In this document: one piece after another, positions 1 to 64,000 of the stretch
Numbering within the stretch: the stretch's first letter is position 1
Layout: each line of letters begins with the position of its first letter
Source: Rhodobacter sp. TJ_12
GTDB lineage: Bacteria > Pseudomonadota > Alphaproteobacteria > Rhodobacterales > Rhodobacteraceae
Direction: 5' to 3'
DNA length: 64,000 bases
Assembly (NCBI RefSeq): GCF_020023995.1
Contig: NZ_NRRD01000003.1
Coordinates: 188,685 to 252,684 of the forward strand
Program-made: the position numbers and the translations under genes
Notes under the pieces: generated by a model
What the model saw: the letters and a program-made list of their open reading frames with translations, nothing else
Told to the model about the DNA's origin: nothing
The model's database searches: none

Positions 1-2760
1 ACCCAGGCCGATCTGGATGCGGGCGGCGTGACCAATACCGCCACCGTCACCGCGCAACCGCCCACCGGCAGCGCGATCACCGATACCTCGGGCACCGCGC
101 CCGACAATGACACGGCCACCGTGACGCCGCTTGCCGCCGCGCCGGGCATTGCGCTCGTCAAAACCGCGACGCTCAAGGACGACGATGGCACCCCGGGTGT
201 GAGCGTCGGCGACACCATCGAGTATGCCTTCACCGTCATCAACACCGGCGCCGTGACGCTGAGCAATGTCACCGTCACCGACCCGATGCTGGGCGGGGCC
301 GTGGGCACGACGCTTGCCGCTTTGGCTCCGGGCGCCGACAGCGGGACACATTTCACCGCACGCTATGCCGTGACCGCCGCCGATGTCAGCACCGGTTTCG
401 TGACGAACCAAGCCACGGCGGAAGCGGCACCCGCGAGTGGCGCCGCGATCAGCGACCTTTCGGGGATAACGCGCGATGACGACACACAAACCGTCACCTT
501 CCTTGGCTCGATCGCGGGCAAAGTGGCCGACGCCACGGGCGCGCGGGATGGCGCGATTGTGCGCCTGACCGACCCGGCCACCGGGATGATGGTCGCCGAA
601 ACCACCACCGATGCACAGGGCAATTATGCTTTTATCGGGCTTGAGGCCGGGTCCTTCTGCATCAGCTTCGTGCATGCGGAATCCGAAGCCGTGGTTTCGA
701 TCACCGGCACGGCCGAAAATGGCCGCTCCGCAGGCGATCAGGTTTGCGGGCTTGATATCGTGCCGGGCGCCGGTCGCACGATCACTGGCGTCGATGCGGT
801 GATGGTGGACCCGAGCGGGGTGATCTATGATGCGGTCACCCGCACGCCGCTGGCCGGGGCCACCGTGACCTTGCTGCACAATGGCACCCCCGTGCCCAAT
901 AGCTGGCTGGCCGCGACCGGCGATAGCAACAACAAGGTCACGGGCAGCGACGGGCGCTATTCGTTCTTGCTGCAATCGCCCGCGCAAAGCGGCATTTACA
1001 CGCTGCAAGTTTCCGCCACCGACTATGAAAACTCGACCCTGATCCCGGCCCAGCCGGGCGCGATGACCCCGGCCATCGGCCTTGGGGTGGAGGCGGTCGT
1101 GGCCGCAAACAATGCCCCGGCGGCGGGCGGCGATACCACCTATTACACCGCCTTCAACATGAGCTTTCCGGATTGGTCCGATGCCACGACGCTGTCGAAA
1201 GGCATCATCCACAACCACATTCCGCTTGATCCGGTCGGCGTCACAACCGAGCTCAGCCTGACCAAAACGGCCGATGTCGCGGGCCTGTCGACGCCCGCGC
1301 AGGTGGGCGACGTGATCCGCTACACGATCACCGCGCGCAACAATGGGGCGCTGCCGATCACGGGGGTCAGCCTTGAGGACCCGCTGACGACGGACGAGGC
1401 CCTGACGACAAGCGCCGAAACCGCGGATGGCACGCTTGATCCCGGCGAAAGTTGGGTCTGGACGGCCAGCATCACGCTTGATGCGCAAACGGTCACCCAA
1501 GATCAGATCACGAACTTGGCCACGCTGAGCGCCACCGATGCTTGGGGGCAGCCGCTCACGCTGGAAAGCAGCCCCGATGGCAACACCAACTTGGGCAGCG
1601 GCAATGGCATCGCCACCGTGGTGACACTGCAAGGGCTGATCGACGAAATCCGCCCCGAACTGGAAGACATCCTGCGCGATGACCTGACCCAAACGCTTGA
1701 CCGGCTTGGCCGCAGCTTCTCTGGCTTCGCGCGCGATGCCGCACGCCGGCTGCGGGCTGGGGCCCCCGAGGGCTGTTTGAACAATGAAACCGCCGACAAT
1801 GACCTTAACCTGAAGCTGAACGATGCGGGGCTGCGCGCCGATGGCAGCTTGGGCAAAGAGGTCTATGATTGCACGCGGCGCGAATGGCGTATCGACAGTT
1901 TCGAAGCCTCGACCCTGCAAGACGATATTGCGGGCAACCAGACGCTGCTCAGCTACACGCGCCGGGTCGAACGGCTCAAGGGCGATGACCGGATTGCTGG
2001 GCGGTTCTGGGGCGCCTATGCCAGCCACAGCGATATTGCCACCGGCACCGCCAATGGCAGCATCCATGGGCTGGGCGTCTTTGGCGGGCTTTATGGCGCG
2101 CGCAAACTGCCCGGCGAGGGGATGTTCGATTACTACCTTGGCGGTGCAGTGGGGCGGCACAGCTTCACCTTTGACTTCCCGCAAACCGTCACGATCACCG
2201 CCAAAGGGTCTTATACCTATGCAGCGGTGCTGGCGGGCGCGGGCCTGTCGCGCAGCTATGCTTGGCAAGATATGATCGTCACGCCGCGGCTGGGGATCGA
2301 CCTTGCCTATGCGCCCGGCGCGCAGGTCTCGGTCGAGGCGACGCAGGGCCTGACCCGCGACAGTGGCCGCTTCGATCTGGGCGCGACCGGCAGCTGGCGG
2401 CTGTTTTTGGAAAGCGAATTCCGCAACGATCTGACGCTGGCGGGCGATGGCAAAGGGCTCTTTGACGGGCTGGCGTCGGAACTGACGCTGACGCCTGCGC
2501 TGTTGTGCGACGGTGATTTCGAGGGCCCGGCGGATTGCGGCTTCGGGCTTGCGCTTGGGCTGTCGGGCCACAGCGCGGATGGGCTGGAAAGCTGGTCGGC
2601 CGAGATTGACGCCAGCGCAACCGAGGCGGAACGCCGTTTGGCGCTGAAACTGGCCTATGCCCGGCGGATCGAGGCGCTGAAAGCGACCTTGCGCACCGGT
2701 CTGAGCGCCAGCGTGCAGGGCGATATCGCGGCCTCGGTCACCCTGCAATCGCGGTTCTAG
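1..2760 (+). CDS. DUF11-repeat outer-membrane protein with C-terminal beta-barrel (5' partial)
   Basis: The reading frame is open from base 1, so the true start lies upstream and only the last 919 residues are visible. The N-terminal half carries DUF11-type repeats (DTIEYAFTVINTGAVTLSNV near residue 70 and a second copy near 430), separated by SdrD/CNA-B-like carboxypeptidase-regulatory folds (TTDAQGNYAFIGLEAGSFCI). The last 300 or so residues alternate aromatic and small residues and end in a terminal Phe (LQSRF), as in outer-membrane beta-barrels of the autotransporter type. It probably displays a repetitive passenger on the cell surface. The family assignment is by sequence pattern and the function (adhesion or matrix) is inferred. 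A strong hairpin terminator follows. Confidence 0.75.
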   Translation, partial: TQADLDAGGVTNTATVTAQPPTGSAITDTSGTAPDNDTATVTPLAAAPGIALVKTATLKDDDGTPGVSVGDTIEYAFTVINTGAVTLSNVTVTDPMLGGAVGTTLAALAPGADSGTHFTARYAVTAADVSTGFVTNQATAEAAPASGAAISDLSGITRDDDTQTVTFLGSIAGKVADATGARDGAIVRLTDPATGMMVAETTTDAQGNYAFIGLEAGSFCISFVHAESEAVVSITGTAENGRSAGDQVCGLDIVPGAGRTITGVDAVMVDPSGVIYDAVTRTPLAGATVTLLHNGTPVPNSWLAATGDSNNKVTGSDGRYSFLLQSPAQSGIYTLQVSATDYENSTLIPAQPGAMTPAIGLGVEAVVAANNAPAAGGDTTYYTAFNMSFPDWSDATTLSKGIIHNHIPLDPVGVTTELSLTKTADVAGLSTPAQVGDVIRYTITARNNGALPITGVSLEDPLTTDEALTTSAETADGTLDPGESWVWTASITLDAQTVTQDQITNLATLSATDAWGQPLTLESSPDGNTNLGSGNGIATVVTLQGLIDEIRPELEDILRDDLTQTLDRLGRSFSGFARDAARRLRAGAPEGCLNNETADNDLNLKLNDAGLRADGSLGKEVYDCTRREWRIDSFEASTLQDDIAGNQTLLSYTRRVERLKGDDRIAGRFWGAYASHSDIATGTANGSIHGLGVFGGLYGARKLPGEGMFDYYLGGAVGRHSFTFDFPQTVTITAKGSYTYAAVLAGAGLSRSYAWQDMIVTPRLGIDLAYAPGAQVSVEATQGLTRDSGRFDLGATGSWRLFLESEFRNDLTLAGDGKGLFDGLASELTLTPALLCDGDFEGPADCGFGLALGLSGHSADGLESWSAEIDASATEAERRLALKLAYARRIEALKATLRTGLSASVQGDIAASVTLQSRF

Positions 2761-2785
2761 AAGAACCTTCGCCACCGCTATAACC

Positions 2786-2825
2786 CATGCCGGGGCGCCG
2801 CGTGCGCCCCGGCATGCCCGTTTTC
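2786..2825 (+). terminator. Rho-independent terminator of the DUF11 protein
   Basis: A perfect 13-bp stem (2786-2798 pairs with 2804-2816) with a 5-nt loop lies 26 bp after the stop codon and is followed by a short T-run (gtttt). Confidence 0.8.
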
Positions 2826-2930
2826 GATGCCCCCGTCCAAAAGACATGGGGCAGTTTCGACCATTGCATCACCGCAAAATTGGAGGGAACGCCAAGCACA
2901 GGCCCGCGCCCAAGGTCGGGCCTCGGCCCT

Positions 2931-3225
2931 TTATTTTATTAGGCTTAAGGCTCGTAACCGGAACATCACGGTAGCGGCCAACGCGAGGACAGAGAGGAAG
3001 ACCTTTGGACAGCGGTCGTATTGGGTGGCCACGCGGCGCCAGTCCTTGAGCCTGCCGAACATATCTCGATCTGGTTCCGACATTTGTCGCGGCGTTTGTC
3101 GTATTTTACGGGTTCTTGCGCGCCTTGCGAGCAGGAATGCATGTGTGGATCCCCTTGTCCTGCCAGGCTTCGCGGCCCCAATCAGCATCATAAGCCCGAT
3201 CAGCGAATAATGGGGCGACCAATCC
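2931..3225 (-). pseudogene. Decayed IS5-family transposase, C-terminal fragment
   Basis: On the minus strand three frames in succession give pieces of an IS5-family DDE transposase: PLFADRAYDADWGREAWQD, then VKYDKRRDKCRNQIE, then MFGRLKDWRRVATQYDRCPK followed by VFLSVLALAATVMF. The first break (near KNP) is a 1-nt shift and the second (after NQIE) loses about 2 nt. No intact N-terminus or flanking inverted repeat was seen. It is a relic of about 100 codons lying between the DUF11 gene and the converging gene that ends at 3275. The rest of 2826-2930 holds nothing I recognise. Confidence 0.75.
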
Positions 3226-3274
3226 CCCCGCTTACGCCTTTGCACGCGCAGGGTCTGTGGCACATGGCTGGCAA

Positions 3275-5509
3275 CTATTTCCAATTGATCCGCACCTGAT
3301 GGGTCCATTCATCTGACACGTTCGCCCCCTCGTCGATGCATTGGAAGACGAAATCATAAACCCCATCTTGCCCGTTGAAATTGGGGCCCGCCTCTTCGGG
3401 GGTGACCACAATCTGCACACCATAGGTCTGCAACAGACGTAAGGGCGTGCGCACGGTCTGACCATCCCACATCAGGTTCACATCCCCGCCGCCCGATTGC
3501 ACATCAACCCCGTGCAAGGCCCAGACAACATCGTCATAGCCCACCGAAAGACCGACCGGATTGACCGTTTTCAGGATATAGCGCCCCGGACGCCCGTGCC
3601 GCCCCACCAAAATCCGCAAATAGACATAGCGCGAGGCGGAGGCAGACAGAGTCAGCCCGATATTTTGATAGCCGCAGAATTGAGCGTTTCGGATCGCTGA
3701 AATTTCGGGCTTGAGCAGCGGTGGGATTTCCAACTGGGTATCATTGCCCACCGCACCCGCTTGAATGCGCGGGCAAAGCTCGCCCTGCGTGTAATTCCAT
3801 TCCGCACAGCTTGTGCCCAAAAGATGGCCATGGAACTTGTTATGGTTTTGGGGGAAATCAGAGATGTTCCATTGCCCGGCCACGCTGCCCCCACAGACCC
3901 GGACTTGATTGCGTTCATAGACATATTCGATCAATCCATCGCAACGCAGCGCGAATATATCCGAGGGCGTTCCATCAAAGCTGCCCCAAGGCAATGGCCA
4001 ACCATCCCACAGCAACATGTCATAAAGGCAATAGGTGATCGACTCGCCGATCAGCAATTCGGCGGTGTTCACGATCCGCCGCCGGGTTGCGGGATCAAGG
4101 CTGGGAATACCCCGCGCGCCTTCAAAACTGGCGGCATCGGTATGCATCCCCGCGATCCAGCCGTCTTTGAGCGCGCGCGCCTCGGCCACCAGATCGGCAT
4201 CGCGCGCTTGGATCGTGCTGCTATAGGCGCGAAACGGCAAAACCTCGTTGAAGGGCGCCGACCAATTATCGACCTGTATCCCCGCGAATTGAAATTGATA
4301 GGATTGGCTGGTGGGGCCAAACCCCGCCACAAGCGCCGCGTGCCAATGCTCGCCCAGATCGTCGCTCACGCCGGGAATATCGATCGGGCTGAGGTTAAGC
4401 TGACAATAAGCGGCATCCGCCAATTGCATGCCCGAGGCCCAGCCCTGTGCCGTGACTGCGGGGGCTTGCGTGCCCACGATCTCGCGCGGCCTGTCCCATG
4501 TCAAAAGCGGGTGGTCGCCGGCGGGTCGGACGATTTCGCCGATGATCAACCCTTCGGCGATCTTGCGTTTCTTGCTGCCACCAGGGGCTTGCAAAATCTC
4601 GCGCAGCATCGCCATAGACGACGAACGCTGCATCGCCTCTGGCACCATCACCAGCGCCTGCAAGAACAGATCCGACCGCCCCGCCTGATGCAGCTTTTCG
4701 GCCAGTTCCGGGTAAGCGGAAAAAAGCCCGCGCAACGCCGGGGCCAGCGCATCTTGCGGGTCTTTGCGCGCCGCATCGATGATCTGGGCAAGGCTGCGCG
4801 GCGCGATCCACGGCCCGCTGGCGCGCAACAGCATGGCAAAATCTTGCCCAGTCTTCGCCGCCGAAAGTGCCGCCGCAAATGCCTTGAGCGCCCCGCCGGG
4901 CCGCGCCTGTGCCAAATAGCGCAAAAGTCGTGGCGCGCGCAGCGCGCGGTCTGGATGCTCCAACGCCGCGGCAACCAGCGCCTTGGCCACCGCCGGGGCC
5001 TTGCCCGCATCGCCCTTGTGCCAGCGCAGCAAAACATCGGCGGCGGCGTTGAGAAGCTCTGGCTCGGGCGCGCGCGCGGCGGTTTGCAAAAGCTGCCGCA
5101 CCTTGCGCCCCGGATAGGCGCCGACCAGCCGTAGCGCATAGGCGCGCTCGCTCAGCGCAATTGACGGTGTCCCGATCACCTTTTCCATAGAATCGACAAA
5201 CGGCCCGGCCAGTTTTTCATGCCCCGCCACCGCGCGCGCCAGCCCCTGCAAAAGCGCGAAGGTCACCCCCCGATCAAAGCGGCGATCAAAGACCAATTCA
5301 AAGGCTGCCGCACACGCGGTGGGATTGTCGGTCCAATGATGGTGCAAGACCGGCATGACCACCTGCACGACGGTTTTCGCATCGGCCCTGCGCTGCACCT
5401 CGGCCAGCAAATCCGCGATCTGCGCCTGCGGGGTATTATCCAGCGTTTTTCGTATCTTGAGACTATCTGGGTGATCCGCCGAAAATAGGGTTTGCAGCAA
5501 TTCGCTCAT
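3275..5509 (-). CDS. Large protein of unknown function, alpha-helical N-terminus and possible NlpC/P60-like C-terminal region
   Basis: This is 744 aa from the ATG at 5509 (MSELLQTLF); the frame stays open upstream, but that part is low-complexity and Arg-rich and I do not count it. Residues 1-360 are Leu/Ala-rich helical repeats resembling HEAT/ARM folds (LLNAAADVLLRWHKGDAGKA). Residues 370-740 are different: Trp/Tyr/Gly-rich, with FALRCDGLIEYVYE and then FPQNHNKFHGH, a Cys followed by His residues that recalls NlpC/P60-type cysteine hydrolases. That reading is an inference from a short motif. There is no signal peptide or membrane segment. It is divergent from the 5881 gene across a 371-bp spacer. 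A contractile-injection or cell-wall role is possible but not shown. Confidence 0.6.
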   Translation of the reverse strand: MSELLQTLFSADHPDSLKIRKTLDNTPQAQIADLLAEVQRRADAKTVVQVVMPVLHHHWTDNPTACAAAFELVFDRRFDRGVTFALLQGLARAVAGHEKLAGPFVDSMEKVIGTPSIALSERAYALRLVGAYPGRKVRQLLQTAARAPEPELLNAAADVLLRWHKGDAGKAPAVAKALVAAALEHPDRALRAPRLLRYLAQARPGGALKAFAAALSAAKTGQDFAMLLRASGPWIAPRSLAQIIDAARKDPQDALAPALRGLFSAYPELAEKLHQAGRSDLFLQALVMVPEAMQRSSSMAMLREILQAPGGSKKRKIAEGLIIGEIVRPAGDHPLLTWDRPREIVGTQAPAVTAQGWASGMQLADAAYCQLNLSPIDIPGVSDDLGEHWHAALVAGFGPTSQSYQFQFAGIQVDNWSAPFNEVLPFRAYSSTIQARDADLVAEARALKDGWIAGMHTDAASFEGARGIPSLDPATRRRIVNTAELLIGESITYCLYDMLLWDGWPLPWGSFDGTPSDIFALRCDGLIEYVYERNQVRVCGGSVAGQWNISDFPQNHNKFHGHLLGTSCAEWNYTQGELCPRIQAGAVGNDTQLEIPPLLKPEISAIRNAQFCGYQNIGLTLSASASRYVYLRILVGRHGRPGRYILKTVNPVGLSVGYDDVVWALHGVDVQSGGGDVNLMWDGQTVRTPLRLLQTYGVQIVVTPEEAGPNFNGQDGVYDFVFQCIDEGANVSDEWTHQVRINWK

Positions 5510-5880
5510 GTCATTTCGGAGATTGGTATCTCCGCCCCCTTTTGAAACGGGCACGCGAAAATGGCCCTGTGCAATGAAACGGCCACGCCCCGAAAAGGCG
5601 CGCAAAACCTTGGCGGTAAAAACCCGATGGGCTTTTACCGATCGCGCCGCCGCCGGGCGCAGGATCAACGGCTAAATATAGGTATGTGATATTGGATTAT
5701 TCGGGCGCGTGGCCGGTCTGTCAATTGCGCATTTCAGAAAAATATTTAGTTGACGCAAATCGATTCGGCGTGCAGCCTACTGGCCTTATCACACAGACCT
5801 TGGTGAACCGCCCCTGCGGTCGCCCCACCGATATTCATGGTTCGTGCCCCGGCGCGAAGCCATTTGAAATGGAGTGTTTC
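5510..5880. other. Divergent intergenic region between 5509 and 5881 genes
   Basis: This 371-bp spacer separates two divergently transcribed genes. Its middle (about 5670-5760) is AT-rich compared with the surroundings and contains taaatataggtatgtgatat and agaaaaatatttagttgacg, plausible promoter material. I see no RNA gene or conserved operator. Confidence 0.4.
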
Positions 5881-7029
5881 ATGGCTGATTTTGACGACGT
5901 TTATTCGAAAAACGCGACCACCGAGAGCATTCGCTTGGGCGACGGGGCTGCCTCGGGCTATCTGAGCTTGAACAAGGCCGTCGATGTCGATGGGCGCGGC
6001 CAACGGCTGCAAGATGTGCCAGTGATCACGCTCAGTGCCAATACCGGCGAGTTGAAAGTGGGCGAACCGCAAGGCGGTATCCTCGGCACGATCAATATGC
6101 GCAATGTGACGATTGACGCGAAAACCGCCACCTTCGAAGCGGGGGGCAACAGTGGGCGCGGTGACGGAAAGCTGAACCTTTTCAACCGTCTTGGCAGGAT
6201 GGCGATGGAGCTGGATGCCAAAACTGGCATCGCCGCGATCGGCGCGGAACGCTCCGCCGGCACGCTGATCTTGCGCGATGGCGAAGGTGTGGAAACCGCG
6301 CGGCTGACCGGGGCGCATGGCAATTTGACCCTGGGCGGCGGCTCGGCGGATGGCGATCTGACGCTAAAGACCACCACCGGCCATAATGCGTTCACGTTCA
6401 ACGGTCAGGGCGCGAATATGACCGTGGGCACAACCGGGGCCGATGGCAATATCACGGTGAAATCCTCGGCCAATGAAGCCGCGATTGTGATGAATGGCAA
6501 TGCCGCGCAGATCATCGTCGGCGGGGTCGGCACCAATGGCGATATCGTCATGCGTAACAATCTCAACGAAGATACCCTGCTGATCAATGGCAGCGCCGGG
6601 GATATTCAATTTCTCAATGCCGATTTCGCCGAGGAATTCACCGTCCAAGAAGACGCCCTTGCCGTGGCGCTGCCGGGCACGGTGATGGCGATGGATGACG
6701 AGGGGCTTTTGGTGCCCGCAACCCAGGCCTATGACACGGCGGTGATCGGCGTGGTCGCGGGCGGCGGGCGCTACAAACCCGCGCTGGTGCTGGACCGCCA
6801 AGGCGGCGCGGCGCGCAAGTCGATTGCCATGGTCGGCAAGGTGATGGTGCAGCTTAGCGCCCATAACGGGGCCATTCGCCCGGGCGATCTGCTGACCAGT
6901 TCCGAGATTACAGGCGTGGCAATGAAGGTCACGGACCGCGACCGCGCGCTGGGGGCGGTGATCGGCAAGGCCATGGGGCGGCTGGACGCGGGCACCGATC
7001 TGGTGCCGGTTCTTGTCAACCTCCAATAA
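5881..7029 (+). CDS. Repeat-rich unknown protein with a C-terminal phage-tail/peptidase-like domain
   Basis: This is 382 aa from the ATG at 5881, preceded by GGAG about 8 nt upstream. The centre (residues 130-250) is a Gly/Asn/Asp/Ile-rich solenoid-like stretch with irregular repeats (GADGNITVKSSANEAAIVMN, GTNGDIVMRNNLNEDTLLIN), typical of beta-helix surface or tail proteins. The last 120 residues (VIGVVAGGGRY, AIRPGDLLTSSEITGVAMKV, GAVIGKAMGRLDAGTDLVPV) match a C-terminal module I know from many large hypothetical proteins and phage tail-fibre-like proteins. There is no signal peptide. The downstream metallophosphoesterase starts 12 nt after the stop, so the two are probably cotranscribed. 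Function is unknown. Confidence 0.65.
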   Translation: MADFDDVYSKNATTESIRLGDGAASGYLSLNKAVDVDGRGQRLQDVPVITLSANTGELKVGEPQGGILGTINMRNVTIDAKTATFEAGGNSGRGDGKLNLFNRLGRMAMELDAKTGIAAIGAERSAGTLILRDGEGVETARLTGAHGNLTLGGGSADGDLTLKTTTGHNAFTFNGQGANMTVGTTGADGNITVKSSANEAAIVMNGNAAQIIVGGVGTNGDIVMRNNLNEDTLLINGSAGDIQFLNADFAEEFTVQEDALAVALPGTVMAMDDEGLLVPATQAYDTAVIGVVAGGGRYKPALVLDRQGGAARKSIAMVGKVMVQLSAHNGAIRPGDLLTSSEITGVAMKVTDRDRALGAVIGKAMGRLDAGTDLVPVLVNLQ

Positions 7030-7041
7030 CCGGGGGCCGAC

Positions 7042-8817
7042 ATGCCGATTTCCGTTTTGAAAGATTGTCTGCCCTTTTACGGCGACAAGACCAATTTCAT
7101 GATGCGCGGGGGGCTGCGCCCCTTCAACCTGAGCGGAGGCTCCTATCTGAATTTCGTCAAGGCAAGCGTGGCGGACCGGAACTTCTTGGCGTTTCACAAA
7201 GACTGGAAGGTGAAGATCGACAGTCTGAACAATGCCCAGCGCGGTACGCAGGGCGAGGTGACAAAGGCGCTCGCCCGGCGCGTCAATCTGCGCGCCAGCA
7301 AGACCGATATCTTCGACGATCTGTGGCACATCACATGGGAGGCGAAGACCTACAAGAAAGACGTGGATGAGACGATCGCGGGCGATCTGGAAGATGCCTA
7401 TGATCTGGCGGCGCGGGTGGCCACGCAGACGCCCTTTCCCAATCATCCGATCCTTCCGCCAAATATCCCTTGGCAGCGCCTAACATGGGACCGGATCGTC
7501 GAGGCCCCGGCGGGCCCGAATTATGTGGTGTTTTCCGACATGCACATGATGGATCATTCCAGCGATTTTTCGCTGCCCAATTACTTCAAGGACCACAATC
7601 TGGACCTGTATCTTGAGGTGCTGACCCATTACGCGGATCAGCCCGGCTGGTGCCTTGTTGAAAATGGCGATGTCGAGGAATGCATCATCTATGAGGTCGA
7701 TGCAGGCGATGCGCAGGTGCGCAAATCGCTAAGCAAACCCGCGCGCAAATATCCGATCACCCAGACCGATGCGGATTGGGATGCGTTCATGGCGGTGCGT
7801 TACACCAAGCGCGAAGCCACGCTGGGGCGGCTTTTTATCAGCTTTCGTCCCTATTACGACCTGATCCGCGACCGGTTCATTGCCGAGGACCGCTATGTGC
7901 GGCTGACCGGCAACCATGACACCTATTCCAACACCGAACGCGAGCGGGTGCTGCGCAACATGATCGAAGACGAGCTTGGCGTTGCGGTGGCGGATGTGGC
8001 GACGGTGTCGCAAGGTGGGCAGATCTCGCATCTGATCTTGCACGGCCATCAATTCGATACCGTTTCAATCCAAAGCGGGGCCGTGCCCTATGCGCTGTCG
8101 CTGGGCGAGGTGTTTTCGGAAACGGTGTCTTGGATTTATGAGGGGCCGGATCGCTTCTGGCCCGACCGCGATTGCCGCGCGTGGCTTGCGGGCGGCAGCA
8201 TCGGCAATATCTTAGCGCGCGAGGAAGAAAGCGGCTATTCCCACGACACAATATGGAACCTGCTGAACGCGGGGGGCGACACGGCGCGCGATAAGATCAA
8301 GGCCGATACCAGAGGCTTTGTCGAAGCCCTGCTGGAACATGAAATCGCTTGGGAATATTTCGAAAACAAAGATCCGTGGTATGCGCTTGCGCTCGAAGTT
8401 GCGACCGGGGATGAGTGGTTCAAGCTGCGCCATCTGAATGAACGTGCACTCTGTGACGGTTACTTTGATCGCTACCGCCACCATTCAGGCCAGAGTGTCA
8501 GGCAGGCAAAGGCCAATATTCCGAAACTTGTGCTTGGCCACACCCATGAGCCGCGCTGCAATGCCGTGGACCCCAACCATGGGGAACGGTCATGGTATCT
8601 CAACAGCGGCTCGGCGGGCCGGTTCGAAAACCTGATCTGGGCGGTGGAAATCACCCCAAGCGGGGACCGGATCGTGTCTTGGTCACGCGTCGACGGGCGG
8701 CTGCGCAAAACCATCTGGCGCGACGAAAGCGCGGAATTCCCTATGCCAGTGCCATGGGGCGAACCAAAGACAATCCATAGCTCCAACCTCGTTCTGGACC
8801 ATTACGAATACCCCTAA
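7042..8817 (+). CDS. Metallophosphoesterase (calcineurin-like)
   Basis: This is 591 aa with the full calcineurin-like metal-binding series: SDMHMMDHSSDF (about residue 165), ENGDVEEC (about 208), LTGNHDTYSNTERERV (about 290), ILHGHQFD (about 335) and LGHTHEPRCN (about 495). The family hydrolyses phosphomono- or diesters with a two-metal centre; the substrate here is unknown. It is longer than the usual 250-400 aa, with helical insertions between the third and last motifs. No signal peptide is seen, so it is likely cytoplasmic. A GGGGG run lies 8 nt before the ATG. It sits just downstream of the 5881 gene and is followed by an inverted repeat. Confidence 0.88.
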   Translation: MPISVLKDCLPFYGDKTNFMMRGGLRPFNLSGGSYLNFVKASVADRNFLAFHKDWKVKIDSLNNAQRGTQGEVTKALARRVNLRASKTDIFDDLWHITWEAKTYKKDVDETIAGDLEDAYDLAARVATQTPFPNHPILPPNIPWQRLTWDRIVEAPAGPNYVVFSDMHMMDHSSDFSLPNYFKDHNLDLYLEVLTHYADQPGWCLVENGDVEECIIYEVDAGDAQVRKSLSKPARKYPITQTDADWDAFMAVRYTKREATLGRLFISFRPYYDLIRDRFIAEDRYVRLTGNHDTYSNTERERVLRNMIEDELGVAVADVATVSQGGQISHLILHGHQFDTVSIQSGAVPYALSLGEVFSETVSWIYEGPDRFWPDRDCRAWLAGGSIGNILAREEESGYSHDTIWNLLNAGGDTARDKIKADTRGFVEALLEHEIAWEYFENKDPWYALALEVATGDEWFKLRHLNERALCDGYFDRYRHHSGQSVRQAKANIPKLVLGHTHEPRCNAVDPNHGERSWYLNSGSAGRFENLIWAVEITPSGDRIVSWSRVDGRLRKTIWRDESAEFPMPVPWGEPKTIHSSNLVLDHYEYP

Positions 8818-8823
8818 GCGACC

Positions 8824-8843
8824 GGGCGGGCTATAGCCCGCCC
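8824..8843 (+). terminator. Inverted repeat after the metallophosphoesterase
   Basis: A GC-rich perfect palindrome (gggcgggcta / tagcccgccc) starts 7 nt after the stop codon. It lacks a T-run, so its terminator role is tentative. It lies between convergent genes. Confidence 0.45.
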
Positions 8844-8845
8844 CA

Positions 8846-8895
8846 TGCCAGTCCGACGCGTGCCAGTCCGACGCCTGCCAGTCCGACGCGTGCCA
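8846..8895. repeat. 15-bp tandem repeat, 3.3 copies
   Basis: The unit tgccagtccgacgc(g/c) occurs at 8846-8860, 8861-8875 and 8876-8890, plus a 5-base partial copy, in the gap between the metallophosphoesterase and cobQ. The copies differ at one base. No spacers are present. Confidence 0.85.
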
Positions 8896-8908
8896 AAAGC
8901 GCCCTCCC

Positions 8909-10483
8909 CTATTTGGCCAGCGCCAAAAGTGCATCCAGATCAAGGTCGTTTTCCAACTGATCGGCCAAGGCATCAAGCGTGGCCTCGATCTGCGCCTCGT
9001 GATCGCGGCCAGAAGCGCGCCCGCCCATCTGCGCCAGCCAGTAATCACGAAACCCGTCGGCGCCAAAGATGCCGTGCAGATAGCCGCCCATCACCCGACC
9101 ATCGTGCGACACAGCCCCTTCCGGGCGGCCCTCAAGGTTGAACCACGGCTGCTCCAGCCCCGGCCCCGTGGTGCGCCCCATATGCATTTCATAGCCCTGC
9201 ACCTGCTGGCCGCTGATTGTGTCGCGCGCGGAAATCTCGACCAGCGCTTTTTCCCCGCTGATCACCGTTTCCAGATCCAACAGCCCCAGCCCCTCGGTCT
9301 CGCCCGGATCGCCCTCGATCCCTTCGGGGTCGCGCACCACCCGGCCCAACATTTGATAGCCCGCACAAATGCCGACCACGCGCCCCCCGCGCCGCAAATG
9401 GGCGCGAATATCCACATCCCAGCCCTGCGCGCGCAGGGTTTCGAGCGCCTTGCGCGTGGTCTTGGAGCCGGGCAACAACACCACATCAGCCTCTGCCGGG
9501 ATCGGCTGGCCCTGCCGCACCCAGCGCAAATCCACGCCGGGCTCCGCGCCAAGCGGGTCCAGATCGTCGAAATTCGCCACGCCATCAAGATGCGGCACCG
9601 CGATCACCAACCCCGCGCCACCCGCTTGCGCAGGCCGTTCCAGCGCCAAGGAATCCTCGGCGGGCAGTTGCGTCGCCCCTTCGAACCAACGCGCCACCCC
9701 CATGAAGGGCCAGCCGGTCATCTCTGTCATGGTGCGGCAGGCGGGTTCGTACAGCGAAAAATAGCCCCGGAATTTGTTGACCAGAATGCCCTTCACCCGG
9801 GCGCGTTCTTCTTCATCATGCAGCATCCAACTGCCCACCACGGCGGCCAGCGCCCCGCCGCGGTCATTATCCGTCACCAGCACCACCGGCAGATCGGCTT
9901 CTTTGGCAAGCCGCATATTGGTGATGTCGGTCTTTTTGATCCAGGTTTCCGTTGCCGCCCCCGCGCCTTCGACCAGCACCAGATCGGCCTCGGCGGCGAC
10001 GCGGCGATAGCTGTCCAAAACGGCGGGCAAAAGGTAGGGTTTAAGGTGGTGGTAATGGCGCGCGGGCCAATTGCCCAAGGGCCGACCCCGCAACACCACC
10101 TGAGAGCCAACCATCGCCTGCGGCTTAAGCAGCACCGGGTTCATATGGATCGACGGATCAAGCCCCGCCGCCCGCGCCTGAAGCGCCTGCGCGCGCCCGA
10201 TCTCGCCACGGTTTTGCTGCCCGTCCGCGCGCGGCGGCAGATCGCTATCCTTGGTCACGGCGGCATTGTTGGACATGTTCTGCGCCTTGAACGGCGCGAC
10301 TTTCAGCCCGCGCCGCGCATAGGCCCGGCACAACCCCGCCACCAACAGGCTTTTGCCCACATCCGAACTGGTGCCTTGGATCATCAATGCCCGTCCCCGG
10401 CGCGGCGGCGGCGGGGTGAGAAAGGGCAAATCAAGGTCCGGAAGCGGCGGCACCGGATCATGGGCAGGCAAGTCGGAAGTCAT
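8909..10483 (-). CDS. cobQ: Cobyric acid synthase CobQ
   Basis: This is 524 aa from the ATG at 10483, close to the usual CobQ length. CobQ amidates the b, d, e and g side chains of adenosylcobyrinic acid a,c-diamide using glutamine and ATP. The N-terminal dethiobiotin-synthetase-like domain has the P-loop variant IQGTSSDVGKSLLVAGLCRA (about residue 40), followed by KAQNMSNNAAV. The C-terminal class I glutamine amidotransferase domain shows the nucleophile motif VGICAGYQMLG and a His-containing MGGYLHGIFG. The preceding gene on the same strand ends 210 bp upstream and encodes a cobalamin-linked Cys-rich protein behind a riboswitch, so both may belong to one B12-repressed unit. Confidence 0.95.
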   Translation of the reverse strand: MTSDLPAHDPVPPLPDLDLPFLTPPPPRRGRALMIQGTSSDVGKSLLVAGLCRAYARRGLKVAPFKAQNMSNNAAVTKDSDLPPRADGQQNRGEIGRAQALQARAAGLDPSIHMNPVLLKPQAMVGSQVVLRGRPLGNWPARHYHHLKPYLLPAVLDSYRRVAAEADLVLVEGAGAATETWIKKTDITNMRLAKEADLPVVLVTDNDRGGALAAVVGSWMLHDEEERARVKGILVNKFRGYFSLYEPACRTMTEMTGWPFMGVARWFEGATQLPAEDSLALERPAQAGGAGLVIAVPHLDGVANFDDLDPLGAEPGVDLRWVRQGQPIPAEADVVLLPGSKTTRKALETLRAQGWDVDIRAHLRRGGRVVGICAGYQMLGRVVRDPEGIEGDPGETEGLGLLDLETVISGEKALVEISARDTISGQQVQGYEMHMGRTTGPGLEQPWFNLEGRPEGAVSHDGRVMGGYLHGIFGADGFRDYWLAQMGGRASGRDHEAQIEATLDALADQLENDLDLDALLALAK

Positions 10484-10693
10484 TTCTAGGTCCGTTCGGT
10501 CATTCAGGCAGTCAATGGCCGCGAACCTAGAAGCCTCGCACCGAAAGGCCAAGCAGGTATGGCATTTTTCGCTGCACGCAGAACGTGCAAGGCCCGCAAC
10601 TGAGGCGAAGAAATCTGGCCAAGCCCGCGCTTTGCACGCCCCCGTTTCGCGCGCGCCCTCGCGGCCCCGCGCCTGGCGCCGCCTTGGCGTGCC

Positions 10694-11071
10694 CTAGTCG
10701 GCCTTTGGGCGGCGATGCGCGGCCGCGGCGGCCTCGGCCGCGCCCGGGGCGGGTTTGGGCCGCGCCACCGGCGGATCGGTCTGCGGCTTGCCCGACCAAG
10801 GTTGCGGATATTCCAGCCATTTCTGGATGAAATTCCACGATTGCACATAGCCGTCATGCGGCAGCGCACAGCCCGAACAATCCTTGCGCGTCAGGCCGTT
10901 GCGGTCGGTATAGGTTTTATAGGGACCGGGGCATTCATAGGCGATCAGCGGGCAATAGCAAAACAGGCAGTTGAACTCGCGCTTCACGCCCTGATGGCAG
11001 GGCAGGAACGGGCATTTTTCGTTGGTGAAACCCTTGAAGGCCTCGCTGATCGTCGTGTCTTTGGGCTCCAT
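10694..11071 (-). CDS. Cysteine-rich small-domain protein (cobalamin-cluster associated)
   Basis: This is 125 aa. Residues 15-75 contain eight Cys with His (KCPFLPCHQGV, FNCLFCYCPLIAYECPG, DCSGCALPHDGY), matching the cysteine-rich small domain (PF04071 as I recall it), which often neighbours cobalamin genes. The tail is a Pro/Ala-rich linker (PVARPKPAPGAAEAAAAA). The fold probably holds a metal; no enzyme activity is known to me. It is the first gene downstream of the cobalamin riboswitch at 11180-11345, so high B12 should repress it. Confidence 0.75.
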   Translation of the reverse strand: MEPKDTTISEAFKGFTNEKCPFLPCHQGVKREFNCLFCYCPLIAYECPGPYKTYTDRNGLTRKDCSGCALPHDGYVQSWNFIQKWLEYPQPWSGKPQTDPPVARPKPAPGAAEAAAAAHRRPKAD

Positions 11072-11179
11072 ACCGGTCCTCTGGCTCCGTCGCTGTCTGG
11101 TTGCTGGGGGCGGAAACGGGGCATCGCTGCGGGCACGAACCGAAGCGCCATGCCGCCGGGCCCGCCGCCCGGGATGGTC

Positions 11180-11345
11180 AATGGCCCGGTAGGTCTCCTG
11201 GCTTACGGCTCCAACGCCCGCGGCGCCTTCCCGATCTTGCGATCCGTGGCCGTGCTTTGGGCTTGCCGCTTACAGTTGCGGGGGCAGCGCCGGAGTTGCA
11301 CCGGCTTCCCTCTTCGTCCACGGGGCTCCCGCGAAACCAAGGCCC
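11180..11345 (-). promoter_or_regulatory. Cobalamin riboswitch upstream of the Cys-rich protein
   Basis: Read on the minus strand, the core GGTGCAACTCCGGCGCTGCC is preceded by gggaagcc and followed by CCCGCAACTGTAAG (about 11270-11312). The B12 box AGCCAGGAGACCTACC lies at about 11189-11204. All hallmark segments are present in the correct order, about 110 nt before the 11071 start codon. The rest of the 11072-11436 gap holds nothing else I recognise. Confidence 0.93.
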
Positions 11346-11436
11346 CGCCAAGATGGGGTCTGTCCCGCAGAGAGTCAACGGTGCCACGGGGGCGCCGCAA
11401 TCGCAAACGGCCCCCCGATCCGGCGCCTTCGGGGCG

Positions 11437-12564
11437 CTAAAGGTTGAGCGCAAGGCCGCCATTCCCGGGGCCCACCTCCATCAATTGCACAAGGCTGCCG
11501 ATCCCGCCCCAATCGACCTCGGACAGCGCCATCCCCTCGGCCCGGTGGCGGATCAGGTTCAGCCGCTGTGCCACCTCGGAAAGCGGCCCGGCGCGGTGCC
11601 CGCCCAGCCAGATGTGTCGCCCCGGGCAGGCATCACGCAAATGCGCCGCCAATTGATCGGCGCTGCCGCCGGGCAGATCCGGGGCCACCCGCGGCCCCGC
11701 AACCAGCACCAGCGCATCGGGGCAGGCCCGCACCGCGCTGAGCGTAGCATCCACGGTCTCTTCCAGCACCACCCGCACGCAAAATCCGGCCGCGCGCAGC
11801 AAATCGGCCTTGACCTTGACCCCGATCAGTTCGGTCTCACCGGGCGGCAGCACAAGGCACACCTGCCCCCGCGCCTGCGCGGGCTGGGCCAGCCGCCCCT
11901 GCCGTTGCCAAAGCCCGTTAAGATGGGTCAGGGCCAGCATGATCTGCGCGCTGTCGAGGCTTTGCTGTGCCCGCATCTGGGCCATATGCGCCAGACACGC
12001 CTCCACAAAGGCGGCGCGCAGGCGCAGATCGCGCGCCCCGGCTTCGGGCAGTCTGGCGGTTTCGCCTCCCGCACATAGGGCCGCCACGAATTCGGGCACC
12101 CGCGCCAGCAGCGGCCCCGGCAGCAGCCCGCCGTCGGACTGCGCGATCTGGTCAAAGGCCCGCAACGCCGTTTCCAGCGTCGCGGTGCGGTCATTGGTGT
12201 TTTGCGCGGGCAAGCCAAGCCCCGCAGGCGCCTCCATATAGGGCATGGAGCGGCGGGCAAAGCGGCGCGCGGCGGTCCAGCCGATGGCGACAAGCTCCCC
12301 TTCGCCAAACCACGGCGCCGCGATCAATTGGGGAATGCGTTCGCAAAGCTGGCTTCCCGGCGCCTCAAGCCAATAAAGAAACCCGGTCGGGAAAGCGACC
12401 AAAGCCCCCGTCACGCCCCGGGCGTGGTTCTGCACGCTTTGCTCGCGCGCGATCTGCGACAAAGATTCTGCCGCGGGCGCGCCTTGCATGCGCGAAGCCA
12501 AAACGACCCGCAAGATCGGGTTCTTCGCATTCGAAGCTGTATCCAAAACGCCCATTCCATCCAT
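11437..12564 (-). CDS. AppA-like regulator: degenerate BLUF domain plus B12/heme-binding (SCHIC-type) domain
   Basis: This is about 375 aa from the ATG at 12564 (12555 is an alternative); the upstream open frame runs through the riboswitch and is not coding. Residues 15-110 align with BLUF domains: LRVVLASRM, QNHARGVTGAL, FLYWLEA, ARRFARRSM. Against AppA of Rhodobacter sphaeroides, the flavin Tyr21 position is Leu and the Gln63 position is Tyr, while Asn45 is kept. The C-terminal 120 residues (VCLVLPPGETELIGVKVKAD, LVLVAGPRV, IWLGGHRAGP) have the B12-binding Rossmann pattern, but the DxHxxG ligand motif reads ETELIG, so the axial His is missing. It is likely a cytoplasmic regulator. The B12 riboswitch directly upstream suggests control by cobalamin. 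The fold assignment is by pattern. Confidence 0.75.
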   Translation of the reverse strand: MDGMGVLDTASNAKNPILRVVLASRMQGAPAAESLSQIAREQSVQNHARGVTGALVAFPTGFLYWLEAPGSQLCERIPQLIAAPWFGEGELVAIGWTAARRFARRSMPYMEAPAGLGLPAQNTNDRTATLETALRAFDQIAQSDGGLLPGPLLARVPEFVAALCAGGETARLPEAGARDLRLRAAFVEACLAHMAQMRAQQSLDSAQIMLALTHLNGLWQRQGRLAQPAQARGQVCLVLPPGETELIGVKVKADLLRAAGFCVRVVLEETVDATLSAVRACPDALVLVAGPRVAPDLPGGSADQLAAHLRDACPGRHIWLGGHRAGPLSEVAQRLNLIRHRAEGMALSEVDWGGIGSLVQLMEVGPGNGGLALNL

Positions 12565-12649
12565 CCCATGGGCCGCACAGCGAGACAGCGCGACAGGGCA
12601 GATCCGCCCATGGCGCACGTCTCCCCGGTTCACCCCGCCCGAAAACGTC

Positions 12650-12825
12650 TGTGATGGCAGGTCTTCTGGCTTGCGGGTCGATGCTTGGCCGGGCCTTCCC
12701 GGGCATGGGCCCAGTGGCGGTTTCAGCCTCGCTCGCCGCTTACAGTTGCGGGGGCAGCCACGGATTTGCCCAAGGGCGCACCGTATTCCCTTTTGGCGCG
12801 ACCGCATCGCGCGGCCCGCACACCA
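12650..12825 (-). promoter_or_regulatory. Cobalamin riboswitch upstream of the BLUF-like gene
   Basis: The minus strand reads aaaagggaatacggtgcgcc, then a hairpin, then GGCTGCCCCCGCAACTGTAA (12739-12795), and ends in the B12 box AAGCCAGAAGACCTGCCA (about 12655-12672). The element is complete and ends about 90 nt before the start codon at 12564. Confidence 0.93.
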
Positions 12826-12873
12826 TCGCGCACAAGGTACTGGCTGCATCCGCGTTGTGAAGGACAGTCATTG

Positions 12874-12915
12874 TCGCATCTGGGCGAGCACGGCCAATCG
12901 GCCGCCCAGATGCGA
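12874..12915 (-). terminator. First of two tandem hairpins after gbcB
   Basis: A perfect 13-bp stem (12874-12886 with 12903-12915) encloses a 16-nt loop. It lies between the gbcB stop and the cobalamin riboswitch of the next gene on the same strand, so it can end gbcAB transcription or insulate the riboswitch promoter. Confidence 0.55.
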
Positions 12916-12920
12916 AAGCG

Positions 12921-12944
12921 ATCGGCCCGGTTGGCCGGGCCGAT
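12921..12944 (-). terminator. Second of two tandem hairpins after gbcB
   Basis: A perfect 10-bp stem (atcggcccgg / ccgggccgat) with a 4-nt loop lies 30 bp beyond the gbcB stop codon. On the minus strand it is followed by cgctttcg, only a weak T-run. Confidence 0.6.
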
Positions 12945-12974
12945 AGGAAGGGCAGCTTGGCTGTGGTGCCGCGC

Positions 12975-14045
12975 TTATACCTCGACCGCCACCTTGCCGC
13001 TGGGGCGCGAACAACAGGCCAGAATATAGCCCTCGGCGATCTCATCTTCGGAAATGCCGCCATTGTGCAACATCTGCACCTCGCCCTCGGTTTTCTTGAT
13101 CTTGCAGGTGCCGCACAGCCCGAAATTGCACCCCGAAGGGATATTCAGACCAGAGCGTTTCGCCGCCGCCAGAATGGTTTCCTCTTCCGCGCAAACGGCG
13201 GTGACGCCTGAGGCGGTGAAGCACACCTCGGAATTGCCCGCCACGGCGGCGGCAGCCGCTTCAGCCTCGGCCAGCGCGTCAAAGGCGATCTCGGGCGCGC
13301 CAAAGCTTTCTTGGTGGTAATGCGCCAAATCAAAGCCCAGCGCGGCCAAAATCTCGCGCACCGCTTGCATGAAGGGTTCGGGACCGCAGCAAAACACCTC
13401 GCGTTCCAGATAATCGGGCGCCATCAGCGCCAGCATGATCTGGTTCAGCCGCCCGGTATAGCCGTGCCAGACCTCAAGCGCGTCGGCCTCTTCCACCGTC
13501 AGATGCAATTGCAGCCCCGGCACGCGGGCGGCGAAATGCTCCAACCGGGGCCGAAAGATAATGTCAGACGGGCTGCGCGCGGCATGGACAAAGGAAATAT
13601 CGGTCCTTTCGCCGCTGTCCCACGCCCAGGTGGCCATCGACATCATCGGCGTGATTCCCGAGCCCGCCGAGATGAACAGGTATTTTTCCGCCGGATGGCG
13701 GCGGAAGGTGAAATTGCCCGCCGGACCATGCGCCTTGAGCCGCATCCCGGGCTTAAGATGATCCAGCATCCAGCGCGTGCCCACCGAGCCGGTCTGCGCC
13801 TTAACGGTGACCGAGATCGACAGCGGCCGCGAGGGCGAAGAGGAGATCGTATAGGTGCGGCTGACCGGATTGCCCGGCACCGGCAGATCAAGGGTCAGAA
13901 ATTGCCCCGGCAGGTAGTCAAACCACGCGCCCGACGGCGCGCGAAAGGTGAAGGTCGCCGTATCGGCGGTTTCGGGCACCACCATCGAGCATTCCAAAAG
14001 CTCGGTGTCGGTCCAAGGTTCTCCGGTCCAGTTATGACGCCGCAT
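12975..14045 (-). CDS. gbcB: Glycine betaine monooxygenase reductase subunit GbcB
   Basis: This is 356 aa from the ATG at 14045. It is the electron-transfer partner of a Rieske oxygenase: an FAD-binding domain (RTYTISSSPS about residue 75, the flavin motif RxYS/T), an NAD-binding domain (FISAGSGITPMMSM about 125, FCCGPEPFM about 220) and a C-terminal plant-type 2Fe-2S ferredoxin with CNFGLCGTCK and ACCS as cluster ligands. It starts 4 nt after the stop of the oxygenase gene, so the pair is one operon. The product should pass NADH electrons to GbcA for oxidative demethylation of glycine betaine to dimethylglycine. Stachydrine-type demethylases have the same layout, so the substrate is likely but not certain. 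Confidence 0.85.
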   Translation of the reverse strand: MRRHNWTGEPWTDTELLECSMVVPETADTATFTFRAPSGAWFDYLPGQFLTLDLPVPGNPVSRTYTISSSPSRPLSISVTVKAQTGSVGTRWMLDHLKPGMRLKAHGPAGNFTFRRHPAEKYLFISAGSGITPMMSMATWAWDSGERTDISFVHAARSPSDIIFRPRLEHFAARVPGLQLHLTVEEADALEVWHGYTGRLNQIMLALMAPDYLEREVFCCGPEPFMQAVREILAALGFDLAHYHQESFGAPEIAFDALAEAEAAAAAVAGNSEVCFTASGVTAVCAEEETILAAAKRSGLNIPSGCNFGLCGTCKIKKTEGEVQMLHNGGISEDEIAEGYILACCSRPSGKVAVEV

Positions 14046-14049
14046 GTCG

Positions 14050-15291
14050 TTACTCCGCCGCCAAGGCCGGGTCCGGGCCAAGCCGCGCCCCCAGCGTGTT
14101 GCAATACCAATCGACGAATTGGATCACACCCTCTTCTTGCACCAGCGAATAAGGGCCGGGCACATAGGCGGGCGAACGCACACCGACCTGATTTTCTTCC
14201 ACAACCTGACGGTCTTCGTCATTGGTGGCCATCCAGACCTCGGTCAATTCCTTCAGGTCGTAATCCACCCCTTCCACGGCATCGCCCGGCACCAGCCAGG
14301 TGGTCGTCACCTCGGTTTCGGTGGCCGAGATCGGCAGCACCCGGAAGACGATCGCATGATCGGCCAAGAAATGGTTCCAAGTGTTGGGATAGTGAAAGAA
14401 CAGCAAGCTGCCCGCATCGTTGAACGGGATCGTGCCCAGCCGTTTGCCACGCACGGCGGGCTTGGTGCTCATCGTGTAGCTTTCGGCTTCATTCAAAAGC
14501 GGGATACGCGCCAGCCGCCATTGCATCTCGGGGTGGTTGACGAAACGCGAGGGCAGGCCCGCCGCCTCGCACCGTTCCCAATGGGCCAAGATATCGGGGC
14601 TGGCGGCATCGGGGCCTTCCATCGCCGTCATGCGCGGATTGTCCGAATAGGTGCGGCACAAAGACGGATGCGCGCCGCCGCAATGATAGCATTCGCGGTT
14701 GTTTTCGACCACCAGCTTCCAGTTGCCCTTCTCGACGATGGTCGAAACATGGGCGACGCGTGCCTCTTTCAGGCCTGCGGGGGCCAAGTACCGGCCCAGA
14801 GCGCCCGCCAGTTCGGCGATGGAGGGCGGCACCTCGGCCAAACAAATGAAGACCATCCCGCCGATATCGACGCAATGCACCTTTTTGAGCCCATGCGCGC
14901 GCGGATCGAAATCCTCTTGCATGTCCTTGGCCCACAGCAGCTTGCCATCCAGATCATAAGTCCACTGGTGATAAGGGCAGACCAGCTTGGGGGCGGTGCC
15001 GCCCGCCTTGGCGCACAGACGTTGGCCACGGTGGCGGCAGACATTGTGAAACGCGCGGATCATGCCATCGGCGCCGCGCACCACGATCACCGGATAGGCA
15101 CCCACTTGCAGCGTGGCATAATCCCCCGCCTTGACCAATTGGCAAGAGGGCACGGCAAACAGCCATTCGCGCGCGAAGACATGGTCCAGATCGGCCTGAA
15201 AAACGGCCTCGTCACAATAAAGATCACGCGGCAGGGCATAATTCTTTTGGCGTGCGGCCAGTTGCGCACGAATTCCGGATGCATCCAGCAT
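14050..15291 (-). CDS. gbcA: Glycine betaine monooxygenase Rieske subunit GbcA
   Basis: This is 413 aa from the ATG at 15291, which has AGGTG 6 nt upstream; an earlier in-frame ATG overlaps that Shine-Dalgarno. The N-terminal Rieske domain has the cluster ligands CRHRG and CPYHQW (about residues 85 and 105). The C-terminal catalytic domain has ENNRECYHCGGAHPSLC, which carries the facial-triad His residues and the bridging acidic residue. It hydroxylates an N-methyl group that leaves as formaldehyde, converting betaine to dimethylglycine. It is followed immediately by its reductase gene. A cobalamin-riboswitch-like element lies upstream, a link that would make sense because betaine is a methyl source. 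Confidence 0.88.
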   Translation of the reverse strand: MLDASGIRAQLAARQKNYALPRDLYCDEAVFQADLDHVFAREWLFAVPSCQLVKAGDYATLQVGAYPVIVVRGADGMIRAFHNVCRHRGQRLCAKAGGTAPKLVCPYHQWTYDLDGKLLWAKDMQEDFDPRAHGLKKVHCVDIGGMVFICLAEVPPSIAELAGALGRYLAPAGLKEARVAHVSTIVEKGNWKLVVENNRECYHCGGAHPSLCRTYSDNPRMTAMEGPDAASPDILAHWERCEAAGLPSRFVNHPEMQWRLARIPLLNEAESYTMSTKPAVRGKRLGTIPFNDAGSLLFFHYPNTWNHFLADHAIVFRVLPISATETEVTTTWLVPGDAVEGVDYDLKELTEVWMATNDEDRQVVEENQVGVRSPAYVPGPYSLVQEEGVIQFVDWYCNTLGARLGPDPALAAE

Positions 15292-15394
15292 CGAACACCT
15301 CACTTGCCCCGGCCTCCCCGCAAGGGCTGGTTAGACGGATGGGCCGTGGCCCGGTGATGTCTGGGGGGCGGGGTAAGTTTGCGCGCTGAGCCGA

Positions 15395-15525
15395 AGCACC
15401 GAAGACACCCGCGCCGAACCTTCAATACGGTTCGGTGATGGCGCCGTCCTTTGCGCAGACCGCGCCGGTTTTGCACCGGCTTCCCAATTTTCCGGCCTTA
15501 CGACCGACCACCCTGACCCCCCAAA
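15395..15525 (-). promoter_or_regulatory. Atypical cobalamin-riboswitch-like element upstream of gbcA
   Basis: On the minus strand 15500-15440 reads gggaagccggtgcaaaaccg then gcgcggtctgcgcaaagg, matching the cobalamin riboswitch core. The usual CCCGCAACTGT segment is altered (GTCTGCGCAAAGG). A hairpin (CGAACC/GGTTCG) follows, but no canonical B12 box is seen near 15400. It may be a variant class or a decayed element. The rest of the 15292-15663 gap shows no gene. Confidence 0.55.
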
Positions 15526-15663
15526 GGTGCCAGAATGTCGCATGCTGCACCGCACGAATCCGACCAGATGGCGCGCGATTAAGACAGGCTGAAGCCGCCG
15601 CGATATTTCGGGTGGAGCATGGTGGCGCAAACGGTGCCGCGCTGCGGCACCGGCCCGGATTGG

Positions 15664-16332
15664 CTAGCCCGCATCCGTCGCGCCGGGCAGCACCCGCCCG
15701 GCGGACAGATGTACCTCGGTCAACTCAAGCTGGGCGCGAAAGGCAGTGTCATGACTGACCATCACCAAGGCCAGATCAAGCCCGCGCAAGATCGATAGCA
15801 ACCGTTCGGCATTATCGGGATCAAGCGCATTGGTTGGCTCATCCAGCAGCAAAACCTTGGGGCGCATTGCCAAAACCGTGGCCAAGGTCACCAGCCGCTT
15901 TTCCCCGCCCGACAAATGATGCGTGACGCGATTGCGCAGATGCATCAGGTCCAACTCTTCCAGCACCGCTTCGCTGGTGGCCAATGCCTGCGCCCGGCTT
16001 TGCCCAAGATTAAGCGGGCCAAAAGCCATATCCTCGATCACCGTGGGACAAAAGAGCTGGTCATCTGGGTCTTGGAACACCAAGCCGACATCGCGGCGCA
16101 AAGCTTGAAAATCGGCCTCGGTCCGGCACAGCCGCCCAAAGCCCGTGACTTGGCCTGCGCTGGGGCGCAACAGCCCCACCGCAATGCGCAAAAGCGTGGA
16201 TTTGCCCGAACCATTCGGCCCCACCAGCGCGATCCGATCCGCCGCCCCCACCGTTAGCGCGGCGCCAGCGAGCACCGGCGGACGCCCGGGATAGGCGAAG
16301 TGAATCCCTTCTAGCTCAAGCGCCGAAGACAT
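15664..16332 (-). CDS. cbiO: Cobalt/nickel ECF transporter ATP-binding protein CbiO/NikO
   Basis: This is 222 aa from the ATG at 16332, overlapping the cbiQ end by 17 nt. It is an ABC ATPase with Walker A GPNGSGKST (about residue 37), the Q-loop VFQDPDDQLFCPTV, the signature LSGGEKRLV, Walker B VLLLDEPTNALD and the switch MVSHD. The PDDQLF Q-loop is typical of CbiO-type cation ECF ATPases. It powers uptake through CbiQ and CbiM. It is the last gene of the five-gene operon that begins at 19157. Confidence 0.93.
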   Translation of the reverse strand: MSSALELEGIHFAYPGRPPVLAGAALTVGAADRIALVGPNGSGKSTLLRIAVGLLRPSAGQVTGFGRLCRTEADFQALRRDVGLVFQDPDDQLFCPTVIEDMAFGPLNLGQSRAQALATSEAVLEELDLMHLRNRVTHHLSGGEKRLVTLATVLAMRPKVLLLDEPTNALDPDNAERLLSILRGLDLALVMVSHDTAFRAQLELTEVHLSAGRVLPGATDAG

Positions 16333-17101
16333 GTGCCGCCTCCAGCGCAATCAGCGCAAGGATCAAGGCGCCAAAGCCAAAGGCCCAGATCGTATCCGCT
16401 GCGCGCCACCGCATCGCATCGATCAACGGCAGCGCCCCTTTGAAGCCCCGGCATTTCATCGCCTGCAACACCCGCTCAGACCGTTCCTGCGCGCGCACCA
16501 GCATCATCCCCACCAGATAGCCAAGACTGATCAGCGTATGCAGATTGGTGCGCATCGCGAAGGCGCGCGCGCGCATCGCCTGCCGCATACGCTGGTATTC
16601 GCCTTCCAGCACCGTGATATAGCGCACGGTAAACAAAAGCAGATTGACCAGTTGCAGCGGCACCCCCAGCCGGGCAAGCGCATGGCCCAATGTCACGGGC
16701 TCCAGCGTACCGGGCAGCACCAGCACCATCAGCACCACGGCATTCGCGGTGATCAAGATATCGACCGCCGCCCAAAGCCCCTCAAGGCTTGCGCCATATC
16801 CCCAGATCGAAAACAGCGGCGTGCCCGGCGTGGTGAAGGGCAGCAACACCAGCATGAACAGGATAAACCCATCCATCGCCGCCATGCGCCGCAAGATCGG
16901 GCGCCAAGGTTGGCCGGAAGCGGCCAGCAACGCGAAACTGGCCGCAAGCCCCAAGGCAAGCGCCCCCAACACATCCAACTGGCTCATCACAATCGCAAAA
17001 ACAAGCGTGGCGCAGACCCGCAAACGCGGGTCCAGCCGGGCACAGGCGGTGCTAAGCGCGCTCAGCCGAATTTCGGGGGGGTTGGCGCTGACCAATGCCA
17101 T
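16316..17101 (-). CDS. cbiQ: Cobalt/nickel ECF transporter transmembrane protein CbiQ/NikQ
   Basis: This is 261 aa with about five membrane helices (for example LVFAIVMSQLDVLGALALGL and GFILFMLVLLPFTTP) and the EcfT coupling motifs with conserved Ala-Arg-Gly-like segments (MRARAFAMR about residue 175 and ERSERVLQAMKCRGF about 215). The family connects CbiO to the substrate-specific CbiM. It begins 3 nt after the cbiL stop. Confidence 0.92.
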   Translation of the reverse strand: MALVSANPPEIRLSALSTACARLDPRLRVCATLVFAIVMSQLDVLGALALGLAASFALLAASGQPWRPILRRMAAMDGFILFMLVLLPFTTPGTPLFSIWGYGASLEGLWAAVDILITANAVVLMVLVLPGTLEPVTLGHALARLGVPLQLVNLLLFTVRYITVLEGEYQRMRQAMRARAFAMRTNLHTLISLGYLVGMMLVRAQERSERVLQAMKCRGFKGALPLIDAMRWRAADTIWAFGFGALILALIALEAAHVFGA

Positions 17102-17104
17102 GGA

Positions 17105-17713
17105 TCAGCCCCGCGCCAAGCGGCGTTTGGCCGCCATATAAAAGCCCAGACCAAACAGACCGACGATATAGCCGATCCCGCCAAGGATCGTTTGCAGATC
17201 ATTCTTTTCCTTATAGGCGGCGATCTCCTTGCGCAGCGGGCGCAATTCATCGCGCAACATGGCGGCAATGGCTTCACGTTCCACCATGCGCTCGGCGTCG
17301 GTCATCGCAACCGGCGCGGCGGGGTGCGGTGCGCCAGCGGGCGCAGCGGCTTGCGGTTGCACGGCGGCCAGCGCCTCGGCCTTGCCTAGGATTTTGGCGA
17401 CATCCGCCTTTGGCATCATCGTTTCGGCCACATGGCCTGCCCCGAAATCGGCCCGAAAGGTCAGATCCACCGCCTGCGTCGGGCTATAGGAAAAATACCC
17501 CTCGTCATCAGTGGTCACGGTTGCCAAAACCGTGCCATCGGGCGCCGTGACCGCAACAGGCACATTCTCGCCCATCTTGCCATCGGAAAAGCCCACCTCG
17601 CCCTCGATCACCTTGCCCGAGGGGAAGACCGAGGCAATCACCTTATGCGCCAGCGCGGGCAACGGGGCGAGCAATGCCCCCACAACAACGGTCGAAAGAA
17701 GAATACGTTTCAT
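17105..17713 (-). CDS. cbiL: CbiL/NikL accessory component of the Co/Ni importer
   Basis: This is 202 aa. It has a signal peptide (LLSTVVVGALLAPLPALAH), an extracytoplasmic beta-sandwich domain with VIEGEVGFSDGKMGENVPVA and DDEGYFSY, an Ala/Pro linker near residue 120, a charged helix (EKNDLQ) and a C-terminal membrane segment (LGGIGYIVGLFGLGFYMA) ending in positive residues. In Rhodobacterales NikL replaces the small CbiN/NikN subunit. The gene order K-M-L-Q-O agrees. Its N-terminal domain is similar to the product of the 21301 gene in the feo operon. Confidence 0.82.
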   Translation of the reverse strand: MKRILLSTVVVGALLAPLPALAHKVIASVFPSGKVIEGEVGFSDGKMGENVPVAVTAPDGTVLATVTTDDEGYFSYSPTQAVDLTFRADFGAGHVAETMMPKADVAKILGKAEALAAVQPQAAAPAGAPHPAAPVAMTDAERMVEREAIAAMLRDELRPLRKEIAAYKEKNDLQTILGGIGYIVGLFGLGFYMAAKRRLARG

Positions 17714-17724
17714 TTTGACATCCT

Positions 17725-18345
17725 TCAGGCAAAGGCCGTCGCGGGCGCGCCCGTGAAAAGCTCGGGCTTGACCCGCTTGATCAGCAAGATCGCCGCCGCA
17801 CTCACCGCCGCCTCGATCACCATCACCGGGATATGTGCAAAGAAGACAAGCTTGGCGGCGGGCACAAAGGCCTCGCCGCTGAAGACAAGCGATGCCGCCA
17901 CAAAAAGCGTGGTCAGCGCAATCGCCCCGCCCCCGCCCAGCGCGCCCCAGACCGCCGCCATCGTGGGCGCGGCATTGGCGATCAGCGAGCGCAACGCCAG
18001 CCCAAGCAGCACCGCCGGCATGGCAATATTAAAGGTGTTCACGCCCAAAACGGTGATCCCGCCAAAGCCAAAGAACACCGCTTGCAGCACCAATGCCACG
18101 AACAAAGCGGGAAAGGCCGTCCAGCCCAACACCAACCCCGCCAGCCCGTTCAAGATCAAATGCACCGAGCTTGGCCCCACAGCGACATGGATCAGAGAAG
18201 CGACGAAAAAGCTGGCCGACAGCACGCCTGCCGCCGGGATCCGCTCCAGCGTCATCTGGCGCAGGCCGAGGGTGATCCCCCCGACCGTCAGCGCCGCCCC
18301 TGCCACCAGCACCGGTGCGCTCAGCGCACCATCAACGATATGCAT
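17725..18345 (-). CDS. cbiM: Cobalt/nickel transporter substrate-specific membrane protein CbiM/NikM
   Basis: This is 206 aa starting MHIVDG, the conserved metal-binding N-terminus (His2) of CbiM/NikM. Six or seven membrane helices follow, with the conserved HLILNGLAGLVLGW segment near residue 65 (the family's second metal-contact region) and GVNTFNIAMPAVLLG. It selects Co2+ or Ni2+. Sequence alone does not separate the two metals, but the B12 riboswitch upstream of the operon argues for cobalt. The start is 5 nt after the stop of the DUF4198 gene. Confidence 0.92.
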   Translation of the reverse strand: MHIVDGALSAPVLVAGAALTVGGITLGLRQMTLERIPAAGVLSASFFVASLIHVAVGPSSVHLILNGLAGLVLGWTAFPALFVALVLQAVFFGFGGITVLGVNTFNIAMPAVLLGLALRSLIANAAPTMAAVWGALGGGGAIALTTLFVAASLVFSGEAFVPAAKLVFFAHIPVMVIEAAVSAAAILLIKRVKPELFTGAPATAFA

Positions 18346-18350
18346 GGGGG

Positions 18351-19157
18351 TTACTCCACATCGTGGGCGGTGATCCAGATCACCGCGTCTTGGCTCAGTT
18401 CCTTGCCATCATATTCGGTGGCCGGGCCCGTGCCCAATGCCGCAAAGCCCCATTGGCCCGCCTTCGGAATGCCAAAGGTAAAAAGCCCATTGGCATCGGT
18501 GATCGCCACCACGGCACCGCCCGGCATCGGGCCCACGCTTGGCGCGCTGGCGGCCAGCGTCGCCATATCCGGCGCGGCGGCAAGATATTCGATCTCGATC
18601 TCAGCGCCCGCAACGGGCTTGCCTTCGGAGAGCAACTGGCCGGTGAAGGTGGAGCCTGCCAAAATATTGGTCGGCTTGTTCAGCGGCACGATCTCGGTGG
18701 GCAGGCCCAAAGGCGCATTCCACCCGCTGGGGATACCGTTCTTGTTGAAATAGGCTTTGGTGATCTGCTGGATATAGATGTCTTCCGAGCCTTCGTAATA
18801 AGGCGCAGGTGTCAGAGCGACGATGTAATCGCCATTGCGCTTGACCGGCAGCGTCGCGGTGAAGGCGGCGGCTTCGTTATTGGCGCCCTTGAAGGTCGCG
18901 GGCGCAAGCGTGCCCATCAGATCGATCTTTTCGCCCTTGAACACCGAAAAGAATTCCAGTGGCTGGCCCATATCCATCGCATGACCGTTTTCAAACGGAT
19001 GCCAGAAAGCCAAAAGCAGCGGCACATCGCCGGGGCGGTGGAGCGTGGTTTGGGGGGAATAGACAAGCTGAAAGTGGGCCGCAGCCGCACCGGGTAAAAA
19101 CGTGAAGCCCATCAGGGCCAGAATGGCCGAGGCCATACGGGTCTTGGTCTTAATCAT
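18351..19157 (-). CDS. DUF4198 (NikK-type) periplasmic accessory protein of the Co/Ni importer
   Basis: This is 268 aa from the ATG at 19157, with GAGAGGA 6 nt upstream. It has a signal peptide (ILALMGFTFLPGAAAAH) whose mature N-terminus starts with His (AHFQLVYSP), a common metal-site position in this family. DUF4198 features include FWHPFENGHAMDMGQP, PYYEGSEDIYIQQITK and a C-terminal carboxypeptidase-like domain with DANGLFTFGIPKAGQWGFAA. It is first in the cbi/nik operon behind a cobalamin riboswitch. A close paralogue, about 85% identical by eye over most of its length, lies at 21668 in the feo operon. Confidence 0.85.
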   Translation of the reverse strand: MIKTKTRMASAILALMGFTFLPGAAAAHFQLVYSPQTTLHRPGDVPLLLAFWHPFENGHAMDMGQPLEFFSVFKGEKIDLMGTLAPATFKGANNEAAAFTATLPVKRNGDYIVALTPAPYYEGSEDIYIQQITKAYFNKNGIPSGWNAPLGLPTEIVPLNKPTNILAGSTFTGQLLSEGKPVAGAEIEIEYLAAAPDMATLAASAPSVGPMPGGAVVAITDANGLFTFGIPKAGQWGFAALGTGPATEYDGKELSQDAVIWITAHDVE

Positions 19158-19297
19158 CTTATCCTCTCTCTGGCCCGGCACAGCCGGACACATTCCGAAA
19201 GGACAACGGGGAGCGGCACAGACGGTCTGGGGCCGTGCTGAGCCAGACGCACACCCCGGCGTCCGGTTGCATCGCGGCGCAAAACGTCCACGAGTCA

Positions 19298-19470
19298 GCG
19301 GCAGGTTTCCTGGCTTGCGGGTCTTCGTTTCACCGACCTTCCCGGGGCCTCTGGGGCGCCAGTGGTGTTTTCGGTGTCACTCTCCGCTCACAGTTGCGGG
19401 GGCAGCTGCGGTTTCGGCGCCTGATGGCTACACCTCACCGCATTCCCTATTGCTTCGGCGCAAAGCTAAG
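19298..19470 (-). promoter_or_regulatory. Cobalamin riboswitch upstream of the Co/Ni importer operon
   Basis: The minus strand reads aatagggaatgcggtgaggt, then an extended hairpin, then GCAGCTGCCCCCGCAACTGT (19390-19410), with the B12 box AAGCCAGGAAACCTGCC at 19300-19316. All hallmark segments are present. It lies about 140 nt before the operon's first start codon. Regulation of metal import by B12 indicates a cobalt importer. The gap 19158-19521 holds nothing else. Confidence 0.92.
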
Positions 19471-19521
19471 CCCAGCGCCGAACCGTTGACGCCCCCATAT
19501 CGCGCCGCGCTGTGGGCTTTG

Positions 19522-19827
19522 TCAATCTTTTGCGGCGTGGTGGGCCCCGTCCTTTTGGCCGCCCCCGCGCCCGCCCGATCCGCGCGCGGTGGGGGGCGTT
19601 TCTCGCGCCAGCGTTTGCGCCTCGCGCTCGGCCAGCCGCGCCAAGGCGGCCCGTTCGCAACCGGTTTCCGCCATTGCCTTAGCCCAAATCCGCGCGACCG
19701 AGGCGGCCGACCATGGCAGCACCGCCTGCGCCACCCAAGCGCGGGCGGGCGCAGGCAAACGGTCATGGGTCGCCATCGGATTGGTGCGCCGTCGCGCGCG
19801 CAGGCGCGTGGTCAGGTTGCGCCTCAT
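19522..19827 (-). CDS. Small DUF6525-like protein coupled to the COG0523 GTPase
   Basis: This is 101 aa. The ATG at 19827 overlaps the stop of the GTPase gene (ATGA), so the two are translationally coupled. The N-terminus is Arg-rich ([15 protein letters not shown]), followed by YDRLP/LRxWL-type motifs ([20 protein letters not shown]) and a C-terminal Ala-rich helix. This matches the Rhodobacterales DUF6525 family as I remember it. No signal peptide or membrane segment is seen. Function is unknown; the coupling suggests a role with the metal-chaperone GTPase or in the same zinc-limited response. Confidence 0.65.
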
Positions 19828-21038
19828 GCCGCGCGGCCCCAATGCGGGAAGGGATCGTCCAGATCCGCCCATAGCTCGGGCGCGAAGCTGGTTTCGGGCA
19901 CCAAACAGCGGGTCAGCATGGTGTCGATCCGGGCGCGGTTCATCGCCCCCAACGTGCCGATGAACACCATCTCTTGGCGTCGGTCGCCAAATTCCTGCGC
20001 CACCTTTGCGGCCATCCGGTCGCGCGCCTCTTCGGGCCAATGGCTCTGCGGCACCGCCGCCCACCACAAGCCCAGCGCCTTGACCTCCAGCATCGGCCCG
20101 GCGGCGGAAAATTCGCCCACCCAATCGGGGCGCGTGGCCAGCCAGAAATGCCCCTTGGCGCGGATCACCCCGGGCAGCGGGGTTTGAAAAAACTCGGCCA
20201 GTTTCGCCGGATCAAAGGGGCGCTCGGCGCGATAGACGAAAGAGGTGATCCCGTATTCGGCATCTTCGGGCACATGATCGGCAAAGCCATAAAGCTCCTG
20301 CGCCCAAGTCGGGTGGCGATGCGCCGCCTCGAAGCTGAAGCGCCCTGTGCCAAGGATCTCGCCCGGATCGACCTTGCCGTGATCGGTTTCGATGATCTTC
20401 GCATCGGCATTCAGCGCGCGCAGGATCGCGCGGGCATTGGCCAATTCTTCGGTGCTGGCCGCAGACACTTTGTTGAGCACGATCACATCGGCGAATTCGA
20501 TCTGCTCGGTCAGCAATTGCACAAGGCTGCGCGCATCCTCGGGGCCCAGGTCCACGCCACGATCGGCCAGAAAATCCTGCGCCGAGAAATCGCGCGTCAG
20601 GTTCGCCGCATCGACCACCGTCACCATTGTGTCAAGCCGCGCGATATCATCCAGTGCCGCGCCCGTATCATCGCGGAATTCAAAGGTCGCGGCGACCGGC
20701 AACGGCTCTGACACGCCGGTGGATTCGATCAGCAGATAATCGAACCGCCCCTCTTCCGCCAAGCGGCGCACCTCCACCAAAAGATCGTCACGCAAGGTGC
20801 AGCAAATGCAGCCATTGGTCATTTCGATCAGCTTTTCCTCGCCACGCGTCAGGCTGGCACCCGCGCGCACCAGATCGGCATCGATATTCACTTCGGACAT
20901 GTCATTGACGATCACCGCCACCCGCAAGCCCGCGCGATTGGCCAGTATGTGGTTGAGAAGCGTCGTTTTTCCTGCCCCAAGGAAGCCGGAAAGAACGGTG
21001 ACGGGCAGGCGGTCGGATCTCTGGTCAGGCATGGGCAT
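19824..21038 (-). CDS. COG0523 (CobW/ZigA-type) metal-chaperone GTPase
   Basis: This is 404 aa with AGGAG 6 nt before the ATG at 21038. It has a G3E-family P-loop [15 protein letters not shown] (residues 18-32), the metal site GCICC (residues 76-80), the Walker B-like ESTG, the base-recognition NKVS, and a C-terminal CobW_C domain ([16 protein letters not shown]). COG0523 proteins deliver metal to client proteins using GTP. The nearby cobalamin genes would suggest CobW, but two Zur-like operators directly upstream argue for a zinc-starvation (ZigA/ZagA-like) role. It is first in a two-gene unit with the DUF6525-like gene. Confidence 0.88.
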
Positions 21039-21042
21039 CTCC

Positions 21043-21075
21043 TGTAATACTATAACAAAATGTTATAAAGTAACC
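21043..21075 (-). promoter_or_regulatory. Tandem Zur-like operators
   Basis: Two 15-mers, TGTAATACTATAACA (21043-21057) and TGTTATAAAGTAACC (21061-21075), each resemble the Zur box core TGTTATAATATAACA. They lie 18 bp apart and directly upstream of the COG0523 gene. Together they also form the palindrome TATAACAAAATGTTATA. Confidence 0.65.
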
Positions 21076-21189
21076 CATCCAAATGACAAGAGCTCATGCC
21101 ACGTGCACTTTCCCACGCCCCCGTAGCCAGCGCGCCGCGGTGCAAGTCCCGTGCCAATTGGTGACAAAACGTCTCAGGTATTATATTCC

Positions 21190-21204
21190 CGATTACTTTA
21201 GTCA
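21190..21204 (+). promoter_or_regulatory. Candidate iron-responsive operator of the feo operon
   Basis: CGATTACTTTAGTCA is an imperfect copy of the TGACT-N5-AGTCA palindrome found upstream of hmuR. It lies about 97 bp before the first gene of the feo operon, in an AT-rich stretch that suits a promoter. Confidence 0.4.
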
Positions 21205-21300
21205 TGTTTATCGCCTAACTTCGGTTGCGTTGCGTCGCACCGACGTTTGACCTCACAGCTTCGGCGGCCCGCCGTCGACAGCACAATCGCGGAGATTTTC

Positions 21301-21648
21301 ATGACACCTTTCCCCAACATTCTGGCCGCCAAAGCTTTGAAACCCAAAGCTCTTCTGGCCGCTGCCGCAATGATCGCCCTGCCCTCTGTCGCCGCCGCGC
21401 ATACGCCGCTGTGCGCCTGCTATGACAATGGCGATGGCACGGTGCTGTGCGAGGGCGGCTTTTCGGATGGCTCCTCTGCCACCGGCGTGGCGATGCGGGT
21501 GACGGGGGCCGATGGCGCCGTGGTCACCGAAGGCGCGATGGGCGCGAGCAGCGAATTCACCTTCGACAAGCCCGAGGGCGATTACACCGTGCTGTTCGAT
21601 GCCGGTGAAGGCCACAAGATCGAGATCCCCGCAGAAGAAATCTATTGA
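21301..21648 (+). CDS. Small periplasmic NikL-like domain protein of the feo operon
   Basis: This is 115 aa from the ATG at 21301, with GGAG 8 nt upstream. A signal peptide (LLAAAAMIALPSVAAAH) is followed by a compact domain with three Cys (LCACYDNGDGTVLCEG) and then GGFSDGSSATGVAMRV, TEGAMGASSEFTF and DAGEGHKIEIP. This order resembles the extracytoplasmic domain of NikL at 17105 (GFSDGKMGENVPVA, DEGYFSY, FGAGHVAE), but the C-terminal membrane anchor is absent. The mature N-terminus begins with His. The gene starts an operon with a NikK-like gene and feoAB, so a role in handling ferrous iron in the periplasm is my inference. Confidence 0.7.
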   Translation: MTPFPNILAAKALKPKALLAAAAMIALPSVAAAHTPLCACYDNGDGTVLCEGGFSDGSSATGVAMRVTGADGAVVTEGAMGASSEFTFDKPEGDYTVLFDAGEGHKIEIPAEEIY

Positions 21649-21667
21649 GCAAACCCGGAGACATCCT

Positions 21668-22453
21668 ATGAAACGCCTTCTTGCCAGCGCCGCCGTGACG
21701 GCCCTTTTCGCCCTGCCCGCGCAGGCGCATTTCCAGCTTGTCTATGCCCCCGAGGCCAATCTTGACCGCCCCGGCGATGTGCCGCTGCTGTTGGCCTTTT
21801 GGCATCCGTTCGAAAACGGCCATGCGATGGATATGGGCCAGCCGCTTGAGTTCTTTTCGGTGTTCAAGGGCGAAAAGACCGATCTAACGGGCTCGCTGAC
21901 CCCAGCCACATTTAAGGGCGCTGACAATGAAGCCGCCGCCTTCACCGCGACGCTGCCGGTCAAGCGCAATGGCGATTACATCGTCGCCCTGACGCCCGCG
22001 CCTTATTACGAAGGCTCAGAAGACATCTATATTCAGCAGATCACCAAGGTCTATTTCAACAAAGGCGGCATCCCGACCGGTTGGGACAAACCAGTGGGCC
22101 TGCCCACCGAGATCGTGCCGCTGAACAAGCCCACCAATATCATCGCGGGCTCTTCTTTCACCGGCCAGTTGCTCTCTGAGGGCGAACCGGTCGCGGGCGC
22201 CGAGATCGAAATCGAATATCTTGCCGCTGCGCCGGATATGGACAGTTTGGCCGCAGGCGATGCCACGGTCGCGCCGATGGCGGGCGGTGCGGTGGTGGCG
22301 ATCACCGATGAGGATGGGCTTTTTACCTTTGGCATTCCGAAAGCGGGTCAATGGGGCTTTGCCGCATTGGGTGTTGGCCCAGCCACCGAACATGACGGCA
22401 AGGAACTGAGCCAAGACGCGGTGATCTGGGTCACCGCCTACGAGATGGACTAA
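21668..22453 (+). CDS. DUF4198 (NikK-like) periplasmic protein of the feo operon
   Basis: This is 261 aa from the ATG at 21668. A signal peptide (LLASAAVTALFALPAQAH) leads into a mature chain starting His-Phe-Gln. The body (FWHPFENGHAMDMGQP, ALTPAPYYEGSEDIYIQQIT, EDGLFTFGIPKAGQWGFAAL) is nearly the same as the importer accessory at 18351. The starts and ends differ more than the core, so this is a recent duplication or a gene-conversion pair. It starts 19 nt after the NikL-like gene and is followed 77 nt later by feoA. It probably binds a divalent metal in the periplasm. Confidence 0.82.
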   Translation: MKRLLASAAVTALFALPAQAHFQLVYAPEANLDRPGDVPLLLAFWHPFENGHAMDMGQPLEFFSVFKGEKTDLTGSLTPATFKGADNEAAAFTATLPVKRNGDYIVALTPAPYYEGSEDIYIQQITKVYFNKGGIPTGWDKPVGLPTEIVPLNKPTNIIAGSSFTGQLLSEGEPVAGAEIEIEYLAAAPDMDSLAAGDATVAPMAGGAVVAITDEDGLFTFGIPKAGQWGFAALGVGPATEHDGKELSQDAVIWVTAYEMD

Positions 22454-22530
22454 CGCCGCCCGCGCTGGCTGCAAGACAGGTGTGCCCGGGGCCCTGCCGC
22501 CCCGGCGCATCGCATCGAAAGGAGCGCAGG

Positions 22531-22950
22531 ATGTTCAGAAAACGCTTTGGCCGCGGAGGCGGCGGTCACGGGCGAAAGGCCCCCGACGGCAGCGGTTTTT
22601 GCGGCAGCGGCTTTGGCGGCCGTGGTTTCGGGCGCCGCAGCTTTTTTGGGGGCCGTGGCAAACACGCGGGCATGGCGGCACAGAGCCCCCCCTGCCCCGA
22701 TCCGCGGCCCGCGTGCCAGGCCTGCCAGACGCTGTGCGATGCGCCCCCCGGCACCACCTGCCGCATTTTGCGGCTGCACGGCGCTGGTGCCATCCGGCGG
22801 CGCCTTTTGGATTTGGGCCTTCGCCCCGACCGTGACGTGGTCGTTTTACGCTCCGCCCCGCTGTTTGATCCGCTCGAATTGCGCGTGGGGGATAGTTTCA
22901 TCGTCTTGCGGCGGCGCGAGGCAGCACAGATCGAAGTTGAACATGTCTGA
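22531..22950 (+). CDS. feoA: FeoA with a Gly/Cys-rich N-terminal extension
   Basis: This is 139 aa, with AAAGGAG 7 nt before the ATG at 22531. Only residues 65-139 form the SH3-like FeoA domain (TTCRILRLHGAGAIRRRLLD, LGLRPDRDVVVLRSAP, ELRVGDSFIVLRRREAAQIE). Typical FeoA proteins are about 75-90 aa. The extra 60 residues are Gly/Arg/Phe-rich (GGRGFGRRSFFGGRGKH) and then Cys/Pro-rich (PPCPDPRPACQACQTLC). The end overlaps feoB by 8 nt. FeoA assists FeoB in ferrous iron uptake; the extension could bind metal or interact with the Cys-rich protein at 25456. Confidence 0.85.
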   Translation: MFRKRFGRGGGGHGRKAPDGSGFCGSGFGGRGFGRRSFFGGRGKHAGMAAQSPPCPDPRPACQACQTLCDAPPGTTCRILRLHGAGAIRRRLLDLGLRPDRDVVVLRSAPLFDPLELRVGDSFIVLRRREAAQIEVEHV

Positions 22951-25459
22951 TCCCAGCCCCTCTGCCCCCCGTCCCATACCCGGCCAAACCACGGCACAAC
23001 GTCTTGTGGTTCTGGCCGGTCAGCAAAACGCGGGCAAATCCACACTGTTCAACCTGCTGACCGGGCTGAACCAGCATATTGCCAATTACCCCGGTGTCAC
23101 CGTCGACAAGAAATCCGGCAGCTACAGCCATGCCGGTCAGCGGGTGCGCGTGATGGACCTGCCCGGCTGCTATTCGCTGAGCTCGTTTTCGCCCGAAGAA
23201 CGGGTCGCCCGGCAAGCGCTGCTGGACGACCGACCCGATGTGGTCGTCAATGTGCTTGATGCCTCCAACCTGCGCCGCTCGTTGATCTTGACCTTCCAAC
23301 TTCTGGAACTTGGCCTGCCGATGGTTGTGGCGCTGAACATGACCGATGTGGCCGCGCACAACGGGCTGCGCATTGATCCGCAAGCGCTGGAACAGGCGCT
23401 GGGGGTGCCGGTGGTGCCGCTGGTGGGCCGCAAGGGCGAAGGCGGCGCGGCGCTGCGCGACGCCATCGCCCATGCCGCGCGCCCGGGCCAAGCGCCGCGC
23501 TATGGCGCGCTGGACCCGCTGATCGATGATCTGACCGCGCAACTTGCCGCCCAACCCGCCCTGTCGGATCTGCCCGCGCGGTGGCTGGCGCTGACGCTTT
23601 TGGAAGAAGACCCCGCAGCCGCGCGGCGTGTGCAGGCGCGCGGCCTTGACCCCGCCCCGTTTGAGGCGCAAGGCGTAAAAGCTGCGGCCCCATCGCGCGA
23701 CAGCACCGCAGATCAGATATTTGCCGCGCGCGATGCGCTGGCCGCGCGCTTGGCCGAGGCCGCCGCCGCCCCCACCCGCACCGGCCATGTGCCCCTTTCC
23801 GAACGCATCGACCGGCTGGTGCTGCACCGGCTTTTGGCGCCGGTGGTTTTGGTCGCCACGGTCTGGGTGATCTATCAACTGTCGATCGTGCAAGGCTACG
23901 AGCTGACCAAGATCACGTGGCCGGTCTTGGCAGGGATGCGGATGATGGTGGCCGATTGGCTGCCCGATGCCGGGTTTCTGGCCGATCCGCAGATCCGCGC
24001 GCTTGGGCTGTGGCTTGTCGATAGCGCCAATACGCTGCTCAACTATGTGCCGATCTTCCTGATCCTGTTCGCGCTGATCGCGATTGTGGAAGATTCCGGC
24101 TATATGGCGCGGATCGCCTTCATATTGGACCGGATTTTGCACCGTTTCGGGCTGCATGGCCAATCGACCCTGCCCTTCATTCTGGCCGGGGTCTTTGCGG
24201 GCGGCTGCGCGGTGCCGGGCGTCATGGCGACCAAGGGCATTCCCGATGCCCGGGCGCGGATGGCTACGATCCTGACCGTGCCTTACATGAACTGCATGGC
24301 GAAGATCCCGCTCTATACGCTGTTGATCAATATCTATTTCCCCGAAAACAAAGGCTTGATGCTGTTCTATCTGGCCACATTCACCATGCTGGCCGCGCTT
24401 TTGGTGGCGCGCCTGCTGACCGGCACGGTTCTGCGCAGCTATGACACCGCGCCTTTCGTGATGGACCTGCCCAGCTATCACATTCCCACGCTGACGGGCG
24501 TCTTGCGCCGCGCGATTGACCGCACTTGGCTTTACATCAAAAAGGTGGGCACCGTGGTGATGGCGATTGCGGTGGTGATCTATGTGCTGTTGCAATTCCC
24601 CGGCGTGCCCGCCGAGCGTCAGGCGATGTATGACGCGCGCGCGGAAGCCGCGATTGCCAACTTCTACCAAGCGCTAGAGGGCACCCCCAACCGGACCGCC
24701 GTGCCCGATCAGACTGCGCTGGTCGATCTGGTCAATGTTTACACCGACTACAAGGCCGCGCGCCTGAACGCACAAAGCCGCGCGGCCGCGCAGGCGTTGG
24801 ATGCGGGCATCCGCGCGGATCACCCGCAATTCGCGCCCTTCGTGCTGCGCTCGCGCGAGGCGGCGGACAAAGCGGCCGCCCGCGCGCTCAAGACGCTGGC
24901 CAATAGCCGCAGCGTGATCCGCAGCGAGATGCGCAAGGAACGGATCGAAACAAGCTTTCTGGGCATGGTCGGGCGCAGCCTTGAGCCGGTGACGCAGTTT
25001 GCCGATTTCGATTGGAAGATCAACGTGGCGCTTCTGGCCTCTTTTGCCGCGCGAGAAAGCTCTGTCTCCACCTTGGGGGTGCTGTTTGATCAAGACGCTG
25101 GGCAAAACGTAACGCTGGAAGAACGGATGGGGGCGGAACAAAAGGCGGGCGGACGCACCGCGCTATCGGCGGTCGCGCTGATGTTGTTCTTCGCGCTTTA
25201 CCCGCCCTGCCTTGCCACGGTGATCATGGTCCGCGTGCAGACCGACAGCTATGCGTGGATGGGCTTTTCGATCGTATTTCCAACGATCCTTGGCCTTGGC
25301 GTGGCCAGTGCGGTCTTCACGCTGGGCGCGGCGCTGGGGCTGACGGGCGTGCAGGCGATGACGGCAATCTACCTCAGCGCGCTGGTGCTTCTGGTGCTGG
25401 TGGCTTTGCCAAAACCTTGGGATCGCGCCCCGATCCCCGCAGCCGGAGACCCCCTATGA
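22943..25459 (+). CDS. feoB: Ferrous iron transporter FeoB
   Basis: This is 838 aa from the ATG at 22943. The N-terminal G domain has G1 GQQNAGKST (usually GNPNxGKT), G3 DLPGCYSL and G4 NMTD, followed by the GDI helical domain. Two Gate motifs follow (FAGGCAVPGVMATKGIPDAR and FAARESSVSTLGVLF) with eight or so membrane helices. Between the Gate motifs lies a charged, Ala-rich insertion of about 100 residues (from PAERQAMYDARAEAAIANFY to RMRKERIETSFLG), longer than in E. coli FeoB. It imports Fe2+ across the inner membrane. The stop overlaps the start of the next small gene (ATGA). Confidence 0.95.
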   Translation: MSDPSPSAPRPIPGQTTAQRLVVLAGQQNAGKSTLFNLLTGLNQHIANYPGVTVDKKSGSYSHAGQRVRVMDLPGCYSLSSFSPEERVARQALLDDRPDVVVNVLDASNLRRSLILTFQLLELGLPMVVALNMTDVAAHNGLRIDPQALEQALGVPVVPLVGRKGEGGAALRDAIAHAARPGQAPRYGALDPLIDDLTAQLAAQPALSDLPARWLALTLLEEDPAAARRVQARGLDPAPFEAQGVKAAAPSRDSTADQIFAARDALAARLAEAAAAPTRTGHVPLSERIDRLVLHRLLAPVVLVATVWVIYQLSIVQGYELTKITWPVLAGMRMMVADWLPDAGFLADPQIRALGLWLVDSANTLLNYVPIFLILFALIAIVEDSGYMARIAFILDRILHRFGLHGQSTLPFILAGVFAGGCAVPGVMATKGIPDARARMATILTVPYMNCMAKIPLYTLLINIYFPENKGLMLFYLATFTMLAALLVARLLTGTVLRSYDTAPFVMDLPSYHIPTLTGVLRRAIDRTWLYIKKVGTVVMAIAVVIYVLLQFPGVPAERQAMYDARAEAAIANFYQALEGTPNRTAVPDQTALVDLVNVYTDYKAARLNAQSRAAAQALDAGIRADHPQFAPFVLRSREAADKAAARALKTLANSRSVIRSEMRKERIETSFLGMVGRSLEPVTQFADFDWKINVALLASFAARESSVSTLGVLFDQDAGQNVTLEERMGAEQKAGGRTALSAVALMLFFALYPPCLATVIMVRVQTDSYAWMGFSIVFPTILGLGVASAVFTLGAALGLTGVQAMTAIYLSALVLLVLVALPKPWDRAPIPAAGDPL

Positions 25460-25698
25460 CCAACGCAACCACCACTGTTCCAAGCATCGAGCTAGCCCAT
25501 GAAACCACCATGTCCCCGACCGACATAGGCATTGTTGTTGGGGGGCTGTTGCTGGCCTTGGCCATTTTGTTCCGCCGCCGTCTATTTGGGCGCAACCGGG
25601 CGACAGCAGGTCCGGCTTGCTCGGGCTGCGGCGGTTGCAGCGGAAGCTGCCCAACAGCGCGCCATGATTTCCTTGCGCCGCCAAAGGGCAAAGGCTGA
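25456..25698 (+). CDS. FeoB-associated Cys-rich membrane protein
   Basis: This is 80 aa starting in the ATGA overlap with feoB. It has one membrane helix (DIGIVVGGLLLALAILF), a basic stretch (RRRLFGRNR) and a C-terminal CSGCGGCSGSC cluster of four Cys. This matches the FeoB-associated Cys-rich membrane protein family (PF12669 as I recall). It probably plays the FeoC-like role of binding iron or an Fe-S cluster next to FeoB. Confidence 0.85.
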   Translation: MTNATTTVPSIELAHETTMSPTDIGIVVGGLLLALAILFRRRLFGRNRATAGPACSGCGGCSGSCPTARHDFLAPPKGKG

Positions 25699-25712
25699 CA
25701 GGCAAAAATCTA

Positions 25713-25743
25713 AGCGTCAGGCGCCCCGAAAGCGTCTGGCGCT
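25713..25743. terminator. Bidirectional terminator between feo and hmuV
   Basis: A 12-bp stem with two G-U pairs (25713-25724 with 25732-25743) and a 7-nt loop lies between the convergent feo and hmu operons. It ends within the hmuV stop codon. Confidence 0.55.
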
Positions 25744-26521
25744 AAAGCATAGAGGCCACCTGCGGCAACAGCCAGACCCCCTCTTTCGGCGCGGTGTTCA
25801 TGCAAAGCTGACAGCGATAGGCGCGCGACAAAAGCGGCGCGGTCATCACCTCGGCGGGGGGGCCTGCGGCGGAAATCTGGCCTGCCTCCATCAGCACCAT
25901 TTGTTCGGCATGCATCGCGGTCAGATTGAGATCATGCATCACCGCGATCACCCCGCCGCCCGCATCGGCAAAGCGGCGCAGCACCGCCATCACTTGAAGC
26001 TGGTGGCCGATATCAAGCGCGGCCACCGGTTCATCGACAAACAGCCAAGCCGGGCGCCCCTCGTGCACCGGGGCCCAGACCTGCGCACGCACCCGTGCCA
26101 GATGCCCGCGCGCCTGTTCGCCCCCCGACATGTCGTGAAAGAAGGTATCGATCTTGTCCAGCAGCCCGACCTCGTCGAGGGCGGCCTCGACCACGCCGGG
26201 AAGCGGCGCGGCATTGCCCGAGGCGTGGCCCATCGTGACCACCTCACGCAAGGTGAAGGGAAAACCGACCGACACCGATTGCGGCAGCACCGCGCGGCGG
26301 CGCGCCAGTGCGGCAGGGGCAAGGCGCGCCAGGGAAATGCCTTCAAGCCGCACCTCCCCCGGGCCAGTCAAATCGCCGGTCAGGCGGCGCAAAAGCGTGG
26401 TCTTGCCCGAACCATTCGGCCCGACGATGGCGGTGATTTCCCCCGGGCGGGCGCGCAGATGCACCGCATGCAACACAGTCCGCCCACCCAAGGTTGCGCC
26501 AAGCTGTTCGGCCTTGAGCAT
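25742..26521 (-). CDS. hmuV: Heme ABC importer ATPase HmuV
   Basis: This is 259 aa with Walker A VGPNGSGKTTLL (about residue 34), the signature MSGGEQARG, Walker B WLFVDEPVAALD and the switch VMHDLN, as in the FecE/BtuD-like heme ATPases. It starts 1 nt before the end of hmuU and is the last gene of the hmuRSTUV operon. It drives heme transport from HmuT through HmuU. Confidence 0.93.
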   Translation of the reverse strand: MLKAEQLGATLGGRTVLHAVHLRARPGEITAIVGPNGSGKTTLLRRLTGDLTGPGEVRLEGISLARLAPAALARRRAVLPQSVSVGFPFTLREVVTMGHASGNAAPLPGVVEAALDEVGLLDKIDTFFHDMSGGEQARGHLARVRAQVWAPVHEGRPAWLFVDEPVAALDIGHQLQVMAVLRRFADAGGGVIAVMHDLNLTAMHAEQMVLMEAGQISAAGPPAEVMTAPLLSRAYRCQLCMNTAPKEGVWLLPQVASML

Positions 26522-26522
26522 G

Positions 26523-27545
26523 TCAAATCTCCAGATGGGCGCGCCGCGCGAGCAAAATCCACAAGAACACCGGCGCCCCGATCAGCGCCATCAAGATGCC
26601 GATAGGCAATTCTGCCGGGGCCACCAAAAGCCGCGCGGCCGTATCCGCCGCAACCAGCAGCGCCGCCCCAAAAAGCGCCGACAGCGGCAACAGCAACCGG
26701 TGCCCCGGACCAATCGCCAAACGCAGGATATGCGGCACAACGATGCCCAGAAATCCGATGCCGCCCGACACCGCGACCGCGGCCCCGGTCATCGCCGCCA
26801 CGGCAAGGATCGCGCCGCGTTTGACCCGCTCCACCGGCACCCCCATATGCCGCGCGACCGGCTCACCCAAGGCCATGGCATCCAATCCGCGCGCCAAAAG
26901 CGGGGTCACCGCCAGCCCCACAAGCAAGATTGGCGCGGCCGCCGCAAGCTTGACCCAATTGGCCCCCGCAAGCGAGCCAAGCCCCCAAAAGGTCAGATCG
27001 CGCAATTGCGCATCATCGGCGGCAAAGATCAAAAGCCCGGTAAGCGCGCCTGCCAGCGCACTCAGCACGATGCCCGCCAAAAGCATTGTGGCGATCGAAG
27101 TTTGCCCGCGCGCGCTGGCGACGCGATAAAGGATCAGCGTCGCCGCCCAGCCGCCCGTAAAGGCAAAGATCGGCACCAGATAAATGCCCGTTACGGCCTG
27201 AAGCGCCACCGGCAGCGCGCCGCCCAAAACGATGGCAATCACCGCGCCAAGCCCCGCACCGGCCCCCACACCCACAAGCCCCGGATCGGCCAAAGGGTTA
27301 CGAAACAGCCCCTGCATCAAGGCGCCGGACACCGCGAGCCCCGCGCCCACCAAGGCGCCCAAAAGCAGGCGCGGCAGCCGGATATCCAGCAAGATCGCCC
27401 GCTCCGCCACCGAAATCTCTCGCAAAAGCGGCTCCCATGGCAAAAGCCCAGAGGCCCCAAAGCTCAGGCTCGCCATGGTCGCGGCGCCAAGCAAAAGGCC
27501 AAGTGCCCCCCCAACCAGCGGACCGGGCAGACGATGCGCGGCCAT
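26523..27545 (-). CDS. hmuU: Heme ABC importer permease HmuU
   Basis: This is 340 aa from the ATG at 27545. It is a FecCD-family permease with about ten membrane helices, the conserved RLPRLLLGALVGAGLAVSGA near residue 55, NPLADPGLVGVGAGAGLGAV, and GFLGIVVPHILRLAIGPGHR near 265, which contains the ATPase-coupling loop. It starts 1 nt after the hmuT stop. Confidence 0.93.
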   Translation of the reverse strand: MAAHRLPGPLVGGALGLLLGAATMASLSFGASGLLPWEPLLREISVAERAILLDIRLPRLLLGALVGAGLAVSGALMQGLFRNPLADPGLVGVGAGAGLGAVIAIVLGGALPVALQAVTGIYLVPIFAFTGGWAATLILYRVASARGQTSIATMLLAGIVLSALAGALTGLLIFAADDAQLRDLTFWGLGSLAGANWVKLAAAAPILLVGLAVTPLLARGLDAMALGEPVARHMGVPVERVKRGAILAVAAMTGAAVAVSGGIGFLGIVVPHILRLAIGPGHRLLLPLSALFGAALLVAADTAARLLVAPAELPIGILMALIGAPVFLWILLARRAHLEI

Positions 27546-27546
27546 G

Positions 27547-28386
27547 TCAGCGCGGCTCCGGGTAAAGCGCGGCATGCAGCGCGACAATCGCTTGCCCGGT
27601 GCGCGGCCCAAAGCCCAAAAGAAACATCCCGTCCATCTGCACCACGCGCCCCGCCTGCCCTGCCGGGGTCGCGGCCAAGGCCGGGTGGCGCAGGTATTCA
27701 GCCCCCGTCTGCGGCCCTGCCGCGCCGCGGTCCATCACCAAAAGAACATCCGGCGCAGCGCTGGCAATCGCCTCATCGGTCAGCGCTTTATAGCCTGCGA
27801 AACCGCTCAGCGCATTTTCCCCGCCAGCCAGCGCGATCATCGCCTGCGCGGCGGTGTCGGTGCCCGCGCCCGTCAGCCGCCCACCGGCATTGCTAAGCAG
27901 AAAAAGCACACGCGGCTTGGGCCCCGACGCTTGCGCCGCCGCCCGCTGCGCGGCGGCGATGTCTTCGGCCACACGCTTGACCAAAACCTCCCCCTCTTGC
28001 GCCACGCCCAGCGCTTGGGCGACCGTGCGGATCTTCGCGGTGACCGCTTCGGGGCTATGGCCTTCGTGCACGGTGACCATTTTCACCCCCGCGCTGCGCA
28101 AGGTGGCAAGCGTTTCGCGCGGCCCCGCCCCATCGGTTAGCAAAATCAGATCAGGCGCGACCGACAGCACGCCCTCGGGCGAGAGTTGGCGCATATAGCC
28201 CACATCGGGTAGATCCGTGATGGTTTCGGGATAGGTGGAGGTGGTATCGCGCCCAACAAGCCGCGCCTCTTGCCCCAGCGCCGCAACCACTTCGGTCAGG
28301 CTGCCGCCGATGGAAAGCACACGCTCTTGCGCGGCGGCGGCCAGCGGCGCAAAAATCAGTGTTAGCGCAAGAAAGAAACGGGTCAT
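27547..28386 (-). CDS. hmuT: Periplasmic heme-binding protein HmuT
   Basis: This is 279 aa with a signal peptide (FFLALTLIFAPLAAAAQ) and the two-lobe periplasmic binding protein pattern: RVLSIGGSLTEVVAALG at the start of the mature chain, GRDTTSTYPETITDLPDVGY and the lobe-linking helix near residue 155. In the HmuT family the Tyr of the YPE/GY segment is a candidate heme ligand. The start overlaps the hmuS stop (ATGA). Confidence 0.92.
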   Translation of the reverse strand: MTRFFLALTLIFAPLAAAAQERVLSIGGSLTEVVAALGQEARLVGRDTTSTYPETITDLPDVGYMRQLSPEGVLSVAPDLILLTDGAGPRETLATLRSAGVKMVTVHEGHSPEAVTAKIRTVAQALGVAQEGEVLVKRVAEDIAAAQRAAAQASGPKPRVLFLLSNAGGRLTGAGTDTAAQAMIALAGGENALSGFAGYKALTDEAIASAAPDVLLVMDRGAAGPQTGAEYLRHPALAATPAGQAGRVVQMDGMFLLGFGPRTGQAIVALHAALYPEPR

Positions 28387-29429
28387 TGCGCCGCCTCCAT
28401 CTGCGCGGCATCCGGCAAATCGGCGACAAGGCTGTTCCAGCCCATCACCGCCGCTTCACCCGCGCGCAACACGCCAAAGATTTGCGCGATCAGCCCGCCT
28501 TCGGCGTCGAAAAACTCCACTGAATGGGCCGGGCCGCGGGCAGTGTTTTTGACCACCGCATAGGTTTCGGCAATGTGATCGCGCCGCAAATGCAGATCAA
28601 ACCCCGGATCAAGCACATTGATCCATGCCCCGGTTTCCACCACGCGCTGGATCGGCCCGGTATGAATTTCAATGCACCCCGCATTGCCGACAAAAACCAT
28701 GATCGGCACCGCTTGCTGCGCGGCGTGGTGCAGCAGCTGTTCCACCGCCTGATTGGCCAAGGGCCGCACGAAAGGCGCGCCCGCCAACCGATAGGCGCCG
28801 AGCCGGTTCATTTTCAGCTTGGAACAGAGCCGCAGGAATTGATGTGTATCCTCAAGCGCTTCCCAACCCGCGCGCAGCTCGTCCAACTTGCCGGGGTTGA
28901 GCTTGGCCACCTCGGTCGGTTTGCGGGGGGCGTAGTGCAAGACCGGATTTTGATCGGGCAGGCGCAGCGCATCGACCAACCCCGGCCATTGCGCTGCATC
29001 GCTTTCATCGCGCAAATGGATTTTGTGGATTGCATCGCCCGCCGCATCGAAGATTTGCACCGAACGTTTGACGCCTTGCGCGGTCTCTTCTTCCAGCGCA
29101 AACCCCTGCACCCAATGGGCCGGGAAAAGACGCAGGTCGATTTCTGCGTTCACCACCAGCGCCGCATGCGCACCCGAGCGGTAATCGTCATAGACCCCGA
29201 CCTTTTCGATCACGCAGCTTTCGTTGCGGGTCAGCGCCATCACCGGCCCAAGCGCGGTCAGGCGGGGGATCAGCGCATCGGGCGCCACGTCGATGCGGGT
29301 TGCCCCCTGCCCGATCCGGGCCGCACAAAGCGCCGCTTCCGGAACGCCCAAGTCGCGCGCCAAGTCACGCGGGCGCGCCTTGGGGGCGGCCTGTCTTGCG
29401 GCGCGGATCTCTTCGATGGAAAGCGTCAT
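28383..29429 (-). CDS. hmuS: Heme-degrading/transfer protein HmuS
   Basis: This is 348 aa from the ATG at 29429, with AAAGGAT 7 nt upstream. It has the duplicated HemS/ChuX fold: the first half carries MALTRNESCVIEKVGVYDDY and the second half MVFVGNAGCIEIHTGPIQRV. The repeated RNE/CVxEK and GNAGCIxIHTG motifs are typical. HmuS/ChuS proteins bind cytoplasmic heme and release iron. It follows the receptor gene hmuR with a 17-nt gap. Confidence 0.93.
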   Translation of the reverse strand: MTLSIEEIRAARQAAPKARPRDLARDLGVPEAALCAARIGQGATRIDVAPDALIPRLTALGPVMALTRNESCVIEKVGVYDDYRSGAHAALVVNAEIDLRLFPAHWVQGFALEEETAQGVKRSVQIFDAAGDAIHKIHLRDESDAAQWPGLVDALRLPDQNPVLHYAPRKPTEVAKLNPGKLDELRAGWEALEDTHQFLRLCSKLKMNRLGAYRLAGAPFVRPLANQAVEQLLHHAAQQAVPIMVFVGNAGCIEIHTGPIQRVVETGAWINVLDPGFDLHLRRDHIAETYAVVKNTARGPAHSVEFFDAEGGLIAQIFGVLRAGEAAVMGWNSLVADLPDAAQMEAAQ

Positions 29430-29446
29430 GGGATATCCTTTCAAGA

Positions 29447-31438
29447 TCAAAAGCGCAGCGATGTGCCGATGTGGAGGGTGCGGCCTTGGCCGTTTTCGGT
29501 GGCCGAGGCGGAAAGCCACGGCACATAGACCGTGTCGAAAACATTGGTGACCTTGGCATAAAGCACGGCATTGTCGGTCAGCGCGTAGCTCGCAAACAGG
29601 TCCACCAATTCGTAGCTGTCGTCTTTTTGGTAGGGGGTGGTGGTGTAGGTATCGGTGAACAGCCCCCCCGAAACATAGGTATATTGCGCGCCCAGCGTCA
29701 GCCGCGCGTCCAGCAGATCGCGCGACAGCCGCAAAGACAGCGTGTCATCGGGCAGATATTGCCCCGCGCCAAGACCCGGTAGCTGGCTTGGCAGCTGGGC
29801 GCTGTTGTGGGTGTAGCTTAGACCAAGATCGAAGCCGGGATGTTCATAGCTCAGTTCAACCTCCAGACCTTCGGTGCGCGAATTGCCCGGCAAATTGGCA
29901 AAGGCATAGCCCGTTTGCCCCCAGCTATTGGTGGTGAACCGGGCCACCACGTAATTTTCCACATCCATGTGGTAGTAGTTCACCCGCCCGCTCAGCCGGT
30001 CGCCCGCCGCAAACATCCCGTCGCGGTTCAGGTTAAAGCCGATTTCATAACCCTGTTCCGTTTCGGGTTCGAGGTTGGGATTTGCCACCATCCCCACGCC
30101 GCCACCCGGATGGCTACCGCCAAGCATGGTTTCTTGCAGCGTCGGCGCGCGCATCCCCTTGGACAGCGTGGCATAGGGCTGGACCCAATCGGTCAGTTGA
30201 TAGGCAACCGTCAGCTTTGGGTCGAGCGACTGATCCGAAATGTCGATATCGCCTTGGGAGGCCGTGCCTTTCAGGCTGTAAAAATTGGCGCGCAACCCGG
30301 CGGTCACTTCCCACGGACCATTGGCAAACACGTTTTCAGAAAAGAGCGCGCCCCGTTTGGCGGTGCCCGTGGTCGGGTTCACCCCGCCCGCCGTGCCGCC
30401 CAGCCTGTCTTGCGACGCCTCGATCCCGTTCGCGCTGGTCAGCGTCCAGGCACCAAAGGCAAAATCCGACGTATTGGTCAGATCAAAGCCAGTGGTGCGA
30501 GTCGACAATTGGCGGCCCACGTAAGAGCCGGTGCCGGAAATCCAATCGGTTTCGGTTTTGCCGGTGTAGATATTGGCGCGCAAATCCACCAGCGCAGAGC
30601 CCGGCGTGTAGCGCAGCCCCAGTTTCGCAATGTCATTCGTCAGGCTTTGCCCATAGCCCGTGGCAAAGAAATCGCTGTCGTAATGCATCAGCGAAAAGCT
30701 GATCCGGGTGCTTTCGGACAGGTCATAGCCCAGCTTGAAAAGCTGCGAGGAAATATCCTGATAGGTATTGGCGACCGTTGCCCCCGCGCCATCTTCATAA
30801 TCGTCGCCCGTGTGGCGCGAGGCGGCAAAAAGCATGTCAAACCGCCCCGCCTGCAACGCCGCCGCCGCCATGCCAGAGCTCGCATCGCCATTGTCGGTTT
30901 GTTCAAGCCGCACCATGCCGCCTTGCGTCGCGCCCTCTGTGAGCACATCGCCCGGCTCAAGCGTGCGGAAATCGGCCGCGCCCGCAAACCCGGAGCCGCC
31001 CAGCGCGGTGACCGGGCCGCGCGTCACATCCACGCCGGCCAGCAGGTTTTCATCGACAAAAACATAGCCTTGCGCGGCGTGTCCGGTCAGCCGATAGGTC
31101 TGCGGCACGCCATCAACCGACATCGCCACCCGGCCCGAGCCCTCAAAACCACGAATATTGACGGAAACGCCCGGATTGCCGGGGTCTTTTTGCGTGAAGA
31201 CAGAGGTTTGCTGGCGAAGCAGCCCATCCAGATCGGTGGTGGAGGCGGCGCCGCGCAGATCATCGCCCCCCAAATGGGTCGCGTTCTCTCCCGCAAAGAT
31301 CGGCGTGCCATCTTCGGCATAGCCAATCACGATTTGCCCAAGATAGGTGATATCGCTGGCGTCCTGTGCCGCAACCGGCACGGCAAGGGCGGTGGAACAA
31401 AGCAAAAAGGCGGCCAGATGCCGCGATGCATGGCGCAT
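29447..31438 (-). CDS. hmuR: TonB-dependent heme receptor HmuR
   Basis: This is 663 aa from the ATG at 31438, with GGAG 7 nt upstream. A signal peptide (HLAAFLLCSTALAVPVAAQ) precedes the plug domain (LLRQQTSVFTQKDPGNPGVS, NIRGFEGSGRVAMSVDGVPQ, VDVTRGP) and a beta-barrel with YELVDLFASYALTDNAVLYA before the final GTSLRF. The size and plug suit the heme/hemoglobin receptor family. It starts the hmuRSTUV operon. A perfect TGACT-N5-AGTCA palindrome lies 79 bp upstream, shared with the divergent monooxygenase-like gene. Confidence 0.92.
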   Translation of the reverse strand: MRHASRHLAAFLLCSTALAVPVAAQDASDITYLGQIVIGYAEDGTPIFAGENATHLGGDDLRGAASTTDLDGLLRQQTSVFTQKDPGNPGVSVNIRGFEGSGRVAMSVDGVPQTYRLTGHAAQGYVFVDENLLAGVDVTRGPVTALGGSGFAGAADFRTLEPGDVLTEGATQGGMVRLEQTDNGDASSGMAAAALQAGRFDMLFAASRHTGDDYEDGAGATVANTYQDISSQLFKLGYDLSESTRISFSLMHYDSDFFATGYGQSLTNDIAKLGLRYTPGSALVDLRANIYTGKTETDWISGTGSYVGRQLSTRTTGFDLTNTSDFAFGAWTLTSANGIEASQDRLGGTAGGVNPTTGTAKRGALFSENVFANGPWEVTAGLRANFYSLKGTASQGDIDISDQSLDPKLTVAYQLTDWVQPYATLSKGMRAPTLQETMLGGSHPGGGVGMVANPNLEPETEQGYEIGFNLNRDGMFAAGDRLSGRVNYYHMDVENYVVARFTTNSWGQTGYAFANLPGNSRTEGLEVELSYEHPGFDLGLSYTHNSAQLPSQLPGLGAGQYLPDDTLSLRLSRDLLDARLTLGAQYTYVSGGLFTDTYTTTPYQKDDSYELVDLFASYALTDNAVLYAKVTNVFDTVYVPWLSASATENGQGRTLHIGTSLRF

Positions 31439-31516
31439 GGGTGTCTCCAGAAACAAGCGGGTTGTCGCTTTGCTGGCACAGCGCTGGCATGGCGGTTTGG
31501 CCTTCAATTAAAAATC

Positions 31517-31531
31517 TGACTGATAAAGTCA
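31517..31531. promoter_or_regulatory. Candidate iron-responsive operator between hmuR and the monooxygenase gene
   Basis: TGACTGATAAAGTCA is a perfect TGACT-N5-AGTCA palindrome in the divergent promoter region. It resembles the predicted Rhodobacterales iron motif (Iron-Rhodo-box) as I remember it. A similar site precedes fbpA and an imperfect one precedes feo. Confidence 0.6.
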
Positions 31532-31598
31532 AGATTTGAAAAACATCTTTTTTCGGGTCACGATGGCGCGGAATCGCTCCTTATCGAAAGTCTGCCCC

Positions 31599-31922
31599 AT
31601 GTTCCTTGCCATGAACCGTTTCACCGTCCCGCTGGAAAATGCCGAGGCCTTTGAGGCGCTTTGGCTGGGCCGCGACTCGCGCCTGCATGAACTGCCCGGC
31701 TTTGTGGAATTCAATATGCTGCGTGGGCCAGAGGGTGAGGATGGCACCCGGCTTTATGCCTCCCATACCGTCTGGGAGAGTGAGGCCGATTTCCGTAATT
31801 GGACCACATCGGAACAATTCCGCGCCGCCCATGCCCGTGCCGGTGACACCCGCAAGCTGCATGCGGGCAGCCCGCAATTCGAGGCCTTCACTTCGATCCA
31901 GCGCAAGACGCCTGCGGGCTGA
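31599..31922 (+). CDS. ABM-family heme-degrading monooxygenase-like protein
   Basis: This is 107 aa from the ATG at 31599; a second ATG at 31611 is possible and neither has a strong Shine-Dalgarno. The fold pattern matches the antibiotic-biosynthesis-monooxygenase family (IsdG/HmuQ type): FLAMNRFTVPLENAEAFEAL, LHELPGFVEFNMLRGP, YASHTVWESEADFRNWTTSE and FRAAHARAG, including the Asn, Trp and His positions seen in heme-degrading members. It is divergent from hmuR across a shared operator and upstream of exbBD-tonB. It probably opens the porphyrin ring to free iron, in addition to HmuS. Confidence 0.8.
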   Translation: MFLAMNRFTVPLENAEAFEALWLGRDSRLHELPGFVEFNMLRGPEGEDGTRLYASHTVWESEADFRNWTTSEQFRAAHARAGDTRKLHAGSPQFEAFTSIQRKTPAG

Positions 31923-32019
31923 CATCTCGATACTTGACTCTTTTACCTTGATACGAAACACGCCCTGATCGCCAGCCCGTCGCCAGCGCCTTTCTTTGCC
32001 CCAGCCTGCGAGGTATGCC

Positions 32020-32790
32020 ATGACGCCCGGCGACGATCCGTTGATCTTGTTTCTTGACCGCCTTGGGGCGACAGAGCTTGCGCAGACCCTGCGCGATGCC
32101 GCCGCGTCAGAGGCGCTGACACCGCTGGCCATGTTCATGGCTGCCGATTGGGTGGTGAAGGCGGTGATGCTGGGGCTTCTGGCCGCCTCGGTTCTGGCTT
32201 GGGCGCTTTGGGCAGGCAAGTTGTGGCAGCTTGCGCGCGCGCAGCATCGTTTGCGGCGCGATTACCGCCAGCTGTCCGCGCAGGGGCAGCTTGGCCCGGA
32301 TGGAAACGCAACCGGGCTGATCGCGCAGATGACACAGGCCGCCCGCGCGGAAATGCGCGCGTCCGCAGGTTTGCCCGATGCGGGGGTGAAAGAACGCGTT
32401 GCCATTGAGCTTGCCCGGATCGAGGCGGGCGCCGCCCGGATCATGCAAGCCGGGGTCACGGTGATCGGCTCAATCGGGGCCACCGCCCCGTTTATCGGGC
32501 TTTTCGGCACGGTTTGGGGCATTATGAACGCGTTTGTCGGCATTGCGCAAAGCGGCTCATCCAGCCTTGCGGTGGTCGCACCGGGGATTGCCGAAGCGCT
32601 GATGGCCACCGCATTGGGCTTGGTTGCGGCGATCCCCGCGGTGCTGCTTTACAACCATCTGACCCGCGCACTGGGGGGGTATCGCACGGCTTTGGCCGAT
32701 GCGGCCGCACTTGTGGAACGCACGCTTTCGCGCGATCTGGACAGGGCGCGGCATAATCCGCCCACCGCGTTGCATTTGGTGGCCGAATAA
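32020..32790 (+). CDS. exbB: Energy-transducing protein ExbB
   Basis: This is 256 aa from the ATG at 32020 with GAGG 7 nt upstream. It has the MotA/TolQ/ExbB layout: a membrane helix near residue 45 (VMLGLLAASVLAWALWAG), a cytoplasmic loop, and two helices (GVTVIGSIGATAPFIGLFGT, VWGIMNAFVGIAQ and ALGLVAAIPAVLLYNHLTR). Conserved Thr and Pro residues are present. ExbB and ExbD use the proton motive force to energise TonB. It overlaps the exbD start (TAATG). Confidence 0.93.
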   Translation: MTPGDDPLILFLDRLGATELAQTLRDAAASEALTPLAMFMAADWVVKAVMLGLLAASVLAWALWAGKLWQLARAQHRLRRDYRQLSAQGQLGPDGNATGLIAQMTQAARAEMRASAGLPDAGVKERVAIELARIEAGAARIMQAGVTVIGSIGATAPFIGLFGTVWGIMNAFVGIAQSGSSSLAVVAPGIAEALMATALGLVAAIPAVLLYNHLTRALGGYRTALADAAALVERTLSRDLDRARHNPPTALHLVAE

Positions 32791-33209
32791 TGGCGGGGCG
32801 GCTTTTTGCAGAAGATGATCTGACCCCCGAGGCCGCGATCAACATCACCCCTTTCATCGATGTGATGCTGGTGCTTTTGATCATCTTCATGGTGGCGGCG
32901 CCGCTTTCCACCGTGGATGTGCCGGTCGATCTGCCGGTGGCAACGGGCACGCCACAGCCACGCCCGCCCGAACCCGTGGTGCTTAGCCTAACAGCGGAAA
33001 AGGGCCTATTGCTGGGGCGTGACACGGTATCCCACGATGATCTGCCCGCAAAACTGACCGCGGCGACGGGCGGCAAACTTGACACACGGATTTTCGTTTC
33101 CGCGGATAAATCCGTCCCCTATGGCGAGATGATCGGGGTGCTGAATCGCCTGCGCGCGGGGGGGTATCTGAAGGTCGGTCTTGTCGGCTTGGAAAAGGCC
33201 GCAAAATGA
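32790..33209 (+). CDS. exbD: Energy-transducing protein ExbD
   Basis: This is 139 aa. The N-terminus has NITPFIDVMLVLLIIFMVAA, whose Asp is the proton-translocating residue of ExbD/TolR. The periplasmic C-terminal domain (ILSARRHE-like pattern absent; here FVSADKSVPYGEMIGVLNRL) is typical ExbD. It overlaps both neighbours and is in the same operon. Confidence 0.93.
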   Translation: MAGRLFAEDDLTPEAAINITPFIDVMLVLLIIFMVAAPLSTVDVPVDLPVATGTPQPRPPEPVVLSLTAEKGLLLGRDTVSHDDLPAKLTAATGGKLDTRIFVSADKSVPYGEMIGVLNRLRAGGYLKVGLVGLEKAAK

Positions 33210-34027
33210 GCCTTGCGCTGCCCCGGCCCACCCGGCCCTTTCACGCGTGGGCGCTTGGTGTTGGGCTGCTTGTTTCGCTGGTGCTGCATGGCGCGGCGGT
33301 CGCGCTGATCGCGCGCGACGAAGGCGGGGGCGGCGCGGTTTCCGCAGGCGATCGCGGGCAAGATGTGCAAACGCTGGCCGCGCTGGAGGCGCGGTTCGTG
33401 GACTTGCCACCGCCAAGTCTGTCCTTGCCCGCCCCGGAAATGACCCTGCCGCTTCGCGCGCCCGAAATAACCGTGCCCCAGATCCGCTTGCCCGATCCGG
33501 TCTTGCTGCCCCGCACGCCGCCCAAAATCCAACCCGCCCCGCAGCCGCCAGAGATTAAGCCCAACACGCCGCCGCCGCACCTGCGCCCAAAACCGAAACC
33601 CGCGCAGAAGGTCGCGCAGCGCCCCCCTGCCCCGCAACCAAGCGAAAGCCGCGCAGCCACACGGGCTGCGGGCACGGGGGAAACCGAACAGGCAAGCACT
33701 TCGGGCCAAACCGCGCAGCCCGCGCTGGCGCCAGGTCAGGCGCAAAAGCTGTTGAGCCGGTGGGGGATGCAAATCCGCAGCCGGATCGAGCGCCGCAAGC
33801 GCTATCCGGCAAGCGCAGGCCGCGCCGCGGGCGCGGTAGGGGTCACGCTTGTGGTCAGCCGCGAGGGCGCGCTGATCTCGACCGCGGTCGGGCGCTCTTC
33901 TGGGCATCCGGCGCTTGATGCCGCAGCCCTCGCCGCAGTGCGCAAGGCTGGCCGGTTCCCCGCCGCCCCCGCCGGGCTGAGCAAACCCAGCTACGCCTTT
34001 TCGCTGTCGATAAAATTCGCCCGCTAA
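33206..34027 (+). CDS. tonB: TonB
   Basis: This is 273 aa. It has an N-terminal membrane anchor (ALGVGLLVSLVLHGAAVALI), a long Pro-rich periplasmic spacer (QPAPQPPEIKPNTPPPHLRP) and the C-terminal TonB domain (RWGMQIRSRIERRKRYPASA, VGVTLVVSREG, SSGHPALDAAALAAVRKAGR, FPAAPAG). The gene overlaps exbD (ATGA). The system transfers energy to HmuR and other TonB-dependent receptors. The following 188 bp (34028-34215) hold no gene I can support. Confidence 0.92.
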   Translation: MSLALPRPTRPFHAWALGVGLLVSLVLHGAAVALIARDEGGGGAVSAGDRGQDVQTLAALEARFVDLPPPSLSLPAPEMTLPLRAPEITVPQIRLPDPVLLPRTPPKIQPAPQPPEIKPNTPPPHLRPKPKPAQKVAQRPPAPQPSESRAATRAAGTGETEQASTSGQTAQPALAPGQAQKLLSRWGMQIRSRIERRKRYPASAGRAAGAVGVTLVVSREGALISTAVGRSSGHPALDAAALAAVRKAGRFPAAPAGLSKPSYAFSLSIKFAR

Positions 34028-34215
34028 GCGGTGGACCGCCACGGGCGGGCGGGCCCCCCTGATTACGGCGCGGTGGCCACAGGCCGGTTTTGGGGCGAAA
34101 TACGCCCCCCCAGCACATTAGAAATGTCTGCCCAGCGGCGTGGTTTTGGCCAAACAGAGCAGGTTCCCCATGTTTGTTTATCTTGTCTTAACGGCGTCAA
34201 CTTAGCCTTGAGTCC

Positions 34216-36672
34216 GTGTATGAGTATCGCGAGGCGCCTGTGTTGTTTTCTGCTTCGAAGCCCAAAAACGTCCAAAGTGCCGTTATCGCGACGGAAACCG
34301 AGGATCGAACGATCTCCAAATGGCTTCCGGTCATGGCCTTCTGCACGATGCTTTTCGTCGCTTGGGGCAGCATTTGGTTGACGCGGGAAAGTGACAGCAT
34401 TGCCGCGATTTGGCCGGTTAATGCGTTGATTATATCAATGATTTTGCTGTCGGGGCGGCAAAACCGCTGGGCAATTTTTCTGGCGGCTTATGCTGGAAAC
34501 GTCGCCGCCAATACCTTTTCAGGCGATTCGCTTTCCATTGCGCTATCGCTTTCGGCGTGCAACTCGGTCGAGATTTTCATCGTCACCGCGGTGTTGACGC
34601 GGCTGCGCCCCAGGATCGATTTTACGGTTTTGCGTGATTTGATGTTTTTCGCCCTTGTTGCGGGCGTTATCGCCCCTGCGGTCAGCAGTCTTTTGGCTGC
34701 GGGCAGTCTTCATCTTTTTGCAGATGCGGATTTTCTGGGCAGCACCATAACCTGGTACCCGGCGAATGCGCTTGGGCTTTTGGTTTTCATGCCCCTTGTC
34801 ATGACCGCCTTCAGTCAAAACGTTCCGCAACGTGATTTCACCAGCCTGATCGCGTCGCAAAAGGCGCTTTATTTGTTTGGGAATATCGGATTGGCCTTGG
34901 TCGTTTTCAGTCAAGTCCAAAGCCCGCTTTTATTCCTGATGATGCCGGGGATCTTTTTGACGGCTCTCAAATGCGGTCCGGCGGGCGCGGTTGTCAGCAA
35001 CCTGTCGATGACGGTGATCGCGATCACCTTTAGCCAGTTCGACCAAGGGCCGATCGCGATGATCCAAGGTTCGGAACATATGAAAATGGCAACGCTGCAA
35101 GTGTTTTTGGCCAGTTGCGTCTTTTTCAGCCTGATCGCCTCGGCCTATCTTACGGAACGGTCGCATTACGAAAACGATCTCAAAAAAGCCAAGGCCCTTT
35201 CGGACCGCGCGACAGAATCCATGTCCAGTTTTTTGTCGACGGTCAGTCATGAGTTGCGCACCCCGATGACGTCGATCCGAGGCTCTCTGAGCCTTTTGGT
35301 GGCGAGCAGCCAAGACAACTTGGACCCCAAAGCCGCTAACCTGCTGCGCATCGCGCATCGCAACAGCGAGCGTCTGGTGATTTTGATCAATGACATCCTC
35401 GACATGGAAAAGATCGAGTCGGGCAAAATGTCGTTCGATATGGCGGATCAGCCGCTGCGCGAGATCATCGATGATGCGATGCTTAACGCCAACAATTACC
35501 GCCCCGACGCCATGATCAAGCTGGTGCTGACCGACAATGCCCCCGGCGCAATTGTGCATGTCGACAGCAGCCGATTGCAGCAGGTGGTTGCAAATCTTTT
35601 GTCCAATGCGATCAAGTTTTCGCCAGAGGGGGGCACCGTGCAGGTGGGGCTGCGTTTCGTGGATGATTGGGTTCGGATTTCCGTCAGCGATAGCGGAAAG
35701 GGGATCCCCGCCGAATTCCAAAACCGGATCTTCAAAAAGTTTGAGCAGGCCGACCCGTCGAACACGCGCGGAACCAGCGGAAGCGGGCTTGGCTTGAGCA
35801 TCGCCAAAAGCCTGACCGAGAAGATGCAGGGCAAGATCTTTTTCGAAACCCGCGAGGGTGAGGGCGCGACGTTTTTCGTAGATCTACCCGTCGTCGCGCG
35901 CGATGCGGAAAGCCCGCATCCGGCGGCACAATCTCTTTCAAGCGCACGGGTTCTGGTGTGTGAGCCGGACCCCGGCGTGGCGTCACAGGTTGCCGCCCGG
36001 CTATGCGAAGATGGCTATGTAGCTGATCTTGCGCCCGATTTGGCAACGATGCAGATGCTGTTGCGCAGCCGATCCTATGCTGCGCTTGCCTTTGACCGGG
36101 CGCAGGTCAACGACCAAGCCTCTGACATGATAAAGGCACTTCTTGCGCAAAGCGACAGCAAGAACGCCCCGATCATTTTGTTCTCGCAAGACGCACAGGG
36201 CGACGATGCGGAGCAGAAAAGCCGAAACATCAACTGGCTGACGCAGCCCGTCGATCTGGATGGGCTCTGCGCGGCGGTGCGCACCACGATTGGAGACCCC
36301 GATCTGTGCAGGCCGCAAATCCTGCATGTGGAAGACGATGCCGACATCTTGGCCATTATGGCCGAAAGCTGTGGGGCACATGCCAAAATCGTTGCGGCCC
36401 GAACGGTCGAGGCGGCGCGCCAGCAACTTTCAGAACGCCATTTCGATTTGGTGATCCTTGATGTCAGCCTGCCCGATGGCAAAGGCTATGATCTTTTGGG
36501 GGTCATTGCCGAAAACATCCCGGTGATTGTTTTTTCTGGCGCAGAGATGCGCGGGCAGGTTCCGTCCCAAATCAAGGCGGTGATGAGCAAGGGCCGCAAT
36601 ACGGAAGCCGAGGTAATGCGCTCGGTGCGCAATCTGCTGTTGCCCTCTGAACGGTCCGCACAGGTGAAATAA
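34216..36672 (+). CDS. MASE1 membrane hybrid histidine kinase with two receiver domains
   Basis: This is 818 aa from the GTG at 34216; a second GTG at 34240 has a better GAGG Shine-Dalgarno. The N-terminal MASE1 sensor has about eight membrane helices (SIAAIWPVNALIISMILLSG, ITWYPANALGLLVFMPLVMT). HisKA has STVSHELRTPMTS (His345), then the HATPase (VVANLLSNAIKFS, RISVSDSGKGIP, GSGLGLSIAKSL). Two receivers follow: the first is poorly conserved (VLVCEPDPGV, YAALAFDR) and the second is intact (LHVEDDADILA, LVILDVSLPDG). It probably autophosphorylates and feeds the receivers and the Hpt protein downstream. The next gene starts 3 nt later. Confidence 0.9.
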   Translation: MYEYREAPVLFSASKPKNVQSAVIATETEDRTISKWLPVMAFCTMLFVAWGSIWLTRESDSIAAIWPVNALIISMILLSGRQNRWAIFLAAYAGNVAANTFSGDSLSIALSLSACNSVEIFIVTAVLTRLRPRIDFTVLRDLMFFALVAGVIAPAVSSLLAAGSLHLFADADFLGSTITWYPANALGLLVFMPLVMTAFSQNVPQRDFTSLIASQKALYLFGNIGLALVVFSQVQSPLLFLMMPGIFLTALKCGPAGAVVSNLSMTVIAITFSQFDQGPIAMIQGSEHMKMATLQVFLASCVFFSLIASAYLTERSHYENDLKKAKALSDRATESMSSFLSTVSHELRTPMTSIRGSLSLLVASSQDNLDPKAANLLRIAHRNSERLVILINDILDMEKIESGKMSFDMADQPLREIIDDAMLNANNYRPDAMIKLVLTDNAPGAIVHVDSSRLQQVVANLLSNAIKFSPEGGTVQVGLRFVDDWVRISVSDSGKGIPAEFQNRIFKKFEQADPSNTRGTSGSGLGLSIAKSLTEKMQGKIFFETREGEGATFFVDLPVVARDAESPHPAAQSLSSARVLVCEPDPGVASQVAARLCEDGYVADLAPDLATMQMLLRSRSYAALAFDRAQVNDQASDMIKALLAQSDSKNAPIILFSQDAQGDDAEQKSRNINWLTQPVDLDGLCAAVRTTIGDPDLCRPQILHVEDDADILAIMAESCGAHAKIVAARTVEAARQQLSERHFDLVILDVSLPDGKGYDLLGVIAENIPVIVFSGAEMRGQVPSQIKAVMSKGRNTEAEVMRSVRNLLLPSERSAQVK

Positions 36673-36675
36673 ACC

Positions 36676-37047
36676 ATGGCCCGGATTCTTTATATCGATG
36701 ATGACAACGACATTCGCGAAATCGCCGTGATGGCGCTTGAGCTGAATGAGTTGTTCGAGGTGCGCAGTGCCGCGTCTGGCGCCAGCGGGTTGGAGATCGC
36801 GCGGGAATATACCCCGGATCTGATCTTGTTGGATGTGATGATGCCGGGCTTGGATGGCCCCGCGACCTACCGGCTTGTGAAGCTCGACCCCGCGCTTCAG
36901 CAGACGCCGGTCGCATTCATCACCGCCCGGACACAAACCCATCAGGTTGCCGAGCTTATGGGCATGGGCGCATGCTCAGTCATTCCCAAGCCCTTTGATC
37001 CAATGGCGCTTGCGGGGCAAGTGGAAAGCTTGCTGCTGCAATGCTGA
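36676..37047 (+). CDS. Single-domain response regulator (CheY-like)
   Basis: This is 123 aa, one receiver domain with acidic pair YIDDDND, the phosphoacceptor Asp53 in LLDVMMPG, the conserved Thr/Ser (FITARTQ) and Lys in PKPFDP. No output domain is present, so it likely acts by protein contact or as a relay intermediate. It follows the MASE1 kinase by 3 nt and precedes the second kinase. Confidence 0.92.
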   Translation: MARILYIDDDNDIREIAVMALELNELFEVRSAASGASGLEIAREYTPDLILLDVMMPGLDGPATYRLVKLDPALQQTPVAFITARTQTHQVAELMGMGACSVIPKPFDPMALAGQVESLLLQC

Positions 37048-37156
37048 TGGATCTTGCAAACGGCGCGGCGCCACACGCCTACACACCGACACGCTTGAGT
37101 GTTGGGGCCAGGGGTTGGGCCCGCCTGTTCCCGTGTCACATTGCAATGGGGGAAAA

Positions 37157-40100
37157 ATGGCCCGCAGAGTGATCCCGAGGATATGGCCCGGCAGACAGCT
37201 TTTTTATTCGCTGAAGAACCGGATCATCCTATTGACCCTTGGTGCGGTCTTCGTGACCGCCGTCTTGATTGCGGGCAGCTTTTATGTGCGTATTTCGCAG
37301 CTTGCGCGCGATGCGGCGGTGACCGAATTGGCGGGGGAAACCCGTCTTTTGGCGCAAAGCTTCAAAACAGCCTTCAGCCAAATGAAGCATGATGGCCAAG
37401 TTCTGGCCAGCACGCCGCAAATCCCCCGAATTATCCGCGCTTATCAAGGGCCCTATGGCCGACCGGGGCAAGTTGCGCCGCATGACACCTGGGGGCCGCA
37501 GCTGAGCAGCATCTTTCAATCCGTGATGCAAAGGCGCGCGCATTACACACAGATGCGCCTGCTTGGGGCGGATGGTCAGGAACTTGTGCGCGTCAATCGC
37601 ACCGAAGATGGCTTTGAATTCGTGCCCGCAGGCGCGCTGCAAAACAAGTCGGCAGAACCTTATGTGCGCGAAAGCATCGGGCTTCAACCGGGGCAAATCT
37701 ACTTTTCGGAGGTGACCTATAACCGCGAACATGGGCAGGTCGAAGAAACCCATACGCCCACCATTCGCGTGGTCATTCCGATCTTTTCCGACACCGGCCC
37801 CCTGTCTGCGCTTTTGGTCATCAATGCGAATTACGCGCATTTGTTGCAGCAACAATTTGACACCATCGCGCCCGACAAGCAGACCTTTTTGGTGAACAAC
37901 TTGGGCGACTATGTGCAAAGCACCGCCGAGACCGGCATGCAGCCCTTTGAAATGCGCGGCAATTATAGCGCGCCACCACCTGCCATTGTCACCAAGGTTC
38001 AGGCGATCGAAGAGAATGATACGCTTTTGGTCGGCGAAGATCAAATTGCCTATTTTGTGCGGTTAAACCTCGATGCCAGCGACCCCAGAAGTTACCTTGG
38101 CATTATCGTGCAAATGTCTAAAGACGAATTCCGGGCACCCGCGCAGCAAACCTTAATGCTAAGCCTGCTGCTCGGGATCTTTTTTCTGGCGGTCAGCCTT
38201 GTCATCTCGTTCCATCTGGCACGGCGTTTTATGCGCCCGCTTCTGGAAATGACGCAAAAGATCGAGGCGGCAAAAGGCCATACCGTGCCGAATAACCTGC
38301 CCATCGACCGCCATGATGAGATCGGCGCTTTGGCGCGCGCGTTCAAAGCCCGGGCGCATGCTTTGCTCGATAGCGAAGCGCAAGCCCGTGCGATTTTGGA
38401 AAATATGTTCGATGGGCTTGTTACGCTCGACCGCAATGGCGTGATTCAGAACTGCAACGCAAGCTGTGCCCGCATATTCGGCTACCCGGAGCATGAATTG
38501 CTTGGCAAGGGCATTCACTGCCTGTTTCCCGATTTTGCGCAGCAGGGTGTGGCGCTGCAGGCCAGCCTGAACAAAACGCAAAGGATCACCGCGCGCCATA
38601 AGGATGGACGTGATGTGACCGTTGAATTCTCTGTTGGCTGCGTCGATCTGGGGCGCAGATCGCTTTACAGCTGCATCATGCGCGACGTCTCCGAACAGCA
38701 CCGCATGCGCATCGCTTTGGAGACGCTAGAGGAACGCTGGGCTTTGGCGCTGGATGCCGCGCAGATCGGTGTGTTCGATGTGGATTTGCAAACACAGAAA
38801 ACCATCGTTTCGGATATTTGGTGTCAAATCTTGGGCTTGCCCGCCGATGCCGAAGTCGATGCTCAAGAAGAATGGGAAAAGCGCATCCATCCGGATGATC
38901 GCGATCTTGTGCTGGCGGCCAATCAGGCCTGCTTTGAAGGCCGCGCCCAAAGTGCGGTCACAGAGCATCGCTTGCGCCACAATGATGGGCGCTGGATCTG
39001 GTTGCGCACCTTCGGCCGTGTCACGAAATGGGGCGAGAACAGCGCCCCGCTTCGCTTCGTTGGCGTTCAAATGGATATTTCCGGGCTGAAAATGGCCGAG
39101 GCCGCGCTGAAGGCCAGCGAAGAGCGGTTGCGCATGGCAATCGACAATGCGCCCATCGCGATGGCGCTGCTGGATCTGGAGGGCAACTGGATCAAGGTGA
39201 ACGAGGCGATTTGCCTTTTGCTTGGCTACGACCAAAACGAATTGCTGCGGCTGAATTCCAAGGATGTGACGGTGCAGAAATCCGTCGAGAACAATGTGTC
39301 GCAGATGCAGCGCCTCGTGCAGGGCGAGATCGATACTTACGAAGAAGAAAAATGCTACCTGCGCAAAGATGGGTCTTCCGTCTGGGGGCGGGTCAGTGTT
39401 TCGGTCGCGCGCGATACAGAGGGGCAGCCAGCTTATTTCATCAAACAAATCTTGGATATCTCGCAACAGCGCGAAACCGAACGGCTGCAAAGCGAATTTA
39501 TTTCCACTGTCAATCATGAATTGCGCACGCCCCTGACCTCCATTCAGGGGTCTTTGGCGATATTGCAAGCCAAACTTGCCGAAAAGATCGACGACAAAGA
39601 GATGCGGCTTCTCGCAAATTCGCATGAAAGCTGTCAGCGCTTGTCGCGTCTGGTGAACGACATCTTGGATGTTCAGCAAATTCGGCAGGGCAAGATCGAA
39701 TATAACTTTGCGGCTATCGATGTGTGTCAACTGGTTGAGGATGTCGTTGAAAGCCATCGGCCCATGACCGACAAATTTGGGGTCGAAATTGAAACCGTGC
39801 TGCCGAACAAGGCGCTGCCCCTTTGGGTCGACCCGGATCGCCTCACCCAAGCGGTGATCAATGTCGTTTCCAATGCGGCCAAATTCTCTGAACGTGGGGA
39901 CAAGATCATCCTGTCGGTGTCTGAACGGGCCAACAACAGCGTCCGCATTGCGGTAAAGGATTTCGGGCCGGGTATTTCCGAGGCTTTCCGCTCGCGCCTG
40001 TTTTCCCAATTCGCCCAAGCCGACGGGTCTTCGAAGCGCAACACCGAAGGGTCGGGCCTTGGGCTGAACATCACCAAATCTCTCGTCGAAGAGATGGGCG

Positions 40101-40189
40101 GGCAGATCGACTATGAGACGGAAGAAGGAAAAGGAACCACCTTTTTCTTCGATTTTCCCATTTTCACCCTTGAAAGAAAGAGCGCCTGA
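37157..40189 (+). CDS. Membrane histidine kinase with dCACHE-like sensor, HAMP, three PAS domains
   Basis: This is 1010 aa from the ATG at 37157, with GGGGG 5 nt upstream. A first membrane helix (IILLTLGAVFVTAVLIAGSF) and a second one (LMLSLLLGIFFLAVSLVISF about residue 340) flank a periplasmic region of about 280 residues that looks like a dCACHE sensor. HAMP follows, then PAS domains at about residues 410-510 (ILENMFDGLVTLDRNGVIQN), 530-650 (PAS with PAC) and 660-770. HisKA has STVNHELRTPLTS (His787) and the HATPase follows (VVSNAAKFSERG, GSGLGLNITKS). No receiver is fused. It is followed 2 nt later by a receiver gene. Confidence 0.9.
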   Translation: MARRVIPRIWPGRQLFYSLKNRIILLTLGAVFVTAVLIAGSFYVRISQLARDAAVTELAGETRLLAQSFKTAFSQMKHDGQVLASTPQIPRIIRAYQGPYGRPGQVAPHDTWGPQLSSIFQSVMQRRAHYTQMRLLGADGQELVRVNRTEDGFEFVPAGALQNKSAEPYVRESIGLQPGQIYFSEVTYNREHGQVEETHTPTIRVVIPIFSDTGPLSALLVINANYAHLLQQQFDTIAPDKQTFLVNNLGDYVQSTAETGMQPFEMRGNYSAPPPAIVTKVQAIEENDTLLVGEDQIAYFVRLNLDASDPRSYLGIIVQMSKDEFRAPAQQTLMLSLLLGIFFLAVSLVISFHLARRFMRPLLEMTQKIEAAKGHTVPNNLPIDRHDEIGALARAFKARAHALLDSEAQARAILENMFDGLVTLDRNGVIQNCNASCARIFGYPEHELLGKGIHCLFPDFAQQGVALQASLNKTQRITARHKDGRDVTVEFSVGCVDLGRRSLYSCIMRDVSEQHRMRIALETLEERWALALDAAQIGVFDVDLQTQKTIVSDIWCQILGLPADAEVDAQEEWEKRIHPDDRDLVLAANQACFEGRAQSAVTEHRLRHNDGRWIWLRTFGRVTKWGENSAPLRFVGVQMDISGLKMAEAALKASEERLRMAIDNAPIAMALLDLEGNWIKVNEAICLLLGYDQNELLRLNSKDVTVQKSVENNVSQMQRLVQGEIDTYEEEKCYLRKDGSSVWGRVSVSVARDTEGQPAYFIKQILDISQQRETERLQSEFISTVNHELRTPLTSIQGSLAILQAKLAEKIDDKEMRLLANSHESCQRLSRLVNDILDVQQIRQGKIEYNFAAIDVCQLVEDVVESHRPMTDKFGVEIETVLPNKALPLWVDPDRLTQAVINVVSNAAKFSERGDKIILSVSERANNSVRIAVKDFGPGISEAFRSRLFSQFAQADGSSKRNTEGSGLGLNITKSLVEEMGGQIDYETEEGKGTTFFFDFPIFTLERKSA

Positions 40190-40191
40190 CC

Positions 40192-40578
40192 ATGTCTGAA
40201 GATCTTCGGAAAATCATGCTTGTGGAAGATGACGAGCAAATCGCCTTCATGACCGTTATGGCGCTAGAGGAAATCGGCGGGTTTGAGGTGCTTCATTGTG
40301 ATAATGGCAGTGCCGCCATCGATGCGTTTGATACCTTTGCGCCCCAAGTTGTCTTGATGGATGTGATGATGCCGGGCATGGATGGGCCCGACACGCTCAA
40401 GGCGCTTCGGAAAAATCCCAAAGCCAAAAAAATACCGGTCATTTTCATGACGGCGAAGGTGCAAGCGCACGAACGTCAGGGATATTTTGAAATCGGCGCT
40501 TCCGGCGTTATTGCGAAACCTTTCGATCCACTTGTGCTGTCTCAGAAAGTCAAAGACTTATGGCAGGCTGCGCAATAA
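40192..40578 (+). CDS. Single-domain response regulator (CheY-like)
   Basis: This is 128 aa with VEDDEQIAFMTV, phosphoacceptor Asp57 in LMDVMMPGMDG, the Thr in FMTAKVQ and Lys in AKPFDP. It starts 2 nt after the kinase stop and is probably its first phosphate acceptor. It resembles the 36676 receiver closely in length and motifs. Confidence 0.92.
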   Translation: MSEDLRKIMLVEDDEQIAFMTVMALEEIGGFEVLHCDNGSAAIDAFDTFAPQVVLMDVMMPGMDGPDTLKALRKNPKAKKIPVIFMTAKVQAHERQGYFEIGASGVIAKPFDPLVLSQKVKDLWQAAQ

Positions 40579-40791
40579 TTATAAGGCCATTAAAATTAAT
40601 TATATTTTACCGCCCATATTTCGCATATTGATGCATCATTTTCTGCCTTATGCACAAAATTAACGCGTGATAAACGCTGATCGTCCATCTTGAAGGGGCG
40701 CGACAAACCAGCGCATTTTTAATCGGCCGGTGCGCGGATCGTGTGGCGCCTTTGTGGTCGATGTGTTTACGAGTGAAAAAAGGTGCCCGTC
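40579..40791. other. AT-rich intergenic region upstream of the Hpt-REC-REC gene
   Basis: This 213-bp spacer starts with an AT-rich run (aattattataaggccattaaa) that stands out from the GC-rich surroundings. It probably holds the promoter for the 40792-45785 genes. No RNA gene is recognised. Confidence 0.4.
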
Positions 40792-41937
40792 ATGTCGCCC
40801 AATGCCGATGCCGGTTTCCATGATACGTTGCGCGCGCGATATCTTGTCTATCTGCAGGAACAGCAACACTATTTCGACGAGACGGCGCAAAAGGCCGCGC
40901 AGTCGGGGTTTCCAGCCAGCACGCGGCAGGATTTGCGCGCGCGCGCACACAAGCTGGCGGGCAATGGCGCGACCTATGGCTTTGACGCCGTTAGCCAGAC
41001 GGCCCGCGCTTTGGAAGAGGCGTTAGATGCACAGCCAAATGTCGGTGATGCCGACCTGTCCACGCTGCTACAGGGGTTGAAAGCGGCTTGTGAAAGCGCC
41101 AGCGAAACACAGCAGCAGGGTGTGGCGGCCGTTGCCTCGGCCCCCGCCACAGATGACGCCGCCGCCGCGCAGCCGGTGTCGTCGCGCCGCCCCAATGTTT
41201 TGATCGTGGATGACGACCCGCTGATCCTGGGCGCGCTGGGGGATGCCTTGCAGTCTGTGGCAGAGGTGTCGACGGCCAGCGATGCAGAAGCGGCGCTGAA
41301 CATCATGCACGAGGCGCATCCCGATCTTTTGCTTTTGGACGATCAAATGCCCGGGGCTTTGTCCGGCTTGCAACTTCAAGAAAAAATTTCGGACACACCG
41401 GCCTTGCAAGGCGTGCGCACGGTCATGATCACCGCCAGCAACCGCTCCGAAGCGGTGATGCGTGCGCTCAATGCGGGGGCGATCGATTACATCGTCAAAC
41501 CCTTCGACACCGCGGATGTCGTGGCGCGCTTGCACACGCGGCTTCGGCGGCTCGCGCAGATGGTGTTCGTGGTCGATGATGATCTTGCGATCACCGATCT
41601 TTTGTCGCGCAAGCTGCGCAGCGCGGGCTATTCGGTGCGTATCTTTGGCGATGGGTTGACGGCCCTCGCGGCCATTGAAGAGGCTTGCCCGGATCTGATT
41701 GTTCTGGACCAGATGCTGCCGGGGCTGGATGGCGCCACAATCTTGCAAAAAATCCGCGCCCATCCAAGGCTGCAAGATATTCCGGTGGTGATTTTATCCG
41801 CGCGGCGGCACGAACGCGATGTGCTCAGCGGCTTGGCCCTTGGCGCAACCGATTATGTCGTGAAGCCCTTCAACCCGCAGGAAATGGTGGCCCGTTGCGT
41901 TCGGTTGCTGGATGCGCCGCCCCCCACGGCGGCCTGA
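40792..41937 (+). CDS. Hpt-REC-REC phosphorelay protein
   Basis: This is 381 aa from the ATG at 40792 with AAGG about 10 nt upstream. Residues 10-110 are an Hpt domain with the phospho-His53 in RARAHKLAGNGATYGF. An Ala/Pro linker leads to two full receivers: VLIVDDDPLILGAL with LLLDDQMPG, and VFVVDDDLAITDLL with IVLDQMLPGLDG and the Lys of VKPFNP. Such a protein can take phosphate from the upstream kinases or receivers and pass it on. There is no DNA-binding output. A HEAT gene starts 10 nt downstream. Confidence 0.9.
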   Translation: MSPNADAGFHDTLRARYLVYLQEQQHYFDETAQKAAQSGFPASTRQDLRARAHKLAGNGATYGFDAVSQTARALEEALDAQPNVGDADLSTLLQGLKAACESASETQQQGVAAVASAPATDDAAAAQPVSSRRPNVLIVDDDPLILGALGDALQSVAEVSTASDAEAALNIMHEAHPDLLLLDDQMPGALSGLQLQEKISDTPALQGVRTVMITASNRSEAVMRALNAGAIDYIVKPFDTADVVARLHTRLRRLAQMVFVVDDDLAITDLLSRKLRSAGYSVRIFGDGLTALAAIEEACPDLIVLDQMLPGLDGATILQKIRAHPRLQDIPVVILSARRHERDVLSGLALGATDYVVKPFNPQEMVARCVRLLDAPPPTAA

Positions 41938-41946
41938 GGCATCGCG

Positions 41947-43071
41947 ATGGATGTGGAACAAGACCTGCTTCGGGCGATCTGGCAGGTGACACTGCTTTTG
42001 GCCTTGGCCGCGGGGGTGGTTTTTCTGGTGCTTGTTGTTTGGCGCGCCATCTCCAGTTTGCGCGCGCAAAAACGCCTTCGGCGCCGTCAGGAATTGGACA
42101 AAATTCTGCAATCGGTTCTGCACAGCCCCGTCCCGCTGGGGGCCACTGCATTGCCGGCTTTGCGGCGCGGTGATTTCCCGATCGTGCTTGATCTGGCACT
42201 CGAAATGATCCGCATGGTGCGGGGCAGCTATGTCGATGAAATCGTTTCGCTTGTCTCGGACCTTGGGCTTTATCCCTATCTCCAGACTGTCTTGCGGCGC
42301 AGCAAGGGGCGTTCACGGCGCAAGGCACTTATTATGCTGGGGTATTTCCCACCATCGCAAAGCCGGGCGCTGTTGCTTGCCCATGTCGATGATGCCGATC
42401 CCTATGTGCAACTGACAGCGCTGCGGGGATTGGCGCGCCACCCCGATGCCAGCGTCAACGCCGAGGCCCTTAGGGCGCTGGGGGCGACGTTGCACACCAA
42501 TTCCCTGATGCTTGCCGATGTCTTGCACCAATTCGGAGAGCGTGCCCTGCCCGAACTGCACGCCCTGGCTGCGCCGGTGCCACGCCCGCAGTGGAGAACC
42601 AACGCCACCTTCCACGCTTTGCGCCGTGAACGCCATCGCCGCAAGACCTATGAGCATGTGCGCGTGGCAGCCATCACGGCAATCGGCAATATCGGCGCCT
42701 TGTCGTCGTCTGCGGCGCTCTTGCCGCTTTTGCACGATGAAAACGCCCATGTCCGCGCCGCGGCGGTCACCGCGCTGGGGCGCATCGGCGACCCCGCGAT
42801 CGCATGGGACTTATCTGCGCTTTTGCGCGATAAAGAGGTCGAGGTGCGGATTCAATCGGCGCAAGCGCTTGGATTGCTACAAGACGAAAGCACCCTGCCC
42901 GCCTTGGTTGACGCCTTGGGCGACACGGCGTGGTGGGCGCGCTTCCATGCAGCCTGCGCCTTGGCGAAGTTCGAAGATCGCGGCATTGCGATTTTGCGCG
43001 CCATAAGCCGCGAAAAGGATGTCAAAGGCGACATCGCGGGCCAAGTTTTGGCGGAAATGGCGGTGCTGTGA
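41947..43071 (+). CDS. Membrane-anchored HEAT-repeat protein
   Basis: This is 374 aa with GAGG 7 nt before the ATG. An N-terminal membrane helix (VTLLLALAAGVVFLVLVVW) is followed by a basic linker and about seven HEAT-type repeats: AYDDADPYVQLTALRGLARH, RVAAITAIGNIGALSSSAAL, VRAAAVTALGRIGDPAIAWD, VRIQSAQALGLLQDESTLPA. These scaffold helices usually mediate protein contacts on the cytoplasmic side. The stop overlaps the GT2 start (TGATG), so the two products probably act together. Confidence 0.85.
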   Translation: MDVEQDLLRAIWQVTLLLALAAGVVFLVLVVWRAISSLRAQKRLRRRQELDKILQSVLHSPVPLGATALPALRRGDFPIVLDLALEMIRMVRGSYVDEIVSLVSDLGLYPYLQTVLRRSKGRSRRKALIMLGYFPPSQSRALLLAHVDDADPYVQLTALRGLARHPDASVNAEALRALGATLHTNSLMLADVLHQFGERALPELHALAAPVPRPQWRTNATFHALRRERHRRKTYEHVRVAAITAIGNIGALSSSAALLPLLHDENAHVRAAAVTALGRIGDPAIAWDLSALLRDKEVEVRIQSAQALGLLQDESTLPALVDALGDTAWWARFHAACALAKFEDRGIAILRAISREKDVKGDIAGQVLAEMAVL

Positions 43072-44528
43072 TGGTGGACGGTTTGTGGTCTGTGCCCTCC
43101 CTTGTGCTGCAAGAGCATCGCGCCGTGATCGAGACGATCTCTTGGGGGATTTTGGCGGTTGGCTTGCTGATCAACCTCATCAGCTTCGTGCAACTGCCCG
43201 CGGCCCTGCGCGAACTGCGGCGCTACTCCATGGTCGAAGACAGCGATGCGACATGGGACATGCTTATTTCTGATGCGACCTTGCCGGTCAGTGTCTTGGT
43301 CCCCGCCTATAACGAGGAAGCGACGATCGTCGACAACGTCCGCTCCATGCTGTTTTTGCAATATCCGGATTTGGAAGTGATCGTTGTCAACGATGGCTCA
43401 TCCGACCGCACATTGGCGCAGCTTGTTGAGGCTTTTTCGCTGGAACAGACACTGCGCGCGCATGAACTGCACCTGCATCATGCACCGATCCGCGGGCTTT
43501 ATGCGTCGCGGGCCTATCCCGGGCTTTTGGTGGTGGACAAACAAAATGGGGGCAGCAAGGCCGATGCGATCAATGCAGCGATAAACCTGTCGCGAAACCC
43601 GCTCTTTTGTGTGGTGGATGCGGATTCACTGCTGGAGGTGGAATCCCTGCTGAAGGCTGCACGTCCCTTCATGGAAGATCCCAAAGGGATGACCGCTGTG
43701 GGCGGAACGGTTCGGGTTTTGAACGGCTGCACCGTGCAAAATGGGCAGATCGTCGAGATTGGTCTGCCAAGGTCGTTCTTGCCGCTGATACAAAGCCTTG
43801 AATATATCCGGGCCTTCTTGGTGAACCGTCTGGCTTGGAGCCATTGGCAAATGCTTTCCATCATCTCGGGGGCGTTTGGCTTGTTTCGCCGCGATCTTGC
43901 GCTGGAAATCGGGGGGTTTAACAAGGCCTCGCACGGAGAGGATTACGACTTCATCGTGCGCCTGCACCGCCACATGCAGGCGACGAAACGGCCTTACGCC
44001 ATGCGCTATGTGCCCGAGCCAGTTTGCTGGACGGAAGCGCCCGAAGATCTGCGCACGCTGGCAACGCAGCGAAAGCGCTGGCAACGCGGCGCGCTACAAG
44101 TGCTGGTGAGCAACGCCGACATGATCGGAAATCCACGTTATGGCCGGTTCGGCCTGCTTGGGCTGACGCATAGCCTACTGGTCGATCTGATTGCGCCTGT
44201 GGCAGAAATCGCGGGTTTCCTCTTGCTGCCGTTGTTCTTCGCTGCGGGCGCTATTGAGGGCGAATTTCTGTTGGCTTTTTTTGGCCTGTTTGTCGTCTTT
44301 GGTGTTTTTTACAGCGTGATGGCGCTGGTGATCGAGGAGCTGGAGCTGAAACGCACACCGCATGTTTCGGGCTTGCTGTTGCTGGGGCTGGTCGCGGTGG
44401 TCGAGAATTTTGGATACCGGCAGTTGAACAGCCTGTGGCGGATCCGGGGCCTTTGGGAGTTCTTGATCGGCACCCATGATTGGGGGGAGATGCGCCGCAA
44501 AGGCGCCAAGCGTGTGCGCGATGGCTAA
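43071..44528 (+). CDS. Processive-type family 2 glycosyltransferase
   Basis: This is 485 aa. One membrane helix (WGILAVGLLINLISFV) precedes a GT2 domain with VPAYNEEATI, UDP-sugar-binding VNDGSSDRT (about residue 105), VDADSLLE (about 182), the catalytic base region GEDYDF (about 289) and QRKRW (about 333), the QxxRW motif of polysaccharide synthases. About four C-terminal membrane helices follow (IAGFLLLPLFFAAGAI, LAFFGLFVVFGVFYSVMALV). This is the pattern of PgaC/hyaluronan-synthase-like and YaiP-like enzymes that polymerise and pass a glycan across the inner membrane. No PilZ domain is seen. Confidence 0.88.
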   Translation: MVDGLWSVPSLVLQEHRAVIETISWGILAVGLLINLISFVQLPAALRELRRYSMVEDSDATWDMLISDATLPVSVLVPAYNEEATIVDNVRSMLFLQYPDLEVIVVNDGSSDRTLAQLVEAFSLEQTLRAHELHLHHAPIRGLYASRAYPGLLVVDKQNGGSKADAINAAINLSRNPLFCVVDADSLLEVESLLKAARPFMEDPKGMTAVGGTVRVLNGCTVQNGQIVEIGLPRSFLPLIQSLEYIRAFLVNRLAWSHWQMLSIISGAFGLFRRDLALEIGGFNKASHGEDYDFIVRLHRHMQATKRPYAMRYVPEPVCWTEAPEDLRTLATQRKRWQRGALQVLVSNADMIGNPRYGRFGLLGLTHSLLVDLIAPVAEIAGFLLLPLFFAAGAIEGEFLLAFFGLFVVFGVFYSVMALVIEELELKRTPHVSGLLLLGLVAVVENFGYRQLNSLWRIRGLWEFLIGTHDWGEMRRKGAKRVRDG

Positions 44529-44624
44529 AGCGCCATTGTGTGGCGTCTATCTCGGCAGAGGTCACGCCGCTAAACTTTCCCCGTGGGATCGATTCTTGGT
44601 AGCGCAGTGTGCGGAGTAATGAGG

Positions 44625-45785
44625 ATGCTGAACCTTCCCTTTTGGCCAGTGACGCGCGCAGGTTCCTCGGTGGCCCCGGCTTTGTTGATGCTTGGCCTGA
44701 TCTTCGCGCCCCCCAATTTGGCCCATGCCGGCCCGTCAGAGGCGCAGCTTTACGCGCAGGCCGTTGCCGCCCGTGAACAGCAGGATTTCGCGGCCGCCGC
44801 CCGCCTGTTCGAAGCGGTTTTGCGGCTGAACCCGCGAAATACCGATGCCTATGTGCTGTTGGGCTATAGCCATCTGGCGCTGGAAGATGGCCCCAAAGCA
44901 CAGGCCGCATTTGAAGCCGCGCTCAAGATCGCCCCGGATTACCAAGATGCGCGGCTCGGTCTTGCGCAATTGGCGTTCCGGCAAGAAAACCGGCCCCGCG
45001 CCACGCAATTGGTCGAGATCGTGCTGGCCGCCCAACCGGACCGTATCGAGGCCTTGGCCTTGCGCGACCGGCTGGCAGCCCCGCCGCCGCCCAAATGGCG
45101 GCTGGATATTGGCGAGGAATATCATCGGTTGACTGCGGGGCGCCCGGCATGGCGCGAAGCGATCACCACGCTGTCCTACAGGCTCTCGCCCGATACGGTT
45201 GTGTCTGGCACCTTGCGGCATGCAGATCGCGGGACGACCCAGAACACGCAAATCAGCGCCCGCCTCAGCCATCGCGTTTCCCCCAAAGTATCGTTTTTTG
45301 GCCTGATCGGGGCCACGCCCGATCCGGATTTTCTGCCCGAAGTCGTTGTTGGCCTGGGCGGGCAGGTCCGCGTCTGGGCTTCGGCAGATGAGCGCGCGGC
45401 CTTTTGGGTGCGCGCGCAGGCACGGGCCGAGTTTGGACAAAATGGCCGGGTCGACTTGACACGTCTGGGCCCGCAGCTTGTGCTTTTTGGCGGCGATATG
45501 GTGCTTTCCGCCGATTGGTTGCACGGCCAGGGGGAAAACGGGCTCCATTCTGACGGGTTCATGGCGCGGCTAGAGGGGCGTCTTTCGGAACGCTTGGTTG
45601 GGGTCATCGGCTACGCCGACGCGCCCGAGATTGACAGCGCAACCGTGATTGACACGCAAAGCGCTTTTGTCGGGCTGTCTTACAAGGTGGATGACACGCT
45701 GACCTTGCGCGCCACGATCGCGCGCGAAAAACGCGCCGCCTATGATCGCGAGACGCTTTTTCTGGGTCTGACGAAACGGTTCTAG
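44625..45785 (+). CDS. TPR-containing YaiO-like outer-membrane beta-barrel protein
   Basis: This is 386 aa. The ATG at 44625 has GGAG 9 nt upstream; 44619 is an alternative. A signal peptide (LLMLGLIFAPPNLAHA) is followed by about three TPR units (EQQDFAAAARLFEAVLRLNP, NTDAYVLLGYSHLALEDGP) and from residue 150 a barrel of alternating strands (RLDIGEEYHRL, VSGTLRHADRG) ending in GLTKRF. TPR plus barrel is the layout of polysaccharide exporters (PgaA, YaiO). It follows the GT2 by 96 bp and is the likely outer-membrane exit or export-associated partner. Confidence 0.82.
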   Translation: MLNLPFWPVTRAGSSVAPALLMLGLIFAPPNLAHAGPSEAQLYAQAVAAREQQDFAAAARLFEAVLRLNPRNTDAYVLLGYSHLALEDGPKAQAAFEAALKIAPDYQDARLGLAQLAFRQENRPRATQLVEIVLAAQPDRIEALALRDRLAAPPPPKWRLDIGEEYHRLTAGRPAWREAITTLSYRLSPDTVVSGTLRHADRGTTQNTQISARLSHRVSPKVSFFGLIGATPDPDFLPEVVVGLGGQVRVWASADERAAFWVRAQARAEFGQNGRVDLTRLGPQLVLFGGDMVLSADWLHGQGENGLHSDGFMARLEGRLSERLVGVIGYADAPEIDSATVIDTQSAFVGLSYKVDDTLTLRATIAREKRAAYDRETLFLGLTKRF

Positions 45786-45936
45786 CGGTTCAGCATGTGC
45801 CAAGTCTTACAACGCGCGGGCGCCTGTCTGAGCTCTTTTGCGTGACGGATGCGCACAGGCCCTTCTCCACCTGCTTGCGCATTGCACCGCGTGGAACAAA
45901 ACCACACCGCGCCGCGCCGGATCACATCACACGCGT
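45786..45936. other. Gap between the converging YaiO-like and CheB-CheR genes
   Basis: The 151-bp spacer between convergent genes has no clear hairpin terminator or gene. Confidence 0.4.
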
Positions 45937-48618
45937 CTACGCCTGCGGCTCCCAATTGCGAAACAACACAACCGCCCCGGCGCGCGATGCGCCAGAGCCG
46001 GTATCGGGCAGCGCATGAACCTCAATCTCCAAATCGTGCCCCTCATGTTGCGCCCGGGCCCGACGGCTGCCGCCGTCTGCGATCACCTGCGCGCAGAATT
46101 TTGGCAGATCGAGCCCATCAAGGCGCGGCCCGATCTGTCGCAAACTGCGGCCAATATCTTGGTCTTGCAAAGAGAATTCATCGCCCAGAAACTGGCCGAG
46201 CAGGCGCGAGAACCGCGCGATTTGCAGATCTTCATCGACGAAGATCACCCCAACTTTCAGAATGCCCAGCAGGTATTCCGTTTGCTGATTGAGTTCCGAC
46301 AACAGCCTGATCTTGCGCTCATGCTCGGCGGAAAGCGTGATCAGTTCCTCGTTCACCGCCTGAAGCTCTTCGTTCGAGGCCTGCAATTCCTCGTTCGAGG
46401 CCTGAAGTTCCTCGTTTGAGGCCTGCAACTCCTCGTTTGAGGCCTGCAACTCTTCCCCCGAGGCCTCAAGCCGTTCGGTGACATGTTGCAACGTTTCCTC
46501 TGTCAGCTTTAGGTCGCGCTCCAGTTCGTAGATCCGGCGCGTAAGCACATTGAAATCTTCCTGCACCACCGGCAGGCCCTGTGCCAGATCGGGTTCGTGC
46601 CGCTCCGCCTCATTTTCGAGACGCAGCTTGACCAGCATCAGCCGCGGCTTGGCCGGGCTCACATCGAGCGATTCCAGCGTCAGCGTGCAGGGCTGAATTC
46701 GGCCATCCCCAAGGTTGACGTCGATTTGGCGCGTCAGTTCCACCAACTCACCGCTGCGCAGCTTCTCGATTCCGACGTTGATTACGAAATGCAGATCCGC
46801 ATTGACGATCCCCTCCACCGTCCAGTCGGCGAGGTTGTTCATCGTGTCGATCAGGATCGAGGCGGTGCCGAACCAGTTCAGCACATCGCCATCCGAAGTA
46901 ACAAGAATAGAGGAAGGCGCATAATGCTTAAGCAGCAGGTCATAGCTGCGCATCAGCGCATCGCGCGAGCGGCGCGCGGCAAGGTCGCGCAACCCGCCAT
47001 CGGCCGCAGGAAGCCCGCTCGCAGATACAGGCACGTTGTTGAGCGCCTCCTGATAGGGGCGGTTTACGCGGCGCGAAATCGTTGCGGCAAGCAATGCCGG
47101 GTCATAAAGCCGTTTCGAGGAGGATTTGCGAAACAGCCGCCAGCGCGTCTCGATCGTTTCGAATTCCTCGGAAAAACGCCCAAGGCTCTCTGAGGAACCA
47201 AGGAACAGAAAACCATTGCGCTGAAGCCCGAAGAGGAACAACGAGAGCGTGCGCGCCTGCGCCTCGTCATTGAGGTAAATCAAAAGGTTACGGCACGAAA
47301 TTAGATCAAGGTCAAGAAACGGCGGGTCGGTGAGCGCATTATGCACAGAAAAGATCACGCGCTGCCGCAGTTCGTGCGTCACCGCCCATCCGTTTTGCCC
47401 GCAGGTAAAATACCGGTCACGCAGAGCCTGAGGCACCTTGCGCACCTGATCGTTGGAATAGATGCCCGCAGAGGCGATATCCAGCGAATGGCGGTGAACA
47501 TCTGTTGCAATCACTCTGAAATTCAGAGGTTTATTGGCCGCGATCAGCGCCTCTGAAAGCTCAATCGCAATCGTGTAAGCCTCTTCGCCGGAAGCACAGC
47601 CCGCCACCCAGACCCGCAATGGCTTGTCTTGGCTTGAACGTTCCACCAACTGCGCAATCGCCTGTTTGCGCAAGGCATCGAAAGCATCCGGATCACGATA
47701 AAAAGCGGTGACGCCAATCAGCAGGTCACGGTAAAGTTCGTCGATGGCCTCGGAATCCACCAACATTTGCGCAAGATATTCCTCAAGCGTGGCAAGGCCG
47801 CGCAAGTGCTGGCGGCGCTGGATCCGGCGCAACACATTTTCGGATTTGTAATGCGAGAAATCGAGCGCGTGGTGATCCTCCAGAAGCTTCAAAATCTGCT
47901 GCACGCTGCCCGGTTCTGAACCGCCGACGTCAGGCCTGGCGGGATCTGAGGCCTCCAGCAACGTGCCAATCGCATCCGGAATCGCCCCCGCCATGAAAAC
48001 GTGATCCACAACATTCGTGGCGATGGCCGATTGCGGCATCGAAGGAAAGGCCGCCTCAGCCGGCAGTTGCGCGATCACCCGCCCGCCCGCGACATGCAGG
48101 TTTTGCGCACCACGCGTGCCATCACTGCCCGAGCCAGACAGGATCACCGCGATCGTGCGCTTCATGTCGCGCCCAATCAAGGAGGTGAAGAACCTGTCGA
48201 TCGGCAGATGCGGGTTCTCGTCGCGCGCATCGTATTCGCGCACGCGGAAGGCTCCATCGACCAATTCCGTCGCGGTATTGGGCCGGTTAAGAAAGATCGT
48301 GTTCGGTTCGGGGCGCGCGCCCTCCTCGATATGGCGAATCTTTAGCCGCGTCTTGCGCCCCAGAAGCTCATGCATCATCGATCGGTAATCGGGCGATAGA
48401 TGCTGGATCACCACAAAGCACCAGCCGGTATCGGCGCGCACGGCAGAGAACAGACGCTCAAGCGGTTCAAGCCCACCGGCGGAGGCACCAATTGCCACAA
48501 GTGCCGTCACTTCATCTGGCGCCGCAATGGCATCGGGGGCGGCATTTTCTTGTTTTTGGGAAGCGGCTGCGCCCTTGCTGTTTTGCCCCGGCGTTGCGCC
48601 CGTTGCCCGCTGCGCCAT
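45937..48618 (-). CDS. CheB-CheR fusion chemotaxis-type protein with coiled coil and C-terminal PAS region
   Basis: This is 893 aa from the ATG at 48618 with GGGGGGA 6 nt upstream. The N-terminal CheB methylesterase domain has IGASAGG (Ser), IQHLSPDYRSMM (His) and LSGSGSDGT (Asp) but no receiver. The CheR methyltransferase domain has WVAGCASGEEAYTIAIELSE and ISCRNLLIYLND. A coiled coil follows with five tandem ELQASNE heptads, then a PAS-like region. Such fusions (often with kinases) act in alternative chemosensory or general stress pathways. No MCP, CheA or CheW is in the window. Confidence 0.88.
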   Translation of the reverse strand: MAQRATGATPGQNSKGAAASQKQENAAPDAIAAPDEVTALVAIGASAGGLEPLERLFSAVRADTGWCFVVIQHLSPDYRSMMHELLGRKTRLKIRHIEEGARPEPNTIFLNRPNTATELVDGAFRVREYDARDENPHLPIDRFFTSLIGRDMKRTIAVILSGSGSDGTRGAQNLHVAGGRVIAQLPAEAAFPSMPQSAIATNVVDHVFMAGAIPDAIGTLLEASDPARPDVGGSEPGSVQQILKLLEDHHALDFSHYKSENVLRRIQRRQHLRGLATLEEYLAQMLVDSEAIDELYRDLLIGVTAFYRDPDAFDALRKQAIAQLVERSSQDKPLRVWVAGCASGEEAYTIAIELSEALIAANKPLNFRVIATDVHRHSLDIASAGIYSNDQVRKVPQALRDRYFTCGQNGWAVTHELRQRVIFSVHNALTDPPFLDLDLISCRNLLIYLNDEAQARTLSLFLFGLQRNGFLFLGSSESLGRFSEEFETIETRWRLFRKSSSKRLYDPALLAATISRRVNRPYQEALNNVPVSASGLPAADGGLRDLAARRSRDALMRSYDLLLKHYAPSSILVTSDGDVLNWFGTASILIDTMNNLADWTVEGIVNADLHFVINVGIEKLRSGELVELTRQIDVNLGDGRIQPCTLTLESLDVSPAKPRLMLVKLRLENEAERHEPDLAQGLPVVQEDFNVLTRRIYELERDLKLTEETLQHVTERLEASGEELQASNEELQASNEELQASNEELQASNEELQAVNEELITLSAEHERKIRLLSELNQQTEYLLGILKVGVIFVDEDLQIARFSRLLGQFLGDEFSLQDQDIGRSLRQIGPRLDGLDLPKFCAQVIADGGSRRARAQHEGHDLEIEVHALPDTGSGASRAGAVVLFRNWEPQA
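46362..46460 (-). repeat. 21-bp tandem repeat encoding ELQASNE heptads
   Basis: Four to five 21-bp units (gaggcctgcaactcctcgtt type on the plus strand) encode repeated ELQASNE within the CheB-CheR protein's coiled coil. Such heptads are common in this family. Confidence 0.85.
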
Positions 48619-48726
48619 CGATCCCCCCAAACTATTACTTGTTATGGGGCAAAAAATAACACAGATTTGAAGGGTCGCAATACACATTCAAACCTGTGCA
48701 GGGCGCACGCCCTTTACGAGTCCCCC

Positions 48727-49098
48727 ATGTCCCGCGTTCTACTTGCAGATGATGACCCCGATTTCCGGCGCGCCTTCGCATCGGCGCTTGAGGCGCTTGG
48801 GCATGATGTGACGGCACTAAAGGATGGTGGGCAGGTGGTTGCCACGGTCGAAATGGCCAATCCACCCTTTGATGTGGTGTTTCTCGATTTGATGATGCCC
48901 GAGGGCGGCGGCGCAACCACGTTGCATCGGCTGCACGGCGATCACGCCGATCTGCCTGTGGTGCTGATCACCGGACGCGACGAGCTTTATGACTCCCCCC
49001 TGTTTCTGGGCGGGCTGCGCTATGCCAGCGAGCGGCTGCGCAAAAACACCCCATTGAAAGAAATAGATGCACTGATCCGGCGCCTTACCGCAGTATGA
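48727..49098 (+). CDS. Single-domain response regulator
   Basis: This is 123 aa with LLADDDPDFRRAF, phosphoacceptor VFLDLMMPEGGG and VLITGRD. The usual C-terminal Lys-Pro is not seen (ASERLRKNTPLKEIDAL), so signalling geometry may differ. The stop overlaps the downstream kinase start (ATGA), which makes an RR-HK pair. It is divergent from the CheB-CheR gene across 108 bp. Confidence 0.88.
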   Translation: MSRVLLADDDPDFRRAFASALEALGHDVTALKDGGQVVATVEMANPPFDVVFLDLMMPEGGGATTLHRLHGDHADLPVVLITGRDELYDSPLFLGGLRYASERLRKNTPLKEIDALIRRLTAV

Positions 49099-51536
49099 GC
49101 GCCCTGCCCGACCCTGCCGCCCTTGCCCCCCCGCGCGCGCCAGAGCCCACTTTGGAGGAAGAAACGCTGGCCTATGCGCCCGAACGGCTGGGGCGCGTCT
49201 TTGCGGCATTGGCGCTGGCGATTTCCGGCATCGTGCTGGTCGGCGGCTGGGGCCTCGGGATCGATGTGCTGGTGCGTTTGTCGCCAAACTTTCCCGCGAT
49301 GGTGCCCTCGACTGCGGGGGCGATCTTTACCATCGGTGTTGCGCTCTTGCTGATCTTGCACCCCGACCCGCCGCGCTGGCGGCGGCGGCTATCGCAACTT
49401 TTGGCGCTGGCGGTGCTGGGGGTCAGCCTGTTCAAGCTTGGCACCACTTTTGCACAGATGGCGCAGATCGACGCGCATACCGACCGTATGTCCGTCACCA
49501 GTTCAGGCGAGCTGGCCATCGCCGCACTTGCCGTGTTGATCTCGGGCTGTCCACGCGCGGGCTGTGTGTGGGTGCAAACGGTTTTCAGCACTTTCGGGTT
49601 GATGGTCGGCGTGATTGCGCTTGTCGGATATCTATTTGATGCCCCGGCACTTTATGAATTTTTCGTGCTCTCGGCCACGGCGCTGCACACCGCGTTTTGT
49701 CTGTCTTTGCTGTTCACCGCCCTGGTGCTGGATCGCGGGGCCCAGAACTGGATTGCGGTGCTGCTGCGCGATACCCCGGCCAGCGCCCGCGCACGCCGCA
49801 GCCTGCCGTTATTGATCGCGTTGCTGATCTTTGCAAGCTGGGGGATGTTCCACATGATCGCGCTCGGTCATCTGAGCGCGGCAGTGGCGATGGCCATTCT
49901 TGCGATTGCGCTTGCCGCGCTGGCGGTGGTGGTGGGGATCCACGCAACCCGCACGCGCAACCTGCGGCGCGCGCAGATTGTGCGCCAGATGGTGCTTTTG
50001 GACGGGACCGATGTCGCCGCCTTGTTGGTCGATGCCGAGGGTGCGGTTCTCGCCTCCAACCAATCGGCGCAAACAATGGTGCGCGATGATCCGGGCGATT
50101 GGCTAAAGCGCGCGCAGTTTCACCGCCTTGGCGATCACGCTAGGCTTACGGGGGCGGCGCATCCGCTGCGCCGCCTGCTGAACGACCCGCCGACGGGTGC
50201 CTTTTACGTTGGCTGGCTGGACCCGACCGGGGCGGAACGCGCGCTTCGGCTCTCTGCGCGCCGCCTCAAAACTTCGGATCACGCGCTGGCACAGTTTGTT
50301 GTGACCGTGGTCGACGACACCGAAACATGGCAGTTGCGCAGCCGCTATCATGAGGTCGAGCGCACGGATATGCTGCGCGAAATGGCGGGGTCGGTCGCCC
50401 ATGAGATGGGCAATTTTCTTGGAGCGATCCGCCTATCAAGCGACAGCGCACAATTGACGGACCTGCCCGCGCGCGCGCGCGCCGAGCTTGAGGCAATCGG
50501 GCGGGCCTGCGAACGGGGGGGGCTGTTGATCACCCGCCTTCTTGATCTGACCCGCGAAGGGAGCGGGGGCGATGGTCATGTGCCGCTTGCCCCGATGATC
50601 TCTGAATTTGTCGAACTGGCGCGTGGCTCGCTCGCCAAGGGCGTGGCACTCGACATTACTCCGGTGCCCAAAGGCCTGCAGGCTTGGGTGGATCGCGCCG
50701 AACTGGAGGGCGCACTTTTGAACCTCGTGCTCAACGCCAGCCATGCAATTGCCGAAACCGGGCGCACCAGCGGCGGGCAGATCACGATCCGCGTAGACAG
50801 TGAACAAGGCGCGGTGCGCATCACCGTTGCCGACAACGGGCCGGGGATGAGCGCCGAAGTGTTGCGCCATGCCACCGAGCCATTTTTTACCACGCGCAAA
50901 GAGGTGGGCGGCAGCGGTATCGGCCTTGCAATGGTGGAAGGCTTCGCGCGGCGGAACGGTGGCGGCCTCGTGGTGCATTCGCTTCAAGGCGTGGGCACCG
51001 AGGTCACGATGACTTTGCCAATCACGCCAACGGATCGCTGGGGGGACCGGACGCCCGACCCCAATGAAATCGCCGCTGACGCCGCGCCTGCAAAGATTGC
51101 CCTTGCCGGGCGCTCCGTGCTGATCTTGTCGACGGACCCGCATTACGCGCTGTTGATGCCCGAGCGGCTGCGCCTCACCGGCGCCGCGGTCACCGTCGCG
51201 GAAAGCGCCGATGCCGCCCTAGAAAGCGCCAAGAGCGGCACGCGAATTGATTTGTGCGTCCTTGATCTGGAAGGCCTGCATACAGCAGAGTGGCTGGTGC
51301 AGGCGATCCGGGCCGCGCAGGGTGCGCTGCCGGTGATTTCGCTCGCCCCGCCGGGCGCGCCGCCCCGCCTTAAGGGGGTGGAAGCTCCGGGGCTGACGCT
51401 GACCAAACCGGTCTCTGCGACCGAGCTGAACAATGCCGCCGCGCTCCTGCTGGAAAACCGCGACCGTTACGAGGCGATATCCGAGAAAGCGTCAGCCCGG
51501 TTCGCATTGGGAAAAAGTGAGGGATCAGGCACATAG
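49095..51536 (+). CDS. Membrane hybrid histidine kinase
   Basis: This is 813 aa. The N-terminal 310 residues carry about eight membrane helices (LALAISGIVLVGGWGLGI, IAALAVLISGC, AVAMAILAIALAALAVVVGI). A PAS-like region follows (LLVDAEGAVLASNQSA), then a HisKA with VAHEMGNFLGAI (His436), HATPase (LNLVLNASHAIAE, TVADNGPGMS, GGSGIGLAMVEGFARRNGG) and a divergent C-terminal receiver (VLILSTDPHYALL, LCVLDLEG, LTKPVSATEL). It pairs with the overlapping 48727 receiver. The 3' end overlaps the convergent GGDEF-EAL gene by 70 bp. Confidence 0.88.
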   Translation: MSALPDPAALAPPRAPEPTLEEETLAYAPERLGRVFAALALAISGIVLVGGWGLGIDVLVRLSPNFPAMVPSTAGAIFTIGVALLLILHPDPPRWRRRLSQLLALAVLGVSLFKLGTTFAQMAQIDAHTDRMSVTSSGELAIAALAVLISGCPRAGCVWVQTVFSTFGLMVGVIALVGYLFDAPALYEFFVLSATALHTAFCLSLLFTALVLDRGAQNWIAVLLRDTPASARARRSLPLLIALLIFASWGMFHMIALGHLSAAVAMAILAIALAALAVVVGIHATRTRNLRRAQIVRQMVLLDGTDVAALLVDAEGAVLASNQSAQTMVRDDPGDWLKRAQFHRLGDHARLTGAAHPLRRLLNDPPTGAFYVGWLDPTGAERALRLSARRLKTSDHALAQFVVTVVDDTETWQLRSRYHEVERTDMLREMAGSVAHEMGNFLGAIRLSSDSAQLTDLPARARAELEAIGRACERGGLLITRLLDLTREGSGGDGHVPLAPMISEFVELARGSLAKGVALDITPVPKGLQAWVDRAELEGALLNLVLNASHAIAETGRTSGGQITIRVDSEQGAVRITVADNGPGMSAEVLRHATEPFFTTRKEVGGSGIGLAMVEGFARRNGGGLVVHSLQGVGTEVTMTLPITPTDRWGDRTPDPNEIAADAAPAKIALAGRSVLILSTDPHYALLMPERLRLTGAAVTVAESADAALESAKSGTRIDLCVLDLEGLHTAEWLVQAIRAAQGALPVISLAPPGAPPRLKGVEAPGLTLTKPVSATELNNAAALLLENRDRYEAISEKASARFALGKSEGSGT

Positions 51537-53392
51537 CCAAGCGCCTCGTCGCAAGGCATCGGGCGCGCATAAAAATACCCCTGCCCGTAATCGCAACCAA
51601 GCGCGCACAGCGTTTCATGCGCTTGAATATTCTCGATCCCCTCGGCAACCACTTTTTGTCCGAGATCATGCCCCAGATCGATGACCGAACGCAAAACCGC
51701 GCGCGCGCGATGATCGATTTCCCCGGTGCCAACAAAGCTGCGATCGATCTTGATGATATCGATCGGCCATTCACGCAAATGCTGCAAGCAACTGAAGCCA
51801 ACACCAAAATCATCAAAGGCGATGCGCGCACCGCGAGAGCGTAGCTCGGTCAGATTGCGCATCAGCATGCCGTCATCCGACCCCAGCATGATGGTTTCGT
51901 TCAACTCCACCACCAGCGCGGACCAATCCAGACCCGCTTGATCTAAATAGCCTTGCAGATCAAACACGAACTCCGTGTGCATGAACTCGAACACCGAGGG
52001 GTTGATCCAGATCGACGCGGGCGGCGCATCCCTCTCATCATTGCGCTGCCCAAGCCATTTACAGGCCGCACCCCCGACCGCATCGGTCAGCTTTGGCGCC
52101 AGTTCCGGGTCACGCAACACTGGCTCAAAATGCCCCGGCGTCAACACGCCGCGACGCGCGTCGTGCCAACGCGCCAGCGCCTCATAGCCGATGATCGCCC
52201 CAGACTGCAAATCCACAAGCGGTTGCACCCATGGCTGCAAACGCTGCTCGCTCAAGGCGGCAGTGAAGCGCTTGCGCAAAATCCGGTTCGAGAAGGCGCC
52301 GTGCAAGGTTTCATCATAGACGATCGCCGACGCCCCCTTGCGCGACTTGCCACTATAAAGCGCCGCATCGGCTTGCTCAAACAGGCTCTCGAACGTGCTG
52401 GCATCAAAGGGTGCAAGCGCGCAGCCCTGCGCGGTAAAACCGATCCCCGGCTTGCCAAGCTTACTGACCGAAACAAGAATCTGCTTGGCGCAGGCCTGCA
52501 TTGCCTCGTGAATAAAGTTTTCCGGCACCTCGCGCACTTTTGCCTGGGCCATCGGCAAGAGCGGCATCATGACACCAAACTCATCGCCCCCAAGCCGCCC
52601 GACAAGCGCCCCGTTGGAAAAGGTTCGCCGGATCGCCTCGGCGACCCGCACCAGATAAGTATCCCCGAAAGCGTGGCCATAGAGATCGTTTGCAGCCTTG
52701 AAATGATTGATATCGATCAGGATCAGCGCATGGACCATATCTTCTTGCGCTATCATCTCCTGCGCTTTGTTGCGGAAAGTCGAAGCATTGTCGAGCTTGG
52801 TCAGGTGATCCATCTCGGCCAGTCGCTTAAAGCGCTCGGCGCGGCGTTTTTCAAAGATCATATCCAGCGCAAGTTGGTTGCGCTCCTGACGCACTTGGAG
52901 CAGATCTGCGATCAACGCGCCAAGTGCATCGGCAAGCTGGTAGGCCGGCTCAAGCGGGTGCTCCGCAGACACCATCAGCACGATCTTGGCCTGCGTGAAC
53001 GCGCCGATCTCGCCAAGATCGGCGTGGATCAGGTGATAACCGAGCGCCTCGGCAGCCCGCGCGTCATCGGGGGCAACATCTTGCTGTAGTGCATCAAGCA
53101 AGACGTGTGTGGGCCATTCTTCCTCAAGCGGGATAATCTGCACGCGATGAAAAGGGCCAGAGGCATCAACAAGCCGCAGCCCAAGACCAAGCGCGCCGCT
53201 GACGGTGGCGATCTGTTGGGCCTGCGCAAAAATATCTTCGATCCAGGCAAGTTCGTTCGTCCGCGCACCGTCATGCAGCGAATGGCCCATCGCACGTTCC
53301 GCGCGTGCAGAGCGCAGCGCGCCAGATGGCGCCAAAGCGGAGGACCCCGTCCTCGCGATGCTCTCGTAACCGTCGTCCAACCTGAAACTCAC
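51467..53392 (-). CDS. GGDEF-EAL c-di-GMP protein
   Basis: This is 641 aa from the GTG at 53392; the ATG at 53290 with GGAA is a plausible alternative. An N-terminal cytosolic sensory region of about 200 residues (no membrane helix) is followed by GGDEF (RLGGDEFG about residue 300, intact) and EAL (GYEALARW, VVELNETIM, DDFGVGFSCLQ, KIDRSFV, VVAEGIEN), all catalytic residues visible. It may make and break c-di-GMP. The polysaccharide locus nearby is a plausible target of that signal, but the GT2 lacks a PilZ domain. Confidence 0.9.
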   Translation of the reverse strand: MSFRLDDGYESIARTGSSALAPSGALRSARAERAMGHSLHDGARTNELAWIEDIFAQAQQIATVSGALGLGLRLVDASGPFHRVQIIPLEEEWPTHVLLDALQQDVAPDDARAAEALGYHLIHADLGEIGAFTQAKIVLMVSAEHPLEPAYQLADALGALIADLLQVRQERNQLALDMIFEKRRAERFKRLAEMDHLTKLDNASTFRNKAQEMIAQEDMVHALILIDINHFKAANDLYGHAFGDTYLVRVAEAIRRTFSNGALVGRLGGDEFGVMMPLLPMAQAKVREVPENFIHEAMQACAKQILVSVSKLGKPGIGFTAQGCALAPFDASTFESLFEQADAALYSGKSRKGASAIVYDETLHGAFSNRILRKRFTAALSEQRLQPWVQPLVDLQSGAIIGYEALARWHDARRGVLTPGHFEPVLRDPELAPKLTDAVGGAACKWLGQRNDERDAPPASIWINPSVFEFMHTEFVFDLQGYLDQAGLDWSALVVELNETIMLGSDDGMLMRNLTELRSRGARIAFDDFGVGFSCLQHLREWPIDIIKIDRSFVGTGEIDHRARAVLRSVIDLGHDLGQKVVAEGIENIQAHETLCALGCDYGQGYFYARPMPCDEALGYVPDPSLFPNANRADAFSDIAS

Positions 53393-53496
53393 AAAACCAC
53401 ATCGAGACTGCCGGACAAGCTTCTCTCAATTTAGGTTACCAGAATCTTAACAAAACAGAAAAGCCACTGCCATTACGCCACGATATATCTGCCCCC

Positions 53497-53640
53497 CCTG
53501 CCCCGGATCCCATCGCTCTGCGGTCTGGGGATGCGGATATTTATGCACAGAAGGTTTCGAATCTCGCGGTCAGCCTGTCCGATGAGGCGACGCATCCGGA
53601 GGAGATATTGCTTCTGCCGGTGCTCGATGAAAACCAACGC
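53497..53640 (+). pseudogene. Remnant of a serine site-specific recombinase C-terminus
   Basis: One frame reads PDPIALRSGDADIYAQKVSN followed by LAVSLSDEATHPEEI, which follows the pattern of serine-recombinase C-terminal helices (P-x-P-x-x-L-H-P, Y-x-x-K-V-x-x-L-x-x-x-L). Nothing upstream continues the frame as a protein. The assignment is tentative. Confidence 0.4.
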
Positions 53641-53853
53641 GCGTTCGCCTCTGGCGCGGATCTGGCGCGGAATGCACCGAGACGGTGCCGATGTGATGCA
53701 GACGCTTCAGGGCCGCGCCCAGGGATGCCGGAGGCCAATTCCAGCCGCATGTCATCTTCGACCTGCGCTTGCAGCGCGGGCATTTCACCTGACACCCGCC
53801 CCCGCGCCTTGGCGCGCGGATCGCGGGCAACCTTATCCTTCATCCGCCGCAAG
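53641..53853. other. Unassigned stretch in the scar before bisC
   Basis: Several short frames are open on both strands but none looks like a known protein. It lies between the recombinase remnant and the orphan CRISPR repeat, so it is probably decayed mobile DNA. Confidence 0.35.
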
Positions 53854-53881
53854 CGGTTCACCCCCGCGCGGGCGGGGAACA
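53854..53881 (+). CRISPR. Orphan type I-E-like CRISPR repeat
   Basis: cggttcacccccgcgcgggc continued by ggggaac matches the type I-E repeat pattern (CGGTTCAnCCCCGCnnGnGCGGGGAAC) including its ccccgc/gcgggg stem. No second copy occurs at a spacer's distance on either side, so it is not an array. The adjacent part to 54094 has no gene. Confidence 0.6.
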
Positions 53882-54094
53882 GATGGTATGACCGTTGACG
53901 CGGCCAACCTCTACGCGGCTCGGAAACTGAGAACATGGCCGCGCAACTAGCCAAAATCAGCCTGCGGCAAACCCAGAACGGCTCAGAAACGCCGTTTATA
54001 TTCTGCGGCCAGATTTCCCCCGCGCTTGGTTTCATGTTACGCAGCAAGACCAACAGCCACCCTAACTGAACCACAGATTGAGATAGTTTGCGAC

Positions 54095-56467
54095 ATGGCA
54101 ATGGGGGAGAAACCGGCGCACGATGCTTCGGAACCGATAGAAGAAGCCCCCATCGTGGCGATGCACTGGGGCGCCTATCGCGCGACGCAATCGGGAAACA
54201 AACTGGTTGCGCTTCATGGATTGGCGGACGATCCGGCGCCATCGCCGATCGGCCAAGGGGTGGTCGAAACGCTTTCGGGGCCCTGCCGTATCCCGCAGCC
54301 GATGGTGCGCAAGGGCTTCCTTGATCCGGATCTAAGGCACGATACGGCACGACGTGGCGCCGACAGCTTTGTTCCGGTCAGTTGGGATGAAGCGTTTGAT
54401 CTTGTTGCTGCGGAATTGGAACGGGTGCGCAGCGCGCATGGAAATGCCTCCATCTATTCTGGCTCTTACGGCTGGGCAAGCGCGGGGCGGTTCCACCATG
54501 CCAAGAGCCAGTTGCGCCGTTTCATGAACATGTTCGGCGGCAGCACCGTTTCGGTCAATACCTATAGCTGCGCCGCGGCCGAGGTCATCCTTCCGCATGT
54601 GGTCGGGCCGTTCATGCAGCTTCTGGCCAACCACACTTCGTGGAAATCCATAGCGCAGGCCGGTTCGCTGGTCATTGCTTTCGGAGGGCTGGCAAAACGC
54701 AACGGTCAGGTGAACGCTGGCGGTTTGGGCCGACACATCCAGCAGGAAGCCATGCTGGAGGCACATCGCTGCGGTGCCCGTTTCGTCAACATCGCGCCGA
54801 TCCGGTCGGATGTCTCGGCGGAACTGGAACCGGAATGGCTGGCCATCCGTCCCGGCACGGATGTGGCGCTGATGCTGGCGCTGGCACATACGCTCGTGCG
54901 TGAAGATTTGCACGATGCGGATTTCCTGCGGACTCATTGCGTCGGGTTTGAGGTTTTTCTGACCTATCTTACCGGCGAAAGCGACGGCCAGCCCAAAGAT
55001 GCGGCTTGGGCCGAGACCATTACCAGCCTGCCCGCGGCAGCGATCGAAGATCTCGCGCGCCGCATGGCGCGCGGGCCGACCCTGCTCAACGCCAGCTGGT
55101 CACTGACCCGGCAGGAAAACGGTGAGCAGGTCTACTGGATGATGGTGGTGCTGGCTGCCATGCTGGGCGGCATCGGTCGCCCTGGCGAAGGCTTCGGGAT
55201 CGGGCTCGGCGCGTTAAACGGGGTCGGCAATGATTTCTCACCGCTGTCGCTTGCCGCGCTGCCGACGGGGCGCGACCCGACGGGTAGCTTCATCCCGGTG
55301 GCGCGGATTTCCGATATGTTGCTCAATCCCGGGGCGACATATCGCTACGATGGCCAAACCCTGACCTACCCGGATATTCGTCTGGTCTACTGGGTCGGTG
55401 GAAATGTTTTTCACCACCATCAGGATCTTAACCGACTTAGCCGCGCCTGGGAACGTATCGAGACGGTTATCGTGCACGAACCCTTCTGGACGCCGATGGC
55501 GCGACGCGCCGATATCGTCCTGCCCTCCACATTGCCAGCAGAGCGAAACGATATTGTCGGCACCTTCAACGAAACCCGTGTGCTGGCGTCGCGTCAGGTG
55601 TCGAGGCCGTTTGGAGAGACGTTGAACGATCATGACATTTTCACTGGCATCGCTGCGCGCCTGCGCGCGAATGGCCAAGAAGAGACGGGCTTCAAAGACC
55701 AATTCACCGAAGGATTGGATGAGGAGGGATGGCTGCGCCGATTGTATGATGCAACGCGGGCCGCGACACCGGGCGGCGACGCATGGCCCTCTTACGAAGG
55801 GTTCAGAGCGCAGGGCTTCATCGACATTCCCCCGCCCGACAAGCCGCGCGTCATGCTGGAGGCGTTTCGCGCCAATCCCGAAAACGCGCCGCTGCCGACG
55901 CCGTCTGGACGGATCGAGATCTTCAGCGAGAGGGTCGCGGGCTTCGCAGCCGGCGACCTGCCCGGACATCCGGTCTGGCGCGCGCCGGCAGAATGGCTGG
56001 GCTGCCGACGCGCCCAAAAATTCCCCCTTCATCTTGTCTCTCACCAGCCAGAATCCCGGCTGCATAGCCAATTGGATCACGGTCCCGTCAGTCGGGCACA
56101 AAAACGCAAAAACCGCGAACCCTGTCGCATCACCCCCGAAGATGCCGCCGCCCGCGGCATTCGCGAGGGCGACATGGTGCGTATCTTCAACGACCGCGGC
56201 GCCTGCCTGAGCGTCGCACAACTCAGCAACGACCTACGGCCGGGCATTCTGAGCCTTCCAACCGGCGCATGGTATGACCCCGACCGCGACGGCGACCCGA
56301 CGCTGTGCAAGCACGGCAATCCGAATGTGCTGACCGCCGATCGACCGACATCGGACATCGCCCAGGGACCTTCAGCGCTTACCTGTCTGGTGGATGTGGA
56401 GCGTTTCCGGGGACCGGCTCCTGACGTTACGGTATTCGACCCACCAGACATCGAGCCACGAGGCTAG
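54095..56467 (+). CDS. bisC: BisC/TorZ-type molybdopterin oxidoreductase
   Basis: This is 790 aa from the ATG at 54095 (54101 and the later MHWGAYR are alternatives; no strong Shine-Dalgarno). It has the DMSO-reductase family pattern: HWGAYRATQSG, PVSWDEAFDLVAAELERVR, the Mo-ligand Ser region IYSGSYGWASAGRFHHA, NTYSCAAAEVILPH, SLTRQENGEQ and a C-terminal RDG-like domain (DMVRIFNDRG, LPTGAWYDP). There is no N-terminal Fe-S cluster or twin-arginine signal, so it is cytoplasmic like BisC, which reduces biotin sulfoxide or methionine S-oxide. It stands alone next to mobile-element remnants. Confidence 0.85.
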   Translation: MAMGEKPAHDASEPIEEAPIVAMHWGAYRATQSGNKLVALHGLADDPAPSPIGQGVVETLSGPCRIPQPMVRKGFLDPDLRHDTARRGADSFVPVSWDEAFDLVAAELERVRSAHGNASIYSGSYGWASAGRFHHAKSQLRRFMNMFGGSTVSVNTYSCAAAEVILPHVVGPFMQLLANHTSWKSIAQAGSLVIAFGGLAKRNGQVNAGGLGRHIQQEAMLEAHRCGARFVNIAPIRSDVSAELEPEWLAIRPGTDVALMLALAHTLVREDLHDADFLRTHCVGFEVFLTYLTGESDGQPKDAAWAETITSLPAAAIEDLARRMARGPTLLNASWSLTRQENGEQVYWMMVVLAAMLGGIGRPGEGFGIGLGALNGVGNDFSPLSLAALPTGRDPTGSFIPVARISDMLLNPGATYRYDGQTLTYPDIRLVYWVGGNVFHHHQDLNRLSRAWERIETVIVHEPFWTPMARRADIVLPSTLPAERNDIVGTFNETRVLASRQVSRPFGETLNDHDIFTGIAARLRANGQEETGFKDQFTEGLDEEGWLRRLYDATRAATPGGDAWPSYEGFRAQGFIDIPPPDKPRVMLEAFRANPENAPLPTPSGRIEIFSERVAGFAAGDLPGHPVWRAPAEWLGCRRAQKFPLHLVSHQPESRLHSQLDHGPVSRAQKRKNREPCRITPEDAAARGIREGDMVRIFNDRGACLSVAQLSNDLRPGILSLPTGAWYDPDRDGDPTLCKHGNPNVLTADRPTSDIAQGPSALTCLVDVERFRGPAPDVTVFDPPDIEPRG

Positions 56468-56541
56468 TTGCTCACGGCGTCGTCCGGTGAATTCGCAAGG
56501 GGGCCCAATTCACCAAGACTGTATCGCCGCACGCAAAGCGC

Positions 56542-58251
56542 TCAAGCGCGCTGCGCCAAGCGGTCCGCACCAGTCCGGCGGCCAATACGCGCCAGCGCAA
56601 TGACCGGCAAAATCCCGGCAGCGACAATGGCCAGCGCGGCGATCGCGCCATCTTCATAGGTGCCGCGCGCGGCCTCGCTGTAAAGGTGGGTGGCCAGCGT
56701 CTCAACCCCCAGCGGGCGCAAGAGCAGCGTGGCCGGAAGCTCCTTCATCGTATCGACAAAGACCAAAAGGGCCGCCGCCACAAGCGCGGGGCGCAAGAGC
56801 GGCAGGTGCACATGCCTTAGGCTAGCCCCCGGCCCATCGCCCAAGCTGCGCGCGGCGTGGTCCAGCGCGCGGGGGATTTGCGCAAACCCACTGTCGATCC
56901 CGCCCACAGACATCGCCAAAAACCGCACGACATAAGCATAGACCAAGGCCGCACCGGAGCCGATCAGCACAAGCCCAGTGCCAAAGCCGAAAAGCATCTG
57001 CGTGCTTTGATCGATCATCCGATCGAGCCCCGCAACGGGCACCAAGACACCCAAGGCCACGACGGTTCCCGGCATCGCATAGCCAAGGCTCGCCAATCGG
57101 CCAAATGTCGCCGTGGTGCCCCCCGGCCATAGCCGTGCGGCAAAGGCCACGATCATACCGCCCGCCAAAACCGCCGCCGTCGCCGCCGCGGCCAAGCCTA
57201 GCGTCGCGCGCATCTCGGCCCAAAGCTGTGGGGAAATGCCCGCCTCCCCGATGCGCCCAGCCGCTTCTGACAAAAGCCACAAAAGGGGCGCGCCAAAACC
57301 CAAAACCACGGGCAGCGCGCCAAGCGCCAGTGCCGCCCAACCGCGCAGGCCCGTCAGCCGCTCAGGCACCAAGGGGCGCATGCGCTGCGCGCCCCCCGCA
57401 AAGCGCTGTTTGCGCCGCGCGAAGCGTTCGAGCGCCACCAAAGCGGCCACCACGATCAGCATCACCAGTGCAATCTGCGCCGCCCCCGGCAGGTCTGACC
57501 GCGTCACCCATGTTGTGTAAATCGACACGGTGAGCGTGCGCACGCCCAGAAATTCAGAGGCCCCGATGTCATTGAGTGCTTCCATCAACGCAAGGCTCGC
57601 CCCAACCGCGATGGCCGGGCGTGCCAGCGGCAAGGCAAGGCGCGCGAACAGGCGCGTGCGGGTGCAGCCCAGCATCCGCCCCGCCTCAAGCAGCCCTGCC
57701 GCTTGCATCGCGAACATCGCCCGCACCGGCAGATAGACGTAAGGGTAAAGCACCAGCCCCAACAGCAAGATCGCCCCGGGCATCGAGCGGATATCGGGCA
57801 GGCGAAAATCGCGCGGGCGATCATAGCCCAAAAGCGCGCGCAGCAGCTCCTGCACCGGGCCCAGCGAATGCAGCAGTTCCAGATAGACGAAGGCGATGAT
57901 ATAGCTGGGCACGGCAAGCGGCAGCAAAAGCGCCCAATCCAGCACCTTGCGGCCCGGAAAGTCATGCGCGGCCACCAGCCATGCCAATGCGGTGCCCAGC
58001 ACGATGACAATAAGCCCGACCCCCAGCAACAAGACAGCGGTCTGCCCCAGCGCGGGCCGCAGAACATAGGCCCAAAGATGCGCCCAAAGCCCGTCAGACC
58101 CCTGAAGCGCTTGCCAGATCAGCGCCAAAACGGGGGCCAGAACCAAAGCCGCAACCACCCCGCTGCCCCAAACCCAAAGACGCCCGCCCCCCAATGAGGG
58201 GCGGGATGTCCTGCGCAATGGCAGGCTGGGCATCAAATCGGTCACGGCCAT
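56542..58251 (-). CDS. fbpB: Ferric iron ABC importer permease (fused two-domain) FbpB
   Basis: This is 569 aa with about twelve membrane helices in two homologous halves, each with the ABC permease EAA-type loop (EAGRMLGCTRTRLFARLALP near residue 200 and a second near 465, AARSLGDGPGASLRHVHLPL). This duplicated permease is typical of FbpB/AfuB/HitB ferric importers. It starts 12 nt after the fbpA stop. Confidence 0.92.
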   Translation of the reverse strand: MAVTDLMPSLPLRRTSRPSLGGGRLWVWGSGVVAALVLAPVLALIWQALQGSDGLWAHLWAYVLRPALGQTAVLLLGVGLIVIVLGTALAWLVAAHDFPGRKVLDWALLLPLAVPSYIIAFVYLELLHSLGPVQELLRALLGYDRPRDFRLPDIRSMPGAILLLGLVLYPYVYLPVRAMFAMQAAGLLEAGRMLGCTRTRLFARLALPLARPAIAVGASLALMEALNDIGASEFLGVRTLTVSIYTTWVTRSDLPGAAQIALVMLIVVAALVALERFARRKQRFAGGAQRMRPLVPERLTGLRGWAALALGALPVVLGFGAPLLWLLSEAAGRIGEAGISPQLWAEMRATLGLAAAATAAVLAGGMIVAFAARLWPGGTTATFGRLASLGYAMPGTVVALGVLVPVAGLDRMIDQSTQMLFGFGTGLVLIGSGAALVYAYVVRFLAMSVGGIDSGFAQIPRALDHAARSLGDGPGASLRHVHLPLLRPALVAAALLVFVDTMKELPATLLLRPLGVETLATHLYSEAARGTYEDGAIAALAIVAAGILPVIALARIGRRTGADRLAQRA

Positions 58252-58263
58252 GTCCGGACGGCC

Positions 58264-59277
58264 TTAGTTATCGAAGCCGACCTGTTCCACAAGGGCGCTG
58301 GCCGCCTTGCGGTTGGCCACCACTTCGGTCAGCGGCAGAGGGTCGATCTCCAGCGGGCCAAAAGAGGCCACCACGGGCGACAGTTCCGCCTCCGTATTCA
58401 CGGGGTATTCAAAATTCGCCTCGGCATAGATTTTTTGCGCCGCATCGGAGGTGAGGAATTCCAGCAGTTTCACCGCCTCGGCTTTGTTCGGCGCGTGTTT
58501 GGCAAGCGCTGCGCCCGAGATATTCACATGCGTGCCGCCGTCTTCAAAAGTGGGCAGCAAGACCTTGATCGCGGCGCCCCAGGCTTTTTGCTCGGGGTCT
58601 TTTTCATTCGTGCGCATCAGCCCGACATAATAGGAATTGGCCACTGCAATATCGCAAATGCCCCCAAGAATATCCTTCGCCCCATCGCGATCACCGCCCC
58701 CCGGCGTGCGCGCAAGGTTCGCCTTGATCCCGCTCAGCCAGGCTTCGGTGGCCTCGGCACCGTGATGGGCCAGATAGGCCGCAAAGAGGCCGGTGTTATA
58801 GGGGTGCTGGCCCGAGCGGATGCAGATTTTCCCCGCCCATTTCGGATCGGCAAGATCCTCATAAGTGATTGCGTCAAGGTCCAACTCTTTGGCCGCATAA
58901 ACCACGCGCGCGCGCATCGACAGCGCCACCCATTGGTTTTGCGGATCGCGCAGCGTCTCGGGCACGGCGGCAAGAACGGCCTCTGACGTAATGGGTTGCG
59001 TCAGCCCTTTTTCGACGAAATCGGCCATATTGCCGACATCGACCGCCATCAAAACATCCGCCGGGGAAGAGCCGCCTTCGGCCGCCACCCGCTCTGCCAG
59101 ACCGTCTTTCAAAAACACCGTGTTCACCGCGATCCCGGTCTCGGCGGTAAAGGCCTCCAGCAGCGGTTCAACCAATTTCGGCTCGCGCGAGGTGTAGAGA
59201 TTAAGTTCTGCAGCGCTTACTGCGGCGGGCAAACACAGCACAGTCGCCATCAATGTGGCACGCACGGAAAGGGTCAT
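58264..59277 (-). CDS. fbpA: Ferric iron-binding periplasmic protein FbpA
   Basis: This is 337 aa from the ATG at 59277, with GGAGG 7 nt upstream. A signal peptide (LMATVLCLPAAVSAAE) precedes LNLYTSREPKLVEPLLEAF, the start of FutA/FbpA-type iron-binding proteins. The tail has the ANSYYVGLM motif with the paired Tyr that coordinates Fe3+. It has its own putative iron operator upstream, inside the gap after fbpC. Confidence 0.92.
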   Translation of the reverse strand: MTLSVRATLMATVLCLPAAVSAAELNLYTSREPKLVEPLLEAFTAETGIAVNTVFLKDGLAERVAAEGGSSPADVLMAVDVGNMADFVEKGLTQPITSEAVLAAVPETLRDPQNQWVALSMRARVVYAAKELDLDAITYEDLADPKWAGKICIRSGQHPYNTGLFAAYLAHHGAEATEAWLSGIKANLARTPGGGDRDGAKDILGGICDIAVANSYYVGLMRTNEKDPEQKAWGAAIKVLLPTFEDGGTHVNISGAALAKHAPNKAEAVKLLEFLTSDAAQKIYAEANFEYPVNTEAELSPVVASFGPLEIDPLPLTEVVANRKAASALVEQVGFDN

Positions 59278-59385
59278 GGCAAGGCCTCCAAGGCTGGAAA
59301 GGTCGTGTCGCCCGGGAACGGGCTCCCCCTCGATGCCATGACCGACCAATTCGATCAAGAATTATTTCTGACTATAATAATCATA
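59278..59385. other. Gap between fbpC and fbpA with promoter material
   Basis: The 108-bp gap has an AT-rich core (gaattatttctgactataat) next to the fbpC stop and contains the TGACT-N5-AATCA site described separately. It probably holds the fbpA promoter. Confidence 0.5.
59369..59383. promoter_or_regulatory. Candidate iron-responsive operator upstream of fbpA
   Basis: TGACTATAATAATCA matches the pattern TGACT-N5-ARTCA of the hmuR site, with one mismatch to a perfect palindrome. Confidence 0.5.
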
Positions 59386-60456
59386 TTACTGTAATTCTTC
59401 CGCGAAGACGTGGACTGCTGCCCGATCAAGCCGCAAGCCCACCCGCGCAGGCAGATCGAGTTGCGGGGTCGCGGGCAGATCAAGTTGTAGCGGAGCGCCT
59501 CCCTCTTCCAGCGTCAGGCAGACCCGTTCCTGCGCCCCCAGAAAATCATGCCGCGATACGCGCGCCGCTCCCCCCTCGGCGGGATCGCACAGCGTCAGCG
59601 CTTGGGGACGAAAGAAGACAACTGCGCGTTGGCCCTGCGCCAGATCGGGTGCTGGAAACACGCCCAAAGGTGTTTCAATCCGCCCCTCTTGCACCACGCC
59701 CGGCACCACATTGCCCGCGCCAAGGAACTGCGCCACATAAAGCGTTGGTGGAACATGATAAAGCTGGCGCGGTCCGTCCAATGCTTCGATCTGCCCCGCA
59801 TGCATCACCGCGAGCCGATCGGCCACGGCGAGCGCCTCGGTCGGGTCATGGGTGACGATGATCGCCCCCACCTGCATCTGCCGCAAAAGCGCCAGCGTTT
59901 CCGCCCGGACCGTTTCGCGCAGGCCTTGGTCGAGGTTGGAAAACGGCTCATCCATCAGCAAAAGCCGTGGGCGTGGGGCGAGCGCGCGCGCCAAGGCCAC
60001 ACGCTGGCTTTCGCCCCCAGACAGCATATGCGGGAAGCGATCCGCCAAATGCGCCACGCCGGCCACGGTCAGCACCTCGTTCACCCGCGCCTGCACTTCA
60101 ACACGTGGGCGGCCCTTCAGCCCGAAGGCCACATTATCCGCCACACTCAGATGCGGAAACAGCGCGTAATCTTGAAACATGAAGCCGATGCCGCGCGCTT
60201 CCGGCTCTACGAACGCCCCGGGCCCGCAAAGCACCCGCCCTGCCAAGGTGATGGTGCCTGTCTCTGGCCGCTCGACGCCCGCGATCAGGCGCAATAAGGT
60301 CGACTTTCCGCAGCCCGATGCGCCCAGAAGACACAGAATTTCCCCGGTCCCGAGCGTGAAAGAAATATCCTTCAGTGCAGCAACACCATCGAAACGGCGG
60401 CTGACGCCTTCAATCGAAAGCCAAGGCGGCGGCGGGGGGGCGGCTAGTGCACTCAT
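59386..60456 (-). CDS. fbpC: Ferric iron ABC importer ATPase FbpC
   Basis: This is 356 aa with Walker A GASGCGKST, Q-loop MFQDYALFPHLSV, signature LSGGESQRVALARAL, Walker B LLLMDEPFSNLD and H-switch IVTHDPTEA. The extra C-terminal domain (TOBE-like, FRPQALTLCDPAEGG) is typical of FbpC/PotA-type ATPases. It lies upstream of fbpA and fbpB on the same strand, unlike the usual fbpABC order. Confidence 0.92.
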   Translation of the reverse strand: MSALAAPPPPPWLSIEGVSRRFDGVAALKDISFTLGTGEILCLLGASGCGKSTLLRLIAGVERPETGTITLAGRVLCGPGAFVEPEARGIGFMFQDYALFPHLSVADNVAFGLKGRPRVEVQARVNEVLTVAGVAHLADRFPHMLSGGESQRVALARALAPRPRLLLMDEPFSNLDQGLRETVRAETLALLRQMQVGAIIVTHDPTEALAVADRLAVMHAGQIEALDGPRQLYHVPPTLYVAQFLGAGNVVPGVVQEGRIETPLGVFPAPDLAQGQRAVVFFRPQALTLCDPAEGGAARVSRHDFLGAQERVCLTLEEGGAPLQLDLPATPQLDLPARVGLRLDRAAVHVFAEELQ

Positions 60457-60580
60457 GCGCCGAAGCTAAACATTGGGCGCATGAAATCCAATCTTTCCTG
60501 ACGGTTTTTCTTGCCTTGACCGAACACCTTTGGCGCGTGTGAGTCCAGATCACCAGCCTCGGCAGGCCGTTTCAGCCCCG

Positions 60581-61912
60581 TCACCATCGCCCGCGCCAGA
60601 TTTTTGAGATGCCGCACAAAGGCCAAAGCCACGCCGCCGATAGGCCGCACAACGAAAGCAGCATCAAATTGGCAAGGACGTCATGCCGGTCACCAAACGC
60701 CTCGTCGACGATCAGGATTGTCGACGAAAGGCCAAAGTGGCGCAGCGCCTGATGTTTGACCGGCAGCACCGCCATAAGCGCCTGATCAATGGTGCCCACA
60801 CCGACATCGGCCAAAAGCGCCCGACGACGGCTTTCGGCCAGCCAGTCGGTGCAGGAGGGATCGTCCTCGCCGCGCGCGCCGCCCGTCACCAGATCGCGGA
60901 ACTCGGACGAGAGCCCCGCCCGCCCATGCGCCAGGGTCAATGTGGGAGAGGCAAAGATCTTGCCGACGAACCGCGCGGAGCGCCGGAACATCGCATCTGC
61001 CGTCGCCATGGTGGGCAGCGCAAAATAAAGCCCCCGGCCCTTGCCCGCCAAGGCCATCCGATGCGCCAGGATCAGCGCCGCCTCGGTCTTGCCCGACCCG
61101 GTTTCATCCTCGATCACGGCAAGCATGGGACCTTCGGGCAAACGAAGCTCCGCGCAGGCCGACTGCATCGGGCGCGGCGCAAAATCGAAAAGCGGGCCAG
61201 GTTGCGCCACCGTGCCGCCAAGACCCGCTTCGGCCACCGCGACCGACGCAACCTGCCGGGCCTGCGTCAGATAGTCGACGAGCGACGGGCCCGGGGCATG
61301 CGCGCAAAACCAGCGCGTGTTCGAACCGATCCAGTCGGCGCAGGCACAAAGCCCGGGCAACCACCATGAAAGCCTGGTGGCATCGACCAGATCAAGCCCC
61401 TCAACCGAAGCCCCGGGCCAGAGGTCGCAAAACGCCTCGATCATCGCCGCAGCGGGAGCTGCGCCAGTGCCCACATGCTGCATAGCCTTGCCAAATTCCC
61501 GCACCCGCGCGGGTTTGGGAAGGGCGCCGATGGCAAGATTAGGCGGCCTTCCATGGTGCCCCGCTGCGGAGGCATAAAGCTGCCAGCGCAGATCGGGGTC
61601 GCCGCCCAATCTCGCGGCGAGATGCGCGTCGTTTTGGTGCAACAGCACCTCGGTCAATTCCCAATGCCGTGGGCCTTGCGCGGGCGCCCCTGCCAGCATG
61701 GCCCGAAAGCTATCGCTGATCTTGCCCAGATCATGCAGCGCCACCAGCAGCACCAATGCCTGCCTCAGCGGCGGGGCCAAGGCGAAAGGCTCAATCAGAT
61801 GCTCGGCCACGGCCGCCACATCCAACATGTGATAGACTGCCGGATGGGCGGGCAACCCATCGCCCGCGGGGCTTTTGCCGGGCCAGTGCAAAAGGTCATC
61901 CGAAAACTCCAC
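60581..61912 (-). pseudogene. cas3: Truncated Cas3 (HD nuclease plus partial helicase)
   Basis: This is 443 aa from a GTG at 61912. The HD nuclease half is complete (HPAVYHMLDVAAVAEHL, LVALHDLGKISDSFR, AAGHHGRPPN). The helicase begins with Walker A DETGSGKTEAALIL and ALPTMATADAMF, then reaches the DEAH box as LIVDEAFGDRHDV and diverges into unrelated sequence before ending. Full type I Cas3 proteins are about 800-950 aa, so the gene is cut in the helicase core. No other cas gene is in the window. The sequence 60457-60580 shows no recognisable gene. Confidence 0.75.
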
Positions 61913-61953
61913 GGGTTCAAAAGCGGGCCCTTCCGGATCGGGCGCGCCCGAGA

Positions 61954-62205
61954 CTATATCGCGTCGCCTTCCTTCGCCAACAGACCTTGCAAGAACGCCA
62001 ACGCTTCCCCATTCAGCAAGCGGTTCGGATAATTCGCCGGGATCAACTCGTCCTCTGCCGCCACAAGCCGCGCCTTGGCGCGATTATAGCTTTGCGGATC
62101 AGCCAGATCCTCCGCAGCAGCCCGCAGGCGGTCATATTCTTCGCGCGGGATCGTCCCCATCTCGTTCATGTCAAACCCTTTCAGTCGTAGGGTTTCAATG
62201 GTCAT
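61954..62205 (-). pseudogene. Truncated antitoxin-like XRE-type regulator
   Basis: This is 83 aa. The N-terminal part (PREEYDRLRAAAEDLADPQS, YNRAKARLVAAEDELIPANY, RLLNGEA) matches the non-DNA-binding N-terminus of XRE antitoxins, in which a helix-turn-helix normally follows RLLxGE. Here the chain instead ends with LAFLQGLLAKEGDAI, so the helix-turn-helix is missing. No toxin gene is recognised beside it. Confidence 0.55.
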
Positions 62206-62404
62206 GACGGTCCCCCGCCGCGCCGCGACCCCACGGGCCTTTCGGCGCTTATCTTTGAATATGCGCAACTTGGAACGCATCGGTTGTATGACTGCTGGTC
62301 CCGCGTTAACGTTTCATTAATTATCACGTGTGAATTATTTACTTTGAACCGTCCAAGAGCACGTTTTCGCTCAGGCTCAGGACCCCCAGACAGGAAGTCT
62401 TTTC
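62206..62404. other. Gap upstream of the Ig-like repeat gene
   Basis: The spacer becomes AT-rich (cgtttcattaattatcacgt and gaattatttactttgaaccg) and probably holds the promoter of the 62405 gene. Confidence 0.45.
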
Positions 62405-64000
62405 GTGCGCCCTATTTCAGTCTTTCTTGCGGTTGCTCTTGCTCTGATCACTCTGGCTTTTGGGGGAGCGGCCCATGCCGCGACTTATGCATGCAGCCCG
62501 CCGGCGTTTACGACCAATACCGACTTTCTCTCCATGAAATTGAACGGGTCCCCTGCCTGTGACCAATTTTACACTGGATCGGAAGAAATCGTCATCATTG
62601 CGGACATCAGCGGAAGCGATACTGTTTATGAGGTGGTCTTAGGAGGGGGGGTCACCGCAAGCTTTTCTGGCACTGGCTTGCAGGTGAACAGCACACAGTA
62701 CGGTTGCCCGACAGCGTCGAGCTGCAGCTTGACTGTCAGCGGCACGGCAAATTCTCAGCCCTATACTTTCACCGTAACCCGGGCAGCCGGGAGTTCGACC
62801 AACAGCCTTCCAAGTGTCGACTATGGGGCCTCTGATACGACCCCGCCGTCGGGCTATACGGTCTCGCTTGATCAAGATCCGGTCACGTCGGCGACTGAAA
62901 GCGCAGTGTCCTTCACCTTCGCGGGGGCGGAAACCGGCACGAGCTACAGCTACACGATCACCTCTTCGGGCGGCGGCACGGCGGTGACCGGCGCGGGCAC
63001 GATCAGCACGGCGGCCCAGCAGATCACGGGCATCGATGTCTCGGGGCTCGCTGACGGCACGCTGACCCTCTCGGTCACCCTGACCGACAGCGCCAGCAAC
63101 ACCGGCGCGGCGGCGACCGATACCGCCACCAAGGATGTCGCGGCGCCGTCGGGTTATACCGTCTCGCTCGATCAAGATCCGGTCACATCGGCGACTGAAA
63201 CCGCGGTGTCCTTCACCTTCGCCGGGGCGGAAACCGGCACGAGCTACAGCTACACGATTTCGTCTTCGGGCGGCGGTACGCCGGTGACCGGCGCGGGCAC
63301 GATCAGCACGGCGGCCCAGCAGATTTTGGGCATCGATGTTTCGGGGCTCGCGGACGGCACGCTGACCCTTTCGGTCACGCTGACCGACAGCGCCAGCAAT
63401 ACCGGCGCGGCGGCAACCGATACCGCCACCAAGGATGCTGCGGCGCCGTCGGGCTATACCGTCTCGCTTGATCAGGATCCGGTCACGTCGGCGACTGAAA
63501 CCGCAGTGTCCTTCACCTTCGCCGGGGCGGAAACCGGCACGAGCTACAGCTACACGATCTCTTCTTCGGGCGGCGGCACGCCGGTGACCGGGGCGGGCAC
63601 GATCAGCACGGCGGCCCAGCAGATCACGGGCATCGATGTCTCGGGGCTCGCGGACGGCACGCTGACCCTTTCGGTCACGCTGACCGACAGCGCCAGCAAT
63701 ACCGGCGCGGCGGCGACCGATACCGCCACCAAGGATGTCGCGGCGCCGTCGGGTTATACCGTCTCGCTCGATCAAGATCCGGTCACATCGGCGACTGAAA
63801 CCGCGGTGTCCTTCACCTTCGCCGGGGCGGAAACTGGCACGAGCTACAGCTATACGATCTCGTCTTCGGGCGGCGGTACGCCGGTGACCGGCGCGGGCAC
63901 GATCAGCACGGCGACGCAGCAGATCACCGGCATTGATGTCTCGGGGCTCGCTGACGGCACGCTGACCCTCTCGGTCACCCTGACCGACAGCGCGAGCAAT
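62405..64000 (+). CDS. Secreted protein of Ig-like repeats (3' partial)
   Basis: The frame starts with GTG at 62405, 7 nt after AGGAAG, and is still open at base 64000 (532 codons visible). A signal peptide (ISVFLAVALALITLAFGGA) precedes a unique domain of about 120 residues, with Cys pairs near residues 34 and 105. From residue 143 the protein repeats a 100-residue Ig-like unit (SGYTVSLDQDPVTSATETAV, FTFAGAETGTSYSYTISSS, ITGIDVSGLADGTLTLSVTL). Four copies are visible, the last one cut by the window end. It is likely a large cell-surface adhesin or matrix protein; its size and secretion route lie outside the window. Confidence 0.85.
   Translation, partial: MRPISVFLAVALALITLAFGGAAHAATYACSPPAFTTNTDFLSMKLNGSPACDQFYTGSEEIVIIADISGSDTVYEVVLGGGVTASFSGTGLQVNSTQYGCPTASSCSLTVSGTANSQPYTFTVTRAAGSSTNSLPSVDYGASDTTPPSGYTVSLDQDPVTSATESAVSFTFAGAETGTSYSYTITSSGGGTAVTGAGTISTAAQQITGIDVSGLADGTLTLSVTLTDSASNTGAAATDTATKDVAAPSGYTVSLDQDPVTSATETAVSFTFAGAETGTSYSYTISSSGGGTPVTGAGTISTAAQQILGIDVSGLADGTLTLSVTLTDSASNTGAAATDTATKDAAAPSGYTVSLDQDPVTSATETAVSFTFAGAETGTSYSYTISSSGGGTPVTGAGTISTAAQQITGIDVSGLADGTLTLSVTLTDSASNTGAAATDTATKDVAAPSGYTVSLDQDPVTSATETAVSFTFAGAETGTSYSYTISSSGGGTPVTGAGTISTATQQITGIDVSGLADGTLTLSVTLTDSASN
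62840..64000 (+). repeat. Near-identical 300-bp tandem repeats in the Ig-like gene
   Basis: The phrase gtctcgctcgatcaagatcc recurs at 300-bp intervals (62863, 63163, 63463, 63763) with few base changes between copies, so the array is recent or kept uniform by recombination. Confidence 0.9.

Follow-up and report, generated by a model that had tools for sequence, protein, structure and literature searches.

Gene organisation at the locus

The stretch of DNA analysed here, 64,000 nucleotides from Rhodobacter sp. TJ_12 (hereafter the window), carries on its reverse strand a gene for a BLUF-SCHIC protein of 372 amino acids (11437..12555), preceded by a cobalamin riboswitch. The aptamer (12639..12842, reverse strand) matches RF00174 in both sequence and structure over the full model (positions 1-189; cmscan 117.4 bits, E 8.8e-29), bearing out an earlier note, made from the sequence alone, which had placed a full cobalamin riboswitch in the leader of the gene. 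As a member of this riboswitch family, it is expected to bind B12 and to repress the gene. At or just past the end of the aptamer lies a conserved segment, GGGCGGGGTGNNCCG, followed by a purine-rich stretch (12618..12641, reverse strand). The segment is common to all eleven riboswitch leaders (11/11) that were compared by eye, a comparison which suggests that it is probably part of the expression platform.

The protein most likely begins at ATG 12555 or at the alternative ATG 12564, located nine bases earlier, as judged from the open reading frame, its position after the aptamer and the relatives of the protein. ATG 12555 lies approximately 84 bases past the aptamer; the starts assumed at ten other riboswitch-led loci fall 88-114 bases past their aptamers, and one Rhodovulum sulfidophilum record annotates a start only 27 bases past it. 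The long open reading frame (11437-12849) was rejected as the protein, as approximately its first 70 codons fall inside the riboswitch. For the same gene the earlier note had given the interval 11437-12825, of which the end at 11437 holds, but not the start, since this interval takes in most of the riboswitch.

Upstream of the gene are encoded a GbcB-like reductase and a GbcA-like Rieske oxygenase (12975..15303, reverse strand; NCBIfam matches below cut-off). Ahead of gbcA there is a weak cobalamin riboswitch match, the fourth in the window (15530-15355; 31.8 bits, with the gathering score at 31.5). Downstream of the gene, a second cobalamin riboswitch (11171..11356, reverse strand; 119.6 bits) heads the genes for a small, zf-like Cys-rich protein (10694-11071) and CobQ (8909-10552), which together span 8909..11071 on the reverse strand (Pfam PF04071, PF07685 and PF01656).

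Domain composition and predicted fold

The BLUF-like domain comprises residues 14-108 (12232..12516, reverse strand), as indicated by Pfam, the predicted fold and Foldseek matches to BLUF structures. It is followed by a SCHIC-like region made up of a helical cap and a Rossmann half (approximately residues 123-336; 11548..12189, reverse strand), recognised from profile matches to the AppA SCHIC domain and AerR, from the structural model and from Foldseek matches to 4heh, 4hh3 and 7te2. In a Pfam search with a 398-residue translation, BLUF scored 24.7 bits, just below the cut-off of 25, and AppA_SCHIC 14.2 bits (cut-off 28.6), while the genome search returned BLUF at 28.3 bits, above the cut-off and as the sole BLUF match in the genome of the window. 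Matches were found by phmmer to AppA (6e-6), BlrB (0.03) and AerR (0.04), and a profile built from five relatives recovered full-length AppA (4hh0; 2e-34), other BLUF proteins, AerR and CarH. In a Foldseek search with the AlphaFold2 model, which was predicted from an 8-row alignment (pLDDT 78.4, pTM 0.71), the top four matches are to full-length AppA (4hh1/4hh0; best E 1.9e-14), followed by the AppA SCHIC domain, BLUF proteins and AerR. Whole-length TM-scores are low (0.41-0.45), so that the arrangement of the domains in the model is unreliable. Taken together, the Pfam, profile and model/Foldseek matches indicate that the BLUF and SCHIC domains are both present. The AppA layout, BLUF then SCHIC, which the earlier note had recognised, is upheld by the profile, the model and Foldseek, and the structural comparison with AppA that it had proposed finds a BLUF fold.

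Diagnostic residues of the light- and ligand-binding sites

Residues were called from a 22-sequence alignment in which two rows served as reference, one of AppA (G051) and that of R. capsulatus PpaA/AerR. At the AppA Tyr21, Asn45 and Gln63 positions, the window protein has Leu (residue 19; 12499..12501), a conserved Asn (residue 43; 12427..12429) and Tyr (residue 61; 12373..12375; all on the reverse strand), and thus Leu/Asn/Tyr in place of the photoactive Tyr/Asn/Gln. These replacements agree with those read earlier from the sequence, as does the Asn kept in the N-H-A-R-G-V-T-G segment. The column of AppA Trp104 holds Arg. At the position of AerR His145, the lower axial ligand of cobalt, the codon is GAA (Glu242; 11830..11832, reverse strand), confirming that Glu replaces the axial His of the B12-binding motif, and the upper cap residues Trp94/Phe101 of AerR are replaced by Arg/Ser. 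According to PMC9144470, His145 of AerR is the lower cobalt ligand and the heme ligand His284 of AppA is offset from it by two residues; in the window protein, the His284 column is likewise occupied by Glu. As His is lacking from both columns, neither of the two known tetrapyrrole ligands occurs in the window protein, which from the alignment would be predicted to bind neither cobalamin nor heme. The His284 column is a weak mark of AppA, being without His in three of the four AppA-type rows too.

All 12 members of the clade described below have Glu at the His145 column, and His is found at the His284 column in none of them (0/12). Outside the clade, the His145 column holds His in the BLUF-SCHIC proteins G062 and G915 and in both PpaA rows, Pro, Arg, Pro and Gln in the four AppA-type rows, and Asp in two other BLUF-SCHIC rows. 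The loss of the axial His is therefore not peculiar to the window protein, and it was rejected as a mark of degeneration, since Glu is invariant in the clade and the AppA-type rows also lack His at this column. Being invariant in 12 members, the Glu appears to have been selected rather than to have arisen by decay, and in this alignment it looks like a mark of the family. The cap Trp94 is kept in eight of the 12 members, the window protein excepted, whereas none of the 12 retains the cap Phe101. The Gln112 column of AerR holds Asn in ten of the 12 clade members, the window protein among them, against Gln in all ten other sequences. The role of Gln112, facing PpsR/CrtJ, comes from a docking model in PMC9144470, and the Asn suggests that the PpsR/CrtJ interface may differ from that of AerR.

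A rare clade of BLUF-SCHIC proteins

The window protein is one of 12 sequences that, with a further broken copy, make up a rare clade found in Rhodobacter, Rhodovulum, Cereibacter, Alkalicaulis and uncultured proteobacteria. Relatives were drawn from 4 of the 18 genomes of the genus, from a sample of 394 genomes of the family, from contigs of named genomes (seven loci) and from plasmids; among the last, four records covered at least 80% of the query, of which three were used and NZ_CP015422.1 was left out, and duplicate loci were merged. A plasmid search with the G118 protein as query returned no further full-length relative. Aside from the window protein, the members derive from R. capsulatus DSM 1710 and SP108, genome G118, Rhodovulum euryhalinum, R. 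sulfidophilum DSM 1374 and DSM 2351 (near-identical copies), a Cereibacter azotoformans plasmid, Alkalicaulis satelles and three MAGs, one of which is labelled gammaproteobacterial. The copy in MAG L072 stops approximately 30 codons short of the end of its match, and the tail of this gene may be broken or misassembled. The thirteenth copy, in the R. capsulatus-type genome G200 of the same genus, is broken across frames.

In a tree of 20 BLUF-SCHIC proteins, the 12-row Glu group stands apart from eight AppA-, His- and Asp-type proteins with a support of 100/99, placing the window protein outside the AppA clade; the G118 branch is long and its placement unsure. As the tree separates the two, the possibility that the gene is an appA ortholog displaced from the appA locus was rejected. 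In G091 and G359, too, the AppA gene has a gbcB-like neighbour, but it is convergent there, as opposed to tandem at the window. The samples of class, order and family genomes likewise speak against the gene being common. Of the 385 genomes in the class sample, only that of the window itself gave a two-domain match at E up to 1e-15, and in the order sample (390 genomes), the two-domain genomes recognised are those of the window, G379, the His-type G062 and G915, and the AppA-type G051, G091 and G954. At least nine two-domain genomes were recognised in the family sample (394 genomes), at least three of them Glu-type.

The BLUF Tyr/Asn/Gln triad is intact in seven of the 12 clade members, namely G118, the three Rhodovulum proteins, Alkalicaulis and two MAGs; two of these seven are strains of one species and six are riboswitch-led. 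Cereibacter and MAG L072 have lost just the Tyr (to Phe and His, respectively), and the losses are greatest in Rhodobacter, with Leu/Asn/Tyr in the window protein and Leu/Pro/His and Leu/Pro/Gln in R. capsulatus. Of the positions that are invariant in the nine non-Rhodobacter rows, 16 fall in BLUF and 14 in SCHIC; the window protein keeps 10 and 13 of them, respectively. The survival of the triad in seven of 12 relatives makes the light-blindness of the BLUF domain look derived and late, while its presence in six riboswitch-led proteins suggests that light sensing is compatible with a B12 switch. Judging from these residues, the term light-blind probably fits the window protein, but not the clade as a whole. 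The earlier view of a protein that has lost its light- and ligand-sensing residues accordingly holds for the window protein, but the loss of light sensing is not a family trait.

Riboswitches and gene neighbourhoods across the clade

A cobalamin riboswitch is situated directly 5' of the gene at 11 of the 13 clade loci, the exceptions being the Alkalicaulis and Cereibacter plasmid copies, upstream of which none was found even at E up to 1. Riboswitch-like pieces are visible by eye in the Cereibacter plasmid leader. Six BLUF-SCHIC loci outside the clade were covered by the riboswitch scan (G062, G051, G091, G359, G384 and G364; G915 and G954 were left out), and no riboswitch was found directly ahead of the gene at any of the six. 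The E-values, and the same layout at ten other loci, exclude a chance arrangement of riboswitch and domains.

Genes for B12-independent enzymes are found near the clade gene at nine of the 13 loci, not including the window, a raw count that must be weighed against the tendency of B12-riboswitch genes to cluster anyway. The enzymes are isocitrate lyase/malate synthase, class I/III ribonucleotide reductase, MetE and those of the methylcitrate cycle, which are B12-free alternatives to the ethylmalonyl-CoA pathway, NrdJ, MetH and methylmalonyl-CoA mutase. At each of the three R. capsulatus-type loci, a riboswitch-led nrdD (family tested at one) runs divergently from the gene. Also nearby are nrdG and genes for malate synthase A, isocitrate lyase and a PrpD-like protein, whose families were tested in one locus each, the remainder being read by eye. 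In Rhodovulum sulfidophilum (two loci) the gene comes after annotated aceB-aceA, and in R. euryhalinum the upstream side holds an isocitrate lyase spread over two reading frames (by eye), with metE, prpB and prpC downstream on the opposite strand. On the conjugative Cereibacter plasmid, the gene is localised between aceBA and a regulator, an MmgE/PrpD-family gene, prpC and prpB, with a riboswitch-led nrdD further out; its other flank carries a ring-hydroxylating dioxygenase gene that is also riboswitch-led. In MAGs L072 and L073, the clade gene has class I ribonucleotide reductase genes led by riboswitches as its neighbours.

B12-independent neighbours were not seen in the stretches read at the window, Alkalicaulis, G118 (contig end) and L076, and a search for isocitrate lyase in the genome of the window gave no match. 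With cobQ and gbcAB adjoining the gene and no isocitrate lyase match in the genome, the B12-bypass set appears to be absent at the window. R. capsulatus is reportedly isocitrate lyase-negative, being so called in the title of a 2005 paper, which together with the broken G200 copy indicates that both the gene and the bypass set are dispensable.

Co-occurrence with phototrophy and PpsR

All ten carrier genomes tested, a set that leaves out the hosts of the three plasmid copies, encode PpsR/CrtJ above the curated cut-off, and all ten contain photosynthetic reaction-centre genes. Within the genus, the gene is present in four of the seven phototrophs (one copy broken) and in none of the 11 non-phototrophs (Fisher's test approximately 0.01, calculated by hand and ignoring kinship). 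The two-domain BLUF-SCHIC genomes recognised in the family sample, at least nine in number, are all phototrophs, against 167 of 394 genomes overall. In the genome of the window, a PpaA/AerR-like gene with the His motif PPGEQHTLG adjoins ppsR, and a gene read by eye as bchE comes after ppsR.

A possible cobalamin-free regulator made at low B12

The presence of the riboswitch, the two domains, the loss of both ligand His residues, the clade-wide Glu and the co-occurrence with PpsR and phototrophy suggest a reading to which we give about an even chance of being correct: the window protein may be a cobalamin-free stand-in for AerR/PpaA on PpsR/CrtJ, made at low B12, with its amount as the signal. 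It would account at once for the riboswitch, the missing ligand residues, the association with PpsR and the neighbouring B12-bypass genes. Both PpsR as the target, which is suggested by co-occurrence in ten of ten carrier genomes, and a positive sign of the effect are putative. AerR/PpaA binds cobalamin (PMC9144470, PMC6199135), and AerR is described as a B12-binding antirepressor of CrtJ (PMC5362033). When B12 is plentiful, the riboswitch would keep the gene off and the B12-bound AerR/PpaA encoded beside ppsR would act. When B12 is short, AerR action would presumably fail, as that of B12-dependent enzymes does, while the riboswitch would open and the window protein would accumulate. Its SCHIC domain, which would need no cobalamin, could then replace AerR on PpsR, so that the control of photosystem (and perhaps cobalamin) genes would go on. 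Sensing would have shifted from a pocket in the protein to the leader of its mRNA. PMC6199135 reports a stimulating effect of LAerR on the genes of cobalamin biosynthesis, and the stand-in could therefore help the cell to regain B12. Counting against this evenly balanced reading are the replacement of Gln112 by Asn, the lack of a bypass set at the window, the intact triad in seven of 12 members and the broken copy.

AppA of Rhodobacter (Cereibacter) sphaeroides has the same BLUF and SCHIC layout, is the best whole-length structural match and likewise co-occurs with PpsR. Unlike AppA, the window protein is without the BLUF Tyr and Gln and the His at the heme position, and its gene is riboswitch-led, whereas the three AppA-type loci scanned (G051, G091 and G359) have no riboswitch directly ahead. 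It also lacks the Cys-rich tail of AppA, with one Cys in the last 80 residues compared to six in the AppA row G051, a tail which is missing in one of the four AppA-type rows (G359) as well. With AerR/PpaA it shares the helical cap and Rossmann fold, the PPGE..(L/I)G motif and the presence of PpsR in the same genomes, but it has Glu for His145 and an N-terminal BLUF domain, is without the cap Trp94/Phe101 and is not encoded beside ppsR. HP1 (Rru_A0625) of Rhodospirillum rubrum is described as a PpaA/AerR-like protein without the cobalamin-binding motif that is nonetheless required for pigment synthesis (PMC10734443), and a cobalamin-free member of this regulator family is thus not new by itself. 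The HP1 gene adjoins ppsR, and the term BLUF is absent from that paper.

The B12-independent isozymes MetE, NrdAB and NrdDG are under the same riboswitch class, and riboswitch-led ribonucleotide reductase genes adjoin the clade gene at several loci. Riboswitch-led isozymes follow a logic whereby the cobalamin-free version is produced at low B12; the product of the clade gene differs in being a regulator, not an enzyme. If the stand-in reading is true, this isozyme-swap logic would extend from enzymes to a regulator, and the control of photosynthesis would be tied to B12 supply by a route outside the B12-binding photoreceptor AerR. No riboswitch-led BLUF-SCHIC gene is described in the titles or abstract starts of the papers found by searching the open-access literature, and as far as these searches show, the new elements are the riboswitch, the Glu that marks the clade and the stepwise loss of the BLUF residues. 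PMC9545926 was rejected as a prior report of a BLUF/B12 riboswitch, the match being the gene name bluF.

Alternative readings of the function

The sign of the effect is where the main rival departs. On this rather unlikely account, the protein would be a co-repressor on PpsR/CrtJ, like the short form of AerR, and would turn photosystem genes off at low B12, the rationale being that the anaerobic cyclase BchE needs cobalamin and that its substrates are phototoxic. The distribution of PpsR and reaction-centre genes fits it as well as it fits the stand-in, and the putative bchE (by eye) follows ppsR in the window genome. BchE activity in extracts is adenosylcobalamin-dependent (PMC4500134), and according to PMC6199135 SAerR represses and LAerR activates photosystem genes, so that SCHIC proteins can act with opposite signs. 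Together with the opposite action of AerR and AppA on CrtJ, also stated in PMC6199135, these points make co-repression the main rival. Family resemblance leaves the sign unfixed in view of that opposite action, and nothing in the sequence fixes it. The clustering with B12-bypass enzymes suggests the replacement of a B12-dependent function rather than its stopping.

Of the two proposals made in the earlier note, that of an anti-repressor-like protein whose amount is the signal is retained in the stand-in reading, as suggested by the family and the co-occurrence with PpsR, but no positive evidence was found for a protein sensing something else. In a specific form of the latter, the invariant Glu would shape a pocket for another tetrapyrrole, a base-on cobamide, a metal or a small molecule, and the riboswitch would set the supply only. 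The constancy of the Glu beside two variable residues, the cap Trp94 kept in eight of 12 members (Arg in the window protein) and the Asp at the Glu column in two more distant BLUF-SCHIC proteins are consistent with such a pocket. It is nevertheless improbable, given that neither known position has a ligand His, the cap Phe101 is gone in all 12 and the cap Trp is gone in the window protein.

Lineage history and sequence constraint

A broader and more tentative scenario, which we hold to be possible but somewhat doubtful, is that phototrophs exchange the B12-dependent AerR for a cobalamin-free, riboswitch-led regulator, with sensing passing from protein to mRNA, and that in Rhodobacter the light sensor then decayed. 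As part of the same doubtful scenario, some lineages would carry the regulator together with the B12-bypass set, as on the Cereibacter conjugative plasmid, where it is without a recognised riboswitch. The clade offers a natural series, from light-competent proteins through loss of the Tyr alone to a fully degenerate BLUF domain, in which the role of a ligand-free SCHIC antirepressor may be followed. The R. capsulatus and Rhodovulum sulfidophilum strains with copies are culturable.

A dN/dS of 0.43 for the R. capsulatus pair of copies, compared with 0.08-0.26 for six genes around them, and the broken third R. capsulatus-type copy might suggest that the gene is a decaying relic without present function in Rhodobacter. 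This is quite unlikely, as the window reading frame is intact at 372 codons, its riboswitch scores 117 bits, 13 of 14 invariant SCHIC positions are kept and the SCHIC dN/dS is 0.33. Within the R. capsulatus pair, the dN/dS is 0.61 for BLUF and 0.26 for the linker, and the contrast with SCHIC suggests that the BLUF half is relaxing and that SCHIC is held, if not as strictly as ordinary genes are. For the R. sulfidophilum pair, in which the triad is intact and changes are few, the dN/dS is 0.14 for BLUF and 0.25 for SCHIC.

Cobalamin riboswitches and putative B12-independent functions

Cobalamin riboswitches precede oxygenase genes in three of the loci considered here. A weak riboswitch (15355-15530; 31.8 bits) lies ahead of the GbcA-like Rieske oxygenase gene of the window, which together with a GbcB-like reductase gene occupies 12975-15303, while a strong one (93 bits) precedes a gene that is GbcA-like by eye in genome G359 (L068 3761-3967). 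A third (104 bits) is located upstream of an annotated ring-hydroxylating dioxygenase gene on the Cereibacter azotoformans plasmid pORIO2 (L087 1255-1450). This recurrent arrangement suggests that an O2-dependent, B12-free route of glycine betaine demethylation may be under B12 control. On pORIO2, a conjugative plasmid, the dioxygenase gene forms part of a compact group of B12-independent pathway genes (L087 1-14981), which also includes aceBA, the BLUF-SCHIC gene, a PrpD-family gene, prpC, prpB and nrdD, along with two cobalamin riboswitches, and represents a possible mobile B12-bypass island.

Other BLUF-SCHIC genes

The BLUF-SCHIC gene of G118 and its riboswitch are situated at a contig end (L018 1-8483), adjoined by genes read by eye as coding for a relaxase, a VirD4/TraG-like protein, a recombinase and a PIN-domain protein, hinting that the pair may have been transferred together. 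In the R. capsulatus-type genome G200 the gene is broken across frames (L022, about 8000-9300), and its riboswitch still scores 129 bits. The proteins of G384 (L067 6265-7803) and G364 (L069 2083-3510) constitute a further BLUF-SCHIC type, with Asp aligned at the axial-ligand column, and the BLUF triad of the former is degenerate (Val/His/Gln). No cobalamin riboswitch was found in the scanned stretches L067 and L069.

Possible metal-uptake accessories and a Cys-rich protein

A riboswitch-led gene ahead of cobQ codes for a small Cys-rich protein (10694-11071; PF04071), with no match in an NCBIfam search, which possibly functions in cobalt or cobalamin handling. By eye, two closely similar secreted proteins, which we take to be DUF4198-like, are encoded at 18351-19193 and 21512-22453. 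One adjoins riboswitch-led cobalt transport genes and the other a FeoB-like gene; they are perhaps a duplicated metal-uptake accessory, split between cobalt and iron.
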